From the NCBI RefSeq assembly GCF_016342405.1, contig NZ_JAEINN010000003.1, forward strand, positions 248,001 to 312,000: DNA of 64,000 bases, written 5' to 3'. The notes under the pieces are model-generated. The model saw only the letters and a list, made by a program, of their open reading frames with translations, had not been told where the DNA came from and made no database searches. This DNA comes from Maridesulfovibrio ferrireducens. GTDB lineage: Bacteria; Desulfobacterota; Desulfovibrionia; Desulfovibrionales; Desulfovibrionaceae. Position numbers and translations under genes: made by a program. Numbering within the stretch: position 1 is the first letter of the stretch; every line of letters starts with the position of its first letter. This document shows positions 1-64,000 of the stretch, piece by piece.

Positions 1-222
1 AAGATCTCCCGATTCCAAAATACCGAGTGTAAACTCTTTATCCTCATACCCAAGATAAATCCGCACTCTCATTTTTTCGACAATAAAAACCAGATTTTCT
101 TCCTGATCGGGGCTAAAAATAATCGCGCCTTTCTTAACACGGCGCGAATTAAACACATCACGAAGATCTGCGAGCTCGGACCTTTGTAATTCATCAAGAA
201 GGTTTATGCCGGAAAACTTCAT
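1..222 (-). CDS. Crp/Fnr-family transcriptional regulator, N-terminal part (cut by window edge)
   Basis: Reading the minus strand from an ATG at 222 gives 74 codons that run off the window. The start has a GGGAG ribosome site about 6 bases upstream. The visible protein begins MKFSGINLLDELQRSEL and continues into a beta-rich stretch (KKGAIIFSPDQEE, then FIVEKMRVRIYL), the layout of a cyclic-nucleotide-binding-like sensor domain of Crp/Fnr regulators. The DNA-binding helix-turn-helix would lie outside the window, so the family call rests on the sensor domain only. It starts 13 bases after the YihY gene on the same strand and may be cotranscribed with it. The effector cannot be told from this fragment. 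Confidence 0.7.
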   Translation of the reverse strand, partial: MKFSGINLLDELQRSELADLRDVFNSRRVKKGAIIFSPDQEENLVFIVEKMRVRIYLGYEDKEFTLGILESGDL

Positions 223-235
223 AAGGCTCCCGTTT

Positions 236-1627
236 TTATTCTGTAGAAGGCTCTACCAACTCATCAACTTTTTCCGAGCACAAAGTATTCTGAATCATTT
301 GATCAGCACACAAAGCAAGTGAAATATCTTTGCCGCTGTCTACAAGCGCCTGCCGCATATCATCAATAACATTTGAAATATAAACCATGCACGAACTGCT
401 GACTTTTTGTGTAACCTCATCACCATGCCCGGTCAGAATTGAAATGATTCGCAATAATGAAATTTTTTCAGGTGATACAGCAAACGTATATATATCCTTT
501 TCAGTATCCTCATCACTTGCTTTAACCAGAATACCGCCTACTACAAATTTATCCAGCATAGAGCTTAAAAAGCTGACGGGAACACCCATTTCCGTTGCCA
601 GATCCTCAACATAATAAGCTGATTCAGCGTTATTAAACCTGACACTCATTAGACTCAAAGCCAGCAAAGATATTTTTTGCAAATCTTCCATGCTGGCATC
701 CGGCATAAAACGCTGCTGGCGATAAAGCATAACATTTTGAACAGCATAACTTATTTCGGAACCCAGCAGAACTATAATCCAGCTTAGATACAACCAAAGC
801 AAAAAGAGGGGAAGTTGTGCGAAACTTCCGTAAATTGCATTGTACTTGCTTACGCCTACCTGCCAATTAATATACGCCCACTGCGCCATTTGCCAAACTG
901 TTCCGGCAACAACACCGCCAACAGCCGCGCTGAAAAGGCGGACCCGCGTATTAGGCATAAAGGCATAAATAAACGTAAATGCCACCCAGATTAAAACTAA
1001 CGGAGCCAGCTTAATAAAAAAACTTTCAACTTCTGAAACACCGTAAATATTTTCAAAAGAAGAAAGAACTGCCTGTTTACGTATTGAAACACTGACACTC
1101 GTTGCTGCAATAACGGCTATCGGGCAGATAAATATTACTGAAAAGAAATCTGTAAACTTCCGCCAGAACGTCCGGCCTTTCTTCACTTTCCAGATCACAT
1201 TAAAAGCCTTTTCAATAGTTCCAACTGTAGACAAAACAGTAAAAAGCAAAGTCGCAATACCGATCACACCTAAGGTTTTTACATTTGTATTATCCACATA
1301 TTCAAGCATCTTCGTCACGACTTCTTCCCTACCGGCTGAAATCTTAAGTAATATCTCGTGTATATATGAAGAATCCTGAAAACCAATTCCTTTTAAAATG
1401 GAAAAAGCAACAGCGATAAAAGGAACAATTGAAAGCATAGTGGTAAAAGTTAAAGCGGAGGCTCTGATCATACACTGATCTTTCCAAAATCCGTAAAAGA
1501 CAAGATAAAGAACGCGTGAAAATGTATAAAAAATTCTACGCACAAATCCCGCTTTCTGGGAATCCCAGTTCCAAATTTCATTCAGAAAAAAATCTGAAAC
1601 TTTATCTCCAATTTTTCCCGTAGTCAT
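236..1627 (-). CDS. YihY/BrkB family inner-membrane protein
   Basis: Protein of 463 residues. Roughly residues 30-290 form the YihY (virulence factor BrkB, once called RNase BN) domain: several hydrophobic segments and family-like stretches such as ASALTFTTMLSIVPFIAVAF and PLFLLWLYLSWIIVLLGSEI. The function of the family is unsettled; the tRNA-processing assignment was withdrawn. The C-terminal 170 residues are soluble and include a winged-helix-like stretch (YYVEDLATEMGVPVSFLSSMLDKFVVGGILV), seen in longer YihY members. The ATG at 1627 is preferred over the adjacent TTG at 1630 because AGGAGG sits at a good distance. It lies between the AsmA-like gene and a Crp-type regulator, all on the minus strand. 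Confidence 0.85.
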   Translation of the reverse strand: MTTGKIGDKVSDFFLNEIWNWDSQKAGFVRRIFYTFSRVLYLVFYGFWKDQCMIRASALTFTTMLSIVPFIAVAFSILKGIGFQDSSYIHEILLKISAGREEVVTKMLEYVDNTNVKTLGVIGIATLLFTVLSTVGTIEKAFNVIWKVKKGRTFWRKFTDFFSVIFICPIAVIAATSVSVSIRKQAVLSSFENIYGVSEVESFFIKLAPLVLIWVAFTFIYAFMPNTRVRLFSAAVGGVVAGTVWQMAQWAYINWQVGVSKYNAIYGSFAQLPLFLLWLYLSWIIVLLGSEISYAVQNVMLYRQQRFMPDASMEDLQKISLLALSLMSVRFNNAESAYYVEDLATEMGVPVSFLSSMLDKFVVGGILVKASDEDTEKDIYTFAVSPEKISLLRIISILTGHGDEVTQKVSSSCMVYISNVIDDMRQALVDSGKDISLALCADQMIQNTLCSEKVDELVEPSTE

Positions 1628-1664
1628 CAAGAACCTCCTCTCTTCTCCAACTTAAATAACTATA

Positions 1665-4600
1665 TCAGAATAAAAAGTTTCTGAAAAATCTAAATGACTG
1701 TTGCGGCAAACCTAAAACATCACTGAAAACATCGTTCCAGCGCTGAAGCCCCAAAACATTAACCTGAGGATCACTCAGCCTGCCGGAAACATGAACGTCA
1801 ACTCCTGAAATAGCATCCAAAAAGGCATTTACAATTTTCAAATATAAATTAGGCAACTCAATAATGTCTGCATTAACATGCAGGTTAATTGAATCAGCGG
1901 GGATATTAAATCCCCCTTTAGCTGTTGCCCTCATATAGTTTGTATTCAACAAGAAATCTTTAACAACAAAAACACCATCTTTTCCTTTAATTACTCCTTT
2001 CAAAACTGAAAAAGATGTAGGCTGAGGAATTTGCTTTTCTTTACCTTCTTTATCAACTTTAGCAGCAAAAAGGTATGATCCTTTGACGACCTTAAAAGCA
2101 TACCGCCCGCTCAAAGTATCAATAAAATCTATATTCGCGCTGGAATGACCATTAAGCTTAACTGAAGAATCAGCTGTGCCCTTGACATAGGCTCTACCGA
2201 CGTAATCAGCAAAAAACAGACCCGCTTGAAATCCTCTAGCTTCCAGATCAGTGGCTAAAGCAACAGTACTGTTTTTAAATCCTATGGACAGCTTTCCTGC
2301 AATATTTCCTTGGTGAAAAATACCCTTGACATTTTTAATGTTGATTACTGATTGTCGCATATCAACATCTGCACTCAATCTACTTCCACCAAAATCAAAA
2401 ATACGAAAGGCGTCACACTGAATTTTCCCCGTTGCATTAATTGATTCTAGAAAAGTTTGCGGGAACTTCCATTCCGCAACTTTAGGAGCTACAGCCTTTC
2501 TCGCTCCAATCGGTCTTTCTGTGACAACAGGCTCATCCGGAGGCAAAAACCTATCCACATTGACTTTATCAGCCTGCAAAACAAAATTAAGAACAGGCTT
2601 TTTAAAATTAGTAAGCTCCAGTGTTCCCTTTGCATTTGAATTATCAAGAGTGCAGCGATTAATATGCATTTTAAGATTATCGCCATTAACCTGATAGGAA
2701 CTATCAAAAGCAACCGAACGGAAAGCTTCAGGATCGGTAGTCGCAGGTTTATCTAAACCCAAAAGAGCAAAAATATCTGAACAACTCGTTTCTTTAAGTA
2801 AAAGACGTCCCGTCACTGCGGCAGTTTCAGAACCTAACCGTTTCGCGTTAAAATCTCCGGCAATTTTAACTTTGCCGCTATTTATAACAAAACTATCAAA
2901 CTTAATACTTTGATTTTTTAAAGCTGCGCCTCCATTACAAGTAAGGGTAATCTTCTTTCTAATCGGTAAGGATTTACCTTCTAAAGATAAGACCAATTTA
3001 CTGTCATTAACCAGAAAGTCGTTCGTACTATTTCGCGATCCGAAAACATTACCTGAAAAATCACCGCCTACCGTGACCGAAGGATTCAATAAGACACATG
3101 AAAGTTTTACTTTCAAATTACGTCCGACCACGCCCTTTCTTACGGAGGTAGTAAGAGGAACAGCGCTAAGGCCCATATGAATTGTCTGAGCATGCAGTTG
3201 TTTATACTGAGCAGGAATATCCTTGGAATTAAAAGAAGCTTTAACACTTTTCCCATCCACACAAATATCTGCTTTAAGATTTTTAACAATTTCACCGAAA
3301 GTTTTACCACTTGACCTCAAAGAACCAAGAGTAAAATCAACCTTCCCGGAAGTAAGTTTAAATCCTTCAAACTTGAGAGGTAACTGAGACAAAGACACTG
3401 ACGAAACTGACCCCGCCCCTAAAAGAAACAGCGTATCTTTTTCTTTTTGCTTATCAAAAGACAAATCAGCTTTGACAGCAAATTTTCCATCTAAATAAGC
3501 ACCATCTTTAACACTGATACTTGCAACCTTGGGCCCGGGGGAAACAGACAAACGGCAATTATCCATACGCAAACCGTCATAAACAAATTTACCGATTTCG
3601 ACTTTTCCATTGCAGGGAATACGCCGGACAAGATCCGCAATGATCATATCTTTAAACTTATTTTTACCTGTGCCGATATTTGAATTAGCAGGTTGAACAG
3701 ACTTCTTAAGCGCAAAAAGTTTGGTATAATTATCGAGAACAATACTATCCGCACAAACATCAAACTCTGCCCACGGGTTTGCATAATCACGCAAAGAAAA
3801 TTCGCCGCGAAGAACAGTATCATCAATCGCTAAAACTAAATTTTTAAGTTCTGTTTTTTTCAAAGTAGAATGAAATGCAACAGAAAAGGATGCAGAATTA
3901 AGCACCTTGTCCATTTCAGGAGGTATTTTTTCAGGAATGAATCTGGCAAAAAGAGCTTTAGGATCAAATTGGGTAGATTTAAGCTCACCTATAAAACTAG
4001 GAGATTCGTAGATATTACTACATATTGCCGAACCGGTAAGACGAACCCCCATACCTTGCAAAACAAGATTCTGAACATCAATTTTACCTTGAACTAAATC
4101 AAAATTAAGCGAAGCTATTCCTTCGATAGTACCATCAGAACCCAAAAATTCGTCACTCTCTACATGTAGCGAAAGAGATGTTTCCGAAAAAGCTACCGAC
4201 TTGTCTGCAAGGGAAACATGAAGCAGCCCTTTAACTCCGGTAGCAGCCTCAATACCAAATAAATCACTATCAACATTTGCATTGACGACAAAAGCAATAG
4301 GACTGTCTTTAATAAGAGCCCCGGTTCTGACATTTACACCGGAAAGATTGAACGCATTCCCTGTTGCAATATCTCGATAAACACAAGTAGCATTCTCTAC
4401 GCTTACGCCCCGAACGGATATAGATTTACATAGAACAAATCCTCCGCCTTGTTGATCATCAGAGGTTAAATTTTCAAACGGTAAATTCAATTTACCGTCT
4501 TTTCCTCTATCAACTCTGACCACGGGAGAATCGACTATTATTGTATCAATTTCGATTCGCCCAAGAAGAAGAGGTAAAAGACGAACTTTAAAATCTATAT

Positions 4601-4898
4601 CACTAACAGTAATCTGAGGAGGAGAATCTTCTGACGGAACCCCGCTGACAGATATGGCTCCTGTATGAAATCCAATCCACGGGAAAAAAACGAAATCTAA
4701 ATTTTTCTCGAAAACAACATTCCGACCTGATATTTCACTTAGATAAGCTTCAAGTTCGCTTCGAGGGCTCTCTGATTCAATATAATAAATTCCACCCATG
4801 ACTGCGGCAAGCAGACATAAATCGAATAATAAAAAAAGAATCCAAAATATTTTTTTCACTCTAAGCAGCACAAGCAACACTCTATTTCGACTTAACAA
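1665..4898 (-). CDS. AsmA-like large envelope protein
   Basis: About 1077 residues. A single N-terminal membrane segment (IFWILFLLFDLCLLAAVMGG) is followed by an AsmA-type opening (LEAYLSEISGRNVVFEKNLD) and a very long beta-strand-rich, glycine/serine/asparagine-rich body. The C-terminal part (NLYLKIVNAFLDAISGVDVHVSGRLSDP) resembles the AsmA C-terminal region. Members of the wider AsmA/TamB/YhdP group are thought to bridge inner and outer membranes and move phospholipid, so a role in envelope lipid transport is inferred. No ATG lies near the N terminus. The frame opens with TTG at 4898, and a GTG at 4859 (VKKIFWIL) is an equally credible start; neither has a clear ribosome site. Confidence 0.75.
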   Translation of the reverse strand: MLSRNRVLLVLLRVKKIFWILFLLFDLCLLAAVMGGIYYIESESPRSELEAYLSEISGRNVVFEKNLDFVFFPWIGFHTGAISVSGVPSEDSPPQITVSDIDFKVRLLPLLLGRIEIDTIIVDSPVVRVDRGKDGKLNLPFENLTSDDQQGGGFVLCKSISVRGVSVENATCVYRDIATGNAFNLSGVNVRTGALIKDSPIAFVVNANVDSDLFGIEAATGVKGLLHVSLADKSVAFSETSLSLHVESDEFLGSDGTIEGIASLNFDLVQGKIDVQNLVLQGMGVRLTGSAICSNIYESPSFIGELKSTQFDPKALFARFIPEKIPPEMDKVLNSASFSVAFHSTLKKTELKNLVLAIDDTVLRGEFSLRDYANPWAEFDVCADSIVLDNYTKLFALKKSVQPANSNIGTGKNKFKDMIIADLVRRIPCNGKVEIGKFVYDGLRMDNCRLSVSPGPKVASISVKDGAYLDGKFAVKADLSFDKQKEKDTLFLLGAGSVSSVSLSQLPLKFEGFKLTSGKVDFTLGSLRSSGKTFGEIVKNLKADICVDGKSVKASFNSKDIPAQYKQLHAQTIHMGLSAVPLTTSVRKGVVGRNLKVKLSCVLLNPSVTVGGDFSGNVFGSRNSTNDFLVNDSKLVLSLEGKSLPIRKKITLTCNGGAALKNQSIKFDSFVINSGKVKIAGDFNAKRLGSETAAVTGRLLLKETSCSDIFALLGLDKPATTDPEAFRSVAFDSSYQVNGDNLKMHINRCTLDNSNAKGTLELTNFKKPVLNFVLQADKVNVDRFLPPDEPVVTERPIGARKAVAPKVAEWKFPQTFLESINATGKIQCDAFRIFDFGGSRLSADVDMRQSVINIKNVKGIFHQGNIAGKLSIGFKNSTVALATDLEARGFQAGLFFADYVGRAYVKGTADSSVKLNGHSSANIDFIDTLSGRYAFKVVKGSYLFAAKVDKEGKEKQIPQPTSFSVLKGVIKGKDGVFVVKDFLLNTNYMRATAKGGFNIPADSINLHVNADIIELPNLYLKIVNAFLDAISGVDVHVSGRLSDPQVNVLGLQRWNDVFSDVLGLPQQSFRFFRNFLF

Positions 4899-4995
4899 AA
4901 TTAAAAACTATACTGCACACCTTGCCACAACTCATAAGCATAAATATCAATAAAAAAATCTAATAAATTCCATTTTATGAATTATATCACGCTAG

Positions 4996-5847
4996 TTAAC
5001 TTTCGCGACAAAACAATGAAGTTTTCATGGGATGACCTGTAATCCCGGCGACAACCGGACATTTTACTTTAAAAGCATAGTAAACATCGGGCATAACACC
5101 CCATAAAGATTCAAAATTACCTTGTCCTTTACTGAGTACAACGGGAGATTTTTTTAACCTTTCATTAAATTCAAGACTGCATCTTTCAAGCACAGTCCCC
5201 GGAGTATCCACACCGGAAGTAACAACTTCGCATACATCGGTCATACCTACAAACTTTGCATCCTCAAGTGTAGCATCATTAAGAATATTCTTACCTCTGA
5301 CAACATAGGTGACCTTGACCCCTTCCGCCTGTAATAATCCGGTAAAAATAGTATCCAGTCCGATTTCACCGGCATTATCCCCAAGAATTAAGAGAGATTT
5401 ATCAACTCTGACCTTCTCGACAAAAGAAGCAAACAAAGAACGATCCAGCCCTTGCTCGAGGTGCCCTAATTCAGCCTCCCAGTCGAACTGTTCCATCAGA
5501 GCGCAATCCATATAATTACCGATAATTGATACTCCCATCGCAGCAAGCAACGGGTCAGCACTTCCATATACAGTTTCAGTTATACTTGGAAGCAATTCCA
5601 TTACACGCTTATTAGCTTCATCTTTCTGAACTTTATAAATATCCACATCACCAATATGATTTGAAGTCATCCTGAAAAGTCTTCCGGCAAGTGATGGTGG
5701 AGATTCACTAAGGTCAGCCTCGGCAAACCCTTTTGCCCATGCGCGTATAACGGCTTCGTGAACATCTTCCTGCCCAGGACATGCTTTCCGAATTCCGGTT
5801 AAAGCCATATTCAAAAAACAAGGTAAACAATCAAGCTGAGTTCTCAT
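4996..5847 (-). CDS. DUF89/ARMT1-like protein (metal-dependent damage-control phosphatase family)
   Basis: Protein of 283 residues with family hallmarks: an N-terminal CLPC pair (MRTQLDCLPCF) and a central LILGDNAGEIGLDTI segment, whose Asp-Asn and Glu match the metal and substrate site of DUF89 proteins. Characterised relatives (ARMT1, pantetheine-phosphate phosphatases) are metal-dependent phosphatases of damaged or overflow phospho-metabolites. The substrate here is unknown. The start has GGAAGG upstream. It is transcribed away from the ferredoxin-ATPase module, with about 190 bases between the two start codons, so a shared divergent control region is possible but not shown. Confidence 0.85.
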   Translation of the reverse strand: MRTQLDCLPCFLNMALTGIRKACPGQEDVHEAVIRAWAKGFAEADLSESPPSLAGRLFRMTSNHIGDVDIYKVQKDEANKRVMELLPSITETVYGSADPLLAAMGVSIIGNYMDCALMEQFDWEAELGHLEQGLDRSLFASFVEKVRVDKSLLILGDNAGEIGLDTIFTGLLQAEGVKVTYVVRGKNILNDATLEDAKFVGMTDVCEVVTSGVDTPGTVLERCSLEFNERLKKSPVVLSKGQGNFESLWGVMPDVYYAFKVKCPVVAGITGHPMKTSLFCRES

Positions 5848-6037
5848 TATAATAACCTTCCAAGATACAGGACTATTTTTGATTCATATCTTCCATAAAA
5901 CGGGCTAATATTGCGTCTTTAATATTCTAAAACACTACAGCACACTTAGACAACTCACTGTTTTTTATCTTCTTTCATCAAAGGCACAGCAGTTGCTATA
6001 CCATAGGTATCAATAACCAAATTAAAGGAGCAAAACA

Positions 6038-6367
6038 ATGCCCATATTAAACAGAAATCAAAATGGCTCCAACTCAAATGGACAAGGAAGTCCATCTAAA
6101 GCTGGAACGTCTCAGGGACAATCCGGAGGTCAAGGTTTAGGTCAGGGAATGGGCCAAGGTCAAGGAATAGGCCAAGGCCGTGGGATGGGCCAGGGTCGTG
6201 GGATGGGCCAGGGTCGTGGAATGGGACGCGGACTAAGAGACGGATCTTGTCGTTCCATCAACCCAAATTATTCAAATGCAGCCCCGCAGAATGCCCCTGA
6301 TTTAGAAAAACGCATTGCCGACCTTGAAGCCGAAAACGAAAGACTCAGGTCAGAGATAGAAAAATAA
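6038..6367 (+). CDS. Gly/Gln-repeat small protein with C-terminal coiled coil (DUF5320-like)
   Basis: Protein of 109 residues. Residues 1-30 are Asn/Ser/Gly-rich, residues about 31-68 are tandem GQGRGM-type hexapeptides, and residues about 90-109 form a short coiled coil (LEKRIADLEAENERLRSEIE). This layout, a glycine-rich head with GMG/GQG repeats and a short Glu/Lys-rich coiled tail, matches the DUF5320 small proteins that sit next to MinD-type ATPases and NifX/NifB-like proteins in anaerobes. It has a strong AGGAG site, and a hairpin at 6384-6407 separates it from the ATPase genes. The molecular role is unknown; a scaffold or metal-cluster accessory is only an inference from neighbours. Confidence 0.7.
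   Translation: MPILNRNQNGSNSNGQGSPSKAGTSQGQSGGQGLGQGMGQGQGIGQGRGMGQGRGMGQGRGMGRGLRDGSCRSINPNYSNAAPQNAPDLEKRIADLEAENERLRSEIEK
6143..6232 (+). repeat. 18-base coding minisatellite inside the Gly/Gln-rich gene
   Basis: Five tandem 18-base units encode GQG(R/Q)GM-like hexapeptides. The copies at 6179-6196 and 6197-6214 are identical (cgtgggatgggccagggt); the flanking copies (6161-6178 and 6215-6232) are degenerate. The unit is a multiple of three, so copy-number change would keep the frame. Confidence 0.85.
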
Positions 6368-6383
6368 ATTCACCTTTTAGAAT

Positions 6384-6407
6384 AAGGCGCGATAACCATC
6401 GCGCCTT
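6384..6407 (+). terminator. Hairpin terminator or attenuator between DUF5320-like and ATPase genes
   Basis: Inverted repeat AAGGCGCGAT / ATCGCGCCTT with a 4-base loop, followed by TTAATTTTAT. It lies 17 bases after the first gene and 30 before the ATPase start. It may end the first transcript or cut the amount of downstream message. Confidence 0.7.
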
Positions 6408-6437
6408 TAATTTTATACCAGTAAACAGGATATACAT

Positions 6438-7298
6438 ATGCGGATAGCTATCGCCAGCGGTAAAGGCGGCACAGGAAAAACAACTGTTGCTGTCAATTTT
6501 GCAGCCTATCTCGACTCCCTAGGAGTAAAAGTAAGCTTTACAGATTGTGACGTAGAAGAACCTAACGCCCATTTTTTTCTGAATCCAGAATTAAGTGCTG
6601 AAAAAGATGAATTTATTCCAGTTCCTAAAATTGATGAAGATAAATGCATAGGTGAATCGTGCAGAAAATGTGTTGAGATCTGCCACTTTAAAGCACTTAT
6701 ATGGATGGTAAACTCAGTCATGGTTTTTGATGAATTGTGCCACGGGTGCGGACTCTGTGAACTTGCCTGTCCCGCTGACGCAATAGGCGAAGGACAGAGA
6801 CTTATCGGAACAACTTCACACGGGAAAGCCGGAAATATTGATTTTACCCGTGGACTGCTTCGAATTGGAGAAGCAATGTCTCCACCTTTAATTAAAGTTG
6901 TAAAAGAAATCTCCCCAAAAGCTGAAATAAACATTTTCGACTGCCCTCCCGGAACATCATGCCCCGTAGTAGAATCACTTGTAGGCGCTGATTTTGTTGC
7001 GCTCGTAACTGAGCCTACCCCCTTTGGACTTCATGATCTTGATCTGGCAGTTCAGCTTCTGGACACATTAAAACAGCCGTACGGAGTAATTATCAACCGT
7101 TCCGGTATGGGCGATGATCGAGTCGAACACTACTTATCAGAAAAGAATATTCCTCTGCTGGGTACATTACCCCACAGCCGCGAAGCCGCCTCAATATACT
7201 CAGGCGGTGGACTTCTTTATGATTCAATATCTGGATTTAAAGATGAATTCGCTAAGATTTGGTCATCTATCCAAACTTTCACAGGCGAGGCCAAATAA
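6438..7298 (+). CDS. MinD-superfamily P-loop ATPase with inserted ferredoxin domain (copy 1)
   Basis: Protein of 286 residues. The deviant Walker A motif is at residues 8-16 (GKGGTGKTT), and the DCDVEEPNAH segment near residue 37 and DCPPGTSCPV near 170 complete the Mrp/MinD nucleotide site. Between them a two-cluster ferredoxin domain is inserted (about residues 62-120). The second cluster motif is regular (CHGCGLCELACP); the first is CIGESCRKCVEIC, with four instead of two residues after the first Cys. Such ATPases act in Fe-S or mixed-metal cluster handling; in Desulfovibrio a related pair is associated with the orange-protein (ORP) system. The next gene starts directly after its stop codon, so the two are almost surely cotranslated. 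Confidence 0.9.
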   Translation: MRIAIASGKGGTGKTTVAVNFAAYLDSLGVKVSFTDCDVEEPNAHFFLNPELSAEKDEFIPVPKIDEDKCIGESCRKCVEICHFKALIWMVNSVMVFDELCHGCGLCELACPADAIGEGQRLIGTTSHGKAGNIDFTRGLLRIGEAMSPPLIKVVKEISPKAEINIFDCPPGTSCPVVESLVGADFVALVTEPTPFGLHDLDLAVQLLDTLKQPYGVIINRSGMGDDRVEHYLSEKNIPLLGTLPHSREAASIYSGGGLLYDSISGFKDEFAKIWSSIQTFTGEAK

Positions 7299-8156
7299 AT
7301 GAAACAATTAGTTGTAATAAGCGGCAAAGGCGGCACAGGTAAAACCAGCGTAGTTGCTGCTCTAGCTTCAGTCGGCCCTAAAAAAGTTCTCGCAGATTGC
7401 GATGTGGATGCAGCAGATCTTCACTTAATACTTAATCCTACAATTCTTGAAACTAATGATTTTGTAAGCGGAGTCCATCCAACAATTGATCCCGAATTAT
7501 GTGTTCAATGCGGACTTTGCGTTGAACATTGCAAATTCGAAGCTATTTCAGAAAATTTTTCAATTATACCTGAAAAATGTGAAGGATGTGGTGTCTGCGC
7601 TTTTGTTTGTCCTGCAAAAGCAGTAACGGAACACCCGCGCAATTGTGGTAAGTGGTTTAAATCTGAAACCCGTTTCGGCACCATGATTCATGCTGCTCTT
7701 GGAATAGGCGAAGAAAATTCCGGCAAACTAGTCACAACTGTCCGTAATGCTTCGACTGCTGCCGGTGAAGAAAACGGCGCTGAAATAGTATTGGTCGACG
7801 GCTCTCCCGGAGTTGGATGTCCTGTTATTGCATCACTCACAAACGCTGATCTTGCTGTCTTTGTTGCCGAACCCACAATCTCAGCAGTGCACGACCTTAA
7901 GAGAGTCCACAAGCTGACAGAACACTTCAAAATACCCTCAATGACCATCATCAATAAATGTGGAATTAATGAAGATCAGGAAAACGAGATTAGAAGATTC
8001 TGCCTTGAAAAAGAAATCCTTATTGTAGGTGAATTACCATACGATATGGGTTTCACAAAAGCTCAATTAGCTGGTCTTTCCGCAGTAGAATTTGACCCTG
8101 ATGGTTTAGGGAAAAATATAAAATCAATTTGGGAAAAAATGGAAAAAAACTTTTAA
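7299..8156 (+). CDS. MinD-superfamily P-loop ATPase with inserted ferredoxin domain (copy 2)
   Basis: Protein of 285 residues, paralogous to the preceding gene. Walker A GKGGTGKTS is at residues 9-17, DCDVDAADLH follows near residue 34, and DGSPGVGCPV near residue 168. The inserted ferredoxin domain (about residues 64-110) has two regular motifs, CVQCGLCVEHC and CEGCGVCAFVCP, consistent with two [4Fe-4S] clusters. Its ATG abuts the stop of copy 1 (TAAATG) with GAGG upstream. Pairs of this kind probably form a heterodimer that couples ATP hydrolysis to cluster or electron transfer. No NifX-like ORP gene is seen within the window. Confidence 0.9.
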   Translation: MKQLVVISGKGGTGKTSVVAALASVGPKKVLADCDVDAADLHLILNPTILETNDFVSGVHPTIDPELCVQCGLCVEHCKFEAISENFSIIPEKCEGCGVCAFVCPAKAVTEHPRNCGKWFKSETRFGTMIHAALGIGEENSGKLVTTVRNASTAAGEENGAEIVLVDGSPGVGCPVIASLTNADLAVFVAEPTISAVHDLKRVHKLTEHFKIPSMTIINKCGINEDQENEIRRFCLEKEILIVGELPYDMGFTKAQLAGLSAVEFDPDGLGKNIKSIWEKMEKNF

Positions 8157-8166
8157 AGGGAAAAAC

Positions 8167-8535
8167 ATGTCAAAAGAGAAAATTGTCATCATTGGTTGTA
8201 CCACAGCAATGGATACCATGTGTATCGGATGCTCTCGCTGCATGGTCGCTTTCAATCGCCGCAAGGGTGAATTTGAACGCTATGATGAATCCGCTGAACT
8301 TACTGCAATCATTGGTTGCGGAGGTTGTCCCGGAGTTGGAGTTGTCACACGTATGGCTCACCTAAAGCTTTGGAATACTGCTTTGGATGAAGTACCTACT
8401 ATAGTACACATTGCACCATGCATCACAAATTACTGTCCACATAAAGACATCTTAATTGAAAAAATTAAAGCAAAAGCAGGTTGTGAAGTCGTCGAAGGAA
8501 CACATCACTTCTTCCCTGATCAAATTTTTGCTTAG
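8167..8535 (+). CDS. CGGC domain-containing putative metal-binding protein
   Basis: Protein of 122 residues with a CGGCPG motif (IIGCGGCPGVGVVTRM) in the middle, an N-terminal cysteine set (GCTTAMDTMCIGCSRC) and a C-terminal APCITNYCPH segment. These match the CGGC domain family, small cysteine-rich proteins of anaerobes presumed to bind metal or Fe-S clusters. It starts 10 bases after the second ATPase with AAAGGG upstream, so it belongs to the same operon. A role as cluster donor or acceptor for the ATPases is an inference from position and cysteine content. Confidence 0.8.
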   Translation: MSKEKIVIIGCTTAMDTMCIGCSRCMVAFNRRKGEFERYDESAELTAIIGCGGCPGVGVVTRMAHLKLWNTALDEVPTIVHIAPCITNYCPHKDILIEKIKAKAGCEVVEGTHHFFPDQIFA

Positions 8536-8546
8536 GAATTTATAAA

Positions 8547-8792
8547 ATGCCTATTTTTGAATACATATGCCTTGAATGTGGAAAGATTTATGAAGAAATA
8601 TCGAGTAGTGATGCGAACGAAGGCGAATGTCCTTCTTGCGGAAAAACAACTCGAGAAAAACTGATTTCTTCAACTTCAACTCTGACTGGAAAAGAAGCTC
8701 CCGTTACTAAACCGCATGGCGGTAAAGGATGCTGTGGCTCAAGTCCTTCAGCAAAAGGATGTATTCCAGGCTCTTGCTGCGGAAGAACCTAA
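8547..8792 (+). CDS. FmdB-family zinc-ribbon protein with Cys/Gly-rich tail
   Basis: Protein of 81 residues. The N terminus (MPIFEYICLECGKIYEEI) and the second CPSCG pair form the CxxC...CxxC zinc ribbon of the FmdB/CxxC_CXXC_SSSS family. The C-terminal 20 residues are rich in Cys and Gly (GKGCCGSSP, CIPGSCCGRT), more cysteines than a plain zinc ribbon needs. It is the last gene of the ferredoxin-ATPase operon, 11 bases after the CGGC gene, and ends just before a strong hairpin. The function of the family is unknown; some members are described as putative regulators. Confidence 0.85.
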   Translation: MPIFEYICLECGKIYEEISSSDANEGECPSCGKTTREKLISSTSTLTGKEAPVTKPHGGKGCCGSSPSAKGCIPGSCCGRT

Positions 8793-8809
8793 TTTAAGCA
8801 GAACAAAAA

Positions 8810-8849
8810 AAGCTCTAGCAAAAAGGACATTCCCTTTTTGCTAGAGCTT
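8810..8849. terminator. Bidirectional terminator between fmdB-like gene and lpxI
   Basis: A perfect 17-base inverted repeat (AAGCTCTAGCAAAAAGG and its complement) with a 6-base loop lies between two convergent operons. A-rich and T-rich flanks on both sides let it work in either direction. Confidence 0.85.
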
Positions 8850-8885
8850 AAAATTTTGTAGCTCTTAAAAAAAATTAAAACAATA

Positions 8886-9716
8886 CTAATTATCCACCCA
8901 GTCGGAAGTTAATCCGACAATGCAAATCCCATTATTATCAGCAAACTCTATTGATTTATCTAAATCAAAAAAGAGACTTTTGCCAGCTTCAACCCCTAAA
9001 CAGGTAGCACCAAGCTCTTTCATCCCTTGAACGGTTTTAAAACCGATTGAAGGCATATCAACTCGATCTTCCTGACCAGGCTTAAAAACCTTAACAATAG
9101 AACAGCCCTTTCCCCCAAGTGAACAACCGCGCTTAACAGCAGCATCAGTCCCTTCAATAGCTTCAACAGCAGTAATTACGCCTTCACGAACAACGACGCA
9201 CTGCCCAATATCCATCCGTCCTAATTCACGTGCGATTTTCCACCCGACAACTAAATCCTTTTTTTCCATATCTGAGGGCTTACGCTTTGTCAGCAATCCG
9301 GCCGGAGTAAGAAGTTGCGGTGCATAAACATGCGGTCCAACAACCTGAAATCCTTCGGATTCAAACTCGTCGGTGATAGCTCTAAGCAAAACATCATCAC
9401 CTTTTGTCGCAAGCTTAAAAAGCAATTTAGCGGCTCTAAAATCTGGACGTATATCAAAAGCTTTAGGTTTATTGATAGTCCCGGCCATAACTACTTTTGT
9501 CACGCCGTTTTCTAGGAAAAAATTTATCAATTTAGAGAATTGACCTAACTTAAGTTCTTTCCAGACATCAACGATGCGATGAACTTCATCGTTTGAATGC
9601 CCTTTAAAAGATACAGCCACAACACGGTTTCCCTGCGCTGCGGCTCCTTTAGCAACCAAGAGGGGGAATTGTCCCCCTCCGGCAATAAGTCCAATTGTTT
9701 CAGATGCATTATTCAT
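8886..9716 (-). CDS. lpxI: LpxI-type UDP-2,3-diacylglucosamine diphosphatase
   Basis: Protein of 276 residues matching the LpxI (DUF1009) family: IGLIAGGGQFPLLVAKGA at the N terminus and conserved segments VVMAGTINKP and KVFKPGQEDRVDMPSIG. LpxI hydrolyses UDP-2,3-diacylglucosamine to lipid X and UMP in lipid A synthesis and replaces LpxH in many proteobacteria; no lpxH is seen here. It is the last gene of the lipid A part of the operon in this window, 3 bases after the lpxA stop. A terminator lies beyond it, so lpxB would have to be elsewhere. Confidence 0.92.
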   Translation of the reverse strand: MNNASETIGLIAGGGQFPLLVAKGAAAQGNRVVAVSFKGHSNDEVHRIVDVWKELKLGQFSKLINFFLENGVTKVVMAGTINKPKAFDIRPDFRAAKLLFKLATKGDDVLLRAITDEFESEGFQVVGPHVYAPQLLTPAGLLTKRKPSDMEKKDLVVGWKIARELGRMDIGQCVVVREGVITAVEAIEGTDAAVKRGCSLGGKGCSIVKVFKPGQEDRVDMPSIGFKTVQGMKELGATCLGVEAGKSLFFDLDKSIEFADNNGICIVGLTSDWVDN

Positions 9717-9719
9717 AAA

Positions 9720-10517
9720 TTATTCAGGGCTGCGGTCCGCAGGACAAACTCCACGTTCACTATCTCTAACAAAGGTTATTAGCTTCATGACCTCAGGAAT
9801 TTCTGACATTTCCTTTTCAGCCATTTCTAGAGATTCATCGCGGGTAAGACCTGAACGGAAAATAATTCTATATGCTTTCTTAATTGCCATGCAGGTTTTA
9901 GAGTTAAATCCATGTCTTCTAAGACCAATTGAGTTCGGACCGTGCAAAACTCCGCGAATACCTGTCGCCAGCATATAAGGAGGTAAATCCTTAGCAAATC
10001 CTGACATACCGCCGAGAAAAGCATATTCTCCAATTCTGACAAACTGATGAATTCCGGACATACCACTTATTGTGACATGATCGCCGACTTCAACATGGCC
10101 TGCTAAATTGGACGAATTAGCAATAATTACATTATTTCCAAGTTTACAGTCATGAGCAACGTGAACATATGCCATAAGCATACAATTGTTGCCTATACGA
10201 GTGCATCCGCCACCTTCAACCGTACCACGGTTAACAGTAACGAACTCACGAAAAATGTTATCATCACCGATCTCTAAAGTTGTCTCCTCTTCCTTAAAAC
10301 CAAGGTACTGAGGCGCATCTCCGAGGACAGCATTTGAATGAATAGAATTGCCTTTCCCCATACGAGTGAAAGACTTAATTTGAACGTAAGAATCCAAATA
10401 ACAATTATCACCGATAACAGTATTACCCTCAACCACACAAAACGGGCCAATGGTAACGTTGGTTCCGATAACAGCGCCAGGATCAACGATTGCGGTAGGA
10501 TGAATGCCAGTCGACAC
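9720..10517 (-). CDS. lpxA: Acyl-ACP--UDP-N-acetylglucosamine O-acyltransferase
   Basis: Protein of 265 residues, the usual LpxA length. Left-handed parallel beta-helix hexapeptide repeats (for example AVIGTNVTIGPFCVVEG) fill the first 180 residues and a helical tail follows. The catalytic-histidine region YVHVAHDCKLG and the SGIHQFVRIG segment are present. It catalyses the first committed step of lipid A synthesis in the cytoplasm. The start is GTG at 10517 and overlaps the fabZ stop (TAGTG), with GGGAG at a good distance inside fabZ, which suggests translational coupling. Confidence 0.95.
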   Translation of the reverse strand: MSTGIHPTAIVDPGAVIGTNVTIGPFCVVEGNTVIGDNCYLDSYVQIKSFTRMGKGNSIHSNAVLGDAPQYLGFKEEETTLEIGDDNIFREFVTVNRGTVEGGGCTRIGNNCMLMAYVHVAHDCKLGNNVIIANSSNLAGHVEVGDHVTISGMSGIHQFVRIGEYAFLGGMSGFAKDLPPYMLATGIRGVLHGPNSIGLRRHGFNSKTCMAIKKAYRIIFRSGLTRDESLEMAEKEMSEIPEVMKLITFVRDSERGVCPADRSPE

Positions 10518-10981
10518 TATAAAGACTCCCTGTCTACAATAGCAGCGGAAACTTCGCCTTGAGCAGCAATTTCGCCATCAACAGTAGCAACACATTTCAT
10601 TTTCCAAATATTCATCTTACTGCGAATTTTGGTAACATTAAGTTCCAATTTATCGCCCGGGACAACAGGTCTGCGAAATTTGACCTTATCAATCCCGGTG
10701 AACAGAAAGACTTTATCAGCAACGTCTATGCCGTCAATACTGAGAACTATCATTCCGCCAGCCTGAGCAAGAGCTTCAATTATCAAAACTCCGGGCATAA
10801 CTGGTAGTCCCGGAAAATGTCCCTGAAAAAAAGGCTCATTCATGGTGATATTTTTAAAAGCTTTAATAGACTCACCGGAAACCAATTCTTCTACCCTATC
10901 GACTAAAAGAAAAGGATAACGATGAGGAAGCATCGACATAATTTTCTGTATGTCGAGATAATCTATTTCTTTTTTACTCAT
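10517..10981 (-). CDS. fabZ: 3-hydroxyacyl-ACP dehydratase FabZ
   Basis: Protein of 154 residues. HRYPFLLVDRVEE and GHFPGLPVMPGVLIIEALAQ contain the FabZ active-site histidine and glutamate in the hot-dog fold. It dehydrates (3R)-hydroxyacyl-ACP in fatty acid synthesis and competes with LpxA and LpxD for the same acyl-ACP pool, which explains its usual place between them. It begins just after the lpxD stop codon and overlaps the lpxA GTG start by one base. Confidence 0.96.
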   Translation of the reverse strand: MSKKEIDYLDIQKIMSMLPHRYPFLLVDRVEELVSGESIKAFKNITMNEPFFQGHFPGLPVMPGVLIIEALAQAGGMIVLSIDGIDVADKVFLFTGIDKVKFRRPVVPGDKLELNVTKIRSKMNIWKMKCVATVDGEIAAQGEVSAAIVDRESL

Positions 10982-10982
10982 T

Positions 10983-12011
10983 TTATTTTCCTTTTGCCAG
11001 CTCAGCCTCGAGAGCTACAATACGCTTTTCCAGAGCTGAAAACTTTCGCCCCATATCCGGAAGCTTTTTAATTGAGATTGAACTTCTCAAATATCTACCT
11101 TTTTCAAGAAGAGGAGAACCTGCTCCGACGAAACCCGCCGGTACATCATTGGTAACTCCGGATTGAGCACCAATAATTGCCCCGTCTCCAATTTTAATAT
11201 TATCTACCAATCCGGCTTGAGCAGCCAAAATGACATTATTACCGAGCTTTGTGCTTCCCGCTATACCAGACTGAGAAATAATTAAACAATCATCGCCAGT
11301 TACAACATTATGAGCAATCTGGACGAGATTATCTATTTTCGTTCCTGAACCGATTTTTGTAACATCAAGCGCAGCTCTATCAATTGTGGTGTTTGATCCG
11401 ATTTCTACATGATCACCGATTTTGACAGTACCGATTTGAGGAATCTTCATATGCTTTCCAGAAACCTGTGCATAACCAAAACCGTCACCGCCGATAACAG
11501 CCCCGGGTTGAATAATAACCCCGGAACCGAGAACGATACCGGCCATAATAGAACAATTCGGATAAAGGCAACATCCGGCACCTATCTCACAGTCTTCGCC
11601 AACATAAACACCGGCAAAAATCTTTGAGTTAGGGCCAATTTTTGCCCCTTTTCCCACAAAAGCAAAAGGATAAACTGTAACTGTTTCATCAACTTCAGCT
11701 TCAGGATGAATAAAGGCAAGTTCATGAATGCCTTCGACACATCCTTGAGGCTTAGAAAACACGTGCATAGCCTTAGCTAAATCCATATAAGGATTTTCGC
11801 TCAATATAGCTGACTCAACTTGATCCGCATATTTTGCATTAAGCACAACAGCAGCAGCCTTCGTCGTTGCGAGCTGAGCTTCATATTTAGAATTAGCTAA
11901 AAATGACAGTTCGCATGATCCGGCATTTTCAAGAGTATTAACTCCGGTAATTTCAGTGTCTTTACCTGATATAGTAAGCCCCAGCAGGGCTGCAAGTTCT
12001 GATAAAAGCAT
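10983..12011 (-). CDS. lpxD: UDP-3-O-acylglucosamine N-acyltransferase
   Basis: Protein of 342 residues. An N-terminal alpha/beta uridine-binding domain ([18 protein letters not shown], then [14 protein letters not shown]) is followed by hexapeptide repeats and a C-terminal helix ([20 protein letters not shown]), the LpxD layout. The catalytic histidine is expected in [12 protein letters not shown]. It adds the N-linked hydroxyacyl chain in lipid A synthesis. It starts 6 bases after the Skp-like gene with GGGA upstream. Confidence 0.95.
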
Positions 12012-12017
12012 ATATCC

Positions 12018-12545
12018 CTACTTTTTACCTGCTCTGTAAGCACGGTTCATTTCGAGAAGAATTTCATTTGTTACATCAACAGCGTCATCTACATAAAGAA
12101 ATCCGGAAGATCCTTTATCAAAAATAGCTGTAAATGAATTTTTCTTAGCATAAGTATTAACCGCTGCTTTTATATTTTCTAAAACAGGAGTTCCAACTTT
12201 CTGCTCTTCAGCCTGCATTTTTCTCTGAGTAGCCTGAGCGAGATCCTGATAATCACGAACTTTGCGTTTAAACTCTAATTCCTTATCCTGTTTAGCTTCA
12301 AGAGAAAGAACAAGGCTCTGTTTCTGCAAAGACTGCTTAAGCCCTTCAAGTTCTTTCTGTTTAGATTCAAGATTCTTTTTAGCAGATACAAACTTCTTTT
12401 CCATTTGCTTTTGAGCAGCTTGTCCAGCCTCAGAATCTTTTATCAGTTTGCCCATTGCGGCAACACCGATTTTCTGAGTACCAGCAAAAGCATGTGCCTG
12501 AAAAGCTAGAACTAAAACCAGAACCAAAAATAAAATTTTACGCAT
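12018..12545 (-). CDS. OmpH/Skp-family periplasmic chaperone
   Basis: Protein of 175 residues with a cleavable signal peptide (MRKILFLVLVLVLAFQAHAFAG) and a long charged coiled coil (about residues 35-130, with repeated QKQ/KKLE patterns), as in Skp trimers that carry unfolded outer-membrane proteins. Its place directly downstream of bamA and upstream of lpxD is the classic skp position. AGGAG is present at the start. A second Skp-like protein, a predicted lipoprotein, is encoded at 21728. Confidence 0.9.
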   Translation of the reverse strand: MRKILFLVLVLVLAFQAHAFAGTQKIGVAAMGKLIKDSEAGQAAQKQMEKKFVSAKKNLESKQKELEGLKQSLQKQSLVLSLEAKQDKELEFKRKVRDYQDLAQATQRKMQAEEQKVGTPVLENIKAAVNTYAKKNSFTAIFDKGSSGFLYVDDAVDVTNEILLEMNRAYRAGKK

Positions 12546-12590
12546 TACTCTCTACTCCTTTATTATCTAACGACTCGAATTAGTCGAAAA

Positions 12591-12617
12591 GGCATGTCGG
12601 GTAACCCCAGACATGCC
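12591..12617 (-). terminator. Hairpin between bamA and the Skp-like gene
   Basis: Inverted repeat GGCATGTC / GACATGCC with an 11-base loop, followed on the minus strand by TTTTCG. It sits in the only sizeable gap (103 bases) of the envelope operon. A second small hairpin (CGACT / AGTCG) follows. It may be a partial terminator or an mRNA-processing or stability element. Confidence 0.55.
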
Positions 12618-12648
12618 CTTACTCTTCAATAATTATTATCAAACTATG

Positions 12649-15363
12649 TTAAAAGAACTGTCCCATTGAGAACTCGATCTTATGACGGCTGCTGTCTTCA
12701 AGGTTATCCAGACCGTAACCATATTCAACCCTGATCGGCCCCATTGGAGAGAACCACCGTATACCAGCTCCTATACTTTTGTACAGTCCGAGTGTTAGAT
12801 CTTTTCCATCCGCTTGTTTAGTATCAGTGAAGAAACTGTCCCCTTCTCCCCATGTGTTACCAATATCAAAGAAGGTTACACCAACAAGCCCGAATTCCTC
12901 ATTAATTGGGAATAAGAGCTCAAAGTTCATGAACATCATCTTATTACCACCGACTCGATCGCCGGAAACACTGTCACGAGGAGAGATTTCTCTTGAGGAA
13001 TAACCTCGGACATTATTAATTCCACCTAAGTAGAACTTTTCAAAGACTGGAATATCTCCATCACCTAAGTTGTCATGAACAAATCCAACTTTACCTCTCC
13101 AATGGAAAATCAAATCCCAGAACACAGGAGTGAAATAGTTAGAATCTAAGGTGTACTTGACGTAAGAGTCATCTCCCATCAAAATACCGCCACCCATAGC
13201 AACTGTTGCAGTATTAAGAGTACCCGTTGAAGGGTTAAACGCCTTATTAGTGGTATCTCTCTTAAAACCGGCAGTGACAATACTCGACCAATTATATCCT
13301 TCAATATCTTTAATTGCCTTAGCAGCTGTCTCTGAAATTTTTGAGACATAATAGTTATCCAGACGATAGTTAGTGAAGAAGTTTGTATACTCTCCGACAG
13401 GATAAGAAGCTTCAATACCAGCACCGATTGTCTGCTTATCATAATCGTCAAAATCTTCATTACGCCAGTAAGTCTGAGCTCCTGCTCCCCACAAAGTATC
13501 ACCTACACGCGGGTTATAGAAGTTTAGACCATAACTGATACTCTTTGAACTCCAACCGCCGTTAAGACCGAAGTCCCAACCGCGCCCAAACAAGTTCCGT
13601 TCAGTAATTTTGGCTGAAATGAAAACACTGTCTGAAGTAGAATACCCGATACCACCACTGACCATACCGGTATTTTTATCTTTAACCTTAACTTTCAAAT
13701 CCATCTCACTGGGGTCACCAGTCGGAATCGGCTCAATATCAACTTCACTGAAGTAGTCCAGCTTATTTAATCTGACAATTGAACGCTGAAGCTTAAACCC
13801 ACTGAACTGATCGCCATCAGCAAGACGCATTTCGCGAAGTATTACATTATTACGAGTTTTTGAATTCCCCTCGATAATAACCCTTCGGATATGAACTTTC
13901 TGACGCTTAGAGATCAAGAAAGTAATTGCAACTGTCTTATCTTCGGCATTCTGATCAAATTGAATTTTGGCATCAGCGTATGCATAACCAAAATTCGCAT
14001 AGAAATCTGAAAGAGCTTTCATGTCCTCACGCAGGACAGATCTATCAAGATATTCGCCGCCATCCGCCATATCATCGGCAGCAATAATTTCTTTCAACTT
14101 AGATTTCTTAACAATCAAGTCACCTCTGAGTTCAACACTACCGACTTTGTAGCGATTCCCCTCAGAAACTTGAAAAGTCACATATATACCGTCATCTTTT
14201 ATTTCAACTTCCGGTTCACCGACTTTTGCGTCGATGAATCCACGGTTACCGTAATACGCTAAAATCGCAGCTGCATCTCGTTCAAGCAACTCTTCTTTGA
14301 GTACTCCGGTTTTAGTAAACCATGAAAGCCACCCTCTCTCAGTAAGAGCAAGCTGAGCTTTAACTTCTTCAGGGTCCAACTTTTCAGCTCCCTGAATAAT
14401 AATGCCTTCAATATAAAGCTTCTTGCCTTCATCAACTTTTAAATTAAGACGGGCCTGAGCGCCTTCTCCGTCTACATTATAATCTACTTTGGCCTTATAA
14501 TAACCTTCTTTACGATACATTTCGCGCAAGGTATTAAGGTCATCAGAAAGGACTTTAGGGTTAAGAACTGCACCCTTTTTAGTATTGACGGCCGAAAGAA
14601 TATCTTCTGAATCTATTGCGTCAGCACCCTGTACGGTAATTGCTTGAATACGTGGTTTTTCCACAACTTCGAAAACAATTTTCTTTCCACCGGGCACATC
14701 ACTGACTTTAACTTTTACGTCTTCAAAATAACCAAGAGCGTAAATATTTTTGAGGTCTGTATTGATTTTATATGGAGTGTATATATCGCCGACTTTAATA
14801 TTAGTCCGCATCATAACGACGTCTTTATCAAGAACTCTGGTTCCTACAACTTCGACATCTGCAATTTTATCCTGACTAAGCAATTCAAGTTTAACTTTTG
14901 CAACAAGCTCATCAACAGCAGGCAAAAGATTAATCAATCCTTTTTTGCTCACAAATAACGGAACAGCCGGCTTCATGCCAAAGGCTTCAACTAAACGGAC
15001 ATCAAGGCTGAGATCTTCACCGATCTGACTGAAACTACCATATATGGAGTAGCCCGAACCGGCGAGAAGAGCCATGTCCTTTGCCGACTGTAAGTTCAAA
15101 AATTCGTAACCCTGTTCATCAACAAGCTGCATCACTTTTTTCTGATCAACAACTCTAAAACCAGCCTCACGCAATCTATCTGAAACAAGAGTGGGCAGAC
15201 TATCCTTAAGATACTGAGTATCCGCATTAGCATTTACTTCAAAAGGAAGTACAGCAAGCACAATACTGGAGGCATCTTCAGCTTGTGCTTTTTCAGTTCC
15301 TGAATTGAGCAAAAACGCTAGAGTTGCCGCAATCAGCAAAAACAGAAATCTAATTCTGGGCAT
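12649..15363 (-). CDS. bamA: Outer membrane protein assembly factor BamA with N-terminal extension
   Basis: About 904 residues, longer than the roughly 800 usual for BamA. A signal peptide (MPRIRFLFLLIAATLAFLLN) is followed by an extra domain (about residues 30-150: VLAVLPFEVNAN, LVSDRLREAGFRVVDQKKV, GSGYSIYGSFSQIGEDLSLD) that resembles the N-terminal fold of TolB/CsgG/LpoB-like proteins. POTRA domains then follow and a C-terminal 16-strand barrel that ends in phenylalanine (MGQFF); GGINNVRGY lies in the barrel. The protein inserts beta-barrel proteins into the outer membrane. The ATG at 15363 has GGAG at a good distance and is preferred over a TTG at 15387; it overlaps the lolD end by 14 bases. 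Confidence 0.93.
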   Translation of the reverse strand: MPRIRFLFLLIAATLAFLLNSGTEKAQAEDASSIVLAVLPFEVNANADTQYLKDSLPTLVSDRLREAGFRVVDQKKVMQLVDEQGYEFLNLQSAKDMALLAGSGYSIYGSFSQIGEDLSLDVRLVEAFGMKPAVPLFVSKKGLINLLPAVDELVAKVKLELLSQDKIADVEVVGTRVLDKDVVMMRTNIKVGDIYTPYKINTDLKNIYALGYFEDVKVKVSDVPGGKKIVFEVVEKPRIQAITVQGADAIDSEDILSAVNTKKGAVLNPKVLSDDLNTLREMYRKEGYYKAKVDYNVDGEGAQARLNLKVDEGKKLYIEGIIIQGAEKLDPEEVKAQLALTERGWLSWFTKTGVLKEELLERDAAAILAYYGNRGFIDAKVGEPEVEIKDDGIYVTFQVSEGNRYKVGSVELRGDLIVKKSKLKEIIAADDMADGGEYLDRSVLREDMKALSDFYANFGYAYADAKIQFDQNAEDKTVAITFLISKRQKVHIRRVIIEGNSKTRNNVILREMRLADGDQFSGFKLQRSIVRLNKLDYFSEVDIEPIPTGDPSEMDLKVKVKDKNTGMVSGGIGYSTSDSVFISAKITERNLFGRGWDFGLNGGWSSKSISYGLNFYNPRVGDTLWGAGAQTYWRNEDFDDYDKQTIGAGIEASYPVGEYTNFFTNYRLDNYYVSKISETAAKAIKDIEGYNWSSIVTAGFKRDTTNKAFNPSTGTLNTATVAMGGGILMGDDSYVKYTLDSNYFTPVFWDLIFHWRGKVGFVHDNLGDGDIPVFEKFYLGGINNVRGYSSREISPRDSVSGDRVGGNKMMFMNFELLFPINEEFGLVGVTFFDIGNTWGEGDSFFTDTKQADGKDLTLGLYKSIGAGIRWFSPMGPIRVEYGYGLDNLEDSSRHKIEFSMGQFF

Positions 15364-16033
15364 AAAGTTCTCCGGAACGCAACTCAAGCCGGCGTTTCAT
15401 AATACCGGCCAATTCTATATTATGTGTCACAACTATAAGAGTCATTCCTAGTTCTTCATTAAGGGAAACCAGCATTTCACCAACCATCTTCCCTGTTTTT
15501 TCATCCAAATTACCAGTAGGTTCGTCGGCCAGTAAAACTTTCGGCTTAAGCAAAACGGCTCGCGCTATTGCGGCCCTCTGCCTTTCCCCTCCGGAAAGTG
15601 TAGTAACTCTATGATCAAGCCGATTTTCAAGCCCGACCAGTACAAGAGCTTCACGAGCCATTGCAGATGCTTTTTTCTGACTGATACCTGCCACCATGGC
15701 TGGCAGTGCAACATTTTCCAAAGTAGTAAACTCTGGAAGTAAGTGATGAAACTGGAAAATAAAACCTATTTCCCGATTCCTGACTTGTGCCCGCTTCTCA
15801 GCAGGCATATCATTAAAATTCATTCCTGCAAAATCAATATTACCCCTACTGGCGGTATCAAGTGTCCCTAAAATATGAAGAAGAGTAGTTTTTCCTGAAC
15901 CTGACGACCCCATAATCGCAAGGGATTCACCGGATTCAACATTCAAATTTATATTATTAAGTACTTGAACAATCTCAGTCGGACCTTCGAATTCTTTCCC
16001 GATACCAGTCAGTTCATAAAGTAAACTACTCAT
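15350..16033 (-). CDS. lolD: Lipoprotein-releasing ABC transporter ATPase LolD
   Basis: Protein of 227 residues. Walker A is GSSGSGKTTLLH (near residue 43), the ABC signature is LSGGERQRAAIARAV, and Walker B is VLLADEPTGNLD. FQFHHLLPEFTTLENVALP is typical of LolD/MacB-type ATPases. With the adjacent permease it extracts lipoproteins from the inner membrane for the outer membrane. It overlaps the permease gene by 8 bases and the bamA start by 14, so expression is tightly coupled. Confidence 0.93.
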   Translation of the reverse strand: MSSLLYELTGIGKEFEGPTEIVQVLNNINLNVESGESLAIMGSSGSGKTTLLHILGTLDTASRGNIDFAGMNFNDMPAEKRAQVRNREIGFIFQFHHLLPEFTTLENVALPAMVAGISQKKASAMAREALVLVGLENRLDHRVTTLSGGERQRAAIARAVLLKPKVLLADEPTGNLDEKTGKMVGEMLVSLNEELGMTLIVVTHNIELAGIMKRRLELRSGELYAQN

Positions 16034-17255
16034 ATCTCAGAGCCTTCGCAGGTTCAAGAGCTGCGGCCTGTTTTGCCGGATACAAAGTAGCCAGAAAACA
16101 AAGCAAAAATGCCGAAACACCAATTATGGTCAAGTCCAACATGTCCATCCTTACGGGTAGATAATCAACAGGATAAACATTGCTTGGTAATTTAATAAAT
16201 TGATACTTCTTAAGAAGAAGCGCAACAGGCACCCCGATCAGATACCCTAAACTTGTTCCGATCAATCCTATTAATGTTCCCTGCCACATAAAAATTCGTC
16301 TGATACTTCCGGTTGTTGCCCCCATGGACATCAACACCGCAATATCTCTGGTTTTCTGCATAACCAACATAACTAGTGTAGTTATGATACTGAATGATCC
16401 GACCAGAACAATCATTGCCAGAATGATAAACATTGCTGTTTTTTCCAGCTTCAAAGCGGCAAACAAGTTGGCATTCATCTGCTGCCAATTTCTTATCTGC
16501 ACTGGATATCCAGAAAGTTCTTTAGCTAAATGCTTACCGATCTGATCCACAGCGTAAACATCGTCAACGCGTATTTCGAGTCCGGACACAAAATCTCTTT
16601 TAAAACCAAGTAGATTCTGCGCAGCTTTGTTACTTATGTAAGCCAAAGAAGAATCGTATTCAAACATGCCTGTTCTAAAGATTCCCCCTACCTTAAATAT
16701 GCGCACTTTCGGAGTAAAACCGGCTGCACTTTGCTTTCCTGTCGGAGAAAGCAGGTTAACTGAATCTCCAATAACAAGTCCAAGCCTTTTAGCCAACTGT
16801 GTTCCGATAACAATTTCAGGCATTTTGCTTTCTTTAGATAACGAGTCAACACTACCGGAAATAATATTTCCGGGTAAACTCAGAACCCCTTTAGCTGTAG
16901 AAGAATCAAGGCCTCGTAAAACAACACCTTTAACTCCGCCATTGCTGGAAAGCATCACTTCAGAATAGATAAAGGGCGTTACGCCTGTAACACCCTTTAA
17001 TTTTTCTATTTTTTCTACCATATGATGATAATTATCTAAAGTACCATCATATGCTGTCACAATTATATGAGCATTAACCCCGAGAATTTTATCTCTCAGA
17101 TCTGTAGAAAAGCCATTCATCACTCCAAGAACAACAATCAGTGCCGCAACTCCAATTGCTACGCCGCATACTGCAAAAAGTGATATTACTGAGATGAAGG
17201 AATTCTTCCTCAGGGTAAACAAATATCTTAATGCGACGAACAACTCAAATTTCAT
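16026..17255 (-). CDS. lolC: Lipoprotein-releasing ABC transporter permease LolC/LolE
   Basis: Protein of 409 residues. One N-terminal membrane helix (residues about 20-48, with SVISLFAVCGVAIGVAALIV), a large periplasmic domain (about 50-265), then three C-terminal helices and the FtsX-like core (IFMWQGTLIGLIGTSLGYLI). This is the LolC/LolE architecture. Only one permease gene is present, so it probably works as a homodimer, as in other deltaproteobacteria (LolF-like use is possible). The ATG overlaps the lysS stop as ATGA. Confidence 0.9.
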   Translation of the reverse strand: MKFELFVALRYLFTLRKNSFISVISLFAVCGVAIGVAALIVVLGVMNGFSTDLRDKILGVNAHIIVTAYDGTLDNYHHMVEKIEKLKGVTGVTPFIYSEVMLSSNGGVKGVVLRGLDSSTAKGVLSLPGNIISGSVDSLSKESKMPEIVIGTQLAKRLGLVIGDSVNLLSPTGKQSAAGFTPKVRIFKVGGIFRTGMFEYDSSLAYISNKAAQNLLGFKRDFVSGLEIRVDDVYAVDQIGKHLAKELSGYPVQIRNWQQMNANLFAALKLEKTAMFIILAMIVLVGSFSIITTLVMLVMQKTRDIAVLMSMGATTGSIRRIFMWQGTLIGLIGTSLGYLIGVPVALLLKKYQFIKLPSNVYPVDYLPVRMDMLDLTIIGVSAFLLCFLATLYPAKQAAALEPAKALRYE

Positions 17256-18847
17256 GCGCCACCAGTGCCGGAAGTTGTTTCACTTCTCAGAAGCGGGAAC
17301 AAAATAACCTCTCTGATAGAGGAACTGTCTGTCAGCAGCATAACCAGTCTATCGATACCGATACCCTGACCTGCTGCCGGAGGCATTCCGTACTCAAGAG
17401 CACGAACATAATCCTCATCCATATGATGCGCTTCATCGTCACCGGCTTCTTTTTCTTCAACCTGCTCCAAGAACCTGCAACGCTGATCAACTGGGTCGTT
17501 GAGTTCAGAAAACGCATTGGCAAGCTCACGTCCACAGACGAAAAGCTCAAAGCGATCGGTAAGTTCAGGATTCTCTTCATTTCTTCTGGAAAGAGGAGAT
17601 ATATCCGTAGGATAAAGATAAATAAAGTGAGGCTGAATCAACTTAGGCTCAACGAGAAGGTCAAACAGTTTAGCTTGAAGCTTACCGAGTTTTTCACCTT
17701 CAACAGCTTTTTCGCCAAGTTTTTTGACCAAATCCTTACACTTATCATAATCATTGTATATTTCAGGAGAAACATCACCGATTGTTTCTAAAGAATCATG
17801 GAACGTTACGCGATGCCACGCTCCGGGAGTCAAATCAATAACTTCGTCCTGATAGTTAACTTTAGTATCGCCGTTAACGGCATGACATACCTTAGAAATC
17901 ATATCTTCGGTAAGATCCATGAGGTCCACATAGTTGGCATACGCCCAATAGAATTCAAGCATTGTAAATTCCGGGTTATGCTGAGTGTCGATACCCTCAT
18001 TACGGAAGTTACGATTAATCTCATAAACTTTTTCAAAACCACCAACCAAAAGACGTTTAAGATAAAGCTCTGGTGCAATACGCAGATAAAGCTTCATATC
18101 AAGTGCATTATGGTATGTTTCAAAAGGTTTTGCCGCAGCACCACCGGGAATAGACTGCATCATGGGAGTTTCCACTTCCATAAAGCCCATATTATCAAGA
18201 TAGTTCCGCAGAGCCCCGACAATTTTCGTCCGCTTCTGGAAAATCTCACGAGCTCTAGGAGTAACGATCAGATCGACATAACGCTGGCGATATCTGGTCT
18301 CTACATCTTTAAGTCCGTGATACTTCTCAGGAAGTGGACGCATGGATTTAGTGATAAGAGTGACTGCGCAAGCTTTCAGAGTTAACTCGTCAGTTTTAGT
18401 TCTGAAGAGTTCCCCCTCAACGCCTACAATATCACCGATATCGAATTTCTTAAAAATTTTGTACAGATCCGCACCAAGGTCGTCCCTTGCAGCATAAACC
18501 TGGATCCTACCTGTAGGATCCTGAAGGTGAAAAAATGCGACTTTACCGAAGGAACGCAGAGTAAGAACCCTGCCTGCCATCTTAAACTTTTTACCGAGAG
18601 TATCTAACTCCTCAGTAGCAGTTTTGTCGTAATTGTCCCAAATAAATGAGACATCTGTATCTTTACTGAAGTCGTTGGGGTAAAGTTTCACACCTTCGTC
18701 GAGAAGAGTACAAGCCTTTTCCACACGATTCTTCAGAACCTGATTGAGTTCGTTCTGAGCTTGCAGAGCCTCAAGCAGAGGCATAAATGATGCCACGTGC
18801 TCTGATTTGGTTGCTAGCTTTATTTGCTTCTTTTTGTTGCCGCTCAA
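17252..18847 (-). CDS. lysS: Lysyl-tRNA synthetase, class II
   Basis: About 531 residues. The anticodon-binding OB fold (GRVLTLRSFGKVAFFHLQDP) precedes the class II catalytic core, with motif 2 (FRNEGIDTQHNPEFT) and motif 3 (GIGIDRLVMLLTD). It charges tRNA-Lys with lysine in the cytoplasm. The first gene of the envelope operon, it overlaps lolC by ATGA. The start is uncertain: the TTG at 18847 has GGAG about 10 bases upstream, while an ATG at 18784 (MPLLEALQAQNEL) is closer to the usual N terminus but lacks a ribosome site. Confidence 0.95.
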   Translation of the reverse strand: MSGNKKKQIKLATKSEHVASFMPLLEALQAQNELNQVLKNRVEKACTLLDEGVKLYPNDFSKDTDVSFIWDNYDKTATEELDTLGKKFKMAGRVLTLRSFGKVAFFHLQDPTGRIQVYAARDDLGADLYKIFKKFDIGDIVGVEGELFRTKTDELTLKACAVTLITKSMRPLPEKYHGLKDVETRYRQRYVDLIVTPRAREIFQKRTKIVGALRNYLDNMGFMEVETPMMQSIPGGAAAKPFETYHNALDMKLYLRIAPELYLKRLLVGGFEKVYEINRNFRNEGIDTQHNPEFTMLEFYWAYANYVDLMDLTEDMISKVCHAVNGDTKVNYQDEVIDLTPGAWHRVTFHDSLETIGDVSPEIYNDYDKCKDLVKKLGEKAVEGEKLGKLQAKLFDLLVEPKLIQPHFIYLYPTDISPLSRRNEENPELTDRFELFVCGRELANAFSELNDPVDQRCRFLEQVEEKEAGDDEAHHMDEDYVRALEYGMPPAAGQGIGIDRLVMLLTDSSSIREVILFPLLRSETTSGTGGA

Positions 18848-18985
18848 CTTATTAATTCTCCGTAACCGAATAAAGTCTAGAAAAATACGAGATCCGTTGT
18901 TTGCCTAAGCTAAATACCCTCTGTCGTCAAGAAAGTACATATTTTATAGCCCTCCACCCCCGACAAATATTTTTTAAAAAAAGGT

Positions 18986-19014
18986 TTGACATGTGGCAAC
19001 CAAATACGTAAAAC
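18986..19014 (+). promoter_or_regulatory. Promoter of first tRNA-Asn gene
   Basis: TTGACA (18986-18991), a 17-base spacer and TAAAAC (19009-19014), about 40 bases before the tRNA. The second tRNA-Asn copy has the same arrangement. Confidence 0.65.
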
Positions 19015-19053
19015 CCATCTTCGTTGCTGCAGTGAAATGCACAGCGCGTATAT

Positions 19054-19129
19054 TCCTCGGTGGCTCAATCGGCAGAGCGGGTGACTGTTAATCACTAGGT
19101 TGGGGGTTCAAGTCCCTCCCGGGGAGCCA
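19054..19129 (+). tRNA. tRNA-Asn (GTT), copy 1
   Basis: A 76-base cloverleaf. Acceptor TCCTCGG pairs with CCGGGGA, the anticodon loop is CTGTTAA with anticodon GTT, the T arm is GGTTCAAGTCC-like, and CCA is encoded at 19127-19129. Identical to copy 2 at 19351. Confidence 0.96.
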
Positions 19130-19138
19130 GATTAAAAT

Positions 19139-19166
19139 AAGGCTGTTTTCGAAAGAAAACAGCCTT
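19139..19166 (+). terminator. Terminator after tRNA-Asn copy 1
   Basis: AAGGCTGTTTTC / GAAAACAGCCTT with a GAAA tetraloop, then TTCTGTTTT. The same hairpin follows copy 2. Confidence 0.85.
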
Positions 19167-19284
19167 TTCTGTTTTCTATGCAATTCTATTTTTTAAAATT
19201 TGACATTACTCCGTTTATCACTGCTATTATATATAGATGCACTAAAGTTATTTTAAAAAAAATCAATTTAAATGCAGATAATGT

Positions 19285-19313
19285 TTGACAACTTCACGTC
19301 AAATCCGTAGATA
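19285..19313 (+). promoter_or_regulatory. Promoter of second tRNA-Asn gene
   Basis: TTGACA (19285-19290), a 17-base spacer and TAGATA (19308-19313). The second copy therefore has its own promoter and is not read only from copy 1. Confidence 0.65.
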
Positions 19314-19350
19314 TCTCTTCGTCGCAACGGGAAACTGTTGCAGTGAATAT

Positions 19351-19426
19351 TCCTCGGTGGCTCAATCGGCAGAGCGGGTGACTGTTAATCACTAGGTTGG
19401 GGGTTCAAGTCCCTCCCGGGGAGCCA
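19351..19426 (+). tRNA. tRNA-Asn (GTT), copy 2
   Basis: A 76-base gene identical to copy 1, with anticodon GTT and encoded CCA at 19424-19426. Part of a duplicated promoter-tRNA-terminator unit with an offset of about 297 bases. Confidence 0.96.
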
Positions 19427-19435
19427 GATTACAAC

Positions 19436-19463
19436 AAGGCTGTTTTCGAAAGAAAACAGCCTT
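19436..19463 (+). terminator. Terminator after tRNA-Asn copy 2
   Basis: AAGGCTGTTTTC / GAAAACAGCCTT with a GAAA tetraloop, followed by a T run. Same hairpin as after copy 1. Confidence 0.85.
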
Positions 19464-19560
19464 TTTTGTTTTTTATCGTTTTTTGAAATTTCCGCCCCGC
19501 AAGCTGACAATACAGCAACACCCTTCTTTTCAGATCTTCTTTCACGCGCTACAATCAGCT

Positions 19561-19986
19561 ATGAACAACTTCTCGCACCCCACAGCAACGTTTCTACTTA
19601 AAACAGTAAGAGAAACCGACTCTTCCGTTCGCAATGACCTACAGAACGATTCAGAGCTTAATGAGTCGAAGTTTAAACAATTCATTGTCTGTAAAGAATG
19701 CGAACATAAGTTAACCAAGCCAACCTTTGCCATTCAAGTAAACAACAACCACGAGCATTCATTCTTCAATCCGCACGGCTATGTCTTTCAGCTTAGATGT
19801 TTTTCAAATGCAAGCGGCTGTTTGACGGACGGGCTCCCTTCTTCTGAATTCACCTGGTTTTCAGGCTACTCATGGCAAATTACGTTATGCGGAAAATGTT
19901 TTTCCCATCTTGGATGGAAATTCACTTCTGATTCCAATTCTTTTTTCGCTCTCATCAAAGATAAAATTAAAAACTCAACCAAATAA
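19561..19986 (+). CDS. Cereblon-like CULT domain protein
   Basis: A 141-residue protein whose residues about 42-125 match the CULT domain (thalidomide-binding domain of cereblon). Zinc cysteines are paired as CKEC (44, 47) and CGKC (110, 113). The three cage tryptophans are at 99, 105 and 119 in FTWFSGYSW and SHLGWKF. NPHGYV (70-75) is shared with the human domain. Bacterial single-domain CULT proteins are known and bind uracil-like or glutarimide ligands, but their cellular role is unknown. The frame opens with a TTG at 19483 inside the tRNA terminator's T run; the ATG at 19561 is the better start, though it has no clear ribosome site. The gene stands alone between tRNA-Asn and pyk, with its own terminator. 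Confidence 0.85.
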   Translation: MNNFSHPTATFLLKTVRETDSSVRNDLQNDSELNESKFKQFIVCKECEHKLTKPTFAIQVNNNHEHSFFNPHGYVFQLRCFSNASGCLTDGLPSSEFTWFSGYSWQITLCGKCFSHLGWKFTSDSNSFFALIKDKIKNSTK

Positions 19987-19988
19987 AA

Positions 19989-20024
19989 AAGCCATCCTGA
20001 ACTTAATATAGTTCAGGATGGCTT
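19989..20024. terminator. Bidirectional terminator between CULT gene and pyk
   Basis: A 14-base perfect inverted repeat (AAGCCATCCTGAAC and its complement) with an 8-base AT loop between convergent genes. T-rich flanks support function for both strands. Confidence 0.8.
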
Positions 20025-20049
20025 AATTCTTAATTTCTAATTACTAAAT

Positions 20050-21471
20050 CTATTTATAATACAATTTAATTTCATTAGTTTTTGATTCAGTCTGCCCCGG
20101 TGTAGGCTGACCGGAAACAAGGATGTAACCTTTTCCTCTAGGGAAACCTTTATTCCCTTCCAGATATCTTTCGAGACGCGCTCGGTGAACAGGAATTGTC
20201 GCATCAGTTATAACCGGAGTCATACCCCAGAAGAAATTCAAATAAGCCGGAACACTCTTATCGGGAGTCAGGCAATGAATAGGCTGTCTGGGTCTACGGC
20301 TACAAATAATCTTAGCAGATGCACCGCTGCTTGAATGACAAAGTATAGCAGGGCTATCAATGTTATCTGCAAGCAGACAAGCAGAGTAACTCAGATATTT
20401 GATAGGATTGACTTCTTTTGTAGGCTTATAAGGTCCGTCAATTCTTTCAAGATAATAAGGCTCGGTAGCCTCTGCAATTTCACGGATAAAACCAACAGTC
20501 TCTGCGGGATAATCACCGATAGCTGTTTCTTCGGAAAGCATGCAGCAATCAGCACCGTCCATAATCGCATTTGCCACGTCATTAGCTTCTGCACGTGTTG
20601 GAATAGGATTCTTTACCATTGAAAGAAGCATCTGAGTTGCGACGATTACAGGCTTCTGAGCATGACGACACGCCCTGATCAATTTTTTCTGAATTACAGG
20701 AACGGAAGACAATTTACACTCAAGGCCTAAATCTCCGCGTGCAACCATAATCGCATCGGCAACTTTTAGAATATCTTCTATGTTATCAACAGCGTTTTGC
20801 CGTTCAATTTTAGCAACAACCGGCAGCCAAGCTCCAAGCTTATGCATTTCCGCTTTAACGTCTTCGACATCTTTAGGTGTCTGAACAAAAGACATCGCTA
20901 TAGCATCAAGGCCGATTTCAATTGCACCGATAAGATCAACTTTGTCCTTTTCAGTAAAAGCGGCCAGTGCGAGATTTTTGCCCGGAAATGCAATTCCCTT
21001 ACGGGAAGACAAAATACCTGCATTCTGAGCCTGAAGTTTGTAAAGCTTATCTTTAATAATAGTTTCAGTAACTAAAAACTGCAGAATTCCGTCACTTAAA
21101 GAAACAAGCATTCCCGTTTCAAGACCATGAAACAATTCAGGCTGATCAAGCGGAATAAACGGACAATCCGAATGCTTACCGCTTTCCTCAGACATTCCCA
21201 AATAAACATCCGCGTCCTGTCCGATATTAAGAGGTGCGCCGGCAATTACACCGACTCTGATTTTAGGACCACACAAATCCCCCATAATAGTCAGAGGAAT
21301 TCCAAGGTCTTTTTCAACTTCTCGAATCATTTTGACAACCGGACGAAAGCTTTCGGCATCAGAATGAGAAAAATTTAAACGCAAAATTCTTACTCCGTTA
21401 AGAACCATTTTGCGTATAATTTCAACACTTCCAGAGGCCGGACCTAATGTGGCAATAACTTTGGTTCTCAT
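20050..21471 (-). CDS. pyk: Pyruvate kinase
   Basis: Protein of 473 residues with the normal domain set: an N-terminal barrel start (TKVIATLGPAS, LRLNFSHSD), the B domain, the catalytic-lysine region (VVAKIERQNAVDNI), the signature MVARGDLGLE and CRHAQKPVIVATQMLLSM, and a C-terminal domain. It makes ATP and pyruvate from phosphoenolpyruvate in glycolysis. The start has AGGA upstream. It is monocistronic, between the CULT gene terminator and the divergent Skp-like lipoprotein gene. Confidence 0.95.
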   Translation of the reverse strand: MRTKVIATLGPASGSVEIIRKMVLNGVRILRLNFSHSDAESFRPVVKMIREVEKDLGIPLTIMGDLCGPKIRVGVIAGAPLNIGQDADVYLGMSEESGKHSDCPFIPLDQPELFHGLETGMLVSLSDGILQFLVTETIIKDKLYKLQAQNAGILSSRKGIAFPGKNLALAAFTEKDKVDLIGAIEIGLDAIAMSFVQTPKDVEDVKAEMHKLGAWLPVVAKIERQNAVDNIEDILKVADAIMVARGDLGLECKLSSVPVIQKKLIRACRHAQKPVIVATQMLLSMVKNPIPTRAEANDVANAIMDGADCCMLSEETAIGDYPAETVGFIREIAEATEPYYLERIDGPYKPTKEVNPIKYLSYSACLLADNIDSPAILCHSSSGASAKIICSRRPRQPIHCLTPDKSVPAYLNFFWGMTPVITDATIPVHRARLERYLEGNKGFPRGKGYILVSGQPTPGQTESKTNEIKLYYK

Positions 21472-21727
21472 ATTCCTGTCCTCACGAGTTTATATATTTC
21501 AAAGCAAAAACTGCTTATATCACGATATATTTTGTCTTTTTTAAATCAAACAATAAGACATTAATTTCGTCAACATGAATACTTAGTATCTTAAACCATA
21601 ATAAAAAAATGTCTACCAGGTTAATTTTTTGCTTCGATTTCTTGCCAATGTCACTTTTTTTAGTTTAAAGGAGCATTTGCCTGTTTATACAGAGCTTAAA
21701 AATTAAAATCTAACAGTGGAGAATTCG

Positions 21728-22204
21728 ATGTCTAAAAAAATACTTACATTAATTGCACTTATTGTCATCTCAGCTTTTATTGCAGGCTGTCAACAGCAGG
21801 AAACAGCTGGAGCAAAGGTTGGTTTTGTTGATACAAACAAAGTATTTAAAGAATGCAAAGCTGGTGCTGAAGGCATGGCATACCTCAAAGATGCAAGCGA
21901 AAGCTTCCAGTCTACCTTCACAGATATGCAGAAAGAACTTGCAGGCAACCAGACTGAAGACAATGCACGCAAATTCCAGGAAGCTCTCAGCGAATACCAG
22001 ACCAAAATGGGAGCTGAACAGAATCGCATAGTTGAAACTCTTAACGCCGGTTTCACTAAAGCTGTTGACGAATATCGCAAAGCAAACGGCATGTCCGCTG
22101 TCTTCTCAGTAGAGTCAGCTGTAAGCTATGACGAAGGTTCAGACATCAGCTCTGCAATCATCGAAGCAATGGATAAAATGGATATTAAAGTTAAAGCTGA
22201 ATAG
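21728..22204 (+). CDS. OmpH/Skp-like predicted lipoprotein
   Basis: Protein of 158 residues. The N terminus MSKKILTLIALIVISAFIAGC ends in a lipobox (IAGC), so Cys21 should be lipidated. The mature part (VGFVDTNKVFKECKAGAEGM, then helical and charged to about residue 115) follows the OmpH/Skp pattern, with a second short beta part (GMSAVFSVESAVSYDEG). Skp is normally a soluble periplasmic trimer, so a membrane-tethered version is unusual. The ATG at 21728 follows GTGGAG; the in-frame GTG at 21716 lies inside that ribosome site and is unlikely. A separate gene with its own terminator. Confidence 0.8.
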   Translation: MSKKILTLIALIVISAFIAGCQQQETAGAKVGFVDTNKVFKECKAGAEGMAYLKDASESFQSTFTDMQKELAGNQTEDNARKFQEALSEYQTKMGAEQNRIVETLNAGFTKAVDEYRKANGMSAVFSVESAVSYDEGSDISSAIIEAMDKMDIKVKAE

Positions 22205-22234
22205 TTTAAACAACTACCCCGCTTATTTAATTAG

Positions 22235-22271
22235 AAAGACCTCCCTCGCAAAAATTGTGAGGGGGGTTTTC
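22235..22271 (+). terminator. Terminator after Skp-like lipoprotein gene
   Basis: Stem CCTCCCTCGCA / TGTGAGGGGGG, extended by AAAGA / TTTTC wobble pairs, with a short A-rich loop. It lies 30 bases after the stop codon. Confidence 0.75.
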
Positions 22272-22385
22272 TTATTTCAAACTATTCTGTTACTTTTCAG
22301 ACCTGACGCTTGCTTTTTAAATTGTCTCAGGCAATTATCTTGAATAATAAAAGCACTTAAATTCAATCCCATACATTAAAAAAAT

Positions 22386-24047
22386 ATGACATTTACACTT
22401 CTTGCAAATCTTCTAGGTGGATTGGGGCTTTTCCTTATCGGAATGCGCCTTATGACTCAGGGACTCAGGCACGCCGCCGGGCACTCACTCCGTCGGCTTC
22501 TTGGAGAATGGACCAAAAATCCGGGACGGGGACTAATCTCCGGTTTCTTTATTACAGCCCTTGTTCAATCTTCCAGCGCGGTCACTGTTGCTGTAATTGG
22601 ATTTGTAAACGCCGGTCTGCTTACACTTACTCAATCCATCGGAGTCATTTACGGCAGCAACATAGGAACAACAGTAACAGGCTGGATTGTTGCAACTGCG
22701 GGTTTCAATGTTAATATTAAAGGACTGGCGCTGCCGCTGATTGCCTGCGGTGCCATTTTGAGACTCACAGGCTCGATTTCCAAAAGAGCTTACTTCGGAG
22801 ATGCGTTAGCAGGATTCGGTCTTTTTTTTCTCGGAATTTCTACACTTCAACAATCCTTTAAAGGCATTGAATCAACTCTTGATTTATCAACTTTTGCCAG
22901 CTCCGGATTTATTTCCCTCCCGATATTTCTCGGCATAGGAATTATACTCACCCTGCTTATGCAAAGTTCAAGCGCTGCGATGGCTCTGGTTTTGACAGCA
23001 ACAATTTCCGGCCTGATGGACTTGAATCAAGGGGCCGCAGCTGTAATCGGAACGAATATCGGAACGACCTCTACAGCAGCCCTTTCAGTAATCGGTGCAA
23101 CCATCAACGCCAAAAGAGTTGCAATCGGACATATCATTTTCAACACAGTCACTGCGCTTGTTGCACTGCTGATTCTTCCGATTTTATTAAATGCAATTAT
23201 ATTTACAACTCAAAGTCTGGGCCTGACAAACGAACCTGCATTTGTTTTAGCAATTTTCCATACGCTCTTTAATATTCTGGGAGTAGTAATACTGTGGCCC
23301 TTTACAAAACGCCTTGTAACATTTCTTGAACGGAGTATCGGCCGAAAAGGTTATGAAAAAGATAGACCTAAATATCTTGACAAAAATGTTGTAAACTCCC
23401 CCTCGCTGGCTGTTGACGCTCTGAATCTTGAACTGGAGCGTATCGGGATTGAAACCAGATCAATTATGAGAAAAGGACTGAATTCAAACTTTAACTATGC
23501 AGCCCTGAATTCAGACAAAGATTCGCTTGAAAATTTAATAGAGGCATCAAGAACTTTCTGCGCCAAAATGCAATCACAACCCCTAACCGAAATTCAAGGA
23601 CAGCAGATAGCTACGGCATTGCGAATACTGCAATATTACCGCACAGCCGGAACTCTGTCAGCCTCTCTTGCAAAAAAGGGAATAGCACCTGACACGGCAT
23701 CTTTGGGGCCTGATTCCGATCTTATTACGGTGTTCATCAACTCATGCCTCGGCGTGCTAAATACTGCTGATAACCCATGCTCCGCGGAATTTTGTCAAAT
23801 CGACAACATGATAGCAGACATGCTATCAGCCTATCACGACCTTAAGGCAAAACTGCTTTCAGCAGGAGGCCGGGGTATTATACAAGTTCCAGACATGGTC
23901 GATCAGTTGGAACTTTTTTCAAAAATCAGAAGAATAGCTAAACAATCAGCCAAAGGGTCAATTTACCTTATGGCTATGAAACCCGGTTCAGGCGCGTGCT
24001 GCCCCGGAACCGGCTCAATAAAATTTGCATGGAACCGTCACTGGTAA
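22386..24047 (+). CDS. Na+/phosphate cotransporter (NptA/YjbB family)
   Basis: Protein of 553 residues. The membrane part (about residues 1-310) has the inverted repeats of Na/Pi-II cotransporters, each with a QSSSA motif (ALVQSSSAVTVAVIGF and LLMQSSSAAMALVL) and GTNIGTT- or GSNIGTT-type partners. The C-terminal part (about 340-530) is helical and PhoU-like. It probably moves phosphate with sodium across the inner membrane; in bacteria both export and import are reported. The start lacks a clear ribosome site. The following gene starts 18 bases after the stop. Confidence 0.88.
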   Translation: MTFTLLANLLGGLGLFLIGMRLMTQGLRHAAGHSLRRLLGEWTKNPGRGLISGFFITALVQSSSAVTVAVIGFVNAGLLTLTQSIGVIYGSNIGTTVTGWIVATAGFNVNIKGLALPLIACGAILRLTGSISKRAYFGDALAGFGLFFLGISTLQQSFKGIESTLDLSTFASSGFISLPIFLGIGIILTLLMQSSSAAMALVLTATISGLMDLNQGAAAVIGTNIGTTSTAALSVIGATINAKRVAIGHIIFNTVTALVALLILPILLNAIIFTTQSLGLTNEPAFVLAIFHTLFNILGVVILWPFTKRLVTFLERSIGRKGYEKDRPKYLDKNVVNSPSLAVDALNLELERIGIETRSIMRKGLNSNFNYAALNSDKDSLENLIEASRTFCAKMQSQPLTEIQGQQIATALRILQYYRTAGTLSASLAKKGIAPDTASLGPDSDLITVFINSCLGVLNTADNPCSAEFCQIDNMIADMLSAYHDLKAKLLSAGGRGIIQVPDMVDQLELFSKIRRIAKQSAKGSIYLMAMKPGSGACCPGTGSIKFAWNRHW

Positions 24048-24064
24048 GATCATGGAGCATATTA

Positions 24065-25207
24065 ATGAATAAATTCAAACTTCCTATTATCATTTTCGCT
24101 GTAGTTTTTATTATTTCCGCTGCTGCATTAATATTCTTTATTAACAAAGACACTGAAAAAGACACAACTAAACGAGTTGAAGCTCCCTCATGGATTCATG
24201 AAACCGGATCGAGCGGCAGACTTCCTATTACATCAAAGGTTGCAAAGTCTCCTTCAGCCACAGAAAGAAATGAAACAGCAAAGAAAACTGCATCTGAAAA
24301 AATTGCCGTAAAAAAAGCGAAATCTGGTTCGAATAAATCAGCTGAGACAGCAACCTCGAATATCGCTGAAACCGTAAACAAATTTAAAAATGATATAGTA
24401 ACAGATGTTTTTCTTGAAAACCTTGCAGGATATGTAGCTGATAACTATCAGCCGGCTGGCTCTCTTCCTTTTAAACCTAAAAGTGGATATAGTTCCGCTT
24501 CCTTTAAGGGTATAAATACATATTTCGGTTTAAATTTAATGGGCCTTATGCCGGAAGCCGAAAACATTATTTCAGCTAGAAAATCCATATGGGAAAATCT
24601 TCTTTATCCCGGAACACTTTCGAAGGCATATGAAAAATACTACAGCTCATTCCTTGATCTGGTTGAAGAAAAAGGTATTACTGCGGAAAAGAAATTCGCG
24701 GTGAAGGGAGATGCATCCGAGATTCGCGCGTTCACAGCTAAAGAACGGGCGGATATGTTTAAAGTCAGCGCAGCACCTTTACGGCACGTAGCAGCTGTTC
24801 TTACTTCAATTGCAGAAAATCCTGATCTTGTTCAAGCTATGGACGGGTATATTAAAGCCGAAAAAAGAGTTGAAAGAGCTAACGCCGTCTTTCAGAAAGA
24901 ACTGACTGATTCTAATTATTCTCAATCCGTAATAGCAAAAAACAAGGCTTCCCATGCAGGTAAAATTTTAAAAGATGCAATCATCGTCAGAGAAAAAATC
25001 AAGAATGGCATTTCTGACAAGATTAAAACCTTCTGCACTGGCCCATGTGACACTCCAAATGACGCGTTCTATATAGCTCAGTGGGTTTTCAGACGGGTAA
25101 AAGCGGATCACAACAGAATAGAATCAATTTTATCAGGCAGCAAACTTCTTTCTAAGCTTGCAAAACAAATGGAAGACAGAGCTGAAGCTATCAAAAATAA
25201 TATGTAA
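24065..25207 (+). CDS. Membrane-anchored protein of unknown function
   Basis: About 380 residues, no recognised domain. One N-terminal membrane helix (LPIIIFAVVFIISAAALIFF) is followed by a Lys/Ser/Ala/Thr-rich low-complexity linker (to about residue 115) and a mostly helical domain that contains FGLNLMGLMPEAENI and a CTGPCDTP pair of cysteines. It probably faces the periplasm. GGAG at 24054-24057 supports the ATG at 24065 over in-frame codons upstream that overlap the transporter. Cotranscription with the Na/Pi transporter is likely. Its end is only 4 bases from the end of the convergent kinase gene. Confidence 0.7.
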   Translation: MNKFKLPIIIFAVVFIISAAALIFFINKDTEKDTTKRVEAPSWIHETGSSGRLPITSKVAKSPSATERNETAKKTASEKIAVKKAKSGSNKSAETATSNIAETVNKFKNDIVTDVFLENLAGYVADNYQPAGSLPFKPKSGYSSASFKGINTYFGLNLMGLMPEAENIISARKSIWENLLYPGTLSKAYEKYYSSFLDLVEEKGITAEKKFAVKGDASEIRAFTAKERADMFKVSAAPLRHVAAVLTSIAENPDLVQAMDGYIKAEKRVERANAVFQKELTDSNYSQSVIAKNKASHAGKILKDAIIVREKIKNGISDKIKTFCTGPCDTPNDAFYIAQWVFRRVKADHNRIESILSGSKLLSKLAKQMEDRAEAIKNNM

Positions 25208-25211
25208 CGAC

Positions 25212-26879
25212 CTAATCCAGCCCGATACAATCGGGAGCAACAGGGAGTTTAATTACAATCTTTGTTCCTAACATCGGGCTGGTTTCAATTACAAAACTTC
25301 CTTTATGCTTTTGGGTGATAATAAAGTACGAAACAAAAAGACCGAGGCCGGTTCCCTCGCCGATTCCTTTTGTTGTGAAAAAAGGCTCCAAAGCTTTCTT
25401 TTTAGTATCTGCATCCATTCCCGGCCCATTGTCTTCAATCTCAAGCCTTACATTATTCCCTTCTCTCCCGATTCTGACATAAATTTTACCTACTTTATTT
25501 GGGTCTTCTTTTCTTACAGATGTGATCGCCTGCACAGAATTTTTAATCAGATTAATTAAAACCTGCTCAATTTCAGACGGAGCACAAAAAATATCAGGGA
25601 CACTCTCCTCAAACTCTCGAATAACCTCTAAACCGGCACGTCCTTGCTTTTGGTAAAGATCATATCCGCTTGAAGAAAGTTCAATCGCTGTATTCATAAT
25701 TTCAACAAGACTTGTGCAAAATTGCTGTCCTCCCGTCTGCCTGCTAAATTGAAGCATATTCGCAACAATTTTAGCCGAACGCTTCCCAAGCTGCTGGATA
25801 GATTCAACTTTAGAGATGATTCCTCTCCGTTCACAATAGGCATGAACGGCTTCAAATGTTACCCCGCACTCACGGGCAACTTCATGATTCTTTTGAAATT
25901 CTGTTGAAAGCCTGCGCAAAATATTTTGACTGCCCTGAAGAATTCCCCCCAGAGGATTATTTATTTCATGAGCCATACCGGCAGCCAACCCGCCAACAGT
26001 CATCATTTTTTCAGTTTGAACCATAACTTCTTCCATTCTGGTTCTAGCTGTAATGTCATCAATACGAATAACAGCTCCGGACTCCCCTTCACCTTCAAAG
26101 GGAAAAACTACTATCTCAAAGAAAACGGTTTCTCCGGAGTGGTCAACCGTAAAAATTTCTGTTCCCCCAGCTTCTTCATTTCGAATAGTCCGCTCAATTA
26201 AATTCTTAAATTTTCTAACTTCAGGCATCACATCAAAAAGATAATTTCCTAACGCATCTTTCTCAACAACGCCTGTTTCAGCGACAGCATAAGCATTCCA
26301 AAGAACAACACTCGAATCCTCATTCACTCCGACAAGAATAGACTGCATAGAATCAATTACGTTACCAAGGTAGTTGCGCGTTTTTTGCAATTCCCTCTGA
26401 TCAGCAAGCCTGCGAGTGACATCACGGGCAACCATTACGAGATAAAGCCTGCCTGCGACAAAATGAACTCGTACAGTGATCTCTACAGGAACACTTACTC
26501 CGTCTTTCCCTAAAAGCTCAGTGATAGAAATATCTTCATCATCATGAGAAGGACCTGCATCACTGTTAGCAATCACAGTGCGCATAAGGATACATGTCTT
26601 TTTAGGAAATATGGATTCGGGAGGGCTTTCGACCAGTTCTTCACGAGAATAATTAGTTTTTTTCAAAGCAGTTGCGTTAACATCTGCAAAACTCCACGAA
26701 AAAGCATCCAGAACAAACAGAGCGTCATTCGCATGCTCGACCAAAGCTCTAAACCGCTCAAGCTCATTGATCCGGTCACGCAGTTCAGGATAATAGCTTT
26801 TGCGCATTGAGTTCTCACCAAGCCCGATAAGCTTGTTGCGAACATTATCATTACTATCTGATCTAGAACGCCGCTTCAT
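25212..26879 (-). CDS. PAS-domain sensor histidine kinase
   Basis: Protein of 555 residues with no membrane segment, so it is cytoplasmic. Two PAS domains (about residues 40-165 and 170-290) are followed by HisKA with the phospho-acceptor in GMAHEINNPLGGIL and by an HATPase_c domain (NLIKNSVQAI, DNGPGM, GTGLGLFVSYFI). The signal is unknown. Its ATG lies inside the end of the alcohol dehydrogenase gene (17-base overlap) with GAGAAG upstream, so the two are translationally linked. No response regulator gene is adjacent. Confidence 0.9.
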   Translation of the reverse strand: MKRRSRSDSNDNVRNKLIGLGENSMRKSYYPELRDRINELERFRALVEHANDALFVLDAFSWSFADVNATALKKTNYSREELVESPPESIFPKKTCILMRTVIANSDAGPSHDDEDISITELLGKDGVSVPVEITVRVHFVAGRLYLVMVARDVTRRLADQRELQKTRNYLGNVIDSMQSILVGVNEDSSVVLWNAYAVAETGVVEKDALGNYLFDVMPEVRKFKNLIERTIRNEEAGGTEIFTVDHSGETVFFEIVVFPFEGEGESGAVIRIDDITARTRMEEVMVQTEKMMTVGGLAAGMAHEINNPLGGILQGSQNILRRLSTEFQKNHEVARECGVTFEAVHAYCERRGIISKVESIQQLGKRSAKIVANMLQFSRQTGGQQFCTSLVEIMNTAIELSSSGYDLYQKQGRAGLEVIREFEESVPDIFCAPSEIEQVLINLIKNSVQAITSVRKEDPNKVGKIYVRIGREGNNVRLEIEDNGPGMDADTKKKALEPFFTTKGIGEGTGLGLFVSYFIITQKHKGSFVIETSPMLGTKIVIKLPVAPDCIGLD

Positions 26880-28023
26880 AAATCTTCTCTACATCTTCGC
26901 TGTTTAATTCGACAGGATTGGTGACCATACACGCATCTTTCAAAGCCAGTTCTGCCAACTTAGGAATATCTTCTCTTTTTAGACCGAAATCTTTAAGGGT
27001 CTTTGTTATTCCTGCATCCTTTCTAAGCGCAACAATAACATCTATAAGGGATCCGCATATCTGATCAGCAGTTTTACCTTCAACATCAACGGACATCGCT
27101 TTAGCAATATCCGTATACCTGTCTTCCGCAGAAGAAAAATTAGTTTTAATAACATAAGGGAGAAGTATGGCGTTGCACTCACCATGCGGAAGATTCAAAT
27201 GCCCGCCGAGACTATGAGCCATTGCATGAACAGCTCCGAGTATTGCGTTCGAAAAAGCAAGCCCAGCCTCCATGCTACCCAGCATAACAAAGCCGCGAAG
27301 TTCAATATTATCAGGATTTTTAATGGCTGAAACCAGATTTTTACTGACCAATTTTATAGCGTCAAGAGCAAAAAGATCGGTCAAAGCGGAATTTGCATTG
27401 GATACGTATGCCTCAATAGCATGAGTCAAAGCATCGAGCCCTGTAGCCGCAGTCAGTTGCGAGCCCATTGTTGTTGTGAGACTAGGATCAACAAGGGCGG
27501 CATCAGGAACCATAGCCTTGCTGACAATACTGATTTTAACATGACGAACAGTGTCAGTTATTATTGCAAACTGCGAAACATCGGCAGAACTGCCAGCTGT
27601 GGAAGGTATACAAATTAACGGAGGTCCGGGAGAATCAACCATGTCGACTCCCTCGAAAGAAAGAATATGAGCGTTGTTAGTTGTGACTATGCCGATAGCT
27701 TTCGCACAGTCCATAGGGCTTCCACCCCCAACTGCTACAATACAATCACAATTATTTTCCTTGTAAAATTCAGCACCCTTCATGACTTCAACATCTCTTG
27801 GATTTTCCGAGACATCACTAAACACAAAGGTTTCAATTCCCGCCCTATTCAAACTATCTTTTACATCAGCAATCCAACGGCAATGAAGCACTCCGGGATC
27901 AGTAACCATCAGCGCTCTTCTAGCTCCGAAATTTTCAGCATATTGCCCGGCAAGTAGAGCAGAACCGGCACCAAAAACCAGTTCGGGTGCAACGAATTTG
28001 CGCATCGCCATAACCTCTTTCAT
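26863..28023 (-). CDS. Iron-containing alcohol dehydrogenase (first of two)
   Basis: Protein of 386 residues of the Fe-ADH family. It has a nucleotide-binding GGGSPMDCAKAIG motif and metal ligands in TGLDALTHAIEAY and AMAHSLGGHLNLPHGECNA. It is predicted to interconvert an alcohol and aldehyde with NAD(H) in the cytoplasm; ethanol is a common electron donor for Desulfovibrio, but the substrate cannot be read from sequence. GGAGG supports the ATG at 28023. It overlaps the downstream PAS kinase by 17 bases. Confidence 0.9.
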   Translation of the reverse strand: MKEVMAMRKFVAPELVFGAGSALLAGQYAENFGARRALMVTDPGVLHCRWIADVKDSLNRAGIETFVFSDVSENPRDVEVMKGAEFYKENNCDCIVAVGGGSPMDCAKAIGIVTTNNAHILSFEGVDMVDSPGPPLICIPSTAGSSADVSQFAIITDTVRHVKISIVSKAMVPDAALVDPSLTTTMGSQLTAATGLDALTHAIEAYVSNANSALTDLFALDAIKLVSKNLVSAIKNPDNIELRGFVMLGSMEAGLAFSNAILGAVHAMAHSLGGHLNLPHGECNAILLPYVIKTNFSSAEDRYTDIAKAMSVDVEGKTADQICGSLIDVIVALRKDAGITKTLKDFGLKREDIPKLAELALKDACMVTNPVELNSEDVEKIYEAAF

Positions 28024-28163
28024 TCCTGCCTCCGAAAAAGATAAAAACTAAATATCATTCAAAAAATTAATATTATTCTAGCTAACTCCAATTAAATATG
28101 TACTTATTGAAGTGTATCGACATTCGTTTAACATGAAAACAAATTTATTTTTTATAAAAAAGA

Positions 28164-28195
28164 GAAAAGCCCGTCAGAGTCGTGACGGGCTTTTC
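28164..28195 (-). terminator. Terminator downstream of DUF4301 gene
   Basis: GAAAAGCCCGTCA / TGACGGGCTTTTC with a 6-base loop. On the minus strand it is followed by TCTTTTTTATAAAA, in the right direction for the DUF4301 gene that ends at 28320. Confidence 0.75.
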
Positions 28196-28319
28196 CAATA
28201 TAAACAGTACAAATGTTATCTTAGCGTATAAAATCTACGAAACAGATTTAGTGCCAGACTCCAATACGACCAACGCTATAAACATCTATACATAACATCT
28301 CAAGAACAAGAAGAATTAA

Positions 28320-29879
28320 CTAAACTTGATGTTCATCCTTTAAAAGGTCGTTAACTGTTTTAACAGGTGAAAAAGTACTCAGCGGAACCTCTACAAAAAC
28401 AGTAAGCCATTCTGCCATCGCCCCGTTCCAAAGCCCGGGTAATTCCAAAGCCTTAAGTTTCCGGCCTTGCTCGGACTTATGAGAAATAAAACCTGTTTCA
28501 GGATCAGTATACTTCATCAGATCAAACGATCTTCCCCGGTAATCACGCAATCCGCAAACAATATCAACCGGATTAAAGTGAGTTGAAGAGTTTAAAATCT
28601 CCATCTGCTTAGGACTATCCATATCAACCTGACTTTTCTCAACAATTTGTGGTGAAATAATCCCATCAGAACCGACTACCCAAAACGGTCCGCCACCCGG
28701 TTCACCTTGATTTTTTACCATACCACAAACACGAATCGGTTTATTAAGCTTGGAAATAAGTATCTCAGCTTTTAGTACCAAAGGCATGTTACCGAAATCA
28801 ACAGGTAAGGTCATATGCAGCCTTGTCACAACAAAAAGAGAAGTAACCGCTACTTCAAACTCTGTCAGAGAAGGCTTCTTCAGCATTTTTATACAATCAA
28901 AAATCTGACTTTGAAGCAAAACTAAAAGACCGCCGAGCAATTTTTTATATTCAATAGTATCCGCCTTAAGGCCATCGGGAACTACGTTATCGATGTTTTT
29001 AAGGAAAACAATATCACCCTTTATTTCATTTAAATTAACAAGCAATGCACCATGACCGGCCGGCCTGAAAAGAACCTTATTATCATCAGTGCGGAATATT
29101 TCATTATTTAAATCAACAGCAATAGTGTCTGTCTTGCGACTCTGCTCAGAATAAGAAATATCAAAGTCAAACTCCGGAAATTTACTGAGAGCTTCAGCTA
29201 TATGTTTTTTCGCCTTCTTTTCATTATCGGGAGCAATAGTGAAATGCAGACGAATCTTTCCCTCTTCATCTTTCGCATATTCTATTGCTTCTAAGATGTG
29301 TTCCTCAAAAGGTGTGCGAAAACCATCCCCATAAACATGAAACGGAATCAATCCCTTCGGATACTGTGAATAGTTCAATCCTTTTTCGGTAAGCAAATAT
29401 TCTAAAATTGTCCGGCAATCATTTTGTGCCAGACATTCATCCAAATCTTCACCACCCTGCTTCATGGATTCTTTAAGATCTCCATAAAAAGCAAACTTAG
29501 AAAGTGAATTTATAAAAGTACGAGCCATTTGAAGAGAGGCTTCATCGCAATCATCGTTTGATTCAAAATTTTTATGATCAGTTTTCAGAAACTCAAGCAA
29601 AAATTTAAACATACGTGTCGCAGCGCCGGATGCAGGCACAAATTTAGTTATGCGCCCGATATCAACAGCGTCATTAAATATATTAATCAAACCATCTTTA
29701 TCTTCTTCAGGAATAATTGAAATTCCATCTTGCAAGGTACAGGAACGTTCCAGATTTGTTGCCGGAAATCCTTTTTTTAAACGCATAAACTGATCTGCCA
29801 ACACGCGCGCCGAAATACTGCCACCAATAATATCCTGCAACTTCTTTTCAACTTCGCGGAATTCTTTTTCAGTAGACAT
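28320..29879 (-). CDS. DUF4301 family protein
   Basis: Protein of 519 residues matching DUF4301. A conserved segment near residue 80 (FVPASGAATRMFKFLLEF) looks like the GxGTRM nucleotide-binding loop of sugar nucleotidyltransferases, and VLFRPAGHGALLVNLNEI and FLKNIDNVVPDGLK also fit such an enzyme. The biochemical function is not established; nucleotidyltransferase activity is inference only. A strong GGAG precedes the ATG. The gene is alone, with a terminator behind it. Confidence 0.8.
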   Translation of the reverse strand: MSTEKEFREVEKKLQDIIGGSISARVLADQFMRLKKGFPATNLERSCTLQDGISIIPEEDKDGLINIFNDAVDIGRITKFVPASGAATRMFKFLLEFLKTDHKNFESNDDCDEASLQMARTFINSLSKFAFYGDLKESMKQGGEDLDECLAQNDCRTILEYLLTEKGLNYSQYPKGLIPFHVYGDGFRTPFEEHILEAIEYAKDEEGKIRLHFTIAPDNEKKAKKHIAEALSKFPEFDFDISYSEQSRKTDTIAVDLNNEIFRTDDNKVLFRPAGHGALLVNLNEIKGDIVFLKNIDNVVPDGLKADTIEYKKLLGGLLVLLQSQIFDCIKMLKKPSLTEFEVAVTSLFVVTRLHMTLPVDFGNMPLVLKAEILISKLNKPIRVCGMVKNQGEPGGGPFWVVGSDGIISPQIVEKSQVDMDSPKQMEILNSSTHFNPVDIVCGLRDYRGRSFDLMKYTDPETGFISHKSEQGRKLKALELPGLWNGAMAEWLTVFVEVPLSTFSPVKTVNDLLKDEHQV

Positions 29880-30284
29880 ATTCAGCTCTCCTTTGTCTTA
29901 AAATAGGAAAAACAATGCGCTTGCATGTATTGACCGGCCACTCGACAATCACATACCGAAGAGGATCTTACCTTTCCATAACACACATTTTTGTCTGTGT
30001 TTAGCTATAAATTAAAAAAATGTGATAAAAAAAATAATTAATCACATTGTTCTTAAGTGCCCTTATTTATGAAGCTTTAATGTCATAAGCATTTATAATT
30101 TTAGCCGTAAGACATGCCTATTCGTCAGCTATAATTAGGAATTCCCCGCAACTCAAAAAAGATTCCAAGCTTGAAAAACAAAAACCCTCTCACAGCAATA
30201 AAAGCCATAAGAGGAGGGATTGGTAAAAAAACCTTGTAAGGATTCACTAAGCTTGTAATAGAGAAGTCAACGCGCCTACCTGAA
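29880..30284. other. Intergenic region between DUF4301 and autotransporter genes
   Basis: About 405 bases, AT-rich. It holds a short inverted repeat (AATGTGAT / ATCACATT, about 30019-30048) and a weak hairpin with T tracts on the minus strand near 30175-30215 that could end the autotransporter transcript. No convincing gene is seen; a 60-codon minus-strand frame at 30125-30307 overlaps the autotransporter end and looks spurious. Confidence 0.5.
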
Positions 30285-33200
30285 TCAAAAGGCCAACTGT
30301 GCTTCACACATCAAACTCTGACTGACAGCATGTTCCTCAACATCACCTTGATAACGCAAGGTGAGACTCATGCCCTTTTCATGAACAGCTCGAACACCAA
30401 CCCCGAACCGACAGGAATCCTTTGCTGTTTCAGCTGTGAGTTGAGAAAAACCTGTCCCCGGCATTCCAGTCATTGACGTTGTAATATTCCGGTCCTGACT
30501 GAGCCATTCGTGAATCCACATAGCCGAAATTTCGGGGATAATCTGACCAAAATCGGTGTCCCATGCGCGATCGAATTTGACTCCTAGCCCGCTCTCTAGA
30601 AAATTACTGTCAATATTTTCCATGACAAGATTAGCTGATCCGGCTCCGGACTCAGTGTATCCATCCTGATGAAACCGAGTATATTCCATGGAAACCATGG
30701 GAGTTATGCCATATCCATCGAGCTCATATTTATAGCCGCCAGAACTCTTGGCAGTCATAGTATACCCGTTCGGGTCAGCTGTGGCTGTTCGCCCCAGAAA
30801 CGAGATACGCCTGTTCAGCTCATACTTGTTGTATGCCCCGGCAATAGTTGTATCTACATACCAAGCGTCTGTGAACAAGGTTCCATACAGCCCCATAGTA
30901 TAGCTTTTCATATCGGAGCTACTGCTACCTGTGTCCTTGTAATCCGCGTCGGTCTTTGCATAACCGCCACTAATCCCGATCAAAAAACCATCGTTGATAA
31001 CCTTGTCATATCCGCCTGACATAATGATACTATCGTAATCATAACCGTCATATCCGCCATGAGTGTCCATACTGCCTGTGCGGCCCAGCACCCGAAGATG
31101 CATGCCGTTTGACTTAACATCAGGCTTACGCCCCATAATTCCAGCCAAATCACCATTGGAAGCCACCATAGGCCAGGATGCAGGGTCATCAGGAGTGGGA
31201 GTCTTATCTTTTTTAGCCATCAAGATCTGATAGTCACGCATTTCTGCCATGCGGGTCTGGGTAGCATGGGACACAATGTGAGAAGTATCCACACTCATGG
31301 CCGTTATTCCCATAAGCCCCGATCCACCAAGTTGATTCAGGCATTCGTTAAATTCTGTCTTTGAAGATGAGCTATCGAGCTTTTCCAGAACGGCCGCCAA
31401 ATCTCCAGTGGCCGTTGCAGTGAATGGGTCCAAATATAGCGCAGTTGCATAACCATTAGGATTTTTATTATCTACCAGATCCATATAACTTTTCTTAGTG
31501 AGATTAATATTGTCACCAACTATATTGGCAGCCATCAATGCCGAGTTGGATGTGTATGTCCCGGTCCCTGTTAGATTATTGCTGGTCAGGGCTGTAAATG
31601 TCGTACCACTTGCAATGAGTCCACTCACTGAGAATGAAACTTCACCATTGTTAGTAAAGGTATTGGCAACCTCTACGGCAGGTGTGGAGAATTGCGTTAT
31701 TTGAATATTTAAAGTTCCATCCTGAACCGTGAGATCCTTGGTATTGATACCACCGGAAATATTCCATACACCGGCCCCGGTCTTAGTCATGGTGGTGATG
31801 TTGTTCACCGCTCCATTCAAGTTTCCTGCCCCATCCAAAGTCAACAGGTTGGTCCCGCCTCCAAGCTCAATCCGTCCGGTTACACTCGCACCATTTCCCA
31901 GCGTAATGGAGTCATCAGCTCCGCCGTCAATCCAGTTACCGGTTCTCCAGTCTATCATTCCTGCTCTTACAGCATACGCTTCATCGTCCCCGGACGAATC
32001 AACAGCCTGAAGTGTTCCAGTAACATTGAGATTGATTCCGCCATCGCCGCCCGCCCCCACAGCCAAACCATTAGCTTCTGCCAACACGGAACCCGAAATA
32101 TTTGCAGCCCCTCCCGCCCCATTGCTTATGCCGCCTTCTAGAGAATACAACCCCATGGCGGTGTTACCACCTGCAATAGCTGAGACGGTTCCAGACAAAT
32201 CGCCAGTGATATCGAGTCCATTTTTATAAGAATAAATTCCATATGCAGTGTTCCCACCGGCTTTGGCGGTAATGCTACCGGAAACATCATTGAGAGAAAT
32301 ATTATCTTCTTCACTCATCAATCCATAAACTTTATCTCCGCCCCCAATGGCGGAAACCGAGCCGGACAGGTCATCACGAACAATTAAGCTATCACCTGCC
32401 AATAACCCGTACACCTTCGACCCTCCTCCAGTAGCAGTGACGGAACCGGAAAGCTTCCCGTTGAGCGACAATGTGTCTCCGACCTCTATCCCTTTGACAA
32501 AACCACCTCCCCCAGAGACTTGGATCAAGCCAGACATATCTCCATTAAGAACAAAATTATCGCCTGCATAAAGTCCCACAGCCACAATCCCCCCTGCGGT
32601 AACAATGACTGAGCCAGACAAATCTCCATTGATAGTCATGCCATTACCTGAGAATAATCCCCCCCCTCTGGCTCCCCCCGCTTTAACTTTCACCGAACCG
32701 GACAAGCCACCAATGGTCATTCCACGCAAACTGGAGTACACCCCCCAAGCATCATCCCCTCCTGCGGTTGCAACAACAGAACCGGACAATCCATTAAGGA
32801 TCATGCTACCAGAGCGGGTGTACACCCCCCAGGCATCATTCCCTCCTGCTGTTGCGACAACAGAACCGGACAATCCATTAATAAAGATCTCCCCCCAATC
32901 GCTATTCAATCCGTAGGCCCTATCCCCACCAGCGACGCTACTAACCAAGCCAGACAAGCCTCCATTTAAATTAATGTCTTCTTCACAATCCAGCCCTGTA
33001 ACACTGGTTGCGCCGCGCACATCAATTGATCCAGACAAATCTCCATTTAATTCTAGAATATCCCGTGAGATTATCCCGCTAGCTACGCCGCTGCTTGCTG
33101 TGCTGGAAATGGAACCGGATATTCCTTTATTGAGTCTAATCCCGGACACCAAAAATCCCAAAGCAGCCTTGTCAGCAACGGAAACAATAGAACCTGATAA

Positions 33201-33653
33201 GTCTTCATCAAAAGTGATGGAGCCTCGCCCCGTGACTCCCATGGGTTGATTAACTCCATCAACGAGCAAAGCACCCGGGAGTATTCCACCGATAGTTTTC
33301 CCGGAACCAATATTAAGTATAGCTGTAGCTAGAGCTGCATCACTATGGGATAGAGTAATGCCTTTAGCATTTACAAATGTAATAGAATTAAGCTCAGGCA
33401 AGACGGACGCCAAAGTAATGGTGCCGGAAGCTCCAGAATTGAAGACGATTCTATCCGCGTCACTGGAGTCAAGAATGGCCTGCCGAAGAGATCCTGCACC
33501 TGAATCATTCAGATTGGTGACAAAAATATCGGCAGCATCGGCACTGGAGAGAGGGCAAATAAAAAGAAACACAAACGACACACCAAGCGGAATCAATAGC
33601 CTACAGAAAAAATACTCTATCAAGACAGCGGAGATAACTGAACGATGGAACAT
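30285..33653 (-). CDS. Autotransporter (type Va) with repetitive passenger
   Basis: Protein of 1122 residues. A signal peptide (to about residue 40, ending SSADAAD) is followed by a NLNDSGAGSLRQAILDS segment common at the start of beta-helical surface proteins. The passenger (about 60-600) has many degenerate repeats of the form LSGSV-x-A-x-AGG-x-x-A-x-G. A pre-barrel segment with LDPFTATATGDLA follows, then the autotransporter barrel (about 840-1122), which ends in AQLAF with the terminal Phe required by the BAM complex. It is probably displayed at the cell surface; no protease triad or adhesin motif is recognised. Glycine-rich and richer in GC than its neighbours. Confidence 0.88.
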   Translation of the reverse strand: MFHRSVISAVLIEYFFCRLLIPLGVSFVFLFICPLSSADAADIFVTNLNDSGAGSLRQAILDSSDADRIVFNSGASGTITLASVLPELNSITFVNAKGITLSHSDAALATAILNIGSGKTIGGILPGALLVDGVNQPMGVTGRGSITFDEDLSGSIVSVADKAALGFLVSGIRLNKGISGSISSTASSGVASGIISRDILELNGDLSGSIDVRGATSVTGLDCEEDINLNGGLSGLVSSVAGGDRAYGLNSDWGEIFINGLSGSVVATAGGNDAWGVYTRSGSMILNGLSGSVVATAGGDDAWGVYSSLRGMTIGGLSGSVKVKAGGARGGGLFSGNGMTINGDLSGSVIVTAGGIVAVGLYAGDNFVLNGDMSGLIQVSGGGGFVKGIEVGDTLSLNGKLSGSVTATGGGSKVYGLLAGDSLIVRDDLSGSVSAIGGGDKVYGLMSEEDNISLNDVSGSITAKAGGNTAYGIYSYKNGLDITGDLSGTVSAIAGGNTAMGLYSLEGGISNGAGGAANISGSVLAEANGLAVGAGGDGGINLNVTGTLQAVDSSGDDEAYAVRAGMIDWRTGNWIDGGADDSITLGNGASVTGRIELGGGTNLLTLDGAGNLNGAVNNITTMTKTGAGVWNISGGINTKDLTVQDGTLNIQITQFSTPAVEVANTFTNNGEVSFSVSGLIASGTTFTALTSNNLTGTGTYTSNSALMAANIVGDNINLTKKSYMDLVDNKNPNGYATALYLDPFTATATGDLAAVLEKLDSSSSKTEFNECLNQLGGSGLMGITAMSVDTSHIVSHATQTRMAEMRDYQILMAKKDKTPTPDDPASWPMVASNGDLAGIMGRKPDVKSNGMHLRVLGRTGSMDTHGGYDGYDYDSIIMSGGYDKVINDGFLIGISGGYAKTDADYKDTGSSSSDMKSYTMGLYGTLFTDAWYVDTTIAGAYNKYELNRRISFLGRTATADPNGYTMTAKSSGGYKYELDGYGITPMVSMEYTRFHQDGYTESGAGSANLVMENIDSNFLESGLGVKFDRAWDTDFGQIIPEISAMWIHEWLSQDRNITTSMTGMPGTGFSQLTAETAKDSCRFGVGVRAVHEKGMSLTLRYQGDVEEHAVSQSLMCEAQLAF
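32737..32890 (-). repeat. 84-base tandem repeat in autotransporter passenger
   Basis: Two near-identical 84-base (28-codon) units with a few substitutions encode LNGLSGSVVATAGG-NDAWGVY and LNGLSGSVVATAGG-DDAWGVY. Further degenerate units of similar length extend to both sides (about 32150-33000). Confidence 0.8.
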
Positions 33654-34198
33654 AAATTTGCCTTATCATAGGTATTTGAATAATTATTCGAATAGTCTGG
33701 AGTACATACTCTCAAGCATAAAATACTATTTGATATAGCATTACACTAACGAAAATTGTCAAAACATTTCCACGTGAATCCCAGTGAAATAAGTTGCAAC
33801 ATACTATTTTAATTAAATTATCACAAACACGACGAGACAAACAATTAACAAGTATTACAGGAACCAACATACTTAAAAACAAAACTGGAACCTCTATCAA
33901 CCTATCTTCAAAGCTCTTTTATTAAAAAAAGGACTGAATAATAACTTCTCGTTCTACTTTGGTTTTATCCTTATCATTTTTATTTATTTCACTCTTAACG
34001 GGCTTTACTTCTGTACTTTGAACCCCTACGGATTTATACTTTTTGGAGTTAGGCATGCCTATTCTACAACTTGGTTAAATTGGGTTTAATCAAGCAAAAT
34101 TAGGGCATAACAATAAAACAAAGTTAAAAAGATGGGCTTACACAAACTTTTGTAATTTTACGGGGAAGAGTATGGGGAAGAATTTATTGAAAAGAAAA
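33654..34198. other. Gene-poor AT-rich stretch beside tRNA-Lys
   Basis: About 545 bases without a recognised gene. Only the short minus-strand frame at 33922-34056 has a coding look. A 62-codon frame at 33712-33900 is hydrophobic but shows no start signal or family. Confidence 0.5.
33922..34056 (-). CDS. Possible small Lys-rich protein or gene remnant
   Basis: A 44-codon frame starting at an ATG (MPNSKKYKSVGVQSTEVKPV) and rich in Lys, Glu and Asp. It has only a weak AGG before the start and no recognised family. It could be a small protein, the remnant of a longer gene beside the tRNA, or chance. Confidence 0.25.
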   Translation of the reverse strand: MPNSKKYKSVGVQSTEVKPVKSEINKNDKDKTKVEREVIIQSFF

Positions 34199-34227
34199 AG
34201 GGGCTTAGACTATTTGTCTAAACCCCT
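34199..34227 (-). terminator. Terminator of tRNA-Lys
   Basis: AGGGG-TTAGAC / GTCTAA-CCCCT with one mismatch, followed on the minus strand by CTTTTTCTTTT. It lies 9 bases after the encoded CCA end of the tRNA. Confidence 0.8.
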
Positions 34228-34236
34228 GAACTTGCG

Positions 34237-34312
34237 TGGTAGGCCACGAAGGACTTGAACCTTCAACCAACGGATTAAGAGTCCGGTGCTCTACCAATTG
34301 AGCTAGTGACCC
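34237..34312 (-). tRNA. tRNA-Lys (CTT)
   Basis: A 76-base gene on the minus strand. Acceptor GGGTCAC pairs with GTGGCCT, the D arm contains GCTCAATTGGTAGAGC, the anticodon loop is CTCTTAA (anticodon CTT), the T arm is GGTTCAAGTCC and CCA is encoded (34237-34239). It reads AAG codons; a TTT tRNA for AAA must lie elsewhere. Confidence 0.95.
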
Positions 34313-34391
34313 GCGTGTGAAAAGTGATTTAGAGTGGATAGCGCAAGTTGTCAATAATATTTTTATATTTTTTTCTAAAAAAGGCTAATTA

Positions 34392-36338
34392 ATGAGTTTT
34401 AAGACCTATTTCGTGATATTTATCAGCATTTTATTTCTGATGGGCGCTACCTGCCCTAATCAGGCTTACAGCGCTCAAAATCAAAATCCCAATCTGAGCA
34501 CCAAATGGAAACTCTACAAACTGAGTACTGAAGACCAAGCCAAAACGGGACTGCAGACTAAAATTTTAGCCGCCCTTATTCTTGAAACCAAGAACGGCTG
34601 GTACACATATTCGCATAACCCCGGCAAAATGGGGCAGCCGACGAAACTAAAGGTGACACTTCTTCCGCGTAAAGCAGAACTTTCGCCTATTTACCTTGCC
34701 GGTAAACTTAAAGACGATCCCTTCAATAAAAGGAGCAAAATAGAAATTTATCCCTCCCCCACCCCAATACTTGTGCCTGTTACGTCAGAGTCAAAATCTT
34801 TCACTCTGCAAGCACGGCTTTCTCTTCTTATGTGTTCAAAGACAGCATGCCTGCCATTTAAAACGGATTTAAATTTCTTCGGCATAGGAGTTGTTCCAGA
34901 AAAGCTTCCTTCTGCCAACGGAGAACCATGGTGGCCTCTTTTTTTGAAAGCGACTCAGACCGCAAACAAGGGTAATATTTCTCTTAAAGACATATCTGCC
35001 GAACCAGAAACACTACTTAAACCAGCCCCTGTTGCGGACAAAATTTCAGAAACTACGAAACTGAAATCCGCTCCTGTGCAAAAGGATGCAGAGGCAGCTT
35101 TTTCGTTTGAATCTTTAAAACCGCAATCTTTTACACCCGGCCTCGAAGTGGCAGACCTGACCACAGCCATTCTTTTCGGGATTCTTGCCGGATTTCTGCT
35201 GAATTTTATGCCTTGCGTCCTTCCAGTGATCAGCTTGAAACTTTCAGCTCTGCTGGCCGGTTCACAGCATGTCGAGGAAAGAGAACGCAGAAGAAGTTTC
35301 AGAGAACACAACCTATATTTTGCTCTCGGGATAATGCTCTACTTCGGTGTGCTCAGTGGTATTTTAGGATTCACTGGACTGGCGTGGGGACAGATTTTTC
35401 AAAAACCATCTGTTGTCATAGTACTGACCGGAATCGTATTCGCCCTCAGTTTGAGCCTGTTCGGATTGTACAATCTCCCGATCGTAGACCTTAAGATAAA
35501 CACGGAAAATTCAGGACCACGCAGGCAGGCTTTATTTACAGGCATACTTGCAACTCTTCTGGCAACCCCATGCAGTGGACCGTTTCTAGGCGGAGTTCTC
35601 GGCTGGGCCATGATTCAACCGCATTATGTAATCGGCAGTGTCTTTATGAGTGTTGGAGCCGGGATGGCCCTTCCATATATTGCAATGTCGATATTTCCCG
35701 GCCTTGTAAAAAAATTCCCGAAACCGGGAGCATGGACAGTCTGGGTAGAGCGTGCGGCAGGATTCTTCCTCGCGGCAACGTGCATCTATTTAATAAGCAT
35801 TCTACCGGAAGACATGCTTATACCGACGCTGATTTTCTTATGGTTCACAGGAGTTGCAGCATGGATGTGGGGGCTGTCATCCGGCTGTGATACTAAAACG
35901 AGTATGATAGCTTTAAGGGCCGCAGCTCTTACCATATGTATTGCCGCCGGATTCTGGGCCGAAACTCCATCCGTGCCGACTGCTCACTGGATAAGCTTTA
36001 AACAGGCTGATTTCGCTTCACGAATCGGAAAAGAACCCATGTTTGTTGAGTTCACTGCGGACTGGTGCCCATCCTGCAAAATCCTTGAACAGACAGTACT
36101 GACCTCCAGCAACCTCAATCGCTGGCAGAAAAAATATAACCTGCGTTATATCAAAGTCGATCTGACCGCGCCGGATAAAACAGCGGACGACTTTCTGCGC
36201 GCTATGGGCAGCAGATCAATCCCGCTTGCGGCTATTTTCCGAAAAGGGAACAACAGCACTTCGCCAACAGTCATCCGTGATCTTTATACCACCGGACAAC
36301 TGGAAGAAGCACTAAGCCGGACACTCATCGGCGACTAA
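34392..36338 (+). CDS. DsbD-like thiol:disulfide interchange protein
   Basis: Protein of 648 residues. A signal peptide (to about residue 28) is followed by a periplasmic DsbD N-terminal domain (about 30-190) with the cysteine pair in MCSKTACLPF. A transmembrane electron-transfer domain (about 255-525) has Cys in NFMPCVLPVISL and ATPCSGPFLGG, and a C-terminal thioredoxin domain has EFTADWCPSCKILEQ. It moves electrons from cytoplasmic thioredoxin to periplasmic thiol proteins, for example for cytochrome c maturation. A monocistronic gene with AAGG upstream of the ATG. Confidence 0.9.
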   Translation: MSFKTYFVIFISILFLMGATCPNQAYSAQNQNPNLSTKWKLYKLSTEDQAKTGLQTKILAALILETKNGWYTYSHNPGKMGQPTKLKVTLLPRKAELSPIYLAGKLKDDPFNKRSKIEIYPSPTPILVPVTSESKSFTLQARLSLLMCSKTACLPFKTDLNFFGIGVVPEKLPSANGEPWWPLFLKATQTANKGNISLKDISAEPETLLKPAPVADKISETTKLKSAPVQKDAEAAFSFESLKPQSFTPGLEVADLTTAILFGILAGFLLNFMPCVLPVISLKLSALLAGSQHVEERERRRSFREHNLYFALGIMLYFGVLSGILGFTGLAWGQIFQKPSVVIVLTGIVFALSLSLFGLYNLPIVDLKINTENSGPRRQALFTGILATLLATPCSGPFLGGVLGWAMIQPHYVIGSVFMSVGAGMALPYIAMSIFPGLVKKFPKPGAWTVWVERAAGFFLAATCIYLISILPEDMLIPTLIFLWFTGVAAWMWGLSSGCDTKTSMIALRAAALTICIAAGFWAETPSVPTAHWISFKQADFASRIGKEPMFVEFTADWCPSCKILEQTVLTSSNLNRWQKKYNLRYIKVDLTAPDKTADDFLRAMGSRSIPLAAIFRKGNNSTSPTVIRDLYTTGQLEEALSRTLIGD

Positions 36339-36471
36339 GTAATAAGGCCTCGGTTCACGGACTGTTTTATTATTGCACTCTGCCCCTTTACGAGAGGGTC
36401 TGTGTCAGTTAAATACCTTGGCTGAACTAACACGCTTATTATTTCATAATGATAAATAATTAAGGATCAAC

Positions 36472-37662
36472 ATGCTAAACTTTCAATTCTTCATCCCGAC
36501 ACGACTCATTTTCGGCCCCGGCAAACTTGCTGAACTTGGCACTACTCCAAATCTTCCTAAAGGAGATAAAGCCCTTATAATTATAGGTGAATCCGGGGCG
36601 ATGATCACCAACGGCTATCTTGATAAAGTTCAAGCTGCCCTCGGCAAACAAAATGTTGCCACGATGGTTTTTGATAATATATCTCCCAATCCGAAATCTG
36701 ATCAAATTGATGAAGCGGCGAAACTTGCCCGTGAAAAAAATATAGATTTTATCGTCGCACTTGGTGGAGGTTCCACTATCGACGCAGCTAAAGCAATTGC
36801 CCTGCTGACCACAAATGTTGGTAAATGCTGGGATTTCATTCAGGCCGGTTCAGGCGGAGGCATTGTTGCTGAAAATCCTTCCGCGCCCCTGATTGCCATC
36901 CCGACCACAGCAGGAACAGGCACAGAAGCTGACCCGTGGGCAGTTATCAGCAAAAGCGGCGGTACTGAAAAAATCAGCCTCGGCTCAGATTCAACATTCC
37001 CGTACATGTCGATCATTGACCCCGAGTTAATGCTGTCCGTCCCTCCGCGCACGACTGCATACACCGGCATTGATGCGTTTTTCCACGCTGTTGAAACTTT
37101 TGTTTCAACCGAGCATCAGCCCATGAGTGATATGCTGGCACTTGAATCAGTACATCTCATCACCAACTATCTGCCTATGGCGATTGAGCAGGGCGACAAT
37201 ATTGAAGCCCGCACTGTAATGGCATGGGCCAGCACAGCAGCCGGAATGTGCGAAACACTTTCACGCTGCATATCTCACCATTCTTTGGAACATGCCTTAA
37301 GCGCAATGTACCCCGAACTCCCGCACGGTCTGGGACTTGCTAAACTTTCACTTCCATACTTTAAACGCCTTATCCCCGGCAGCCCTGACCGTTTTGAAGA
37401 TCTTGCGATGGCAATGGGCTACGACACTTCAAGCTTTGATGAAAATCAGCGCGCGTCAGTTTTTCTGGAAGGATTACGTGTCCTGCTCGATCGCACAGGG
37501 CTAGCTCAGGAATCACTGAAAAATTATGGTGCAAAAGAAGAAGATGTTCCACAACTTGTAGAAATAGCTATGGCCACAATGGGCAAACTTTTCGAATTCA
37601 CCCCGACAGAAATGGATCAGGATGACCTTGAATGTATTGTCTCGGAAGCTATTGCAGGCTAG
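36472..37662 (+). CDS. Iron-containing alcohol dehydrogenase (second of two)
   Basis: Protein of 396 residues of the Fe-ADH family but clearly different from the one at 26863. It has GGGSTIDAAKAIALL for nucleotide binding and ligand regions TGIDAFFHAVETF and SHHSLEHALSAMYPELPHG. The substrate is unknown; it could serve alcohol oxidation as electron donor or aldehyde reduction. AGGA precedes the ATG. It stands alone, with about 100 bases before the next gene. Confidence 0.9.
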   Translation: MLNFQFFIPTRLIFGPGKLAELGTTPNLPKGDKALIIIGESGAMITNGYLDKVQAALGKQNVATMVFDNISPNPKSDQIDEAAKLAREKNIDFIVALGGGSTIDAAKAIALLTTNVGKCWDFIQAGSGGGIVAENPSAPLIAIPTTAGTGTEADPWAVISKSGGTEKISLGSDSTFPYMSIIDPELMLSVPPRTTAYTGIDAFFHAVETFVSTEHQPMSDMLALESVHLITNYLPMAIEQGDNIEARTVMAWASTAAGMCETLSRCISHHSLEHALSAMYPELPHGLGLAKLSLPYFKRLIPGSPDRFEDLAMAMGYDTSSFDENQRASVFLEGLRVLLDRTGLAQESLKNYGAKEEDVPQLVEIAMATMGKLFEFTPTEMDQDDLECIVSEAIAG

Positions 37663-37761
37663 TCGAATCGATTCTGAACAAATAACCGAATCCCCTTGGC
37701 AAAAGGTGTTTATTTCGCATAGGCTTTGAGCAGTTTAACGTAACCGAAAATATAGTGCAGT

Positions 37762-38637
37762 ATGCCCGTCAAAAATAAAAAAATTATTCAGTGCCCTTTT
37801 TGCAACAGTAACCGTCTCTATCTCAGACGCGGATTAGTTTCTGACGCATTCATTTCACTACTGACACCAGTAAAATCATTTACCTGTGGTTCGTGCAGCC
37901 GAAGTTTCAGAAAATACAACAACTACTTTACCAGCAAACAGGCTCTTGTTCACATTCTGATAATACTTGCTCTCGTCGCTTTTACCCGCCCCAGCCTGAT
38001 TAATCCCGGAAACTGGTTGATGCAGGAACAAGTTACTCAGCCTGAAAAACCTATTCAGTTGAAACCACAAAGCGCTGAAACTTTGCCCGAAGATCAATTC
38101 ACAGACAACGGAATTGCAGCTACGGCAAATGCGACAGGGAAATTTAACGCAACTCTGGCCTACAAACCAAAAAAGTTAGATAACGCCACGGTTCTGGATG
38201 TATATAATGGTACATCAAACGACACTGTCGAGACAATGCAAGTAGATGTTGACACTTCTGAAGTAAGTTTCAATGCAACAGAACAGAATGCGACTGTACC
38301 CAAAATTACAGCCAAAACAGCCTTACAAGGCGGAAGACTTAATTCGATATACTTCAAAAATATCGGAGGGAAAACGCGGATCAACCTTGATATGGGTGGT
38401 TCTCCGCTCTCCTACACTTCCTTTTTCCTGCGTACTCCGGACAGACTGGTTGTCGATATTCACGGCAGCTGGGAATATTTCGGACCGACCACTTTGAAAC
38501 CTGAAAATCCGATTTTTTCCAAATTCAGAATCGGAATTTATGAGAATAAATTACGCATGGTAATGGACCTCAAAGGTGACACTCCGGCTCCGACAATTAT
38601 GAAGACTGACACGGGTCTAAATATTGATGTAAAATAG
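37762..38637 (+). CDS. Zinc-ribbon, membrane-anchored AMIN-domain protein
   Basis: Protein of 291 residues with three parts. Residues 1-55 carry two cysteine pairs (CPFCNS and CGSCSRSF) like a zinc ribbon. One membrane helix (VHILIILALVAFTRPSL, about 65-85) follows. A Thr/Asn-rich linker leads to an AMIN domain at about 190-291 (INLDMGGSPLSYTSFFLR, DRLVVDIHGSW, LRMVMDLKG). AMIN domains target periplasmic proteins to peptidoglycan or the outer membrane. A cytoplasmic ribbon joined to a periplasmic AMIN domain would be a one-pass link between compartments. Function unknown. Confidence 0.75.
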   Translation: MPVKNKKIIQCPFCNSNRLYLRRGLVSDAFISLLTPVKSFTCGSCSRSFRKYNNYFTSKQALVHILIILALVAFTRPSLINPGNWLMQEQVTQPEKPIQLKPQSAETLPEDQFTDNGIAATANATGKFNATLAYKPKKLDNATVLDVYNGTSNDTVETMQVDVDTSEVSFNATEQNATVPKITAKTALQGGRLNSIYFKNIGGKTRINLDMGGSPLSYTSFFLRTPDRLVVDIHGSWEYFGPTTLKPENPIFSKFRIGIYENKLRMVMDLKGDTPAPTIMKTDTGLNIDVK

Positions 38638-38669
38638 CAAATAAAGTTTTATAGATATTAATCAAAACA

Positions 38670-38710
38670 AATCCCCTGAAACGGACATTGAATGTCCGTT
38701 TCAGGGGATT
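38670..38710. terminator. Bidirectional terminator between AMIN and M24 genes
   Basis: A 20-base perfect inverted repeat (AATCCCCTGAAACGGACATT) with almost no spacer; the innermost pairs must open to form the loop. It lies between convergent genes. Confidence 0.8.
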
Positions 38711-38734
38711 ATTCTTTAGATGTAAAAACTTAAA

Positions 38735-39964
38735 TCAGCCGATATAAATCATATCAAAAACATCACCGGTGATGGATTTTGCTCCGTCTTTTGTGACTTC
38801 AAAAGTATTTTCCACGCCGACCATGCCCACTCCCGGAATACCTATTTTGGGTTCAAGAGCGAAGACCATCCCTTCTTCGATTGGATTATTAAAACCTTTT
38901 GCAATAGGCGGAAATCCATCCACAGTCAGGCCGATTCCATGCCCGATAAACGGAACTTTGCTTTCACCAAGCCCCATAAAACCTTCTGAATATCCACTCT
39001 TTTCAGCTTCGTTAACCAGCATTGCGTAGATATCGCTCGGAAGTGTACCGGGTTTTAAATTATCAGCCGCCAGATCCTGCATATCTTTACAGAAAGCTTG
39101 TGCATTCATAATACTGCAGGGCACTGATTCTTTTGCACCAGACCAGTAAACCTGTGTTTTATCAGTATGATATCCCTCAAGAACAAACCCAACATCCGCA
39201 GCAAGCAAGCTTTCTTTCTGCCATTTTTTACATGCGTTACCCATAAACGGAGATGCCGGATGCTCACCGCGCATTCCCAAAGGACCATTAAACGAACTCG
39301 GATATATACCGGAATCACCGGCAGAGACATGACCCAGAAAAATTTCTTCACCGAATGCCTGCATCCGCATGTTTCCTTGATGGCCTAATTCAAAAAAGAT
39401 ATTCCAGATAAAGTGCGAAATCTCACGTTCAGTCATTCCGGCCATTAATATCTCGGGCAGAATATCAACAAGCGCGAGGTTATGAAGTTCTCCGGCCTTG
39501 CGCATTCTTTTAAGTTCCCATTCCGACTTCACTGCACGGGAAAGAGCCAGTGCTTTATCACAAGGGACAAATTTAGTATCCGGCATACGGGCAGCAAGCA
39601 TTTCTCCAAGTTGCCAGGTAAGTCCGGCGGTTTCAGCGCCGATAATAGCCGATAAGGGCTGACATACATTTTTAGCCAGCGGAGCAAGATCTTTAAAAGA
39701 CTTGAATGAACATATATTTTTTATTGAGCTTTCAAGACGCGCCCTTTCAACAGACTTACGAACGAAAAGAACAGGCTCCCCTTCAACCGGCAGCCACAAC
39801 GCTCCGTTCACAAACGTTCCTGATAAATAAAAAACCTGCAATCTTGAAAAAGCCAGCAATCCCCCTGCTTCAGGAGCTGTTTCAGCTAAAAATCTTCTTA
39901 CCTTAGCCCAGCGCATTTCAAGTTCCTCTCTGGGAACGGCTATATTTTGTTCTATGTTGCTCAT
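38735..39964 (-). CDS. M24 family metallopeptidase (Xaa-Pro aminopeptidase-like)
   Basis: Protein of 409 residues. A creatinase-like N-terminal domain (about 1-160) precedes a pita-bread domain with the five metal ligands visible: Asp in LLAADVGFVLEGYHTDKTQ (two Asp), His in PFIGHGIGLTVDGFPP, and Glu in MVFALEPKIG and VGVENTFEVT. It probably removes N-terminal residues next to proline from peptides in the cytoplasm. AGGAG supports the ATG. Monocistronic and divergent from the CoA-binding gene. Confidence 0.9.
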   Translation of the reverse strand: MSNIEQNIAVPREELEMRWAKVRRFLAETAPEAGGLLAFSRLQVFYLSGTFVNGALWLPVEGEPVLFVRKSVERARLESSIKNICSFKSFKDLAPLAKNVCQPLSAIIGAETAGLTWQLGEMLAARMPDTKFVPCDKALALSRAVKSEWELKRMRKAGELHNLALVDILPEILMAGMTEREISHFIWNIFFELGHQGNMRMQAFGEEIFLGHVSAGDSGIYPSSFNGPLGMRGEHPASPFMGNACKKWQKESLLAADVGFVLEGYHTDKTQVYWSGAKESVPCSIMNAQAFCKDMQDLAADNLKPGTLPSDIYAMLVNEAEKSGYSEGFMGLGESKVPFIGHGIGLTVDGFPPIAKGFNNPIEEGMVFALEPKIGIPGVGMVGVENTFEVTKDGAKSITGDVFDMIYIG

Positions 39965-40153
39965 GTGTTAAAATCTCCTTGCTATTCTTAATTAAATTCC
40001 AAATTACTTTGAAAAATATATACTTTTTTAAACTGAATGAGTAATTTAAATAAAATATTAATCTTAATCAAAATACATAAAAAGAGCTCTTTGCAAGTCA
40101 TAGTGCTTTACTGTAGCATGCACGAGTTTGTGCACCACGAGGAGAAAAGTAAT

Positions 40154-40579
40154 ATGTTGTTGCTTGATGAAAAAAAGTTAGCCGCACTTCTGAATGAGGT
40201 CAAGGTCATAGCCGTAATCGGTGCTGTCGATAAACCGGGCAGACCCGTTGATATGGTGGGCCGCTATCTGATTGAAGCCGGATTTAAAGTTATTCCTGTT
40301 CATCCTAAAAGACAGGATGTATGGGGACTGAAAACCTATAAGTCCATTCTTGATATCCCTGAACATATTGACCTTGTAGATGTTTTCAGAGCACCGGGAT
40401 TTTGCCCGGACCATGCTGAAGAATGTTTAAAACTGAATACAATTCCAAAAGTTTTCTGGATGCAGCAAGGCATATACAGCCCTGAATCCCGGGAAATTCT
40501 AAGCGTAAAAAAAATTACTGTCATTGAAGACCGATGTATAATGGTTGACCATAAAAGACTCGTAGGCAAAAAATTATGA
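40154..40579 (+). CDS. CoA-binding (Rossmann) domain protein, YccU-like
   Basis: A 141-residue single-domain protein. It has the CoA_binding_2 pattern: VKVIAVIGAVDKPGRPVDMV at the N terminus, VIPVHPKRQDVWGLKTYKSI, then DLVDVFRAPGF and VFWMQQGIY near the end. Homologues bind CoA but their role is unknown. GAGGAG just upstream supports the ATG at 40154 over more distal in-frame starts. The stop overlaps the next gene's ATG, so this is the first gene of a three-gene operon. Confidence 0.88.
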   Translation: MLLLDEKKLAALLNEVKVIAVIGAVDKPGRPVDMVGRYLIEAGFKVIPVHPKRQDVWGLKTYKSILDIPEHIDLVDVFRAPGFCPDHAEECLKLNTIPKVFWMQQGIYSPESREILSVKKITVIEDRCIMVDHKRLVGKKL

Positions 40580-41013
40580 TTAAAGCTTTTGAATGTCAAA
40601 GATGCGGCCACTGCTGTCAAGGCGAAGGCGGCATCATAATGACCAAAAAAGATAGAAAAAGACTGGCTGAACATCTCGGCTTGCCAGAAGAAGAAATGAT
40701 TTTAAAATACAGCGAGACTGTAAACGGTAAAATCCGTCTCCAAAGCAGAGAAGACGGATACTGCGTATTTTTCAACGAAGGCTGCGGAGTTCACCCCGGC
40801 AGACCTGACGTTTGCAGAGCATGGCCATTTTTCAGAGGAAATCTCGTTGACAAACTGAGCTGGGAAATGGTTCAGGATTACTGTCCGGGTATTAACAACG
40901 AAGCCGGACATGAACAATTTGTAATTCAAGGCAAAGAATACATTCGCGCGGAAGGATTGCGTCAGCACGATCCTGAAGTGGGTCCCAACGCACTCATTAC
41001 CGAAGACGACTAG
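40576..41013 (+). CDS. YkgJ-type cysteine cluster protein
   Basis: Protein of 145 residues with the YkgJ/UPF0153 cysteine set: CQRCGHCCQGEG at residues 6-17, then DGYCVFF, GCGVHPGRPDVCRAWPFFRG and DYCPGIN. The cysteines probably bind zinc or an Fe-S cluster. It overlaps the CoA-binding gene by 4 bases (ATGA) and is followed 4 bases later by the DnaJ-like gene. The function of the family is unknown. Confidence 0.88.
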   Translation: MIKAFECQRCGHCCQGEGGIIMTKKDRKRLAEHLGLPEEEMILKYSETVNGKIRLQSREDGYCVFFNEGCGVHPGRPDVCRAWPFFRGNLVDKLSWEMVQDYCPGINNEAGHEQFVIQGKEYIRAEGLRQHDPEVGPNALITEDD

Positions 41014-41017
41014 TTAT

Positions 41018-41827
41018 ATGAATTTTCAGGACGCACGGCGAATATTAAAGATAGATTCAGATGCAAAAATTGCAGATGTGAAAAAGGCATTTCGTAAACT
41101 GGCCTTTACCATGCACCCTGACCTTAATCCCAGCCCTGATGCTGCCCGTAAATTCAGAGAAGTGAATGAAGCGTACGTTTTTCTTAGAAACGAAATGCGT
41201 AACGATTCTGAAAAACCGACCTCAGCCGGAAGAGCCTCGTATACCAAAAGAAAAGCAACATTCACTTCTCGAGCCGATCAGAAAACAGCATCTCAAGGTG
41301 CAAAAGCTTACCAGCAACAACAAAAAACCGCACGAACGGATGCCCAGAACAATAACCGTTCAGCTTCTGCCCAGCAAAGCAGATCTTTTTATCAAAAAGA
41401 GGAAGATGTCCTCAAAGATATTCTTAATGATCCGTTTGCAAAACAGGTATTCGAAGATATTTACCGCCAGATAAGCAAAGATAAACCTTATACGACTTCC
41501 GGCTCGGCTAAAGAGCGTAAAATAAACATGAACTGGGGTGATAAATCCGTATCAGTTGATGTTTCGCGTGGAATTTTCGGAGGAATTAAGTCGTGGGTGA
41601 GCGGACAGATGGACGATGAACAGACCGTCTTCTTTCCTGCTTCAACACTTATCCCCGGTCGAAACATTCGCATAACCATCCAGCAAGGTTTCAAAAAAAG
41701 TTCAAAAATTCTCGATATTACGCTACCGCGAGATTTTATCATCGGCAGACCGATACGTCTTAAAGGCCAAGGCAGAAAACTCGGCCCGCTGAAAGGTGAC
41801 CTTTATTTACGAATTCTTGCTAAATAG
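41018..41827 (+). CDS. DnaJ-domain protein (CbpA-like)
   Basis: Protein of 269 residues. Residues 1-65 form a J domain with the HPD motif in FTMHPDLNPS. A long Gln/Ser/Ala-rich linker (about 70-130) follows, then a C-terminal domain that resembles one DnaJ substrate-binding barrel (about 190-269: VFFPASTLIPGRNIRITIQQ and RPIRLKGQGRKLGPLKGDLY). No zinc-finger repeats are present, so it is a type II-like J protein that probably recruits DnaK. Third gene of the CoA-binding/YkgJ operon. Confidence 0.88.
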   Translation: MNFQDARRILKIDSDAKIADVKKAFRKLAFTMHPDLNPSPDAARKFREVNEAYVFLRNEMRNDSEKPTSAGRASYTKRKATFTSRADQKTASQGAKAYQQQQKTARTDAQNNNRSASAQQSRSFYQKEEDVLKDILNDPFAKQVFEDIYRQISKDKPYTTSGSAKERKINMNWGDKSVSVDVSRGIFGGIKSWVSGQMDDEQTVFFPASTLIPGRNIRITIQQGFKKSSKILDITLPRDFIIGRPIRLKGQGRKLGPLKGDLYLRILAK

Positions 41828-42005
41828 AATTTTAAAAATATATATTCTATTCATCTTTTTTCTTGTTTTCCTTCGCTTTTTTTACTAGCCCCTAAGATAA
41901 GGAAGAACCGTTTTATCCCTTTTAGGATGTTTTCACGCTCAGATATATTGACTGTGACTTTCAAGCGGACCAAAAGATACATAAAAAAATAAGGGAGTTC
42001 AACTC

Positions 42006-42644
42006 ATGCTGGCCATTCTTGACTACAAGGCTGGGAATCAAACCAGTGTTCAGCGCGCTCTGAACAAATTAGACATTCCAAACGTAATCACATCTGATCC
42101 GGACGTGCTATCCAAAGCAACCGGCATAATTTTTCCAGGCGTCGGAGCTGCGGGTCAGGCTATGGACGAGCTTATAGCCGGCGGTCTTGACGCACTATTA
42201 AAAGACTTAGTTTCGCAGAAAAAGCCTCTGCTCGGCATTTGCGTAGGTTGTCAGATTCTACTGGACTACAGCGAAGAAAATGACACCAAAGCTCTTTCAG
42301 TTATCCCCGGAGAATGCAGACTCTTCAATCCTTCATGGGTAGATTATGAAGGAGTTCCTATCCGCGTGCCTCATATGGGCTGGAACCAGATTGAGCTGAA
42401 ACAGGACTGTATTCTTTTTAAAGATATTGATCCTGAAGCATACTTTTATTTTGTCCACAGCTATTATCCAGCTCCCGAAGAAAAATTTATTATCGGCGAA
42501 ACAATTTATGGCCGCCCTTTCTGCTCCCTTCACGGACGCGAAGGACTCTGGGCCGTTCAATTCCATCCGGAAAAAAGCGGTAACCCCGGCCTGAAAATGC
42601 TTTCCAATTTCTACGAATACTGCAAGGAGGCTTCCGATGCTTAG
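42006..42644 (+). CDS. hisH: Imidazole glycerol phosphate synthase, glutamine amidotransferase subunit
   Basis: Protein of 212 residues, class I glutamine amidotransferase. The nucleophile Cys is in [11 protein letters not shown], and His and Glu are in [10 protein letters not shown]. It supplies ammonia to HisF in histidine synthesis. GGGAG supports the ATG. It overlaps hisF by 8 bases. No other his genes are in the window, so the pair is separated from the rest of the pathway here. Confidence 0.93.
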
Positions 42645-43416
42645 CAAACGAGTCATACCCTGTCTGGACGTGCGCAACGGAATCCTTACTAAGGGTGTTA
42701 AATTTAAAGACAACGTTGATATCGGTGACCCCGTTGCAACAGCAAAGATGTATTACGAACAAGGTGCTGATGAAATCGTATTTTACGACATCACAGCTTC
42801 GTCTGAAGGACGCGGAATTTTTCTGGATGTTGTAGAACGTGTTGCTTCTGAAATATTCATTCCCTTCTCTGTCGGCGGAGGAATAAACTCTGTCGAAGAT
42901 ATGCGCGCAGTACTTATGGCTGGTGCAGAAAAAGTATCCGTGAACTCCGGCGCTGTTAAAAATCCCGACATTATCAGTCAGGGCGCGGCAGCTTTCGGAT
43001 CACAGTGCATTGTTTTAGGAATGGACGTTAAAAGAGTACCTAAATCTGAACAAATCCCTTCGGGTTTTGAAATAGTCATCAACGGCGGACGCAAGTTCAT
43101 GGGCATCGATGCTCTCGACTGGGCCAAAACCTGTGAAGCTCTCGGAGCCGGTGAAATCTGCCTCAACTCAATTGACGCAGACGGAACAAAAGACGGATAC
43201 GACCTTGAACTGACCAAACTGATAGCTGAAAGCGTAACCGTTCCTGTCATCGCATCAGGCGGAGCAGGACACCCTCAGCACATGGTTGATGCCGTTACTG
43301 AAGGCCGCGCAACCGCAGCTCTTATAGCTTCCATCGTTCATTACGGTGAGTATACTATTCCTCAGCTGAAAGAGCACATGGCTTCAAAAGGGGTTAAAAC
43401 CCGCTCCACTTGGTAG
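42637..43416 (+). CDS. hisF: Imidazole glycerol phosphate synthase, cyclase subunit
   Basis: Protein of 259 residues, (beta/alpha)8 barrel. The two catalytic aspartates are in [10 protein letters not shown] and [10 protein letters not shown]; phosphate-binding loops include FSVGGGINS and [10 protein letters not shown]. With HisH it converts PRFAR to imidazole glycerol phosphate and AICAR. AAGGAGG lies inside hisH just before the ATG. A strong hairpin follows the stop. Confidence 0.94.
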
Positions 43417-43443
43417 CAGATTTATAGCTGATATTTGTTAATT

Positions 43444-43479
43444 AGAAAGGCCCTCAAAATTTATTTTGAGGGCCTTTCT
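43444..43479. terminator. Bidirectional terminator between hisF and glycosyltransferase
   Basis: A 16-base perfect inverted repeat AGAAAGGCCCTCAAAA / TTTTGAGGGCCTTTCT with a 4-base loop and a T run on the plus side. It abuts the stop codon of the convergent gene. Confidence 0.85.
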
Positions 43480-44595
43480 TTATTTTTGTAAAACCATTTC
43501 CTTTACCATTTTCAAATATGGTTCAATTCCGCATGAAATTTTTTCAGGCCATTCAAATGGAGTCTCATCACGCTCTTCTAATGCCGTCACAATCATCTCT
43601 TTAATCTTCATAAAATCTGACGGATCATCAAAAACTCTATCGGATGGCAGAAAATAACTGCTTCCATTATCGCGGGAACTTAATACAGGTAAGCCGCAAG
43701 CCAGAGCTTCAAGCACTGAATTTGAACACGCATCATAGTATGAAGGAAGAACAAAAATATCTGATCTTCCGTAAAAATCAGGCATATCTGTGACCTTACC
43801 TAAGAACCGGACACGCTTTGCTACACCGAGTTTTTCTGCCAGCGCCTGATATTTTGCAGGGTTACGGCCCCCCGCTACGTGCAGATAATAATTATCCGGT
43901 AATTCTGCCAAGACCTTAATCAGACTTGAAACACCTTTTAAGGCAAAATTCGTAGTGGCGGTTGATATTACGACATCATTATCAGTCAAATAAAATTCAG
44001 CGCGACTCTTAATTCTATCATCTTCGGTTGGTTTAAAGAAAAGAGATAAGTCCGGCTTGTTGTAAACCACGTCTATTTCGCGTTCACTCATGGCAGGATG
44101 CGATTCAATCATCCATTCCTTAACACGGTGTGAAACACAGACCATGCGGCAACCTGAACGAACCTGACGCTTCTCAATATATTTAATAAGTATATTTACG
44201 AGTGCGGTACGCCTGCGAAACATCTTAAATAAACGAGCGAATCCCGCAGGCCATGCCCGACGTGAAAGTTTCCAGAATGATTCAAGAGGACCGCCACCAA
44301 CGCGCAATATATCCTGATTGAGAGATTTGCCGAGACTTATACAAAGATCATAGTCTCCATCTTTACGCACCTTTTCGGCAGCAAGGATAAACCACAACAA
44401 CTTTCCGGCGCGGCACAAACCATATCGCCCTACACCAATAACAGTTACATCCTGCGGAGGTTTTTCCTCAGCCCGGGAACAGATAAAATCGACACTGTAC
44501 CCTTGCTCAGCCAACCCCTTACTGAGATTATATCCAAAGCGCTCTACTCCCCCGTATCGACTGAAACGCGGTAGCATTATTGCAATTTTAATCAT
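43480..44595 (-). CDS. GT4-family glycosyltransferase (GT-B fold)
   Basis: Protein of 371 residues. The N-terminal half has MLPRFSRYGGVERFGYNLSK, typical of GT4 acceptor-side loops. The C-terminal donor domain has LKGVSSLIKVLAEL, VRFLGKVTDMPDFYGRSD and the SNSVLEALACGLPVL block with the conserved Glu. No membrane segment. It probably transfers a sugar in lipopolysaccharide core or polysaccharide synthesis; donor and acceptor are unknown. Divergent from the PAP2 gene. Confidence 0.88.
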   Translation of the reverse strand: MIKIAIMLPRFSRYGGVERFGYNLSKGLAEQGYSVDFICSRAEEKPPQDVTVIGVGRYGLCRAGKLLWFILAAEKVRKDGDYDLCISLGKSLNQDILRVGGGPLESFWKLSRRAWPAGFARLFKMFRRRTALVNILIKYIEKRQVRSGCRMVCVSHRVKEWMIESHPAMSEREIDVVYNKPDLSLFFKPTEDDRIKSRAEFYLTDNDVVISTATTNFALKGVSSLIKVLAELPDNYYLHVAGGRNPAKYQALAEKLGVAKRVRFLGKVTDMPDFYGRSDIFVLPSYYDACSNSVLEALACGLPVLSSRDNGSSYFLPSDRVFDDPSDFMKIKEMIVTALEERDETPFEWPEKISCGIEPYLKMVKEMVLQK

Positions 44596-44799
44596 ATTTT
44601 TAATCTATAACCTTAAGGAATATAACAAGTAAACATAAAAACGTTAATATCATGTTCAATCAGCAATAAAACTGTACCCTTGCGGGCTGTCGTTTTAATT
44701 GATACCTGCCAACTGAAGCGATACGTACAAACTACCGCGCGAAGATGTTAGTCGGAAACAGCTCATTTGCCAAGATAAACGGTCAATCAGGAGAAATAC

Positions 44800-45399
44800 G
44801 TGTTTTTCGCAACACAGCCTTTAGATATGAAATTATTTATTTTTGCCAACCAGATTTTCAGAAAAAGCTGGCTGGATCAAATAATGCCGCTGATTTCATC
44901 CGCAGCTCTTTTATGGGTGATTATTCTCGCTGCTACAGCATACGGCATTTATAAAAAAGGGCCGAAAATTCTAATTGTAATGCTTGTCATCATTGCCTCT
45001 ATGGGAATCGCCGATTTCTCCACAGGACTGATAAAAAAAACCATCGGCAGAGTTCGCCCTGTAAATTCACTCCCTCTCACTTATTTTAGAGAAGACGGAC
45101 AGTGGCAACGCAGACCGCTTGATTTTAAACCGCTCAAAGAAAAAGGCAACTCCTACCCTTCAGCACATGCCGCCAATTCTATGGCCTTTGCGCTGATGTG
45201 TATGTTCTTTTTCCGTAAGCTGAGACCTTGGATGATCTTGCTGCCGCTTGCAGTGGGCTATTCACGTTTATATCTGGGAAAACACTTCCCGACCGATGTG
45301 TTAGCCGGGTGGATTGTCGGAATATGTGTCGCAATTTCAGTCTGGCTGATCTGGAGTAATTTTATCAAAAATAAAATTCCCGACAAATTAAGAATCTAA
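44800..45399 (+). CDS. PAP2 family membrane phosphatase
   Basis: Protein of 199 residues with four to five membrane segments and the three acid-phosphatase motifs: KKTIGRVRP, PSAHAANSMAF and SRLYLGKHFPTDVLAG. Enzymes of this class remove phosphate from undecaprenyl pyrophosphate, phosphatidic acid or lipid A at the membrane surface. The start is GTG at 44800 with AGGAG 7 bases upstream; a later ATG at 44827 lacks such a site. Monocistronic; the next gene is convergent. Confidence 0.88.
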   Translation: MFFATQPLDMKLFIFANQIFRKSWLDQIMPLISSAALLWVIILAATAYGIYKKGPKILIVMLVIIASMGIADFSTGLIKKTIGRVRPVNSLPLTYFREDGQWQRRPLDFKPLKEKGNSYPSAHAANSMAFALMCMFFFRKLRPWMILLPLAVGYSRLYLGKHFPTDVLAGWIVGICVAISVWLIWSNFIKNKIPDKLRI

Positions 45400-45424
45400 T
45401 TTAAAATTAAAATAAATAATTATA

Positions 45425-45468
45425 AAAAAATAAACCCCGTCAGATAAAATCGACGGGGTTTATTTTTA
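45425..45468. terminator. Bidirectional terminator between PAP2 and TVP38 genes
   Basis: AAAAATAAACCCCGTC / GACGGGGTTTATTTTT with a loop of about 10 bases, A-rich before and T-rich after. It abuts the stop of the convergent TVP38 gene. Confidence 0.82.
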
Positions 45469-46155
45469 TTCAACCATAGCTTCGGCCTGATTACGATATT
45501 TTTTATAAAGTTTAAAACCTAATAAAGTTGAAACAATAAACAAAATTACCGCCATAGCCATTTGAGTGGTAGAAGAAACATTCACTCCGCTACCAAAAAG
45601 TGCGAAAACTATATTCTGCGGCAGATAACCAATTGTGGAACCGAGAATAAAAGGAATCGCGGGAATCCCGGTTACTCCGGCAAGGAGGTTTGTAATAACA
45701 TTGCTCCCCAACGGGAAAAAGCGAATTGTCAGAGCCATATTAAACGGACTGCGACTTAAGAAATTATCCACTTTTTGAATGCGGGCTCCAAATTTATTTT
45801 GAATAAATGAACGGGCCACAAGCCGTGCATAAATAAATGCACAAGCGCACCCAAGCCCTGTTCCGATAGTCCCGAGCAAGGCTCCAAACGCAAATCCGTA
45901 AGCGTATCCACCCATGAAACAAATTAACTGACGCGGAAACCCGATAGCAGAAAAGAATGCAGCTATACCGACATATAAAATTACGCCAGTCATTCCGCGC
46001 GAGCTGACATGCTCATCTATCCACTTAGTATCCAACGCTTCAGAAAGCCCTGCATATCTGACTAAATAAACAGCTAAAGCAAGCACACCGAGCATTGCAA
46101 GCCCTTTAATCAGGGCTTTGGCTTTTACTTTTGAATCACTTCGAGGAGATGTCAT
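45466..46155 (-). CDS. TVP38/TMEM64 (DedA-like) membrane protein
   Basis: Protein of 229 residues with about six membrane segments. The VTT-domain core is visible: FSAIGFPRQLICFMGGYAYG, FALLGTIGTGLGCACAF and RFFPLGSNVITNLLAGVTG. Bacterial relatives are implicated in lipid scrambling or undecaprenyl phosphate recycling; the role here is inferred only. Its ATG overlaps the stop of the glycosyltransferase 2 gene (ATGA), so the pair is one operon. Confidence 0.87.
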   Translation of the reverse strand: MTSPRSDSKVKAKALIKGLAMLGVLALAVYLVRYAGLSEALDTKWIDEHVSSRGMTGVILYVGIAAFFSAIGFPRQLICFMGGYAYGFAFGALLGTIGTGLGCACAFIYARLVARSFIQNKFGARIQKVDNFLSRSPFNMALTIRFFPLGSNVITNLLAGVTGIPAIPFILGSTIGYLPQNIVFALFGSGVNVSSTTQMAMAVILFIVSTLLGFKLYKKYRNQAEAMVE

Positions 46156-46892
46156 AAATTATCTTTTTCGCCGCTGCGTTCTTTAACAGAATAAGAAAAA
46201 TGGCGGCTTTGCAACCAACGCACACCTAAAAGATCATAACCTCCGGCCATGGCACGATCCAAAGTTCCATACTTGGATTCACCTTGATGACGCGGACGAT
46301 GATTCACTTTAATTTCAGAAACACTCGCGCCCCGCATCTTCATAAGTGTAGGCAGAAAACGGTGCATTCCGTTAAAACGGGGAATTGAACGAACCATTTC
46401 GGTACGCATAATTTTTAAGGAACATCCGGTATCTTTGACCGATTCCTTGGTCAGTTTATTTCTTATAGCGTTAGCAATTTTAGAGCCGACTCTTTTAATC
46501 CACACATCCTTACGCTTCATGCGCCAACCGATAACCATGTCATATCCTTCGTTATAAAGGGCTAACATGGCCGGAAGATCTGCGGGATCATTTTGAAGGT
46601 CAGCGTCCATAGTGGCGACGCGCGGTGCAAGAGCTTCATCAAAACCTGCACAAAATGCAGCTGACTGCCCTCTGTTTTCTTCAAATGAAATATATCTGGC
46701 AGCTTGATAGGTCTTGGAAATTTCATTCAAAACAGAGAGACTTGCGTCTTTACTGCCGTCATCCACAAACACAACTTCATATGGAATATTAAGCGGCTCT
46801 AGGGCCGAATCAATTTCCTGCATTAGTTTTCGTAAGTTATCCTGTTCGTTATAAACGGGGATTACGAGGGATAGGTCATAGTTTTTTGTCAT
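46152..46892 (-). CDS. GT2-family glycosyltransferase (dolichol-phosphate mannosyltransferase-like)
   Basis: A 246-residue protein of the DPM/GT-A type. It has LSLVIPVYNEQDNLRKLM, VFVDDGSKDASL, ATMDADLQNDPADLP (DxD-type motif) and VKDTGCSLKIMRTEMV. It lacks C-terminal membrane helices. It probably moves a sugar to a polyprenyl phosphate carrier. The frame can be extended to 47015, but that would run through tRNA-fMet copy 1, so the ATG at 46892 (MTKNYDLSL) is chosen; its ribosome site is weak. The TVP38 gene follows. Confidence 0.88.
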   Translation of the reverse strand: MTKNYDLSLVIPVYNEQDNLRKLMQEIDSALEPLNIPYEVVFVDDGSKDASLSVLNEISKTYQAARYISFEENRGQSAAFCAGFDEALAPRVATMDADLQNDPADLPAMLALYNEGYDMVIGWRMKRKDVWIKRVGSKIANAIRNKLTKESVKDTGCSLKIMRTEMVRSIPRFNGMHRFLPTLMKMRGASVSEIKVNHRPRHQGESKYGTLDRAMAGGYDLLGVRWLQSRHFSYSVKERSGEKDNL

Positions 46893-46937
46893 ATCGAGAG
46901 ATGAGATAAGAAAAATTAATAATTTTGTAAATAGCTG

Positions 46938-46966
46938 TTGACAATGAAAGGGTCCAACTGTAGACA
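46938..46966 (+). promoter_or_regulatory. Promoter of tRNA-fMet copy 1
   Basis: TTGACA (46938-46943), 17-base spacer, TAGACA (46961-46966). A TGTAG motif at the -10 site is shared by all three copies. Confidence 0.65.
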
Positions 46967-46978
46967 TGCTCTCAGTGA

Positions 46979-47055
<77 letters not shown>

Positions 47056-47067
47056 CATAGATTATTT

Positions 47068-47098
47068 AAATAACCCATTTTTTTTAAATGGGTTATTT
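47068..47098 (+). terminator. Terminator after tRNA-fMet copy 1
   Basis: AAATAACCCATTT / AAATGGGTTATTT with a T5 loop, followed by TTTTTT. Confidence 0.82.
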
Positions 47099-47255
47099 TT
47101 TTGCCTAATAAAAAAAGACCTGACTCTGACAGACAAATCATTATACTTCTTTCTGATAAAAACGACACACCACAAAATTTGAACTCATCATAAATGTGAG
47201 ATAAGCACCACCTTGCCCCAGCCGATCAATTTTTTTTCGAAAAAGGGAGATAAGA

Positions 47256-47936
47256 ATGAACGGCTTTATTAAGGGAGTCCGAGCGAATATACCTCTTACA
47301 CCCAGCGTTATTGCATACAGCTGTGTACTCGGCGTTCTAGCTGCACAAAAATCCATTGCCTGGACCTATATAATGGCACTTAATGTTTTCATGTTTGCTG
47401 GATCTGCCCAATTCGTAATGGTGGACATGTGGGCGGACCCGCTCCCCCTAACGGAAATGGCTATCGCAGCAACAATTGTAAACATGCGCTACATACTCAT
47501 TGCAGCCTCGCTTAAAGATTTATTTGCCGGACAAGGATTGCTGCGCCGGATGAGCATCATGCATTTTGTGGCCGACGAAAACTGGGCTATGACCATGGTT
47601 GCAGCGCGCAAAGGCCAAGCTGACATTTTCCACCTCCTCGGAGGCGGAATGTTTCTGATGCTGGTCTGGAGCTGCGGAACCATGGCGGGCATGTCTCTGG
47701 GAGGAATTATACCCGACCCGCAAGTACTTGCTCTGGATTTCGCATTCACAGCAGTATTCACCGCTCTGGCTGTTTCCCTCTGGCAAGGTAGACAGGATGT
47801 ACTCCCATGGATAGTTGCCATAACAGCCTCAGTTCTCACCGAACACTTCGTGCCCGGCAAATGGTACATACTGGTGGGCGGCATATCAGGAGCAGCATGT
47901 GCTGCTTTCACAGCTCCACAAAGGGAGAAAGCTTGA
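47256..47936 (+). CDS. azlC: AzlC family permease (branched-chain amino acid export)
   Basis: Protein of 226 residues with several membrane segments. Typical AzlC features are RANIPLTPSVIAYSCVLGVLA, FAGSAQFVMVDMW, NMRYILIAASL and FVADENWAMTM. With AzlD it forms an exporter for branched-chain amino acids or analogues. GGGAG lies 7 bases before the ATG. It lies between the first and second initiator tRNA genes. Confidence 0.9.
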   Translation: MNGFIKGVRANIPLTPSVIAYSCVLGVLAAQKSIAWTYIMALNVFMFAGSAQFVMVDMWADPLPLTEMAIAATIVNMRYILIAASLKDLFAGQGLLRRMSIMHFVADENWAMTMVAARKGQADIFHLLGGGMFLMLVWSCGTMAGMSLGGIIPDPQVLALDFAFTAVFTALAVSLWQGRQDVLPWIVAITASVLTEHFVPGKWYILVGGISGAACAAFTAPQREKA

Positions 47937-48241
47937 TCTCTTTAACCTCTGAAAATGCTTTTCTCGCAATAGGACTCGCCTCGCTGGCAACATATTTAAT
48001 GCGCGCCGGAGGATTGCTTCTTGCCGGGTATCTACCCACCGGAGGACGCACAGGAAGAGCCTTAACCGCCCTCCCCGGAACTATACTCATATCTCTTGCT
48101 GCTCCCGGTTTTTTTTCAGAAGGAATTGTAGGGTTTACGGGCGGTTTGATAACCATTGCAGTCGCATTCAAAACCAAAAATGTTTTTATTGCGATGCTGG
48201 CAGGTGTACTTGTTGTCGCCATAGGCAGACATATGTTATAA
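47933..48241 (+). CDS. azlD: AzlD family small permease subunit
   Basis: About 102 residues with three to four membrane segments (FLAIGLASLATYLMRAGGLL, ALPGTILISLAAPGF, VFIAMLAGVLVVAIGRHML), the AzlD pattern. The frame has no upstream ATG of sensible position. A TTG at 47933 overlaps the azlC stop (TTGA) and has GGGAG 5 bases upstream, so it is chosen as the start, with translational coupling to azlC. Confidence 0.82.
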   Translation: MISLTSENAFLAIGLASLATYLMRAGGLLLAGYLPTGGRTGRALTALPGTILISLAAPGFFSEGIVGFTGGLITIAVAFKTKNVFIAMLAGVLVVAIGRHML

Positions 48242-48270
48242 GAAATCATTTAAGACCGTCATTCTTTTAG

Positions 48271-48299
48271 TTGACACCTTATACCTGAGCATGTAGTTC
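48271..48299 (+). promoter_or_regulatory. Promoter of tRNA-fMet copy 2
   Basis: TTGACA (48271-48276), 17-base spacer, TAGTTC (48294-48299) within a TGTAG context, 30 bases after azlD. Confidence 0.55.
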
Positions 48300-48313
48300 C
48301 CTTTTCACAGTGA

Positions 48314-48390
<77 letters not shown>

Positions 48391-48405
48391 CATATATTCT
48401 GAGAT

Positions 48406-48428
48406 GAACCTGATCTTATGACGGGTTC
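48406..48428 (+). terminator. Terminator after tRNA-fMet copy 2
   Basis: Short stem GAACC / GGTTC with a 13-base loop and a run of eight T. Weaker than those after copies 1 and 3. Confidence 0.6.
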
Positions 48429-48521
48429 TTTTTTTTCAGGGTTAAGTCCACTTCTAACATGGACGTTATTATTTAAGGACCTGATAATATTTGAAATAAT
48501 TTGCAAATGTCAAAATTTCAG

Positions 48522-48550
48522 TTGACAGCAAATACCAGAATGTGTAGAAG
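48522..48550 (+). promoter_or_regulatory. Promoter of tRNA-fMet copy 3
   Basis: TTGACA (48522-48527), 17-base spacer, TAGAAG (48545-48550) with TGTAG at the -10 region. Confidence 0.6.
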
Positions 48551-48562
48551 CATTCTCAGTGA

Positions 48563-48639
<77 letters not shown>

Positions 48640-48650
48640 TATAGTTTAAT

Positions 48651-48684
48651 AGAAAAGGCTTAATCGTAAGATTAAGCCTTTTCT
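48651..48684 (+). terminator. Terminator after tRNA-fMet copy 3
   Basis: AGAAAAGGCTTAATC / GATTAAGCCTTTTCT with a GTAA loop, followed by TGTTT. Confidence 0.82.
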
Positions 48685-48785
48685 TGTTTAAGTAACCAAC
48701 CATTATCTCTATCTACAAAACAAACATACAACTTCTTGCTAACTTTACAGTGTTTTATAAGCATCAGTAATTTAAGGTTTTTTAC

Positions 48786-48860
48786 TTAAACATGATCTGC
48801 TGTCTTTAATGCATAATTCTGATATCTTTCTTCTCCAGTATGCATTGTATAATAACTCAT
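48786..48860 (-). CDS. Possible 24-residue micro-protein or gene remnant
   Basis: A 25-codon frame (MSYYTMHTGEERYQNYALK...) with an unusually good ribosome site, GAGGAG 6 bases before the ATG. No family recognised. The rest of the roughly 335-base gap (48685-49019) holds nothing else I can support. It could be a leader peptide, a decayed gene or chance. Confidence 0.3.
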   Translation of the reverse strand: MSYYTMHTGEERYQNYALKTADHV

Positions 48861-49019
48861 TTATACTCCTCTAACTTAACTGCTGGGAGAAGCTCTAGGT
48901 AACGCCGCTTATCTTATATGCAAAGTTTGTTTCAGTTACACTTGCGATTTGAATTCAAGATAGTTAGAATGATTAAAGAAAAGATGAACGTATGAATAAC
49001 AAAAAAAATAGGTATTATT

Positions 49020-50051
49020 ATGAGCATTATAAAAAAATTACATAAAATGGTCCCGACTAGTGGCAAAGTGTTGGCCTTCTTTATTCCCTTGGTCCTGTGG
49101 GGACTTTGGTGGGCATATTCTGGAATGGGATATATGTTCTCCACTACTGAGTGGCCTGAAATATCCTCCCCTGTCCGTACGGAGATCGTAGAGGTTAAGG
49201 CTCATCCTGCCTTCAACAACCCGGATGCCTCTGATTCGAGCAAAGAAGAGCTTGAGAATTTGAAAGGCCGGGTTCTTGTTCTAGCAATTGTTTCCCGATT
49301 GGAAGCCGAACTGGCTGATGGGTGGACCCCCCAGTATTTGTTTGTGAATCCCAAATCTCATTTCGATAATGCGGTCAATCGTAAGCTTGGAGTTCTCACA
49401 GCTACAACTCTTTTGCAGAAATTTTTCTCCACCACCATGGCAAAGTACGGTTCCATGGACCCTGAAAATCCATGGATGCAAGAAGCTCGTGAGCGTGACT
49501 TCACCTACGGTCCCCGGACGTGGGGATTCTTCGAGAGGTCTTCCTCTTCCGCATATGATGACGGTGTGGCTAACGTCCACAAATACGCCGATAAGCTGAT
49601 TGGTATGAAAGTGGCCGGCAAGCAAAAGAAAGATACCCGTGCTATCGTCAACATCAAGGCCAGCGAGATTTATGAAATGTTGACCTTCATCCTTTCCAAA
49701 AACTTTATTGATGTTCCACTGGGCTGGCTCTCTGCACCTGGAGATTCTCTGACGGGGTCTGAACTGGATGACCGTGTGTACTTCGCGCAAGGCATGACGT
49801 TGGTTCTTCGTGATGTAATCACCGTGCTGCAAGAACTGTATCCTGAAAAGATTACCAATGTGGACAAGGGCGGAACTCAGAACCTTGAGGAAGCTATGGC
49901 AGCCATGAACAAGATCTGCACATTCAACCCTGCGGTTGTCTTGCGCGGCAAAGAAGATTCTATGTTCGCTGACCACCGGGGCAAGATGGCTCGCTATATG
50001 TTCACAGTCAGAGAGCGACTGCTCGACGTGTCGGAAACTATTAGAAGATAA
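49020..50051 (+). CDS. DUF2333 family membrane-anchored protein
   Basis: Protein of 343 residues matching DUF2333. An N-terminal membrane helix (VLAFFIPLVLWGLWWAYSG) is followed by a periplasmic domain with conserved stretches LADGWTPQYLFVNPKSHFDN, TYGPRTWGFFERSSSSAYDD and DDRVYFAQGMTLVLRDV. The function of the family is unknown. Codon use differs from neighbours: Lys AAG is frequent and GC content is visibly higher. The ribosome site (AGG about 10 bases upstream) is weak. Convergent with the decarboxylase-like gene. Confidence 0.85.
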   Translation: MSIIKKLHKMVPTSGKVLAFFIPLVLWGLWWAYSGMGYMFSTTEWPEISSPVRTEIVEVKAHPAFNNPDASDSSKEELENLKGRVLVLAIVSRLEAELADGWTPQYLFVNPKSHFDNAVNRKLGVLTATTLLQKFFSTTMAKYGSMDPENPWMQEARERDFTYGPRTWGFFERSSSSAYDDGVANVHKYADKLIGMKVAGKQKKDTRAIVNIKASEIYEMLTFILSKNFIDVPLGWLSAPGDSLTGSELDDRVYFAQGMTLVLRDVITVLQELYPEKITNVDKGGTQNLEEAMAAMNKICTFNPAVVLRGKEDSMFADHRGKMARYMFTVRERLLDVSETIRR

Positions 50052-50082
50052 AGAATCCAAGAATTCAAAGAACACCACTAAA

Positions 50083-50122
50083 AAAAAAGGGTTTACATCA
50101 AGTACGATGTAAACCCTTTTTT
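50083..50122. terminator. Bidirectional terminator between DUF2333 and decarboxylase genes
   Basis: A 17-base perfect inverted repeat AAAAAAGGGTTTACATC / GATGTAAACCCTTTTTT with a 6-base loop between convergent genes. Confidence 0.85.
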
Positions 50123-50130
50123 ATTATGTA

Positions 50131-51486
50131 TTACTTCTTCGTCTTCTTAACCGTCGCAATTTTTGATCTTACAGGAATATTACTAGAATGCAGTCCCGGT
50201 TTCTGACCGTGCAAATCAAAATCAAGTTTCACACCCGGCCTGAAAATAAGAGTATGAGTTGAACCTCCAAAATGGAACATACCCAGCTCATCACCCTTTT
50301 TCACATGCTGCCCTTCATAGACAGTAACTTCATTAGATGAGACCTCTGCCATGCCGACAAACATTACTCCCATCAAGCCGATATCCGGATTGTCAGCTTC
50401 TATCAGGAGCAAAGCTCTGGCAGCAACCTGCGTAATATATCCTTGAGATTCATTAGGACCGGAAGGATCAAAACCCAGACTCTGAGCTTCTGCGTAATAT
50501 GAACCGTCTATATTCTGAACTTTCACGATTTTACCACTCACAGGGCTATGCCAGCGGTGGTAGCTGAGAGCACTCAAAAAAGCCTGATAGACTGTTCCTC
50601 CGGCAAACTGCTTGGCAAGTTCCTCATCCCCCATCATATGTGTAAGGGAATAAGGCTGCGCTTTAATCCAGAAATTATCGCGCAACTTCACATTTTCAAC
50701 AAGTCTATACGGTGCGGATTCACAGGAATTACTTATGACATTATCATCGTCAGGGTCTGCCACTGGACGGCGGCCTTCACGAAAAACACGTGTAAAAAAA
50801 TCATCCCATGAAGTAAAACCGTAATACGGTTTCTTCGGATCGCAAATAAAGTCCTTTACAAAAGTCGGCATAGCTTTTTTTGCATCACGTCCGAACCAGC
50901 CATTTTTAGAATCAGCACTCAAAACGTAACGTGAATCCGGTGAACCAAGAAATACAGCCCACTGAGTCAAAATTTTCTTAAGCTGCCGGTTGACCTTATC
51001 ATTCAAAAAAGCAGCAGTCCCGGCAGAAGTTCCCATAGGCCAGTCTAAAATAGCATTGATCGGGAATCCAACCAGCCCTGTTTTGTTAAATTCAGGAGCA
51101 CGCGTCATAATGGCGTTTATAAGTTGCAGCATATGGTTATAATCTCTGACCTGCGGTTTGCCGGTAGGATCTTTGTCATAAGGCGGCTTAAGGGGAACCT
51201 GCTTGAACATTTCAGTAAAGAGCATGAAAAGTTCCGGGTCGCTCTCAATCAAATCTTTAAATTCCTGAATAACAGGAAGCAAAGCAACTTTGCCCGAACC
51301 ATCCGTCTGACTGATAATATCAGCCCGCCAGTCATTCAATATTTGCTGATCAGAAGGCAGCCACTTGCCCACCCGGTAAGGAGCTGTCTTTTTCGACACA
51401 TCAGCAAAAGAAGGCTGCGCCGAAAAAATAAACAAAGTTGCTAGAAAAACTGCAAAAATGCCGATTTTAAACAAAAGTTTTTTCAT
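50131..51486 (-). CDS. Exported phosphatidylserine decarboxylase-like protein
   Basis: Protein of 451 residues. A signal peptide (MKKLLFKIGIFAVFLATLFI...SFADVSK) is followed by an N-terminal accessory domain (about 40-190, like the PSDC domain of fungal-type enzymes). A phosphatidylserine decarboxylase catalytic domain covers about 215-445, with FFTRVFREGRRPV, YHRWHSPVSGKI and the C-terminal MFHFGGSTHTLIF. The pyruvoyl-forming site reads GGST instead of the usual LGST, with the Ser retained. Normal PSD is an inner-membrane protein that faces the cytoplasm, so export is unusual. Function could be periplasmic decarboxylation of a lipid or amino acid. AGGAG supports the ATG. Confidence 0.82.
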   Translation of the reverse strand: MKKLLFKIGIFAVFLATLFIFSAQPSFADVSKKTAPYRVGKWLPSDQQILNDWRADIISQTDGSGKVALLPVIQEFKDLIESDPELFMLFTEMFKQVPLKPPYDKDPTGKPQVRDYNHMLQLINAIMTRAPEFNKTGLVGFPINAILDWPMGTSAGTAAFLNDKVNRQLKKILTQWAVFLGSPDSRYVLSADSKNGWFGRDAKKAMPTFVKDFICDPKKPYYGFTSWDDFFTRVFREGRRPVADPDDDNVISNSCESAPYRLVENVKLRDNFWIKAQPYSLTHMMGDEELAKQFAGGTVYQAFLSALSYHRWHSPVSGKIVKVQNIDGSYYAEAQSLGFDPSGPNESQGYITQVAARALLLIEADNPDIGLMGVMFVGMAEVSSNEVTVYEGQHVKKGDELGMFHFGGSTHTLIFRPGVKLDFDLHGQKPGLHSSNIPVRSKIATVKKTKK

Positions 51487-51611
51487 ATGAACTCCTTTTT
51501 GTTAGTCATCACTAATGTTCATGACGGAGCATCCGCACTATGAATATTCTTTTTGTTTTAGCTCATTTTACGGAATGTGGAAATGAATTATCTTATAATT
51601 GTTTATTGTCC

Positions 51612-52232
51612 CTACACACTCATCGCTTTTGCACCGAGACTAAACGCTATCGCCCACATAGTCACACCTACAACACTATCCAGTATGCGCCAAGTCACAG
51701 GCTTTTTAAATAGAGGAGCTAATGCGCGGCCTCCAAATCCAAGGGTGTAAAACCAGATAAATGATGCTGTCACTGCTCCAAAACCGAAGAAATATCGAGC
51801 TTCGCCTGAATACTGGCCGCTGATGGAACCAAGCATGACGACCGTATCCAAGTATACATGCGGGTTGAGTAAGGTTATCGCAAGAGTCAGCATAATAATT
51901 GGGCGGACTCCCGAGACAGTCTCCTCCTCACTTTCAAGTTTGCCGCCCTTTATTGCTGACCGGAAAGATCCAAAGCCGTACCACACAAGAAATGCAGCCC
52001 CGCCCCACGCGGCCGGTTTAAGCAGCATAGGATGAGAAGCGACAATATCCCCTGTTCCAAGCACACCAAGTGTAATCAACACCGCGTCGCACAGCGCACA
52101 CACCAAACAAACTTTGAGATGATGATTCTTTTTGATGCTCTGAGTCAGTACAAAGGCATTCTGAGCACCAATAGCAACAATCAGCCCTGCCCCGGTCCCG
52201 AATCCCTGCATATATGGTAGAATCATAGACAT
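51612..52232 (-). CDS. LysE/ArgO family amino acid exporter
   Basis: Protein of 206 residues with about six membrane segments. The LysE signature is seen in GAGLIVAIGAQNAFVL and TLLNPHVYLDTVVMLGSI. It probably exports lysine or arginine. GGAG precedes the ATG. The argP-like regulator is transcribed divergently from the adjacent 100-base gap, the classic ArgO-ArgP layout. Confidence 0.9.
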   Translation of the reverse strand: MSMILPYMQGFGTGAGLIVAIGAQNAFVLTQSIKKNHHLKVCLVCALCDAVLITLGVLGTGDIVASHPMLLKPAAWGGAAFLVWYGFGSFRSAIKGGKLESEEETVSGVRPIIMLTLAITLLNPHVYLDTVVMLGSISGQYSGEARYFFGFGAVTASFIWFYTLGFGGRALAPLFKKPVTWRILDSVVGVTMWAIAFSLGAKAMSV

Positions 52233-52334
52233 TTATTATCTCCGTTGTTTAAGTTGAAGCGATCTTAAACATTCAATCTGAATTAGTAAAATTAAATATT
52301 TTCATTTGTTATTAATTTTGCTTATATTGATGAC

Positions 52335-53219
52335 ATGCTCGATTATAAATTTCTGGAAGCTCTCACTGCGGTAATAGAGGAAGGCGGATTCGATAAAGCA
52401 TCCGCCAAGCTGAACCTTACTCAATCGGCGGTATCTCAGCGCATAAGAAACCTTGAAGAACAATCAGGCCAAGTGCTGATAGTTCGCTCAGTTCCACCGG
52501 AACCCACGGAAGCAGGACGCAAACTGATAAAACATTTGCGGCAAGTACGGCTTATGGAACATGAATTGGCGGATGAAACAGGACTTAATCATCCCGATGA
52601 TTTTATTATAATACCGCTTGGTGTGAATGCGGACAGTCTGGCAACATGGCTATTTGACGCGCTGGATGATTTTTTACATGAAAATCGGGTGCTTCTTGAT
52701 ATCTATATTGACGACGAAAACCAGACTCATGAATTACTTAAACGAGGGGAAGTAGTCGGATGTATCGGTACCGGTTCTAAGACACTGAAAAGCTGTAAGA
52801 AAGAATACCTCGCAACCTTAGAATATTTATGCGTTTGCACTCCTTCATTCCGGGACAAGTGGTTTAAGGACGGATTTACTTTGAAGAATGCTTCCAAAGC
52901 TCCGGCTGCCATATTCAATCGCAAAGATGAGGCACATGGCCGGCTACTGAATATCGTTTTCCCTAAAACAACCGTCACCCATCCCATTTTTTATGTACCC
53001 TCATCAGAACCGTTTGTGGAAGCCATCCGCCGCGAATTTGCATACGGCATGGTTGCCGAGGCTCAGGTTTACGACGACCTAAAATCCGGAAAGCTTATAG
53101 ATCTGCTTCCCGACGTACGTGTATTAGTTCCAATGTATTGGCAGTCCTGGAGTGTGGATACTCCTTTGCTGAATGGGCTTAGCAAGGCGCTTGTTGACCA
53201 CTTCAAGAGTACATCTTAA
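52335..53219 (+). CDS. argP: LysR-family regulator, ArgP type
   Basis: Protein of 294 residues. The N-terminal winged helix-turn-helix (FLEALTAVIEEGGFDKASAK, LTQSAVSQRIRNLEEQSGQV) and the effector domain match ArgP/IciA family regulators. It most likely controls the divergent lysE gene in response to lysine or arginine, by analogy to E. coli ArgP-argO. The ATG has only a weak ribosome site. The gene is followed by a non-coding stretch with a likely small RNA. Confidence 0.88.
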   Translation: MLDYKFLEALTAVIEEGGFDKASAKLNLTQSAVSQRIRNLEEQSGQVLIVRSVPPEPTEAGRKLIKHLRQVRLMEHELADETGLNHPDDFIIIPLGVNADSLATWLFDALDDFLHENRVLLDIYIDDENQTHELLKRGEVVGCIGTGSKTLKSCKKEYLATLEYLCVCTPSFRDKWFKDGFTLKNASKAPAAIFNRKDEAHGRLLNIVFPKTTVTHPIFYVPSSEPFVEAIRREFAYGMVAEAQVYDDLKSGKLIDLLPDVRVLVPMYWQSWSVDTPLLNGLSKALVDHFKSTS

Positions 53220-53238
53220 TTTTATTATTATCTTTTTT

Positions 53239-53490
53239 TTGACACTTTTTTTAAATTCGTATACACATCTTCTTAGTTCGAACATACAGATTCCTTCTTT
53301 CGAACAAACTCAGTCATTTTAATAAGATTTTATATTTCTAAAAGGGCATCCCCTTAAATGAACATGAAGAGACGGGTTCTACCTCCCTCTGCAATGCCCA
53401 TAAACATTGCAGAAGATCTGTTTTCTTCCTCCCTGTAAAAGAGAATACGGAGGCGCACACGCTGTCAGCGCCTCCGATTTCTCTTTGCCC
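53239..53490 (+). ncRNA. Candidate small RNA or structured leader
   Basis: A promoter-like TTGACA (53239-53244) and TACACA (53262-53267) with 17-base spacing opens a 210-base non-coding stretch with several hairpins: GTTCGAA / TTCGAAC (53276-53305), TGCAATG / CATTGCA (near 53390-53411), GAAGA / TCTTC, and a strong final stem CGGAGGCGC / GCGCCTCCG (53448-53476), closed further by AGAGAA / TTCTCT, then TTT. No open frame with a ribosome site is visible. It does not match 6S, tmRNA or SRP RNA features I know. The remaining bases to 53695 hold nothing I can support. Confidence 0.45.
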
Positions 53491-53695
53491 AGCCTTCTGA
53501 TCCCACGCGAATCTAATTTAAAAAATAAAAATAATTCAACTTGTAATACCACCCTATTTTAAATAGTATCTTGACCTGTTGAATATCCGGTGAAAGCAAA
53601 AAAATCACACTTGCTTTATCTCTCCATCATTAATGAATATTTACTCATCACATAAAAAGTACAAACTAACAGCTAGTTAGTAGAAGGATTTTATC

Positions 53696-54133
53696 ATGGC
53701 AAAAGATTATCAGCCAAGAATGCACTCTGCGGAACATATGCTGAATTCAGCAATGGATCGCAAATTCAACTGCGGTCGTTGTTTCAGCGCACATATTAAT
53801 AAAAAAAAATCTAAATGTGATTATAAATACAAACGCGGCATGACTGACGAAGAAGCCAGAGAAATTGAAATGACTGTTAATGCAGCAATTTCTGCTAAAC
53901 TTCCTGTCACCGACGACCTGATCACCCTTGAAGAAGCTGAAGAAAAATATAATCTGGAAAGACTCCCTGACGGAGTGGACAGCGTAAGAGTCATTAAAAT
54001 CGGAGACTTTGACACCTGCCCTTGTATTGGTGAACATGTTGATAACACCAGCGAAATTGGCGAATTCAAGATGGTTTCACACAGTTTTGACGATGGCGTT
54101 TTACGCATCAGATACAAATTAGGCGAAGCATAA
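53696..54133 (+). CDS. AlaX-like trans-editing domain protein
   Basis: Protein of 145 residues corresponding to the second additional domain shared by threonyl- and alanyl-tRNA synthetases. The metal ligands are HSAEH (HxxxH, residues 11-15) and CIGEH (CxxxH, in DTCPCIGEHVDN). Such stand-alone proteins hydrolyse mischarged aminoacyl-tRNA (Ser- or Gly-tRNA-Ala) in the cytoplasm. It lacks the N-terminal domain of longer AlaX forms. AAGGA precedes the ATG. The specificity cannot be told from sequence. Confidence 0.8.
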   Translation: MAKDYQPRMHSAEHMLNSAMDRKFNCGRCFSAHINKKKSKCDYKYKRGMTDEEAREIEMTVNAAISAKLPVTDDLITLEEAEEKYNLERLPDGVDSVRVIKIGDFDTCPCIGEHVDNTSEIGEFKMVSHSFDDGVLRIRYKLGEA

Positions 54134-54139
54134 TAAATT

Positions 54140-54194
54140 GCAGGCTTAAAAATTGTTTACAGGATAAAATTCTGTTGATAGTTTTTAAGCCTGC
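54140..54194 (+). terminator. Terminator after AlaX-like gene
   Basis: GCAGGCTTAAAAA / TTTTTAAGCCTGC with a long loop that holds an inner ACAG / CTGT hairpin. It separates the gene from the glyA riboswitch. Confidence 0.75.
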
Positions 54195-54208
54195 TGTTTA
54201 ATTATATC

Positions 54209-54286
54209 ATTCCGTGCAACTGGCGATCTTAAGTGGAATAAACCACGAGGAAACACGGAATCTGCTTTCTGCCGCTCGCCTGGGCC
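54209..54286 (+). promoter_or_regulatory. ZTP (pfl) riboswitch upstream of glyA
   Basis: The aptamer matches the pfl consensus. Outer stem ATTCCGTG (54209-54216) pairs with CACGGAAT (54254-54261). The strand following the first arm is CAACTGGCG, the inner hairpin is GTGG / CCAC (54233-54246), followed by GAGGAAACACGG. The 3' conserved element CGCCTGGGC lies near 54276-54285. Downstream, a CACGTC / GACGTG hairpin and CCCTT / AAGGG (54311-54323) lie just before AAAGGAG and could sequester or expose the ribosome site. The ligand ZTP (or ZMP) signals 10-formyl-THF shortage, which fits control of glyA. Exact ends are approximate. Confidence 0.85.
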
Positions 54287-54343
54287 ACGTCACACGACGT
54301 GCATCCTTTCCCCTTAACAAGGGAACAAACAAAGGAGTTGCCC

Positions 54344-55600
54344 ATGAATTATTACCGTGACCTTCTCAAAAATTCCGACCCCGACATTTTTTCCGCCCTC
54401 GAGGGTGAAGAACGCAGACAACGAGTCGGCATCGAACTTATTCCTTCCGAAAACTATACTTATCCCGAAGTTCTTTGTGCATTAGGTAGTGTTTTTACCA
54501 ACAAATATTCTGAGGGTTATCCAAGTAAACGCTACTACGGCGGTCAAGAATTTACCGATAAAATCGAGAATATTGCCCGCGAAAGAGCCAAAGAAGTTTT
54601 CAGATGTGAACACGCCAATGTACAGCCGCTCTCCGGTTCGCCCATGAATCAGGCTGTATACCTCGGCCTTCTCGAACCCGGCGATACCATTCTGGCAATG
54701 GACCTTTCCCACGGTGGGCACCTGACTCACGGTGCGCCTGTTTCCTTTATGGGTAAATTGTTCAATTTTATCCGCTATAAAACCGATCCTGTCGATGGAA
54801 GCATTGATTTCGAAGAACTCCGCAAGACAGCTCTAAAGCATAAACCTAAAATGATTTTATGCGGTTATACTTCATATCCACGAGATCTTGATTATGCTTC
54901 ATTCAAAAAAATCGCGGATGAAGTCGGTGCCATAACGATGACCGACGCCTCACATTATGGAGGACTGGTTGCAGCTGATGTCATGCTGAACCCTTTTGAT
55001 TTCGGCTTCGACATAGTTACAACCACTTCCCACAAGTCGCTCAGGGGGCCGCGCGGCGGAATCATTTTGTGTAAAAAAGAGTTTGCGTCGAAAATCGATA
55101 AAGCAGTTTTCCCCGGTTTACAAGGTGGCCCGCATATGAACACTATTGCCGGAATAGCTATCACTTTGAAAAAAGCAGCAGAACTTGATTTTCATAAATA
55201 TGGATTGCAAATCCTTAATAATGCAAAAACACTTGCAACAGAACTCACAAAATCCGGAGTAAGCCTTGTCACGGGTGGCACTGATAACCACATGATGGTT
55301 ATTGATACGGAAAAAAGCTTTGGTATAAACGGTAAAGTAGCAGAAGAACTTCTTGATTCGGTGTCTATCACAACCAATAAACAAATTATCCCAGACGACC
55401 CAAATCCTCCGCTGAAACCGAGTGGGATCAGAATCGGAACCCCCGCCGCCACAACTCGCGGTATGAAAGAAAAGGATATGGTTCAACTTGCAGGCTGGAT
55501 GATAAAGACTCTGAAAAATCCAGATAAATTAGAACTGGCGAGACATACTAAACACGAGATTGAATCTTTCTGCTCAAATTTTCCGGTTCCTGGAATTTAA
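54344..55600 (+). CDS. glyA: Serine hydroxymethyltransferase
   Basis: Protein of 418 residues, a PLP enzyme. It has IELIPSENYTYPEV, YSEGYPSKRYYGG, VQPLSGSPMNQAVY, and the PLP lysine in TTTSHKSLRGPRGGI. It converts serine to glycine and feeds one-carbon units to tetrahydrofolate. The ATG at 54344 has AAGGAG at 6 bases; earlier in-frame codons lie within the riboswitch leader. A terminator-like repeat follows. Regulation by the upstream ZTP riboswitch links it to purine and folate status. Confidence 0.96.
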   Translation: MNYYRDLLKNSDPDIFSALEGEERRQRVGIELIPSENYTYPEVLCALGSVFTNKYSEGYPSKRYYGGQEFTDKIENIARERAKEVFRCEHANVQPLSGSPMNQAVYLGLLEPGDTILAMDLSHGGHLTHGAPVSFMGKLFNFIRYKTDPVDGSIDFEELRKTALKHKPKMILCGYTSYPRDLDYASFKKIADEVGAITMTDASHYGGLVAADVMLNPFDFGFDIVTTTSHKSLRGPRGGIILCKKEFASKIDKAVFPGLQGGPHMNTIAGIAITLKKAAELDFHKYGLQILNNAKTLATELTKSGVSLVTGGTDNHMMVIDTEKSFGINGKVAEELLDSVSITTNKQIIPDDPNPPLKPSGIRIGTPAATTRGMKEKDMVQLAGWMIKTLKNPDKLELARHTKHEIESFCSNFPVPGI

Positions 55601-55619
55601 AATTTATTAAAACACAAAA

Positions 55620-55660
55620 GAATATCCGTAAGTCTCTTACCTTGAGAGTTACGGATATTC
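55620..55660. terminator. Terminator between glyA and methyltransferase gene
   Basis: GAATATCCGTAA-TCTC / GAGA-TTACGGATATTC with one mismatch and a short loop. It lies between convergent genes. Confidence 0.75.
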
Positions 55661-55687
55661 ATAAAAATCCTACAAAATTAACTTATA

Positions 55688-56401
55688 TTAAAAAAAGATA
55701 TCAATCGTTTTGTGTCCTAACTTCATCTTAAAATCTGTTTGTGCAACCTTTTGTTTGATATCCTCATAATCTCCGTGTGGATAATTATTAAACCATAAAT
55801 GCATCCGGGCACCGGGCTTTGCATAATATTTTTTGATATCGTTTAAAAAGAAATTCCAATCTTCTGACGACCAATTGTATGTTCCAGCATTATGAAAACA
55901 AATTGCATAACAAACGATTAAATCAAATTTCTTTGTTTCATAAGGAATATGAGTTTGAGGCTCAATTCTATATATCCATCGGGGAATATTAAATTCCTTA
56001 ATCAAAATATTAAAAATACCAACAGAATCAAGGTCTAATCCCTGCGGATTATGCCCGAAAGATTTAGCTAAATAAGAAAAAAAACCCGCCCCGGAGCCTA
56101 TATCTAATATCTCTAATTTTTCTCCCTTATGCAGACCCAATGAATAAATTCGTCGTAAATTTATTTTGAAATATCTATTGAAGTCTTTATACTTTTCATA
56201 ATCACCAGAATAACTACTAACGGTTTCTGCAATTCTTTTAATTTCCGGAGTTTTGCACAACTCTACAGATTTTTCCCCAGCAATATATCTATAATATAAA
56301 CTAGTAGGCTTTTTTAAATAACTTAAATAATTTCCAAACCGTTCGTACAAACGTTTCTTGCAATGATCTCTATCTGTAATATATTTCATCCAGTCAGACA
56401 T
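55688..56401 (-). CDS. SAM-dependent methyltransferase, AT-rich
   Basis: Protein of 237 residues. A class I methyltransferase core starts with EILDIGSGAGFFSYLAKSFG and has GLDLD and FDLIVCYAICFHN. The N-terminal 95 residues are unusually rich in Tyr and Lys. The substrate is unknown. The gene is more AT-rich than its neighbours and sits alone between a terminator and an AT-rich gap, with no pathway partners, which hints at later acquisition. No strong ribosome site is seen. Confidence 0.8.
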   Translation of the reverse strand: MSDWMKYITDRDHCKKRLYERFGNYLSYLKKPTSLYYRYIAGEKSVELCKTPEIKRIAETVSSYSGDYEKYKDFNRYFKINLRRIYSLGLHKGEKLEILDIGSGAGFFSYLAKSFGHNPQGLDLDSVGIFNILIKEFNIPRWIYRIEPQTHIPYETKKFDLIVCYAICFHNAGTYNWSSEDWNFFLNDIKKYYAKPGARMHLWFNNYPHGDYEDIKQKVAQTDFKMKLGHKTIDIFF

Positions 56402-56696
56402 TTATTTTCCCCCATAAAAAAAATATTTTATAATAACGAAGGGCACTTCAATAGCCTACTATATAATAAATACACAACACAAAAGTTGGCTAACAGAATC
56501 TTAAAATTATTATTTTTTAATAACCTACTAATAATATATCCTCAATATTTTAAATAAAATATCATTTTTATAAATCAAAATTAATCCATATCCGCCACAA
56601 AATCGTTTAATATTTACTTAACAAATCAAGCCTTCCTATGTAGACCTTTTCAGAAGTGACAATCATAAACTCGAATCTTAAAAACAAAAAAGACTT

Positions 56697-57254
56697 ATGA
56701 CCTTATATGAAATAATAATCATATCCATAGCTCTTGCCATGGATGCCTTTACCATAGCGGTTGCATGCGGTCTCTGCATGCCTGAAGTTACAAAACGCCA
56801 TACTTTCAGACTCGCGTTTCATTTTGGCCTTTTTCAAGCCCTCATGCCGGTGATAGGCTGGGCTGCAGGTCTTACTGTAAAAGCCATGGTGGAGACATAC
56901 GCTCCCTGGATTTCATTTGTTCTGCTCTCATTTGTGGGCGGGAAAATGATTTATGACTCGTTTCAGCAGGACGAATCGTGCGACACAAAAAAAGACCCGA
57001 CGAAAGGATTTTCACTTATTTTCCTGTCAATTGCTACAAGCCTTGATGCTCTTGCTGTCGGGTTGTCCTTTTCGATTATGAACTATCCCATTGCCATGCC
57101 ATCTGTTTTAATTGGTATTACAGCCTTTGTATTAACAGCAATAGGGATGCAAATTGGCAAAAAATTCTCCAAAGCTTCGCGCTACAGTCATATCGCAGAA
57201 CTGGTTGGCGGCATTATTCTGATCCTCATCGGGCTTAAGCTTTTGCTTCAATAA
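56697..57254 (+). CDS. mntP: MntP-type manganese efflux pump
   Basis: Protein of 185 residues with six membrane segments in two related halves. Conserved acidic sites lie in IALAMDAFTIAVACG and IATSLDALAVGLSFS; SFVGGKMIYDSF is typical. It probably exports manganese across the inner membrane. The ATG at 56697 lacks a clear ribosome site. No yybP-ykoY manganese riboswitch is recognised in the 140 bases upstream. The preceding gap (56402-56696) is AT-rich and holds no gene I can support. Confidence 0.9.
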   Translation: MTLYEIIIISIALAMDAFTIAVACGLCMPEVTKRHTFRLAFHFGLFQALMPVIGWAAGLTVKAMVETYAPWISFVLLSFVGGKMIYDSFQQDESCDTKKDPTKGFSLIFLSIATSLDALAVGLSFSIMNYPIAMPSVLIGITAFVLTAIGMQIGKKFSKASRYSHIAELVGGIILILIGLKLLLQ

Positions 57255-57408
57255 AAAAAATTAAGCATAAATAATCACGAAATCCTCATTTCTAGTTTTG
57301 ACAGTAAACAATCCAAGGTATACTCTGATTTGAATAGTGTCGTTTATTATTTAACAAACATCAAAATCCGGTTTGCAAACGTAAGCCAAGGACGGATATT
57401 TTTACCAA

Positions 57409-58371
57409 ATGCCCTTATTGCAGCCCCCACCCTATAAACCTAAATTTCCTCTCCAGTCCGGCCATCTTCAAACAATTTTCCCGAGACTTTTCCGAAAAGT
57501 TAATCTCCCTCCTGTTATAAGAAGAAGAATCAACACTCCTGACGGAGATTTTCTGGACATCGACTGGCATCTGGCCGGCAGCACAAGACTGGCTGTAATT
57601 GCGCACGGGCTTGAAGGCAATTCAAGACGACACTATGTGCTTGGAATGGCACGAGCCATGGTTCTTTCCGGATGGGATTGCATCACCTACAATTTTCGAG
57701 GATGCAGCAAAGAAATGAACAGAAGGCCGCAAATGTACCACAGCGGCGACACCCAAGACATCAACACAGTTCTGCAATACGGATTAAACCACGGCATCTA
57801 TGATGACGCGGCTCTTATCGGATTCAGTATGGGTGGAAATCAGGTTCTAAAGTACTTAGGTGAAAATCCCGAACAAGTTCCTGAAAATGTTACACGGGCA
57901 ATAGGAATATCCGTTCCATGCGATCTTACTTCAGCAGCACAACAACTTTGTAAAAAATCAAACTTCATTTACAGCCAGTATTTTTTACGATCGCTCAAAA
58001 AAAAGGTCATCACCAAAAACAGACTATTTCCGACTCTCTTTCCGCTTGAAGCACTGTCATCCGTTAAAAATCTTATAGATTTCGACAACAAATATACCGC
58101 ACCGCTTAATGACTTTAAAGACGCTTCCGATTACTACAGCAAAGCATCATGCAAACAGTTTTTACATCGGATTAAAATCCCTACGCTTATTATAAACGCG
58201 CAAGATGATCCTTTTTTAGCGCCTGAATGCTACCCCATTGAAGAAGCTCAGAACAACAGTTACCTTTCCCTTCAAATACCCCAATATGGCGGGCATGTCG
58301 GTTTCACAGACTTACCGCAAGAAAAACAGCTCTGGTCGGAAAGCCGAGCTGTAAGGTTTTTAAACACATAA
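57409..58371 (+). CDS. YheT-family alpha/beta hydrolase
   Basis: Protein of 320 residues. The nucleophile elbow is GFSMGGNQVLKYL; the oxyanion region is VIAHGLEGNSRRHYV, and NFRGCSKEMNR is a family hallmark. The acid and His lie in NAQDDPFLAPE and YGGHVGFTD. Members of the YheT/YMC group are putative esterases of unknown substrate. Start signals are weak. The gene is followed by a terminator and is convergent with the Hpt gene. Confidence 0.88.
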   Translation: MPLLQPPPYKPKFPLQSGHLQTIFPRLFRKVNLPPVIRRRINTPDGDFLDIDWHLAGSTRLAVIAHGLEGNSRRHYVLGMARAMVLSGWDCITYNFRGCSKEMNRRPQMYHSGDTQDINTVLQYGLNHGIYDDAALIGFSMGGNQVLKYLGENPEQVPENVTRAIGISVPCDLTSAAQQLCKKSNFIYSQYFLRSLKKKVITKNRLFPTLFPLEALSSVKNLIDFDNKYTAPLNDFKDASDYYSKASCKQFLHRIKIPTLIINAQDDPFLAPECYPIEEAQNNSYLSLQIPQYGGHVGFTDLPQEKQLWSESRAVRFLNT

Positions 58372-58373
58372 AA

Positions 58374-58413
58374 AAATAAGGCCCGACAGATATTTCTGCC
58401 GGGCCTTATTTTT
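58374..58413. terminator. Bidirectional terminator between YheT and Hpt genes
   Basis: AATAAGGCCCG-CAGA / TCTG-CGGGCCTTATT with one mismatch and a 4-base loop, with A-rich and T-rich flanks. Confidence 0.8.
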
Positions 58414-58430
58414 ACGATTAAATTTTATAA

Positions 58431-58754
58431 TTAAAATAGACATGACAACTCTTTTTTAAGCCGCATAAAAGAACATCCTAAATATAGAGGCGTAGTACTT
58501 TTAGCGTCTTTTCCGATATTATCAGCAACCAAACTCATATCTACCAGCCCTAATTTGCCAAGACTTTCTTTAAGCGTATCCGCATGGATAATTATTGACT
58601 CGAAATCGCCATTATCAATTGATTCATCCAGTTTATCCAGTTGCAAACGCAAAGAATCAGCTACTTCTTTTATAAATTCATCCAATTTATCAGGATGTAA
58701 ATTCAATTCTTTTGACAGAAACTCTCGAGCAATTGACAATTGTTTGTAACTCAC
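58431..58754 (-). CDS. Stand-alone histidine phosphotransfer (Hpt) domain protein
   Basis: Protein of 107 residues, mostly helical. The segment IIIHADTLKESLGKLGLVDM matches the Hpt core HxxxLKxxLxxLG, with His near residue 57 as the predicted phospho-acceptor. It would relay phosphate between a hybrid kinase and a response regulator. The start is GTG with GGAGG about 6 bases upstream. It lies directly after a chemoreceptor gene but is separated from it by a terminator-like hairpin. Confidence 0.72.
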   Translation of the reverse strand: MSYKQLSIAREFLSKELNLHPDKLDEFIKEVADSLRLQLDKLDESIDNGDFESIIIHADTLKESLGKLGLVDMSLVADNIGKDAKSTTPLYLGCSFMRLKKELSCLF

Positions 58755-58790
58755 AAAAACCTCCGCCCAAATGGCCTGTAAATAATAAAA

Positions 58791-58820
58791 AAGGGCCGAG
58801 CCTTTTACGGTCCCGGCCTT
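58791..58820 (-). terminator. Terminator after chemoreceptor gene 1
   Basis: Imperfect stem AAGGGCCGAGCC / GGTCCCGGCCTT with T runs on both sides. It is downstream of the receptor on the minus strand and just before the Hpt gene. Confidence 0.65.
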
Positions 58821-58868
58821 GATTTTTTTTGTAGAAGCTGATTAAATAATGCTTTCAGCAAAAACGTA

Positions 58869-60680
58869 TTAGTCGCCACGCCTTAATTCTTCAACCAGAT
58901 CAAGCAATTCTCGAACTTCTTCCGACAAATTACGGGTTCCATCAGATGCCTTTTGACTGTTTCTGGAATTTTCTTCAGTCATGGAATCAATTTCTCCGAC
59001 GCTACGATTAATCTCTTCAGAAGTTGCAGACTGCTCCTCCGCGGCTGTTGCAATAGAGCGAACCTGATCCGCTGAATTCCTAGCCAATTCAACAATTTCA
59101 GTAAGCATATTTCCTGAAGTGCGAGAAAGGTCAGTGGCCTTTTCAACAGCACTGACTGTTGCATCCATGCCCTTAACATTTTCGCGCGCCAACTGCTGAA
59201 TAGAATTGATGCTGCTTTCAACTTCTTCTGTTGCACCAATTGTCTTTTCTGCAAGCTTACGTACTTCATCGGCGACAACTGCGAATCCCCTTCCGGCATC
59301 TCCGGCCCTTGCTGCTTCGATAGCAGCATTCAGAGCAAGAAGGTTTGTCTGATCGGCAATATCATTAATGACACCAAGTACATTTCCGATTTCAACAGAC
59401 TGCCTGCCGAGTTGTTCCATTGTTTCCTTGAGATTAGCTGTTCTATCCTGAATGTCCGTCATAGCAACAATAGTATCTTGAACCATTTCAGCGCCTTCAC
59501 CGGCCTTTTCCATAGACATCTCAGAGCTTTCACTTGTTTCGGAAGCATTTCGGGCAACTTCAAGAACAGTAACATTCATTTCTTCCATTGCTGTTGCAGT
59601 CTCGGCCACTCTCTGCTTCTGGAATTCACTTCCCCTCAGAATTTCTTCAGCGCTGGCGGTAACTTCATCAGTAATTGTAGAAACACGATCAATAACGGCC
59701 TGCAACTTTTCAGCAGCAGCCAGCATACCTTCCTTCTTTGCCCCTTCCGCACGCTTAGTTGCTTCCTGAGCTTCAGCTGCAGCCTTCTGAGCAATCTTAG
59801 TTGCTTCCTGAGCTTCTGCTTCCTTTAGCTTAATACTCTCAATATTCTGAGACAAAGTAGAAACCATTGAATTCAAAGCTTGTTGCAGCGTGGAAATTTC
59901 ATTTCTACCCTGCGGATCAAGACTTACATCAAGGTTACCTTCAGCTACAGATGTTGCAGCTTCGGTTGATTCACGTAAAGGTGTTACAATTGTTCTTATA
60001 AGATAGAGACTTAAAGGTAATATGAAAATGAGAAAAACTCCGCCGGCTCCGAGCAGAATCTTCATAGTAATAGAATCTGCACTTTCATTCATAGCACCAC
60101 TGATACGAGCCTTTTCACGATCAATATTATCAATATAAACACCGGTTCCTATCCACATATCAGTTCCGGGAATCATCTGTGCATAACTAACCTTCGGCTG
60201 AATCCCAGCTCCAGGTTTATCAAAATCATAGGTAACAAAACCACCACCATCGTGTGCAACATTATCTAGTTCCTGAACAAACAAAAGACCCTTATCATCC
60301 TTGAGCCCGCCAAGATCCTGTCCTTGTAAGGACTTCTTGGTAGGCATAACCATATTTACAGTACCCTTATATACAAAAAAGTACCCGGAATTGTCCTTTT
60401 CATATCTGATCGGGTCCAAAGCATTACGTATAAACTTTAGCTTCGCGTCTTCACCCGTAATAGCCTTTAACTCTTCACCAATAGAAAGGGCCATGCTCTT
60501 AGTAGCTACATGTATCTTATCTTTCTGATCTGCAAGCATGACCTTTTCAGTCTCGCTTACGCCATATGCCGTAATATCGCGGATAGCTCCTAAAAAAAGC
60601 ACTCCGGTTACAATCAAAAATAGAACCATCAGAGCTAACAAAAAGAAAAATCTGGATCCGATTGATAAATTTTTAAACAT
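58869..60680 (-). CDS. Methyl-accepting chemotaxis protein with Cache sensor (copy 1)
   Basis: Protein of 603 residues. Membrane helix 1 (about 10-30), a periplasmic single Cache domain (about 40-190, with [33 protein letters not shown]), helix 2 (about 205-225), HAMP and a long coiled coil precede the signalling tip ([20 protein letters not shown]). The Cache type fits sensing of small organic acids. It lacks a CheR-binding pentapeptide at the C terminus (ends EELRRGD). GGAGG precedes the ATG. Paralogous to the gene at 61265. Confidence 0.93.
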
Positions 60681-60825
60681 AGGATCCTCCCCTATAAGAT
60701 ATTACACACATTGAACGCATCAATTCAGAAGACAATTCCTGAACCAGTTACTAAAACCTAATCCCAATATACACGACATATAATTTTAATAAAAGTATTT
60801 TGTAAAAAAAGTTGAAACAAAAAAA

Positions 60826-60855
60826 AGAGCTGGAAGTAGTTAAACTTCCAGCTCT
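60826..60855 (-). terminator. Terminator after Dabb gene
   Basis: Perfect 12-base repeat AGAGCTGGAAGT / ACTTCCAGCTCT with a 6-base loop, followed on the minus strand by TTTTTTTTG. Confidence 0.85.
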
Positions 60856-60879
60856 CTAAAAATAATAATTATGGAGTTA

Positions 60880-61182
60880 CTATATCACGTAATCAATAAC
60901 ACTTCGGGATGATGCGACCTGTTTGACAAAAGCAACACATTCCTGATGCAAAGGATGAATCTGATAACCATCAAGATCTTCTTTTGTATCAAATTCGGAA
61001 TAAAGTACAACATTGCAGGCCGGAGATGCTTCGAAAACGTCTACACTTACTTCAATATGTTTAAGGGTTTCGATCTTTCCAGCCAGATTTTCAAGAATTT
61101 CTTTAATTTTCAGCCCATTTTGAACAGCAGTTCCACCTTCAGCTTCATCCTTCAACGTCCACATAACGATATGCTTAATCAT
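60880..61182 (-). CDS. Dabb-family (stress-responsive alpha/beta barrel) protein
   Basis: Protein of 100 residues that starts MIKHIVMWTLKDEAEGG and has VLYSEFDTKEDLDGYQIHP, the Dabb dimeric ferredoxin-like fold. The family includes small stress-related proteins of mostly unknown biochemical role. GGAG supports the ATG. It lies between two paralogous chemoreceptor genes on the same strand but has its own terminator. Confidence 0.85.
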   Translation of the reverse strand: MIKHIVMWTLKDEAEGGTAVQNGLKIKEILENLAGKIETLKHIEVSVDVFEASPACNVVLYSEFDTKEDLDGYQIHPLHQECVAFVKQVASSRSVIDYVI

Positions 61183-61264
61183 TACTTTCTCCTTTGCCTA
61201 ATTATTTGTAATGCCGGTTAAATCGGCATAAAACCCCAATAACACACAATCATTAATAAATTTA

Positions 61265-63070
61265 TTATCTACGTAGTTCTTCAACCAGAGCAACAAGCGC
61301 ATCAACCTCACCGGAGAGATCTTTTGCGCCCTCTGCAGCACGCATACTGTTTTTCGCATTATCTTCAGTCATAGAATCTATTTCGGCGATACTGCGATTA
61401 ATCTCTTCCGATGTTGCCGACTGCTCCTCTGCGGCTGTGGCAATGGACTGAACCTGCCCCGCAGCATTTCCTGCAAGCTCAACAATTTCAGCAAGAACAT
61501 CACCAGACGTCCTTGAATACTCGGTAGCACCGCTAATCGCTTTAACAGCGCTCTGCATACCCGATATATTCTGTTTTGCGAGGCTCTGAATCAAAGCAAT
61601 GCTCTTTTCAACTTCATCTGTTGCACCGATTGTTTTTTCTGCGAGCTTGCGGACTTCATCAGCAACAACCGCAAAACCTCGACCGGCTTCCCCTGCTCTG
61701 GCAGCTTCAATTGCAGCATTAAGAGCCAATAGATTTGTCTGATCGGCAATGTCATTAATTACGCCGATAACCTTTCCGATATCAGTTGATTGAGTATTAA
61801 GCTTATCCATAAGTTCTTCAAGATCATTAGTCTGCTTTTGAATACCCAGCATCGACTCAATGGTCCTTTGAACAACTTGATGTCCTTCGGTAGCTTTATT
61901 TCTTGTTTGTTCCGTGTCTTTGTTCGTTTCAGAAGCATTCTGAGCAACTTCAAGAACAGTCGCTGTCATCTCTTCCATTGCTGTGGCAGTTTCTGCTATG
62001 CGCTGTTTCTGAAAATCACTTCCGGTCATTATTTCTTCAGTGCTCTGTTCAACATTTTTAGAAATATCAACTATATTTTTTAAAACAGACTCAAGTTTAT
62101 CCGCAGCAGTCTGCATACCTTCTTTCTTAGCCCCTTCGGCCTGACGAAGCGCTTCATCTGCTTGCTTAGCGGCCAACTTGGCAACACGGGTCTGCTCTTC
62201 AGCCTCCGCACTTTTCGCTTTTATATTTTCAAGATTAGACGACAAAGTGACAACCATTGAATTTAAAGCACTTTGCAAAGTAGAAATTTCATTTCGTCCC
62301 TGCGGATTAAGCTTTACATCAAGATCACCTGAAGCAACTTTACTGGCAGCTTCAGTCGATTCATGCAAAGGACGAACAATCGTCCGGATCATATACAGAC
62401 AAAGTGGTAAAACTAAAAAAATTAAAACAGCCCCGACTATTATCCCAATCTTAATAGTACCGGACTTAGCATTGCTTATCATCTCACCATTGATCCGGGC
62501 TTTAACTTCATCGATATTATCAATGTAAACCCCTGTTCCAATCCACATATCCGTGCCGGGTATCATTTCTGCGTAGCCGAGTTTAGGCTGAATCCCTTTA
62601 CCAGGCTTATCAAAAACGTAAGAAACAAATCCGCCGCCACTTAGAGCTGCACGTGCAAGATCCTGAACAAAATATACACCATTTTTATCCTTGGCGTTCT
62701 TTAAATCTTTACCCTGAACAGCTTTTTTCGTAGGCAGTGCAACGTTAACAGTACCCCTGTATACAAAGAAATATCCTGACTTGTCTTTTTCGAACCTGAT
62801 TTTATCAACTGCTTTTCTTATAAATTCAACTTTATCATCCTGATCATGAACGTCTTTCAGTTCTTCTCCGAGAGAAAGTGCAATCGTTTTAGTCGCAACC
62901 TCAATTTTGCCTTTCTCCTCTTGGAACATGACTTTTTGAATCTCACTCATTCCGTAGTCAGCAAGTTCCTGATTTTGCATCATAAACATCGTTCCACTAA
63001 GAATTAGAAACAAAAACATCACCAGCAACAGTACAAAAAATCTGCCGCCAATCGATAAATTTTTAAACAT
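61265..63070 (-). CDS. Methyl-accepting chemotaxis protein with Cache sensor (copy 2)
   Basis: Protein of 601 residues, same architecture as copy 1: helix 1 (about 10-32), Cache domain with [16 protein letters not shown] and [17 protein letters not shown], helix 2, HAMP, and the signalling tip [20 protein letters not shown]. The C terminus also ends EELRR without a pentapeptide. The linker regions differ more than the sensor and tip. It probably signals to the flagellar CheA/CheW pathway. GGAG precedes the ATG. Confidence 0.93.
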
Positions 63071-63140
63071 AGCACTCTCCTTTCACAAGCAAGAATTAAA
63101 CTATATAGACAATCATTCTAAAAAATTAGATTCAAAAAAA

Positions 63141-63173
63141 GGCTTTTCCACCGGGCGAGCGAATGGAAAAGCC
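63141..63173 (-). terminator. Terminator upstream of chemoreceptor copy 2
   Basis: GGCTTTTCCA / TGGAAAAGCC with a 13-base loop, followed on the minus strand by TTTTTTTG. It lies between the candidate structured RNA and the chemoreceptor start. Confidence 0.8.
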
Positions 63174-63179
63174 TGGATT

Positions 63180-63270
63180 GTGCGGCAAGTAACCGATATA
63201 TTTTCAGTTGCGAGGTGAAGGTACCGGACATGGAGGCAATGCTGTTTACATGCCGCGACGATAAATATTT
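63180..63270 (-). ncRNA. Candidate structured RNA between two terminators
   Basis: About 90 bases closed by GCGGCA / TGCCGC, extended inward by GTAA / TTAC, with an inner CAG-TTGC / GCAA-CTG stem. It is flanked by two good hairpins, so it could be an independent small RNA or a leader or riboswitch with the 63141-63173 hairpin as its platform, acting on the chemoreceptor at 63070. No known riboswitch or SRP consensus is matched. Confidence 0.4.
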
Positions 63271-63274
63271 AAAC

Positions 63275-63313
63275 AGAATCAGCTGTCACGCCTTATGCGA
63301 GACAGCTGATTCT
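63275..63313 (-). terminator. Terminator after LutA-like gene
   Basis: A 13-base perfect repeat AGAATCAGCTGTC / GACAGCTGATTCT with a 13-base loop, about 10 bases after the stop codon. Confidence 0.75.
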
Positions 63314-63322
63314 ACCATTTAA

Positions 63323-64000
63323 CTATTTTCTGCGCTCGGATAAAAGTTCCGCAACATGACGGACTTCTATATCAAGGCCTTTCTTCTTAGCACCGCCGCG
63401 AAGCTGCATAACACAACCGGGGCAATCGGTAAGCAGAACAGCTGCACCAGTTTCTTCTACGTTGTGCATTTTCTTAGAAAGCAACTGTTCAGATATTTTA
63501 GGGAACTTAACTGAGTAAGTTCCTCCGAATCCGCAACATACTTCTTCTTCAGCACATTCTACGTAGTCGAGTCCTGCTTTAACCATCAACTCACGAGGAG
63601 CGGCTTTTACGTCCAATCCTCTGCAAAGGTGACAAGGAGCATGATAAGTAACTTTTTTACCCTTTGAATCAAGGAAGTCTTCTTCTTTAATTCCGACCAC
63701 ATCGTTCATAAAGGAACTGTAATCGATAACCTTGTCTGCAAATTCTTGAACACGAATTGCATATTTAGGATCATGGCCAAGCATTTTCGGATAATTATGT
63801 TTGAGATGTGACGCACAAGAAGCACACATGGTCAGAATATATTCACAATCTGAATTTTCAAAAGCTTCCATATTCTGAATTGCTACGTCTCTGCACGCTT
63901 GTTTTTCTCCCATCATCTGCAATGGAAGACCGCAACAAGACTGATCCATAGGGAATTCAAGAGCAATATCCTTACCGCGCATACTTTCCACGGTGGCTAC
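63323..64000 (-). CDS. LutA/GlpC-type Fe-S (CCG domain) oxidoreductase subunit, cut by window edge
   Basis: At least 225 residues, open at the right edge of the window; the in-frame codons before GTG 63991 continue the protein. Two CCG domains are visible, with QSCCGLPLQMMGE, CASCASHLK, YHAPCHLCRGLD, EEVCCGFGGTYS and DCPGCVMQLRGG. Such subunits bind an Fe-S cluster or transfer electrons, as in lactate utilisation (LutA/LldE) or glycolate oxidase complexes. The partner genes must lie beyond 64000. The substrate is open, but lactate oxidation is likely for a Desulfovibrio. Confidence 0.85.
   Translation of the reverse strand, partial: VATVESMRGKDIALEFPMDQSCCGLPLQMMGEKQACRDVAIQNMEAFENSDCEYILTMCASCASHLKHNYPKMLGHDPKYAIRVQEFADKVIDYSSFMNDVVGIKEEDFLDSKGKKVTYHAPCHLCRGLDVKAAPRELMVKAGLDYVECAEEEVCCGFGGTYSVKFPKISEQLLSKKMHNVEETGAAVLLTDCPGCVMQLRGGAKKKGLDIEVRHVAELLSERRK

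What the first reader, a model, noticed from the sequence alone, without database searches (positions are those of the whole stretch)
19561..19986. Bacterial CULT (cereblon-like) protein with intact tryptophan cage next to duplicated tRNA-Asn
Residues 99, 105 and 119 are the three cage tryptophans and 44/47 with 110/113 are the zinc cysteines. The block FTWFSGYSW...SHLGWKF lines up with the human thalidomide-binding domain. Bacterial CULT proteins are sparsely studied and their natural ligand and role are unknown. The gene is isolated, with no Lon/ubiquitin partner.
Basis: partly seen in the sequence, partly recalled or inferred. Interest (0 to 1): 0.75.

Follow-up and report, generated by a model that had tools for sequence, protein, structure and literature searches.

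The report
Bacterial thalidomide-pocket (CULT) protein
A Desulfovibrio-like bacterium carries a small stand-alone version of the protein pocket that binds thalidomide in humans; it belongs to a family already described in bacteria, but many of its relatives share a short motif in front of the pocket that may hint at what these proteins do.

Summary
ORF 19561-19986 (+) encodes 141 aa; residues 41-139 are a CULT (thalidomide-binding) domain: phmmer E 4e-28 to the bacterial model MsCI4, 4e-16 to 3e-13 to cereblon; the AlphaFold2 model superposes on thalidomide-bound MsCI4 at 1.3-1.4 A. Zinc cysteines 44/47/110/113 and cage tryptophans 99/105/119 are as reported. The family is known since 2014-2015, so this is a new member of a known kind. 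The gene is single-copy, stands alone beside two tRNA-Asn genes, and is kept in 15 of 17 genomes of its genus; no neighbour recurs across genera. Three things may be new: a hydrophobic-[LFC]-[KR] motif 28-38 residues ahead of the first zinc cysteine (57 of 98 canonical proteins, shuffled mean 10.3); tandem paralogs that lost the first cage Trp; and a naturally human-like pocket (residues matching human His353 and Phe402). Best mechanism: a reader of cyclic imides, most likely at damaged protein C-termini, with the tail recruiting a partner, possibly a protease. Ligand and partner are inferred, not shown.

The parts
19561..19986 (+). CULT protein gene (141 aa, P0001), stop codon included
   Evidence: a match in 15 of 17 genomes of the genus, own genome included
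19594..19602 (+). codons of the N-terminal motif Leu12-Leu13-Lys14 in the disordered tail
   Evidence: residues 9-36 have pLDDT under 50
19681..19977 (+). CULT (beta-tent) domain, residues 41-139
19690..19701 (+). first zinc CxxC (Cys44, Cys47)
   Evidence: Cys44 in 117 and Cys47 in 116 of 118 relatives
19768..19779 (+). hairpin tip Asn70-Pro71-His72-Gly73; His72 aligns with MsCI4 Ala52, the counterpart of human His353
19855..19875 (+). stretch holding cage tryptophans Trp99 and Trp105
   Evidence: Trp99 in 108 and Trp105 in 118 of 118 relatives
19888..19899 (+). second zinc CxxC (Cys110, Cys113)
   Evidence: 117 of 118 each
19915..19923 (+). cage Trp119 and Phe121 (aligns with MsCI4 Tyr101)
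19054..19129 (+). tRNA-Asn (gtt), first copy
19351..19426 (+). tRNA-Asn (gtt), second copy
19436..19463 (+). terminator-like hairpin between the second tRNA-Asn and the CULT gene
   Evidence: consensus match only
19989..20024 (.). terminator-like hairpin on both strands, between the convergent CULT and pyruvate kinase genes
   Evidence: consensus match only

Best explanation
A stand-alone bacterial CULT protein: a zinc-stabilised beta-tent domain whose three-tryptophan cage binds one cyclic-imide-like ring (shown in print for its relatives, inferred here). Most likely natural ligand: cyclic imides at protein C-termini (aspartimide or glutarimide, left by chain breakage or made by an isoaspartyl methyltransferase), so that the protein reads a chemical damage mark on proteins. 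Shown here: family membership, intact cage and zinc site, single-copy stand-alone gene, recurring tail motif. Inferred: ligand, partner, consequence.
For: Sequence and fold. Cage and zinc residues almost invariant in 118 bacterial CULT sequences. MsCI4 binds thalidomide and uridine in this cage (PMC4287342 sections, PMC4449219 passages). The tri-Trp pocket of human CRBN recognises C-terminal cyclic imides (PMC12794332 passage), and PCMT1 treatment raises that signal on human proteins (PMC11974815 passages; title of Zhao et al.). A PIMT over the TIGR00080 cut-off is in this genome (G000:C2:254644). Tail motif: 57 of 98 canonical proteins against a shuffled mean of 10.3; 56 of 98 in a 15-residue band against 65 of 792 neighbouring ORFs at residues 5-19. 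The closest ortholog pair shows purifying selection in tail and core alike (dN/dS about 0.31 and 0.32, few sites).
Against: No neighbour recurs across genera, so genome context points to no pathway. PIMT does not track CULT: over the cut-off in 129 of 149 family genomes, namely 47 of 49 with CULT and 82 of 100 without (my cross-count, confounded by completeness), and G039, 99% complete, has CULT but no PIMT over the cut-off. CULT is in 49 of 149 family, 39 of 395 phylum and 21 of 398 second-phylum genomes: protein damage is universal, the protein is not. Uridine also fits the cage. 41 of 98 canonical tails lack the strict motif. The MsCI4 crystal construct has 24 residues before its first zinc cysteine, too few for a motif at -28 to -38. 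The tail has no predicted fold in the model of P0001 or of L004.
Confidence: 0.5

Rival explanations
1. Pyrimidine sensor: the cage binds uracil or uridine and reports pyrimidine status or uracil release from nucleic acid.
For: MsCI4 binds uracil and uridine, while cytosine and thymidine gave no NMR shifts (PMC4287342 section, PMC4449219 passages); a deoxyuridine co-crystal, 4v31, is among the fold matches.
Against: [quoted passage not shown] I saw no pyrimidine gene in the printed list of recurring neighbours (names read by eye).
Confidence: 0.2
2. Binder of free small cyclic imides, lactams or hydantoins (metabolites or natural products), as a sensor or buffer without a protein partner.
For: MsCI4 takes many glutarimide-type compounds and a simple lactam (5ohb); patchy distribution suits a niche chemical.
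Against: Does not explain the recurring tail motif; I saw no recurring transport or catabolic gene at a fixed place.
Confidence: 0.17
3. The tail motif is an intramolecular lid that folds over the ligand-binding face, like the N-terminal extension of human cereblon's LON domain, and recruits nothing. (Not exclusive of the ligand readings above.)
For: In cereblon a short N-terminal extension folds along the thalidomide site and touches only the flexible regions (PMC4449219 passage). None of 10 cage-degenerate paralogs has the motif, though shuffling expects only 0.4 there.
Against: Neither AlphaFold2 model gives the tail confident structure; both rest on 13 sequences and hold no ligand. I did not inspect tail contacts in the coordinates.
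Confidence: 0.2
4. A decaying or non-functional gene.
For: Absent from two of 17 genus genomes, one a clean gap between tRNA-Asn and pyk; no Shine-Dalgarno scored.
Against: Present in 15 of 17 genomes of the genus, dN/dS about 0.3, cage and zinc residues kept.
Confidence: 0.03

Closest known systems
Bacterial CULT family, MsCI4 (MGR_0879) of Magnetospirillum gryphiswaldense (PDB 4v2y and others)
   Same: single CULT domain, four zinc cysteines, three-Trp cage; 43 of 100 aligned residues identical to chain 4v32, the Y101F variant; rmsd 1.3 A to 5amh and 1.4 A to 4v2y_A
   Different: P0001 has 43 residues before Cys44, with the LLK motif, against 24 in the MsCI4 chain; His72 for MsCI4 Ala52 and Phe121 for MsCI4 Tyr101, both as in human cereblon
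Eukaryotic cereblon (CRBN), thalidomide-binding domain
   Same: same domain, cage and zinc site; VIA Z about 16-17; E 4e-16 to 3e-13
   Different: no LON domain on the chain; no DDB1/cullin context; Ile107 where human has Val388 (human residue recalled, not taken from a call)
Yippee / Mis18 (PF03226)
   Same: nearest relatives of CULT according to PMC4287342 (abstract); weak Pfam match, in 16 of 22 members of alignment A2 at E 0.01 or better
   Different: below the Pfam gathering score for P0001 (21.2 of 26.6 bits)
Bacterial protease adaptors such as SspB and ClpS (works-like comparison only)
   Same: idea only: small reader of a terminal signal plus a flexible tail with a short docking motif; the SspB tail peptide binds the ClpX zinc-binding domain whatever its position in a chain (PMC12373786 passages). 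The ClpS comparison is recalled
   Different: no sequence relation tested or claimed; binding of the CULT tail to any protease is untested

Membership tests
CULT domain, bacterial group (PMC4287342) | detectable homology over the whole domain | tested here: met
   phmmer E 4e-28, residues 38-137
CULT domain, bacterial group (PMC4287342) | three cage tryptophans | tested here: met
   Trp99, Trp105, Trp119
CULT domain, bacterial group (PMC4287342) | two CxxC zinc motifs | tested here: met
   Cys44/47 and Cys110/113; zinc itself not tested
CULT domain, bacterial group (PMC4287342) | beta-tent fold | tested here: met
   pLDDT 90 or more at 79 of 141 residues; 5amh rmsd 1.3 A, TM 0.91 on target
CULT domain, bacterial group (PMC4287342) | protein consists of the CULT domain alone | tested here: met
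   no second folded domain predicted; a disordered tail of about 40 residues precedes it
CULT domain, bacterial group (PMC4287342) | binds thalidomide or uridine | not testable with these tools
   needs protein
Cereblon (CRBN) proper | LON domain N-terminal to CULT on one chain | tested here: not met
   141 aa with a disordered tail only; the genome's two LON matches lie in separate frames of 844 and 817 aa on other contigs
Yippee-Mis18 (PF03226) | score over Pfam gathering cut-off | tested here: not met
   21.2 against 26.6 bits
AAA+ protease adaptor (functional class) | binds a protease or unfoldase and delivers a substrate | not testable with these tools
   only a tail motif and the presence of ClpX- and Lon-type domains in the genome

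The most novel reading that the evidence does not exclude
Bacterial CULT proteins are protease adaptors for a C-terminal damage mark: the cage captures proteins ending in a cyclic imide and the N-terminal hydrophobic-[LFC]-[KR] tail motif docks on an ATP-dependent protease (Lon, whose N-domain is fused to CULT in cereblon, or ClpX). Cereblon would then be a eukaryotic remodelling of a bacterial protein-quality-control pair.
Probability: 0.17. Interest if true: 0.85.

Novelty: new member of a known kind. Interest (0 to 1): 0.38.

Why it matters
The natural role of the bacterial thalidomide-pocket proteins was left open in the papers that described them. This member is ordinary as a family member, but the survey around it gives concrete handles: a recurring tail motif that could identify a partner; a genus with natural presence and absence at one syntenic site; tandem paralogs that lost part of the cage as built-in negative controls; and a natural pocket with the two human-type residues (His353 and Phe402 equivalents) in which MsCI4 differs.

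Tried and rejected
Conserved gene partner: not found. Clustering ORFs within six genes of CULT in 110 loci gave no partner shared across genera at a fixed place. Local runs are a uroporphyrin methyltransferase/HemD-like gene at -1 in 7 loci, a BatD-like gene at -1 in 5 and a rhodanese-like gene at +1 in 4 (names read by eye, not searched). The widest cluster (17 groups) sits at scattered positions and looks like a histidine-kinase mixture. My simple ORF caller also admits spurious ORFs.

Fusion proteins: none established. For three of the long open frames around hits (831, 413 and 384 aa; L052, L053, L064) there are candidate internal starts 35-75 residues before the first cysteine, so the frames need not be fusions. 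The 416-aa frame and others were not checked for starts, and no such frame was scanned for domains.

Co-occurrence with PIMT: uninformative. Mobile-element cargo: no relative in viral contigs (46 pattern hits, none confirmed), phage records or plasmids; no PADLOC family; PHROGs and NCBIfam at chance level only. Promoter: four promoter-like sites against 2.8 expected, no claim. Folded tail: not predicted in two models (P0001, L004). Literature: searches for bacterial CULT or cereblon, MsCI4, CULT with Desulfovibrio (0 papers), and cereblon with ClpXP, adaptor and cyclic imide showed in their listings no report of the tail motif or of a bacterial function. I opened few of the listed papers and the library lacks most subscription journals, so this is weak.

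Full report
What is there. The window ORF 19561-19986 (+) encodes 141 residues. phmmer against the PDB gives MsCI4 of Magnetospirillum gryphiswaldense at E 4e-28 to 2e-27 and cereblon chains at 4e-16 to 3e-13. An AlphaFold2 model from 13 sequences has pLDDT of 90 or more at 79 of 141 residues, block means of 88-98 from residue 41 to 140, and under 50 at residues 1-6 and 9-36. Foldseek ranks MsCI4 chains first (rank 1 is a mutant, 6r0q_A, 1.5 A; thalidomide-bound 5amh is rank 2, 1.3 A, TM 0.91 on target). VIA gives Z 19.1 to 6r0q_B, 18.9 to 5amh and about 16-17 to cereblon. Pfam and NCBIfam give no match above a curated cut-off (Yippee-Mis18 at 21.2 of 26.6 bits), so profile-based annotation with these two libraries would miss it.

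Gene setting. Upstream on the opposite strand lie genes with Omp85/POTRA, ABC transporter, FtsX/MacB and class II tRNA synthetase domains (the last LysS by my reading); downstream a convergent pyruvate kinase, then OmpH and Na/Pi cotransporter genes. Two tRNA-Asn genes precede the CULT gene. Terminator-like hairpins follow the second tRNA-Asn (19436-19463) and the CULT gene (19989-20024); the region has five such sites against 0.9 expected. The gene thus looks monocistronic. It is single-copy in the genome.

Distribution (own or centre genome counted). CULT matches in 15 of 17 genomes of the genus (two of the alignments run past the gene's stop codon), 49 of 149 sampled genomes of the family, 39 of 395 of the phylum (profile search) and 21 of 398 of the phylum of G539, the genome of L014 (Pseudomonadota, inferred from the title of L014, a gammaproteobacterium). 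In the genus all 15 loci share the lysS - pyk position and have one to four tRNA-Asn genes nearby. Of the two negative genomes, G004 has both tRNA-Asn genes, lysS and pyk with no CULT gene between and no tblastn remnant better than E 0.2. In G001 the same side of pyk holds other frames, one resembling a helix-turn-helix repressor by eye, and no tRNA-Asn in the 1.5 kb read. The genus includes 'Desulfovibrio sp. UBA2564' (L002, the same contig region as L082 of G007).

No shared neighbours. Of the 113 genomes with a CULT match I fetched regions for 99 (15 of 15 genus, 30 of 42 other family, 34 of 35 other phylum, 20 of 21 second phylum), plus 10 of the 13 loci (L002, L012 and L014 dropped as duplicates of fetched regions). 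One genome, G336, gave two loci. In these 110 loci no neighbouring gene recurs across genera at a fixed place beyond small local groups. Function cannot be read from context.

Conservation of the pocket. Of 118 CULT sequences in the 110 loci, Trp105 is kept in 118, Trp119 in 117 (one fragment lacks it), Trp99 in 108, Cys44 in 117, Cys47 in 116. The ten without Trp99 lie in eight genomes of one genus of the family (g25): tandem or lone paralogs that also changed the Asn-Pro tip, carry His (8) or Tyr (2) at the Phe121 position, and kept Trp105, Trp119 and all four zinc cysteines.

A human-like pocket. PMC8900816 (passages and section 3.5; [quoted passage not shown] its authors had humanised variants but none that could be soaked as widely as wild type, and a humanised MsCI4 entry of 2025 (9gjq) is among the matches. 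By alignment MsCI4 Ala52 is His72 here and MsCI4 Tyr101 is Phe121. The two human-type residues occur together in 29 of 107 sequences with Trp99 and Trp119, 13 of them in the window's genus; the MsCI4 pair Ala/Tyr in 10 of 107. Natural members such as this one may be closer stand-ins for human cereblon at these positions; crystallisability is unknown.

The tail motif. PMC4287342 (abstract and two sections; [quoted passage not shown] Aligning many shows a recurring hydrophobic-[LFC]-[KR] triplet, often with prolines around it (P-x-P-x-phi-phi-[LF]-[RK]-x-x-P), ahead of a linker with 22% Asp/Glu. Counting: of 118 sequences, 107 have Trp99 and a readable first cysteine; 98 of these have at least 42 in-frame residues upstream (nine dropped); 88 remain after removing tails 50% or more alike. 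The triplet occurs between -42 and -11 in 57 of 98 (1000 shuffles of each tail: mean 10.3, maximum 20) and in 49 of 88 (mean 9.3, sd 2.8, maximum 23); 48 of those 49 start at -28 to -38. In a 15-residue band it occurs in 9 of 19 second-phylum sequences (shuffled mean 1.1, maximum 4) and 47 of the other 79 (3.4, maximum 10); a relaxed form in 16 of 19 and 53 of 79. As a further control, 65 of 792 neighbouring ORFs over 150 aa have the triplet in residues 5-19, against 56 of 98 CULT tails in their band (some ORFs are spurious). None of 10 cage-degenerate paralogs has it, but shuffling expects only 0.4 there and they are one lineage, so this is suggestive only. The pattern came from the window's phylum, for which the counts describe rather than test. 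It stood in the notebook before the second-phylum tails were first printed, apart from L195, seen earlier as L014; those 19 are thus close to a fresh test. Against: 41 of 98 lack the strict form and all starts are predicted. Between the two closest orthologs dN/dS is about 0.31 for the tail (12 non-synonymous, 9 synonymous differences) and 0.32 for the core (8 and 6).

How it most likely works. Cage and zinc site are those of proteins that bind glutarimide-like rings. MsCI4 binds thalidomide and uridine, and about a third of the domain orders only on ligand binding (PMC4449219 passages). In humans the pocket reads C-terminal cyclic imides (PMC12794332 passage), and PCMT1 treatment raises that signal on some proteins (PMC11974815 passages). 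This genome has a PIMT over the family cut-off, one ClpX-type zinc-binding domain and two LON substrate-binding domains in Lon-length frames; the ClpX domain, one LON domain and the PIMT lie within about 12.5 kb on contig C2. None of this is diagnostic: these genes are widespread, and G039 (99% complete) has CULT without a PIMT over the cut-off. I put half my confidence on a cyclic-imide reader of protein ends; docking on a protease through the tail is the boldest reading and gets 0.17. A resemblance of the motif to the SspB tail is recalled and was not tested.

Verdict. The family is known, so this is a new member of a known kind. The added value is the tail motif, the degenerate paralogs and the natural presence/absence pair, which make the open question of the bacterial role testable.

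Noticed in passing
L056-L063 (for example L056:5903-7573): One genus of the family (g25) carries up to three CULT genes in tandem; the extra copies lost the first cage Trp and the Asn-Pro hairpin tip but kept the zinc cysteines, and most share their own N-terminal sequence. In G093 and G109 only the degenerate form was found.
   Followed up: partly
L074:5873-6283: A genus member (G008) has Tyr in place of the second zinc cysteine (CRQY), with all three cage Trp kept.
   Followed up: no
L204 and L205: The two genus genomes without CULT: one clean gap between tRNA-Asn and pyk, one with other frames at the same side of pyk.
   Followed up: partly
window 19054-19463: tRNA-Asn genes, one to four copies, lie near the CULT gene in the 15 genus loci; both window copies are followed by the same hairpin.
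   Followed up: partly
window 46979-48639: Three tRNA-Met genes within 1.7 kb.
   Followed up: no
L150-L155: By eye, a divergent CULT group in the phylum with intact cage, no tail motif at the usual place and a longer C-terminal loop.
   Followed up: no
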